Assembly (NCBI GenBank): GCA_020346965.1 | Contig: CP070793.1 | Span: 1,523,338 to 1,530,589 of the forward strand | Reading direction: 5' to 3' | From: Chloroflexota bacterium | GTDB lineage: Bacteria; Chloroflexota; Dehalococcoidia; GIF9; AB-539-J10 | DNA: 7,252 nt | The notes under the pieces: model-generated | Database searches by the model: none | Told to the model about the DNA's origin: nothing | Seen by the model: the letters and a program-made list of their open reading frames with translations, nothing else | In this document: positions 1 to 7,252 of the stretch, piece by piece | Layout: every line of letters begins with the position of its first letter | Numbering within the stretch: the first letter of the stretch is position 1 | Made by a program: the position numbers and the translations under genes

Positions 1-23
1 CCTATGCTCTTTCTCCCTTGACC
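1..23 (-). rRNA. rrl: 23S rRNA gene, 5' end only (runs off left edge)
   Basis: Read on the minus strand, the last bases of the window begin GGTCAAGGGAGAAAGAGC and continue ATAGG. This lines up with the conserved 5' end of bacterial 23S rRNA (for example GGTTAAG...AAAG.GC...CGG in Bacillus and E. coli). The 5' end is placed at about position 23 or 24 by that alignment. Only some 23 bases are present, so the call rests on a short match plus context: a very strong promoter about 70 nt upstream and no open reading frame at this edge. No 16S gene or tRNA spacer precedes it, so it would be a 23S gene transcribed apart from 16S. The alternative is an unrelated leader with chance similarity. Confidence 0.7.
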
Positions 24-90
24 CACGCCAGGCAGAACACAAAACCTATTCAATTGTTAACGTACGAAACTATTCTCCGTTCAGGAGTGT
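24..90 (-). other. Inferred 5' leader of the 23S transcript
   Basis: This is the stretch between the predicted transcription start and the inferred 23S 5' end. It contains a small CTCC/GGAG hairpin near its start (about 87-75) and no open reading frame. In rRNA operons such a leader usually contains half of an RNase III processing stem and a boxA antitermination site. I do not see a convincing boxA, and the partner half of any processing stem lies beyond the window. Confidence 0.45.
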
Positions 91-96
91 GCGCTT

Positions 97-125
97 ATTA
101 TATAACAAGGCATTTTTGCTGTCAA
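97..125 (-). promoter_or_regulatory. Perfect-consensus sigma-70 promoter ahead of the 23S start
   Basis: On the minus strand TTGACA (125-120) and TATAAT (102-97) are separated by exactly 17 bp, a 12 of 12 match to the housekeeping consensus. Transcription would start near position 90 and give a leader of roughly 67 nt before the inferred 23S 5' end. Upstream, at about -61 to -72, two A-tracts on the minus strand (T-runs at 151-156 and 159-162 of the plus strand) could act like an UP element, though they sit farther out than usual. Such a strong promoter fits a stable RNA gene better than a regulator. Confidence 0.88.
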
Positions 126-266
126 ATGAGGCCAAAGGTCTGAAATCCAGTTTTTTGGTTTTCCGAGGACGGAATCTGCCGGCATGATACTGCGTGATTT
201 CGTAAAGTGGTCAGGCAACGCACCGGGATTTCGGATCCTACGGGACTACTACCCCCAGATATTATC

Positions 267-290
267 GAGTAAAGCTAGCTGGCTTTACTC
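267..290 (-). terminator. Perfect 9-bp hairpin over the marR stop codon, weak terminator candidate
   Basis: GAGTAAAGC (267-275) and GCTTTACTC (282-290) form a perfect 9-bp inverted repeat with a 6-nt loop that contains part of the TAG stop codon. It lies where a terminator for the regulator gene would be expected, between it and the rRNA promoter. No T-run follows on either strand, so an intrinsic terminator is not proven. It may instead protect the 3' end of the mRNA. The rest of the gap from 126 to 266 shows no gene. Confidence 0.35.
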
Positions 291-877
291 TGAAGCCTCT
301 TCCTTTTACCACTCCCACGCTTGGCTTTGGAAGTGGATGACGGATCGTACTTGGCTGCTTGCTCCTTAAATCGTTTCATTCTCACGATGTCATCTACACT
401 TACTTCCTCTGTGGCTCCTCCAGGCTCGAGATAATCATATGTTTTGTCTCTAATCGTCTCGAGCAGTTTGATCAGGGTACGCTTATCCTCGTTCGATAAC
501 GGTGACAGGATTTCCTCGACGAGATCCCAGCCTGCTTTGGTTGCCGGCACATATGCTTCCTCCGCCTTGTTGGTCAGAGTCACAAATACTGTCCTGCGGT
601 CCTTCCTGTCTCTTGTCCTTCGAACCAGGCCAGCCTTGACCATACGGTCGATTATCATACTGACACTGTTCACGCTACGGTCCAACCACTTCGCTATATC
701 AGTGATTCTTACAGGCCCACTGATGTTCTTTATAGCCATAAGCACCGTGTGCTGCTCCGTAGTGAGGTCATATTCACTAAATACCCGGTCTTCACACCTG
801 AAAATCAGGTTGTAGGCTTGACGCAGCAGTATCCACGCTCCCTTATCCACATTCTCAAATTTGAACTTTATAGCCAT
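275..877 (-). CDS. MarR-family winged helix-turn-helix transcriptional regulator
   Basis: A 200-residue cytoplasmic DNA-binding protein. The core (about residues 38-108) has the MarR winged-helix pattern. It runs from LTTEQHTVLMAI, through the recognition-helix region ITDIAKWLDRSVNSVSMIIDRM, to KAGLVRRT. It closes with the wing motif DRKDRR (residues 90-95) and VTLT. The flanking helices would form the dimer interface. The family usually has about 140-160 residues; this one has a C-terminal extension from about residue 150, ending in a lysine/arginine-rich tail (about 184-198) that may add nonspecific nucleic-acid contacts. The start is supported by GAGGAG about 8 nt upstream of the ATG. It has its own promoter 55-83 nt upstream, overlapped by an inverted repeat that suggests autoregulation. 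The ligand and targets cannot be told from sequence. It lies between the pan operon and the 23S gene with no obvious link to either. Confidence 0.9.
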   Translation of the reverse strand: MAIKFKFENVDKGAWILLRQAYNLIFRCEDRVFSEYDLTTEQHTVLMAIKNISGPVRITDIAKWLDRSVNSVSMIIDRMVKAGLVRRTRDRKDRRTVFVTLTNKAEEAYVPATKAGWDLVEEILSPLSNEDKRTLIKLLETIRDKTYDYLEPGGATEEVSVDDIVRMKRFKEQAAKYDPSSTSKAKRGSGKRKRLQSKAS

Positions 878-918
878 ACTTCTCTCCTCTTATTATTTCA
901 CTAGGACTTTACTCATCT

Positions 919-948
919 GCAAAAGTTCATAATTATAGCACCTTTTGC
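919..948. promoter_or_regulatory. Inverted repeat bracketing the marR -10 box, candidate operator
   Basis: GCAAAAG (919-925) and CTTTTGC (942-948) are perfect 7-bp inverted arms separated by 16 bp, and the -10 hexamer (932-937) lies between them. The arm centres are 23 bp apart, about two helical turns, so two recognition elements would lie on the same face of the DNA. A MarR-type dimer, or a pair of dimers, bound here would block the promoter. The site suggests self-repression, but binding is inferred. Confidence 0.5.
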
Positions 949-960
949 TGATGGTGACAA
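932..960 (-). promoter_or_regulatory. Extended -10 promoter of the marR-family gene
   Basis: On the minus strand TTGTCA (960-955; 5 of 6 to consensus) and TATAAT (937-932; 6 of 6) are 17 bp apart. TGC directly before the -10 box gives the extended TGnTATAAT form. Transcription would start near 925, leaving a leader of about 48 nt with a GAGGAG ribosome site. The gap between panC and this gene (878-1048) shows no T-tracted terminator for the pan operon, so read-through from panC is possible. Confidence 0.8.
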
Positions 961-1048
961 ATTATCAAGACCCAATAAAGTTCTCTAATACACACAGCCC
1001 TTCATTGCCTTAATCATGCCTCACTCAAAACGGGTTCAATCGAGGCAC

Positions 1049-1882
1049 TTATTCCAGAGGCATGTTATCAATCAATCTCGTCTTGCCTACAGAGACAGCC
1101 AGAGAAGCCAGTGCCGGGCGGTCGATCACGTTCAATTCTTCCAGTGTTTCGGCATCAGCAACGCTAACATAGTCAATTTGAGCTAGCGGTTCTTCCTCGA
1201 TAAGTGAGGTCATTTGCTTGCGGAGCTTGTTGGCATCATTCTCCCCACCCTGCCATGATTGCCGGGCTGAAGTAAGAGCCTCAAATAATATAGTGGCTGC
1301 CCGGCGCTCCTCGGGGCTGAGGTAGATATTTCGACTGCTTATGGCCAGGCCATCACTCTCTCTGACCGTAGGCACAACCACGATGTCTATCGCCAGGTTC
1401 AGGTCGGCCGCCATTCTCTTAATAACCACCACTTGCTGGGCATCTTTTTGCCCTAAGTACGCCCTATTTGGCTGTACAATATTGAATAGTTTGGCCACCA
1501 CGGTCGCTACCCCCCTAAAATGCCCCGGACGAGATACTCCCTCGAGCCTCTCGGTTACCTCCCCCACATCCACCCAGCTGCCATATTCGGGTGGGTACAT
1601 CTCATCATCGGAGGGGGCAAAGACAATATCCACGCCCTCTTCACGCAATAGTTCCAGGTCACGATTAAGCTCGCGAGGATAAGTGCCGAAATCTTCCCTG
1701 GGGCTAAATTGAGTAGGATTGACGTAGATACTCACGATAACAGTGGAATTCTCCACCCTGGCCCGCTTTACCAGAGCCAGATGGCCTTTGTGGAGATAAC
1801 CCATGGTGGGAACGAAGCCCACCGTGCCGCTGAGTTGCCGCCTTAAGGCCCTTAGCTCATAGATAGGCCCTACTACCTGCAT
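1049..1882 (-). CDS. panC: Pantothenate synthetase (pantoate--beta-alanine ligase)
   Basis: It catalyses the last step of pantothenate synthesis: ATP-dependent joining of pantoate and beta-alanine through a pantoyl-adenylate, in the cytoplasm. The 277-residue length is normal for the family. Visible signatures are PTMGYLHKGH with the nucleotidyltransferase HxGH motif at residues 31-34, NPTQF at 55-59 and LEGVSRPGHFRGV around 113-125. They continue with YLGQKDAQQ at 142-150 and VPTVRESDGLAISSRN, ending at residue 185, which holds the KMSKS-like loop. All expected catalytic and substrate-binding motifs are present. The start lies 4 nt after the panB stop and has only a weak ribosome site, so translation is probably coupled to panB. 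It is the last gene of the operon; no clear terminator follows. Confidence 0.98.
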   Translation of the reverse strand: MQVVGPIYELRALRRQLSGTVGFVPTMGYLHKGHLALVKRARVENSTVIVSIYVNPTQFSPREDFGTYPRELNRDLELLREEGVDIVFAPSDDEMYPPEYGSWVDVGEVTERLEGVSRPGHFRGVATVVAKLFNIVQPNRAYLGQKDAQQVVVIKRMAADLNLAIDIVVVPTVRESDGLAISSRNIYLSPEERRAATILFEALTSARQSWQGGENDANKLRKQMTSLIEEEPLAQIDYVSVADAETLEELNVIDRPALASLAVSVGKTRLIDNMPLE

Positions 1883-1886
1883 GCCA

Positions 1887-2723
1887 CTAGCTTTCAGCTC
1901 TTAGCCGTTTGATGAGGTCTTCATCCATGGTGAAGCTGTGTTCCATAGTGGGGAAACTAACAGACTTAACTTCAGATATGTAACTGGAGACAGCAGCTTT
2001 TATTTCTCCGGCCAACCTGGCATATTGCTTGGCATGCCTGGGCACAAAGTCGGTGTAAAGCCCCAACATATCGCTGATTACCTGGACTTGACCATCACAA
2101 TCTGGACCGGCACCGATACCAATCGTGGGGATAGTCAGCTTTTGAGTAATTAGTTTGGAAAGAGGTGCTGGAGTGCATTCCAGTACGATAGCAAAGGCAC
2201 CAGCTTCCTCCAGAATACGGGCATCGCTGAGCAAGTTTCTGGCTTCCTCTATTACCTTGCCCCTGGCCTTAAATCCGCCCAGTTGATGCTGCGATTGTGG
2301 GGTTACGCCAATATGCCCCATTACCGGGATACCGCAGTCGACAAGTCGTCTGACTTGCTCAGCAACAACGTCGCCGCCCTCCAGCTTCACCGCCTGCGCA
2401 CCCCCTTCCTGAATGAACCTTGCGGCGTTATGTAAAGCATCGGAGACACTGCCATGATACGTCATAAAAGGCATATCTCCTACTATCAGGGCCTTATTGG
2501 CTCCTTTCACTACCGCTTTGGTATGATGAATCATCTCCTCCACAGTTACCGGGATAGTAGACTCATAACCCAACATCACCATTCCCAGGCTATCTCCAAC
2601 CAATATCAAGGGAACGCCAGCTTCATCAACCATCTTGGCTGTTACATAGTCATAAGCGGTAAGCATTGGTATCTTCTCTTTCTTCTGCTTCATCTCCTTT
2701 ATATCGTTAATAGTAATCCGCAT
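1887..2723 (-). CDS. panB: 3-methyl-2-oxobutanoate hydroxymethyltransferase (ketopantoate hydroxymethyltransferase)
   Basis: It transfers a one-carbon unit from methylenetetrahydrofolate to 2-oxoisovalerate to give ketopantoate, the committed step of the pantoate branch. The 278 residues are typical for this TIM-barrel, metal-dependent enzyme. Visible signatures are TAYDY near the N terminus, VGDSLGMVMLGYEST (42-56) with the metal-binding Asp, GDMPFMTYHGS (82-92), AVKLEGG (111-117) and GHIGVTPQ (136-143). Catalytic Glu182 is in LECTP, and IGIGAGPDCDGQV spans 201-213. It begins 46 nt after panD behind a modest GAGAGGG ribosome site and is followed 4 nt later by panC. Confidence 0.98.
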   Translation of the reverse strand: MRITINDIKEMKQKKEKIPMLTAYDYVTAKMVDEAGVPLILVGDSLGMVMLGYESTIPVTVEEMIHHTKAVVKGANKALIVGDMPFMTYHGSVSDALHNAARFIQEGGAQAVKLEGGDVVAEQVRRLVDCGIPVMGHIGVTPQSQHQLGGFKARGKVIEEARNLLSDARILEEAGAFAIVLECTPAPLSKLITQKLTIPTIGIGAGPDCDGQVQVISDMLGLYTDFVPRHAKQYARLAGEIKAAVSSYISEVKSVSFPTMEHSFTMDEDLIKRLRAES

Positions 2724-2769
2724 TTTTAGCCCTCTCTATAGCTTGAGTATTGAATCCAACTCTTTTACA

Positions 2770-3237
2770 TCACCCGGGGTTTTGGACCTTGATATTGCTT
2801 AGTATTTCGTACTCCGTGTTTGAGATATTCTCTTTTTCCCCTCCACTGATTGCTCCACTCCGCCATTCATTGATATGAGTTGCAGACGAAGACTCAGTGA
2901 TCCTGTTTTGACTGTCCACACGGACTATGTACGGGGTTATGTTGATTGCCTCGTCATCAGGAACCTGACAATAAGAGAGGATGAGGACTATGTCTCCCTT
3001 TGCCACCAGTCTGGCGGCAGCACCATTGATACCGATAATTCCCGAATTGGCCATACCTTCGATAGCATAAGTGCTGAACCTGGCCCCATTATTAATGTTC
3101 AATACCTCCACCCTTTCGAAGGGTAAGATATCACTGGCTTCCATAAGAGCTCTGTCGATAGTAATACTGCCTTCGTAATCTAAATCAACCTGCGTAACCC
3201 GAGCCCGGTGGATTTTGCTTTTCATCATAGTTCTCAT
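2770..3237 (-). CDS. panD: Aspartate 1-decarboxylase precursor, with long C-terminal tail
   Basis: It decarboxylates L-aspartate to beta-alanine, the second substrate of PanC. The enzyme is made as a proenzyme and cuts itself before a serine that becomes the pyruvoyl cofactor. Here the cleavage site is YEGS, between Gly23 and Ser24, giving a 23-residue beta chain and a long alpha chain. Arg53 and Tyr57 in GARFSTYA and the NGAAAR segment (71-76) match the active-site and fold positions of the E. coli enzyme. The first ATG is chosen because AGGAG lies about 7 nt upstream and [11 protein letters not shown] aligns with the E. coli start. At 155 residues it is about 25-40 longer than most PanD proteins. 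The surplus is a polar, Ser/Asn/Glu-rich tail from about residue 114 of unknown role. Confidence 0.96.
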
Positions 3238-3251
3238 TCTCTATCTCCTTT

Positions 3252-4115
3252 CTACTTTCTTAAATAAAGTAAGGCTTTCATCTCTTCTGCCTTCTGTTTA
3301 CTTACCTTGCCTTTAGCTAAAGCAATAGGAATAGTCTGAAGCCCCAGCTCCTTGTAGGTAGTGAGCAAGGCGGGCCTCCTCGCCTCAAGAGCGCTCAAGT
3401 GTCTCTCTATAGTACCTGAATCCCCACGGGCAACAGGACCTGTGAGGCAGTCCGGTAAACCAATATTGTCAATATTGTTTATCGTTCCCTCAAGCAAAGG
3501 CAGCAAAGCCCTGGTCGCCTCCTTTGACGATACTCCAAGATTTTGCCACAGGTCCAGAGCGAGCTTAACCAAGGTCACCAGATAGTTACAGGCGAAAACG
3601 GCTGCCGCATGATACAGCACCTTGTCCCCCGGCCTAAGCACGACCCAGTTGCCGTTCAGGAGGTGAGTCAACTCCTTCTGCCTTGTTAATAAGGGCTCGT
3701 CAGCTTCCAGTGCGAAGGTAGAGCCAGGTAAATTCTGTATAGCCTGGTCAACATCGGCAAAAGTCTGCAACGGGTGAAAAGAGCCGACAGCAGCCCCAAG
3801 CTTTTTTGCCGATTCCAGGATATCGACTGAATGAGCGCCGCTGCAGTGCACGACACTCTTTCCCCCACGCCACTGAATTTCACTGCATACGTGCGTTATA
3901 ACATCGTCAGGAGTGGTGATGAAGACTAGCTCAGCAGCCTCTGCCACATCCTGAGCCGTATGGCAAACCCGACAATCGGGCACCAGTGCAGCCAGTTTCT
4001 GTGCCGACGACAAGGTTCGACTGGATACAGCTACCACCGGGCATCCTTTCTGATAAAGCCTCACCGCCAGGGCAGTGCCCGTCTTTCCAGCGCCAATGAA
4101 GCCTGTCTTTAACAT
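3252..4115 (-). CDS. Rossmann-like/DUF2520 NADP-binding protein, candidate ketopantoate reductase
   Basis: A 287-residue cytoplasmic protein with an N-terminal dinucleotide-binding domain and an all-helical DUF2520 domain, as in the 6-phosphogluconate dehydrogenase superfamily. The glycine motif GFIGAGKTGTALA is at residues 5-17, with SSR at 31-33 at the end of strand 2, where Arg could hold the NADPH 2'-phosphate. Family-typical blocks follow: VVHCSGAHS (88-96), GSFHPLQTF (111-119), YHAAAVFACNYL (168-179) and LTGPVARGD (224-232). The ATG overlaps the stop of the upstream hydrolase by 7 nt (ATGTTAA), with AAGGA upstream. panD follows after 14 nt. Placement beside panD-panB-panC, with no panE in the window, suggests it reduces ketopantoate to pantoate. 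I recall a Francisella enzyme, PanG, described as a PanE-unrelated ketopantoate reductase; membership of that group is inferred. Confidence 0.88.
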   Translation of the reverse strand: MLKTGFIGAGKTGTALAVRLYQKGCPVVAVSSRTLSSAQKLAALVPDCRVCHTAQDVAEAAELVFITTPDDVITHVCSEIQWRGGKSVVHCSGAHSVDILESAKKLGAAVGSFHPLQTFADVDQAIQNLPGSTFALEADEPLLTRQKELTHLLNGNWVVLRPGDKVLYHAAAVFACNYLVTLVKLALDLWQNLGVSSKEATRALLPLLEGTINNIDNIGLPDCLTGPVARGDSGTIERHLSALEARRPALLTTYKELGLQTIPIALAKGKVSKQKAEEMKALLYLRK

Positions 4116-5074
4116 CTGATTACATCCTTAGCTGCCGGCAAACCAGCCAAAGTCTCCGCCTTTCGAATTGCTCTTATGATGGCTTCCGCGACAACCTCAG
4201 CAGCCACTGCCCCCAGAGCAATAATATCAGCTTCTTTGTCATCACCGATGGAAACAGCGAATAAAGCATCTCCATCGTACATGGTATGGCATGGGTCGAT
4301 AGTTCGAGCAATACCGGCCTGAGCCACGTGGGCCAATTTGCTTCCCTGAGTTTTACTGAGTTTGGCATCAGTAGCCACTACACCGATTACGGTATTGAAG
4401 GGCGGAATTGATTCTTTGAGTTGGCTTTTCAATAACTCGGATGTCGACAAGAATCCGCTTTCGTCAGATTTGCGAGGTCCCGCCAGAATTGTACCAGTAC
4501 CGGGTTCAATCACATCGCCAACGGCATTCACCACCATGAGGGCGGCTACCACAACATCTCCGGCTATTTTCTGACTGGCAGTCCCCAGACCGCTCTTGAC
4601 CGCGTTCTCCATGCCGAGAACCTTGCCCACCGTTGCTCCCGTACCAGCGCCAACACATCCTTCAGCCACCTCGCTATCAGTGGCAGCCAGGCAAGCTTGA
4701 TAGCCCTCGCTAGCTCCTGGCCTGATTCTGGAGTCACCTATATTCAAGTCGAAAATAATGGCGGCAGGCACAATTGGCACCCTCCCGGCGGTAGTCTCAT
4801 AACCAAATCCTCGCTCCTCCAAATACCGCATAACTCCGGCAGCAGCATCAAGACCAAAGGCACTGCCTCCGCCGAGAACGATAGCTTGAACTGTATCCAC
4901 CGAATTACCCGGTCGGAGCAGGTCTGTCTCCCTAGTTCCCGGGGATGAGCCACTGACATCAACTCCGGCAACAGCCCCTGGCTCACAAAGTATGACTGTA
5001 CAACCGGTCGCCGCCTTTCTATCGGTATAATGCCCGACTTTGACTCCCGAAACGTCCGTTATAGCGTCATACAT
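4109..5074 (-). CDS. P1-family (S58) N-terminal-nucleophile hydrolase, DmpA/NylC-like
   Basis: A 321-residue member of the P1 peptidase family, which includes beta-aminopeptidases (DmpA, BapA) and the nylon-oligomer hydrolase NylC. These are made as one chain and cut themselves to expose an N-terminal Ser or Thr nucleophile. Family blocks seen are ITDVSGVKVGH (5-15), GSSPGTRETDLL (42-53), LGGGSAFGLDAAAGVMRYLEE (67-87) and VPIVPAAIIFDL (99-110). The predicted cut is Asn227-Thr228 in FNTVIGVVATDA, the NylC-type Asn-Thr pair rather than the Gly-Ser of DmpA, giving chains of about 227 and 94 residues. DGDALFAVS (267-275) is the conserved C-terminal block. No signal peptide is seen, so it is probably cytoplasmic. 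It is the first gene of the pan operon and lies just behind a terminator-bearing leader. No good ribosome site is seen at its ATG, but the N terminus fits the family. The substrate is unknown; a beta-alanyl amide is a context-based guess. Confidence 0.93.
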   Translation of the reverse strand: MYDAITDVSGVKVGHYTDRKAATGCTVILCEPGAVAGVDVSGSSPGTRETDLLRPGNSVDTVQAIVLGGGSAFGLDAAAGVMRYLEERGFGYETTAGRVPIVPAAIIFDLNIGDSRIRPGASEGYQACLAATDSEVAEGCVGAGTGATVGKVLGMENAVKSGLGTASQKIAGDVVVAALMVVNAVGDVIEPGTGTILAGPRKSDESGFLSTSELLKSQLKESIPPFNTVIGVVATDAKLSKTQGSKLAHVAQAGIARTIDPCHTMYDGDALFAVSIGDDKEADIIALGAVAAEVVAEAIIRAIRKAETLAGLPAAKDVIRC

Positions 5075-5215
5075 AACCAGAAACTAAAAAACCCTCCCGG
5101 CATAACCGAGAGGTTCATTGCTATGAACGCTATTGTCCGTCTCGGTCAGTACCGATCCAAGCGGACTTTTTGTCTATCTAGTCCACTAGCTCACTGCCTC
5201 AAGGGTCAATGGCTA
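5075..5215 (-). ncRNA. Structured attenuator leader of the pan operon (candidate riboswitch or 'pan' motif RNA)
   Basis: A leader of about 140 nt with several competing helices. In transcript order, helix A is AGTGGACT (5187-5180) with AGTCCGCT (5167-5160). Helix B is a two-part hairpin with outer stem GTCCG (5166-5162)/CGGAC (5139-5135) and inner stem TCGGT (5155-5151)/ACCGA (5146-5142). Helix C is GTTCAT (5128-5123)/ATGAAC (5118-5113). The terminator comes last. TGACCGAGA (5148-5140) can also pair with TCTCGGTTA (5111-5103), a 9-bp helix with one wobble that would break both helix B and the terminator, making an antiterminator. Helices A and B also exclude each other. No long leader-peptide reading frame or T-box signature is evident. 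A 'pan' RNA motif has been described upstream of pantothenate genes, including in Chloroflexi. I cannot confirm membership from memory of its consensus. Confidence 0.68.
5086..5113 (-). terminator. Intrinsic terminator just upstream of the pan-operon start codon (attenuator)
   Basis: On the minus strand CCTCTCGG (5113-5106) pairs with CCGGGAGG (5100-5093) as an 8-bp stem with one G-U pair and the 5-nt loop TTATG. One G and then six T residues (5091-5086) follow. This is a complete intrinsic terminator. It ends 11 nt before the ATG of the P1-family gene and lies downstream of that gene's own promoter. It must therefore act on the pan transcript itself rather than only on DUF1385 read-through. 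Its 5' arm can pair alternatively with an upstream segment. Confidence 0.88.
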
Positions 5216-5221
5216 TTCTAT

Positions 5222-5250
5222 ATGATAGCAAATTCCTAGTCCTCTGTCAA
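5222..5250 (-). promoter_or_regulatory. Promoter of the P1 hydrolase-DUF2520-panDBC operon
   Basis: On the minus strand TTGACA (5250-5245; 6 of 6) and TATCAT (5227-5222; 5 of 6) are 17 bp apart, with TGC before the -10 box as an extended -10 element. The predicted start is near 5215. The -35 box begins 9 nt after the DUF1385 stop codon, so the pan operon has its own promoter even though it follows DUF1385 on the same strand. Confidence 0.85.
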
Positions 5251-5258
5251 TGATTATG

Positions 5259-6155
5259 TTATGTACTACAACTAGATTCAGCAGTTTGGTCAATCTCGAT
5301 GACCTCGTTTAGCGCCGATAGAGCAGCTTCTATTTGACCATCATCTGGGTCCCTGGTGGTCATGGTCTGCAACAAGAGTCCTGGGGCCAGGAGAATTCGG
5401 ACTATTCTGTTATTGATGTGGGCTGCCCCCAGTTTCATAATTTCATAGCTGATAGCGGCAATGATGGGGATGAGGGCTATGCGTGACAGTATGCGTACCC
5501 ATAAGGTTGGTTGGCCGACCAGGGCGAAGACAAAGATAGCTACTACGAGAACGATGAATAGAAAGGCGGTACCGCAGCGGGCATGGGCAGTAGAATAGTT
5601 CTTAACCGACTCCACATCCAGAGGAATACCAGCTTCATAAGCATTAATTACCTTATGCTCAGCTCCGTGGTAAGCAAAGACTCTCCTAATATCGGGTATC
5701 AGTCCTATTACTCTGAGGTAAGCGATGAAAATGCCGATACGGATAAGACCTTCAAAAATACTGCTCAATATTGCAGAACTGATATAAGGGTCGATAAGAT
5801 AGCGGGTGGCGAAGATAGGAACCATGAAGAAGAGGGCTACACCTAAAGCAAGGCTCACTGCTACCGTCCCCCATAAAGCCGCTGCAGGTATTTTCTCCCC
5901 CACCTCCTCTGCTGCAGCAATTTGAGCAGAGTGCAGCAACGACCGCGTGCCCAAAGCTAGAGTTTCAACAAGAACTATTACTCCTCTTATTATAGGAATT
6001 TCTCTGAGACGTCCCTTATATATACTGGCTAGCGGCTCCCTGACTACATTTAATTCTCCATTAGGCTGGCGAACAGATATAGCCACACCTTCCTTCCCCC
6101 GTATCATTACACCCTCCATGACCGCCTGCCCGCCGTAATGAAAAGGTTTCGCCAT
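5259..6155 (-). CDS. DUF1385 family conserved multi-pass membrane protein
   Basis: A 298-residue membrane protein of unknown function. Diagnostic family motifs are all present: GGQAVMEGVMIRG at residues 8-20, FAYHGAEHKVINAYE at 160-174, YSTAHARCGTAFL at 187-199, and QTMTTRDPDDGQIEAAL near 263-279. Hydrophobic segments lie at about 54-69 (weak), 92-116, 134-155, 195-214 and 222-243. The conserved His, Glu and Cys residues near the membrane look like a metal or active site, but no reaction is established that I know of. The ATG is chosen because GAGGGA lies about 11 nt upstream, a stop closes the frame upstream, and the N terminus matches the family. It follows rpmE, as is common in Clostridia and relatives, where prmC and prfA usually come next. 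Here the pan operon follows instead. Confidence 0.93.
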   Translation of the reverse strand: MAKPFHYGGQAVMEGVMIRGKEGVAISVRQPNGELNVVREPLASIYKGRLREIPIIRGVIVLVETLALGTRSLLHSAQIAAAEEVGEKIPAAALWGTVAVSLALGVALFFMVPIFATRYLIDPYISSAILSSIFEGLIRIGIFIAYLRVIGLIPDIRRVFAYHGAEHKVINAYEAGIPLDVESVKNYSTAHARCGTAFLFIVLVVAIFVFALVGQPTLWVRILSRIALIPIIAAISYEIMKLGAAHINNRIVRILLAPGLLLQTMTTRDPDDGQIEAALSALNEVIEIDQTAESSCST

Positions 6156-6436
6156 TATCGTCTCAATCCCTCGAGCTGCGTAAAGCAGCGGCTATAATAT
6201 TTTCTCACCATAAAAATCCTTAATCGTATTATGATAAAAACTGCTGAAAATATAAAGTTTGTCTCTCAAAGAAGCGGTGATTGCTGAATTTCTAGTTGCT
6301 CGAGGTAAGCTGAAAAGAAGAGATTTGCAGTCGTGTATTTAGCCACAACGAGAAATCACCGACCTCCGGGCTTCCGGCCTGACAAAGATGAACAGTGAGC
6401 AACAGAGACTTGAAAAAGGGGATTGAATGTATTCCA
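6156..6436 (-). other. 281-nt intergenic region between rpmE and DUF1385
   Basis: No reading frame or tRNA is visible. The region holds the possible DUF1385 promoter and a short hairpin GCTGC/GCAGC with a 5-nt loop (6175-6189) just upstream of the DUF1385 ribosome site. It also has a pair of perfect 8-bp inverted arms, CGGTGATT (6275-6282) and AATCACCG (6354-6361), 71 nt apart. A GC-rich patch at about 6359-6382 can form only a small CCGG/CCGG hairpin. I find no convincing T-tracted terminator after rpmE, so how the ribosomal transcript ends is unclear. Confidence 0.5.
6228..6256 (-). promoter_or_regulatory. Possible promoter for the DUF1385 gene
   Basis: On the minus strand TTTATA (6256-6251; 4 of 6) and CATAAT (6233-6228; 5 of 6) are 17 bp apart, about 75 nt ahead of the DUF1385 start. 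The surroundings are AT-rich, so a chance match is possible. Confidence 0.4.
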
Positions 6437-6640
6437 TCATTTCATCTTGTATCGCTTCTTAAAGCGTTCCACCCTGCCCATAGAGTCCACTATCCTTTGC
6501 TCACCTGTATAAAAGGGGTGGCACTTGCCGCATACTTCTACCCTGATTTCCGGCTTGGTTGAACCAAGGGTGAAGGTATTACCACAAAGGCAAGTCACTT
6601 TGGCGTCTTCATAATATTTGGGATGGATTTTGTCCTTCAT
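6437..6640 (-). CDS. rpmE: 50S ribosomal protein L31, zinc-binding type
   Basis: A small protein of the large ribosomal subunit, helping to bridge it to the 30S subunit. At 67 residues it has the usual length. The four cysteines C17, C19, C37 and C40 (CLC and CGKC) mark the zinc-binding form, and CHPFYTG is the family hallmark. The basic tail RFKKRYKMK ends the protein. Its ATG overlaps the rpmA stop as ATGA, with AAGGTGA about 10 nt upstream, so translation is coupled to rpmA. The zinc-free paralogue typical of zinc-starvation regulation is not in this window. Confidence 0.97.
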
Positions 6641-6888
6641 TCGTAAACGCTCACCTTCTTTTTGTATCTGCTTGCCGACTCATATTTAACATAACCGTCT
6701 ATTAAGGCGAACAGCGTATGATCCTTGCCCAGGCCAACATTGTCTCCTGGTAATATACGAGTCCCGCGTTGCCGGACCAGGATAGTCCCGGCGCGAACCT
6801 GTTCTCCCCCATACCTCTTCACCCCCAGGCGTTTAGCCTGACTATCCCGCCCATAAGCTGTGCTGCCGCCACCTTTTTTATGTGCCAT
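6637..6888 (-). CDS. rpmA: 50S ribosomal protein L27
   Basis: A large-subunit protein whose N-terminal arm reaches the peptidyl-transferase centre. The 83-residue sequence begins directly with [16 protein letters not shown] and continues [11 protein letters not shown], the standard L27 start. It therefore lacks the cleavable N-terminal extension seen in many Firmicutes, which argues against that phylum. [24 protein letters not shown] is the conserved core. It starts 2 nt after the rplU stop with AAAGGAAAG as ribosome site and overlaps rpmE by 4 nt. Confidence 0.98.
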
Positions 6889-6890
6889 GC

Positions 6891-7214
6891 CTACTTTCCT
6901 TTACCCTTAACGATTTGGTTTACCAGTAGCTTAGTATAAGGTTGACGATGCCCTCTCTTGCTTCTGTAGCGAACTTTGGACTTATACCTAAATACGGTGA
7001 CCTTTTCTCCTTTAGTTTCTCCTAGAGAAGTGGCCAAAACCTTAGCCCCTTTAATCACAGGATTACCTATCAGGGTCTTTTTATCTTCCCCAATAAATAA
7101 CACTTTATCGAGCTCAACCTTGTCCCCTTCAGGGACGGCTAAACGGTCAACTTCCAGTGTTTGCTCCGGGGTCACCTTGTACTGCTTGCCCCCTATTTCA
7201 ATAATAGCGTAAAT
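6891..7214 (-). CDS. rplU: 50S ribosomal protein L21, probable ATT start
   Basis: A 23S rRNA-binding protein of the large subunit. The ordinary-start reading from GTG at 7175 gives only 94 residues and lacks the family N terminus. Extending the same frame gives [17 protein letters not shown], which matches the standard L21 opening MYAIIE.GGKQY. The codon at the expected Met position is ATT (7214-7212). GGGGGTGA lies 4 nt before it and can pair fully with the anti-Shine-Dalgarno end of 16S rRNA, allowing one G-U. From ATT the protein has 107 residues, normal for L21; [17 protein letters not shown] near the C terminus is the conserved RNA-binding block. The frame stays open to the window edge, so an upstream start cannot be excluded. 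A CTG at 7232 is a weaker choice with no ribosome site. Confidence 0.9.
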
Positions 7215-7226
7215 CTTTTCACCCCC
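7212..7226 (-). promoter_or_regulatory. rplU: Shine-Dalgarno sequence and ATT initiation codon of rplU
   Basis: Minus-strand order is GGGGGTGA, AAAG, ATT. The eight-base Shine-Dalgarno match and good spacing decide the start in favour of ATT, because no ATG, GTG or TTG lies in frame at this point. The nearby ATG at 7228-7226 is in another frame and runs into a stop after 11 codons. Confidence 0.6.
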
Positions 7227-7252
7227 ATACAGAAAATGGAATTTTACACCCC

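Follow-up and report, generated by a model that had tools for sequence, protein, structure and literature searches.

The 7,252-nt stretch of Chloroflexota DNA analysed here (the window) carries an operon for pantothenate biosynthesis behind a structured leader, and raises the question of how that leader might control the operon and to what signal it might respond. A first-pass annotation of the window had placed the leader before a longer pantothenate operon with a hydrolase gene in first position, and this agrees with the genes that we find, all on the minus strand: an S58 peptidase family (DmpA-like) hydrolase (4109-5074; PF03576, 180.5 bits), a DUF2520 Rossmann-fold oxidoreductase (3252-4115), panD for aspartate 1-decarboxylase (2770-3237), panB for ketopantoate hydroxymethyltransferase (1887-2723) and panC for pantoate-beta-alanine ligase (1049-1882), the last three scoring above the cut-offs of TIGR00223, TIGR00222 and TIGR00018, respectively. 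A gene for a MarR-family regulator (275-877, minus strand) lies downstream and is of uncertain operon membership; a relative is found behind panC in 5 of 79 related loci (L089, L133, L137, L138 and L141). Upstream of the leader are a DUF1385 gene and, as judged by eye, genes for ribosomal proteins.

The same annotation had guessed that the leader might represent the pan motif, and a search of the minus strand with the Rfam covariance model bears this out: a full-length match to RF01749 (model positions 1-92) occupies 5133-5214 with 44.3 bits against a gathering cut-off of 36.2 (E 2.3e-5). The promoter that had been claimed ahead of the leader is recognizable as TTGACA-17-TATCAT (5250-5222, minus strand), a predicted sigma-70 site with 11 of 12 matches and a TG ahead of the -10 element; it lies 7 nt from the pan motif, and the predicted transcription start (+1) falls at about the start of the motif. 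Equally, the complete intrinsic terminator that had been described as ending 11 nt ahead of the first start codon is present by its sequence pattern (5086-5113, minus strand), with a 9-bp stem (5113-5093), a G and a U tract (T6, 5091-5086); it follows the pan motif after a spacer of 19 nt, and its T run is separated by 11 nt from the ATG at 5074. The window leader (5214-5087) has a better predicted fold than all of 200 dinucleotide shuffles (z -3.53). Another Rfam match in the window, to AAC_AAD_leader inside panB (2294-2380, minus strand), reached 22.2 bits against a cut-off of 56 and was judged to be due to chance.

The pan paragraph of Weinberg et al. (2010; PMC2864571) describes a stem with two bulged As, mostly in tandem, before pan genes, and gives Chloroflexi as one of three taxa that carry it. 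The window leader is built likewise, with tandem hairpins at 5214-5188 and 5164-5137, two bulged As in each stem, and a position upstream of an operon with panB, panC and the aspartate decarboxylase gene. From the Rfam match and the alignment, hairpin 1 (5188-5214, minus strand) consists of 3 bp, bulged A5191, 5 bp, bulged A5206 and 2 bp, and is joined by a poorly conserved linker (5165-5187) to hairpin 2 (5137-5164), which consists of CCG/CGG, bulged A5140, CTTGG/CCGAG, bulged A5156 and TC/GA (pairs 5164-5162/5139-5137, 5161-5157/5145-5141 and 5155-5154/5147-5146).

How this motif might communicate with the terminator was examined in an alignment of 12 leaders, the window and 11 relatives picked for closeness, all of which show TTGACA with a 17-nt spacer. 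The first-pass annotation had proposed a chain of mutually exclusive helices, and its central element, a 9-bp pairing of 5111-5103 with 5148-5140, is present (with one G-U pair) and complete in 9 of the 12 leaders, the other 3 having 8 of the 9 pairs. Its 5' strand, TGACCGAGA (5140-5148, minus strand), lies inside hairpin 2 and has the bulged A as its last base; its 3' strand, TCTCGGTTA (5103-5111), overlaps the terminator 5' arm and loop. The remaining helices fared differently. The proposed inner hairpin (5155-5151/5146-5142) is complete in 3 of the 12 leaders and appears to have been mispaired, the Rfam-type hairpin 2 being complete in 12 of 12. The 5-bp outer stem (5166-5162/5139-5135) does exist in the window and is complete in 2 of the 12 leaders, partly owing to an alignment gap. 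The proposed 8-bp competitor (5187-5180/5167-5160) can form in the window, pairs in 70% of alignment cells and is complete in no other of the 12 aligned leaders, or in L139 as well if read by eye with alignment gaps ignored. The first pan hairpin (5214-5188), complete in 8 of the 12 leaders, was missing from that list of helices, and the terminator is complete in 10. When the aligned leaders were examined for covariation, the competitor and inner hairpin, which pair in 75.3% of cells, scored no better (0.084) than two slid versions of themselves (0.083 and 0.097). Hairpin 2 is invariant in these 12 close leaders and shows no covariation among them; the pan and terminator pairs together form in 98.3% of cells with hardly any two-sided change, so that the close set says little on covariation. 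The terminator and antiterminator links of the chain are supported by comparison, but its last link, with a competitor that is not conserved, is wrong, and comparison points to pan hairpin 2 itself as the anti-antiterminator. The free-energy minimum of the whole isolated window leader does combine the terminator with the competitor and inner hairpin, without pan hairpin 2, so that the earlier reading was a fair one from a single sequence; comparison overrules it.

Among the loci closest to the window, which are mostly from Dehalococcoidia, ten were scanned with Rfam models, and the 7 closest carry pan, the other 3 being without it at the curated threshold; all of the 8 closest genomes carry it. 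Within the class, 75 of 294 genomes have a match at E <=0.001 and 51 of 294 a match above the cut-off. The Dehalococcoidia set used below comprises 76 places from this class search and 3 from the closest genomes, i.e. 79 loci, or 80 leaders with the window; a wider-phylum sample of 301 genomes gave 13 matches, 11 of them already in the class set. An additional set of 120 leaders is mostly from Bacillota (to which we assign the phylum of genome G302) and contains 116 of 125 places detected in 116 of 299 genomes of that phylum, the nine places left out being eight below the cut-off and the one of G302 itself, together with 2 of 3 matches from another search and 2 from the wider-phylum sample.

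The order of promoter, pan motif and terminator is common to the Dehalococcoidia leaders. Promoter matches of at least 9 of 12 occur within 60 nt upstream of pan in 71 of 79 leaders (one of the 80 lies too close to a contig end), as compared to 7 of 79 base-shuffled stretches. By a strict finder, a terminator follows pan in 70 of the 80 leaders, window included, and in 111 of the 120 leaders of the mostly Bacillota set. Among the ten Dehalococcoidia leaders that lack a strict terminator, L109, L110 and L113 do have the hairpin, but its T tract is poor, and the remaining seven lack one; five of the latter (L064, L066, L079, L083 and L102) have an ATG <=6 nt behind the motif, which suggests that control is translational there. 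Hairpin 1 has at least 8 of its 10 pairs in 76 of the 80 Dehalococcoidia leaders and in 113 of the 120 of the other set, with many alternatives among the base pairs, the best-fitting hairpin having been chosen without a chance control. Hairpin 2 has all 10 pairs in 73 of the 74 Dehalococcoidia leaders that could be anchored, 6 of the 80 and 25 of the 120 in the other set being unanchored; these counts require A at the bulge positions, wholly or partly, and are therefore not independent proof of the bulges. The linker between the hairpins ranges from 8 to 42 nt in the Dehalococcoidia and from 10 to 75 nt in the 120-leader set.

The gene families sought behind pan came from a fixed list, and PanB, PanC or PanD was found behind 74 of the 79 class loci; L068, L113 and L135 are cut short and have DUF2520 and/or S58 alone, and L097 and L106 have none of these. 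A DUF2520 gene occurs behind pan in 69 of the 80 class-set leaders and in 80 of the 120 of the other set, and a search of 16 pan-bearing class-set genomes, some of them drafts, for the ketopantoate reductase domain PF08546 came up empty in 15; together these results make the DUF2520 protein a candidate ketopantoate reductase. The S58 gene is the first sought gene in 24 of the 80 class-set leaders and lies behind pan in 0 of 120 leaders of the other set. In sequence, its product is close to a nylon-66 hydrolase of solved structure (E 1.8e-67), to an L-aminopeptidase/D-esterase and to ThnT (E ~1e-48); as ThnT is a pantetheine hydrolase, the S58 gene may specify a pantetheine amidohydrolase that recovers pantothenate.

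In the larger sets, sequence comparison indicates that the 9-bp antiterminator is a conserved feature of these leaders. The 3' strand of hairpin 2 reads CCGAGACGG in 68 of 80 Dehalococcoidia leaders, and the consensus of the terminator 5' arm, CC(T/C)TCT(C/T)GG, pairs with it at 8 of 9 positions. The arm imitates hairpin 2's own 5' strand, but it also pairs the bulged A: the base facing that A is T in 62 of 63 best-matching windows with at least 7 of 9 positions paired. At least 8 of 9 positions are paired in 41 of 70 leaders versus 8 of 374 background terminators (other terminators of the same Dehalococcoidia loci), and the leader's own pan core hexamer, mostly CCGAGA, is fully paired by the terminator arm in 46 of 70, as compared to 6 of 374 background terminators for CCGAGA; in the remaining 24 of 70, one or more of the six core pairs are lacking. 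The window itself scores 7 of 9 in this fixed-register measure, but extension on the loop side gives 9 contiguous pairs. A register-free test of complementarity was weak in the Dehalococcoidia, with helices of at least 6 bp in 45 of 70 leaders versus 39% of 2800 background pairings. In the 120-leader set, 44 of 111 leaders have helices of at least 7 bp, as against 6.5% of 6660 background pairings, and 67 of 111 have helices of at least 6 bp, as against 23.5%; the register is either that of the Dehalococcoidia or one shifted to the pan tail (CGGAAGG paired with CCTTYCG). When terminator arms were swapped among leaders, the pairing energy of the own arms was reached in 0 of 5000 permutations for the Bacillota set (n=89) and in 8 of 5000 for the Dehalococcoidia (n=47); for the longest helix the corresponding figures were 5 of 5000 and 1686 of 5000, own and swapped arms of the Dehalococcoidia not being separated by this measure because hairpin 2 barely varies there. 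The permutation sets were dereplicated, and in all of the pairing tests kinship was handled by dereplication alone. At pan position -6, scorable in 74 of the 111 leaders, a pan A is faced in the terminator by T in 9 cases, A in 4 and C in 1, and a pan G by C in 35, T in 15, A in 5 and G in 5; the C/T cells give a Fisher p of 0.0007 with kinship ignored. An asymmetry of changes between the two terminator arms was set aside as confounded by G-U geometry.

The window leader thus joins an intrinsic terminator to a conserved alternative pairing of the terminator arm that excludes it, and the direction of the predicted switch can be drawn from the strands that are held in common. Because the antiterminator is built with the 3' strand of hairpin 2, pan folding and read-through would exclude each other, as expected for an OFF attenuator; and because it also occupies one arm of the terminator, termination would be permitted once hairpin 2 is folded. 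The predicted transcript would start at the foot of hairpin 1. In the ON state, the terminator 5' arm would be engaged by hairpin 2's 3' strand, conserved bulged A included, and the terminator would be excluded; in the OFF state, hairpin 2 would be folded, the arm free, and the terminator able to form. A recogniser of the tandem bulged-A hairpins would keep hairpin 2 in its folded form while the end product is abundant, and the sensor might be either the RNA, binding a metabolite directly, or a metabolite-sensing protein. The nascent window leader is predicted to be most stable with the antiterminator formed (-35.9 kcal/mol, or -30.1 when the terminator arm is barred from pairing). The geometry is seen in the leaders, and the behaviour that we infer from it is read-through by default, with a switch to OFF upon stabilization of hairpin 2. 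On balance we think it probable, from the leaders and the genes behind them, that the pan motif works here in a transcription attenuator which switches the pantothenate operon OFF in response to CoA or a late precursor formed after the pantothenate kinase step.

The choice of signal draws on the regulon, which among the 200 leaders extends to PanT-like ECF transporters, type II and III pantothenate kinases and coaBC. The first sought gene in the 120-leader set is DUF2520 in 80 cases, PanB in 13, PanC in 9, a PanT-like ECF protein in 5, BirA in 4, a PanS-like protein in 4, PanD in 2, BioY in 1, OPT in 1 and none in 1. In 12 of the 120 leaders none of the four pan biosynthesis families is found in the stretch covered (1068 bases for L270), and 11 of these 12, all above the Rfam cut-off, have a PanT-like ECF protein, BioY, OPT, CoaX and/or a type II kinase instead (L182, L189, L209, L239, L245, L261, L265, L270, L282, L288 and L291), the twelfth being L180, with a small protein described below. 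Twelve of the 120 leaders have CoaX on the same strand within ~4 kb downstream (contiguity not assumed), and in the class set L106 has coaX and then coaBC behind a pan motif of 32.8 bits, below the Rfam cut-off. Among ten proteins compared to family models, two CoaX proteins, the type II kinase and CoaBC scored above a cut-off of NCBI models, the PanS-like protein fell below its cut-off (298 vs 400 bits), and the ECF proteins matched general ECF models only; "PanT-like" is our own label, and the family models do not state pantothenate as the substrate. In 12 genomes with such targets, several of them drafts, CoaX is found in 12 of 12, the PanC family was not found in 8 of 12, and neither PanB nor PanC in 4 of 12, among them G533, which is represented by a 2.31-Mb contig of a 2.3-Mb genome. 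PF00485 was tried as a marker of type I pantothenate kinase and was not discriminating.

The presence of pan before transporters, kinases and coaBC, also in genomes without a PanB or PanC match, would point to CoA or a late precursor as the signal, and the regulon favours such a post-kinase signal over pantoate: a shutdown of uptake, synthesis, kinase and CoaBC makes sense if the regulator reads the end of the path. This argument assumes that the PanT-like proteins carry pantothenate and that the target genes form one operon, and there are few kinase and transporter targets (11 of 120, of which 4 lack a terminator, plus L106). The passages on these enzymes in a 2025 review (PMC12570885) report CoA feedback for the type I pantothenate kinase only, types II and III lacking it, so that control of the genes for the latter types by pan would fill a gap.

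Some of the loci in these sets have features of their own. Two targets do not fit the CoA pathway. One is L097 (G060), a second pan motif of 33.5 bits (below the cut-off) whose terminator arm pairs with the motif and behind which lie a molybdopterin oxidoreductase gene (no model shown above its cut-off) and, further on and by eye, thiolase-like genes; the other is L180 (G308), that genome's second pan motif, before the gene for a 78-residue protein with several cysteines. In L261, L265 and L288, PanT-like ECF genes lie directly behind pan without a terminator, hairpin 2 abuts a GGGAGG ribosome site, and the reading frame seems by eye to start with ATT or ATA rather than ATG; it is possible that this non-AUG start is tied to pan control. 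In the mostly Bacillota set, BirA is found behind pan in 29 of 120 leaders and BioY-like genes in 13 of 120 (contiguity not assumed), and biotin and CoA supply may be co-regulated.

Several other explanations deserve to be weighed against these observations. The terminator might be constitutive, with effects at the level of translation, and its pairing with pan a by-product of common descent; the near-invariance of the hairpin 2 core strand in Dehalococcoidia, where the pairing can hardly covary, and the lack of significance of the longest-helix permutation test in that class are what such an account would lead one to expect. Yet the terminator arm has not diverged as loops and linkers have, background terminators seldom pair with pan (6/374, and in the other set 6.5% for helices of >=7 bp), and in the Bacillota set the pairing is found again, in two registers and with some covariation; we regard this account as very improbable. 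An attenuator could also be a riboswitch for pantothenate or pantoate, the first-named candidates of the first-pass annotation, that gives feedback on synthesis. Most targets are indeed synthesis genes (PanB behind 79, PanC behind 100, PanD behind 97 and DUF2520 behind 80 of the 120 leaders), and the PanS-like transporter that is the first sought gene in four leaders would suit such a signal. The kinase, coaBC and ECF transporter targets do not, nor do the four pan-bearing genomes of 12, G533 included, without a PanB or PanC family match, and a kinase that is shut off by its own substrate would be poor logic; we regard this possibility as unlikely, pantothenate being less disfavoured than pantoate. 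The first-pass description of the leader as a ligand-sensing riboswitch is supported by comparison in its terminator/antiterminator control, but its ligand part is a candidate only.

The sensor itself might be a protein, and an account in which the pan hairpins are bound by a dimeric, PyrR-like protein whose signal is CoA or a metabolite of the pathway, the RNA binding no metabolite, is one to which we would give slightly less than an even chance. It differs from our preferred reading in the sensor alone, sharing its attenuator and regulon argument; CoA-pathway genes dominate the pan regulon, and a CoA-sensing protein would give the same pattern. Two similar small bulged-A hairpins with linkers of 8-75 nt look more like two copies of a protein site than like one aptamer pocket, and the discoverers of pan suggested a protein sensor from its simple structure and dimeric arrangement (PMC2864571). 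The pyr attenuators controlled by PyrR offer a likeness in logic, with a conserved hairpin that acts as anti-antiterminator, read-through by default and termination when the product is plentiful, although the pan sequence is unrelated to theirs. To our knowledge no protein is known for pan, and direct riboswitches made of small hairpins in tandem do exist, one such being guanidine-II (mini-ykkC), which resembles pan in its small similar hairpins and variable linker but has its conserved features in the loops, rather than in bulged As of the stem, and precedes different genes. A direct riboswitch for CoA, 4'-phosphopantetheine or dephospho-CoA, in which the two bulged-A hairpins bind the ligand, lock hairpin 2 and turn off the uptake, synthesis and phosphorylation of vitamin B5, seems to us conceivable, if rather unlikely. 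The crcB and pfl riboswitch candidates, in the parts of the 2010 study that describe them, likewise have terminators that overlap the conserved motif, but their ligands are expected to raise expression, whereas the pan geometry predicts a lowering.

The window leader, then, belongs to a known motif whose common switch and wider regulon we have not met in the open-licence literature. In the full texts of that literature, a scope outside of which the 2010 supplementary files fall, we found no signal, ligand or mechanism for pan. The pan paragraph of PMC2864571 names panB, panC or aspartate decarboxylase operons and no switching mechanism; beyond that paragraph, the present analysis adds the antiterminator pairing, the predicted OFF sign and the kinase, transporter and coaBC targets. 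Three RNA-seq papers (PMC5670726, PMC4342826 and PMC4634765) go no further, in their passages on pan, than to list the motif, ahead of panB operons in the first two, and the words "riboswitch" and "leader" do not occur in PMC11487621 and PMC12570885. The relevant parts of PMC10393543 and PMC6593275 give riboswitches for other vitamins and none for pantothenate, and CoA is named as a conspicuous gap among riboswitch ligands in passages of PMC9971707 and PMC10043782. If pan should prove to be a direct riboswitch for CoA or one of its late precursors, it would provide a feedback loop for genomes with CoA-insensitive type II or III pantothenate kinases. Together, the conserved switch geometry with its predicted sign and the targets that would place the signal after the kinase step would narrow the question of what pan senses to a short list of metabolites.
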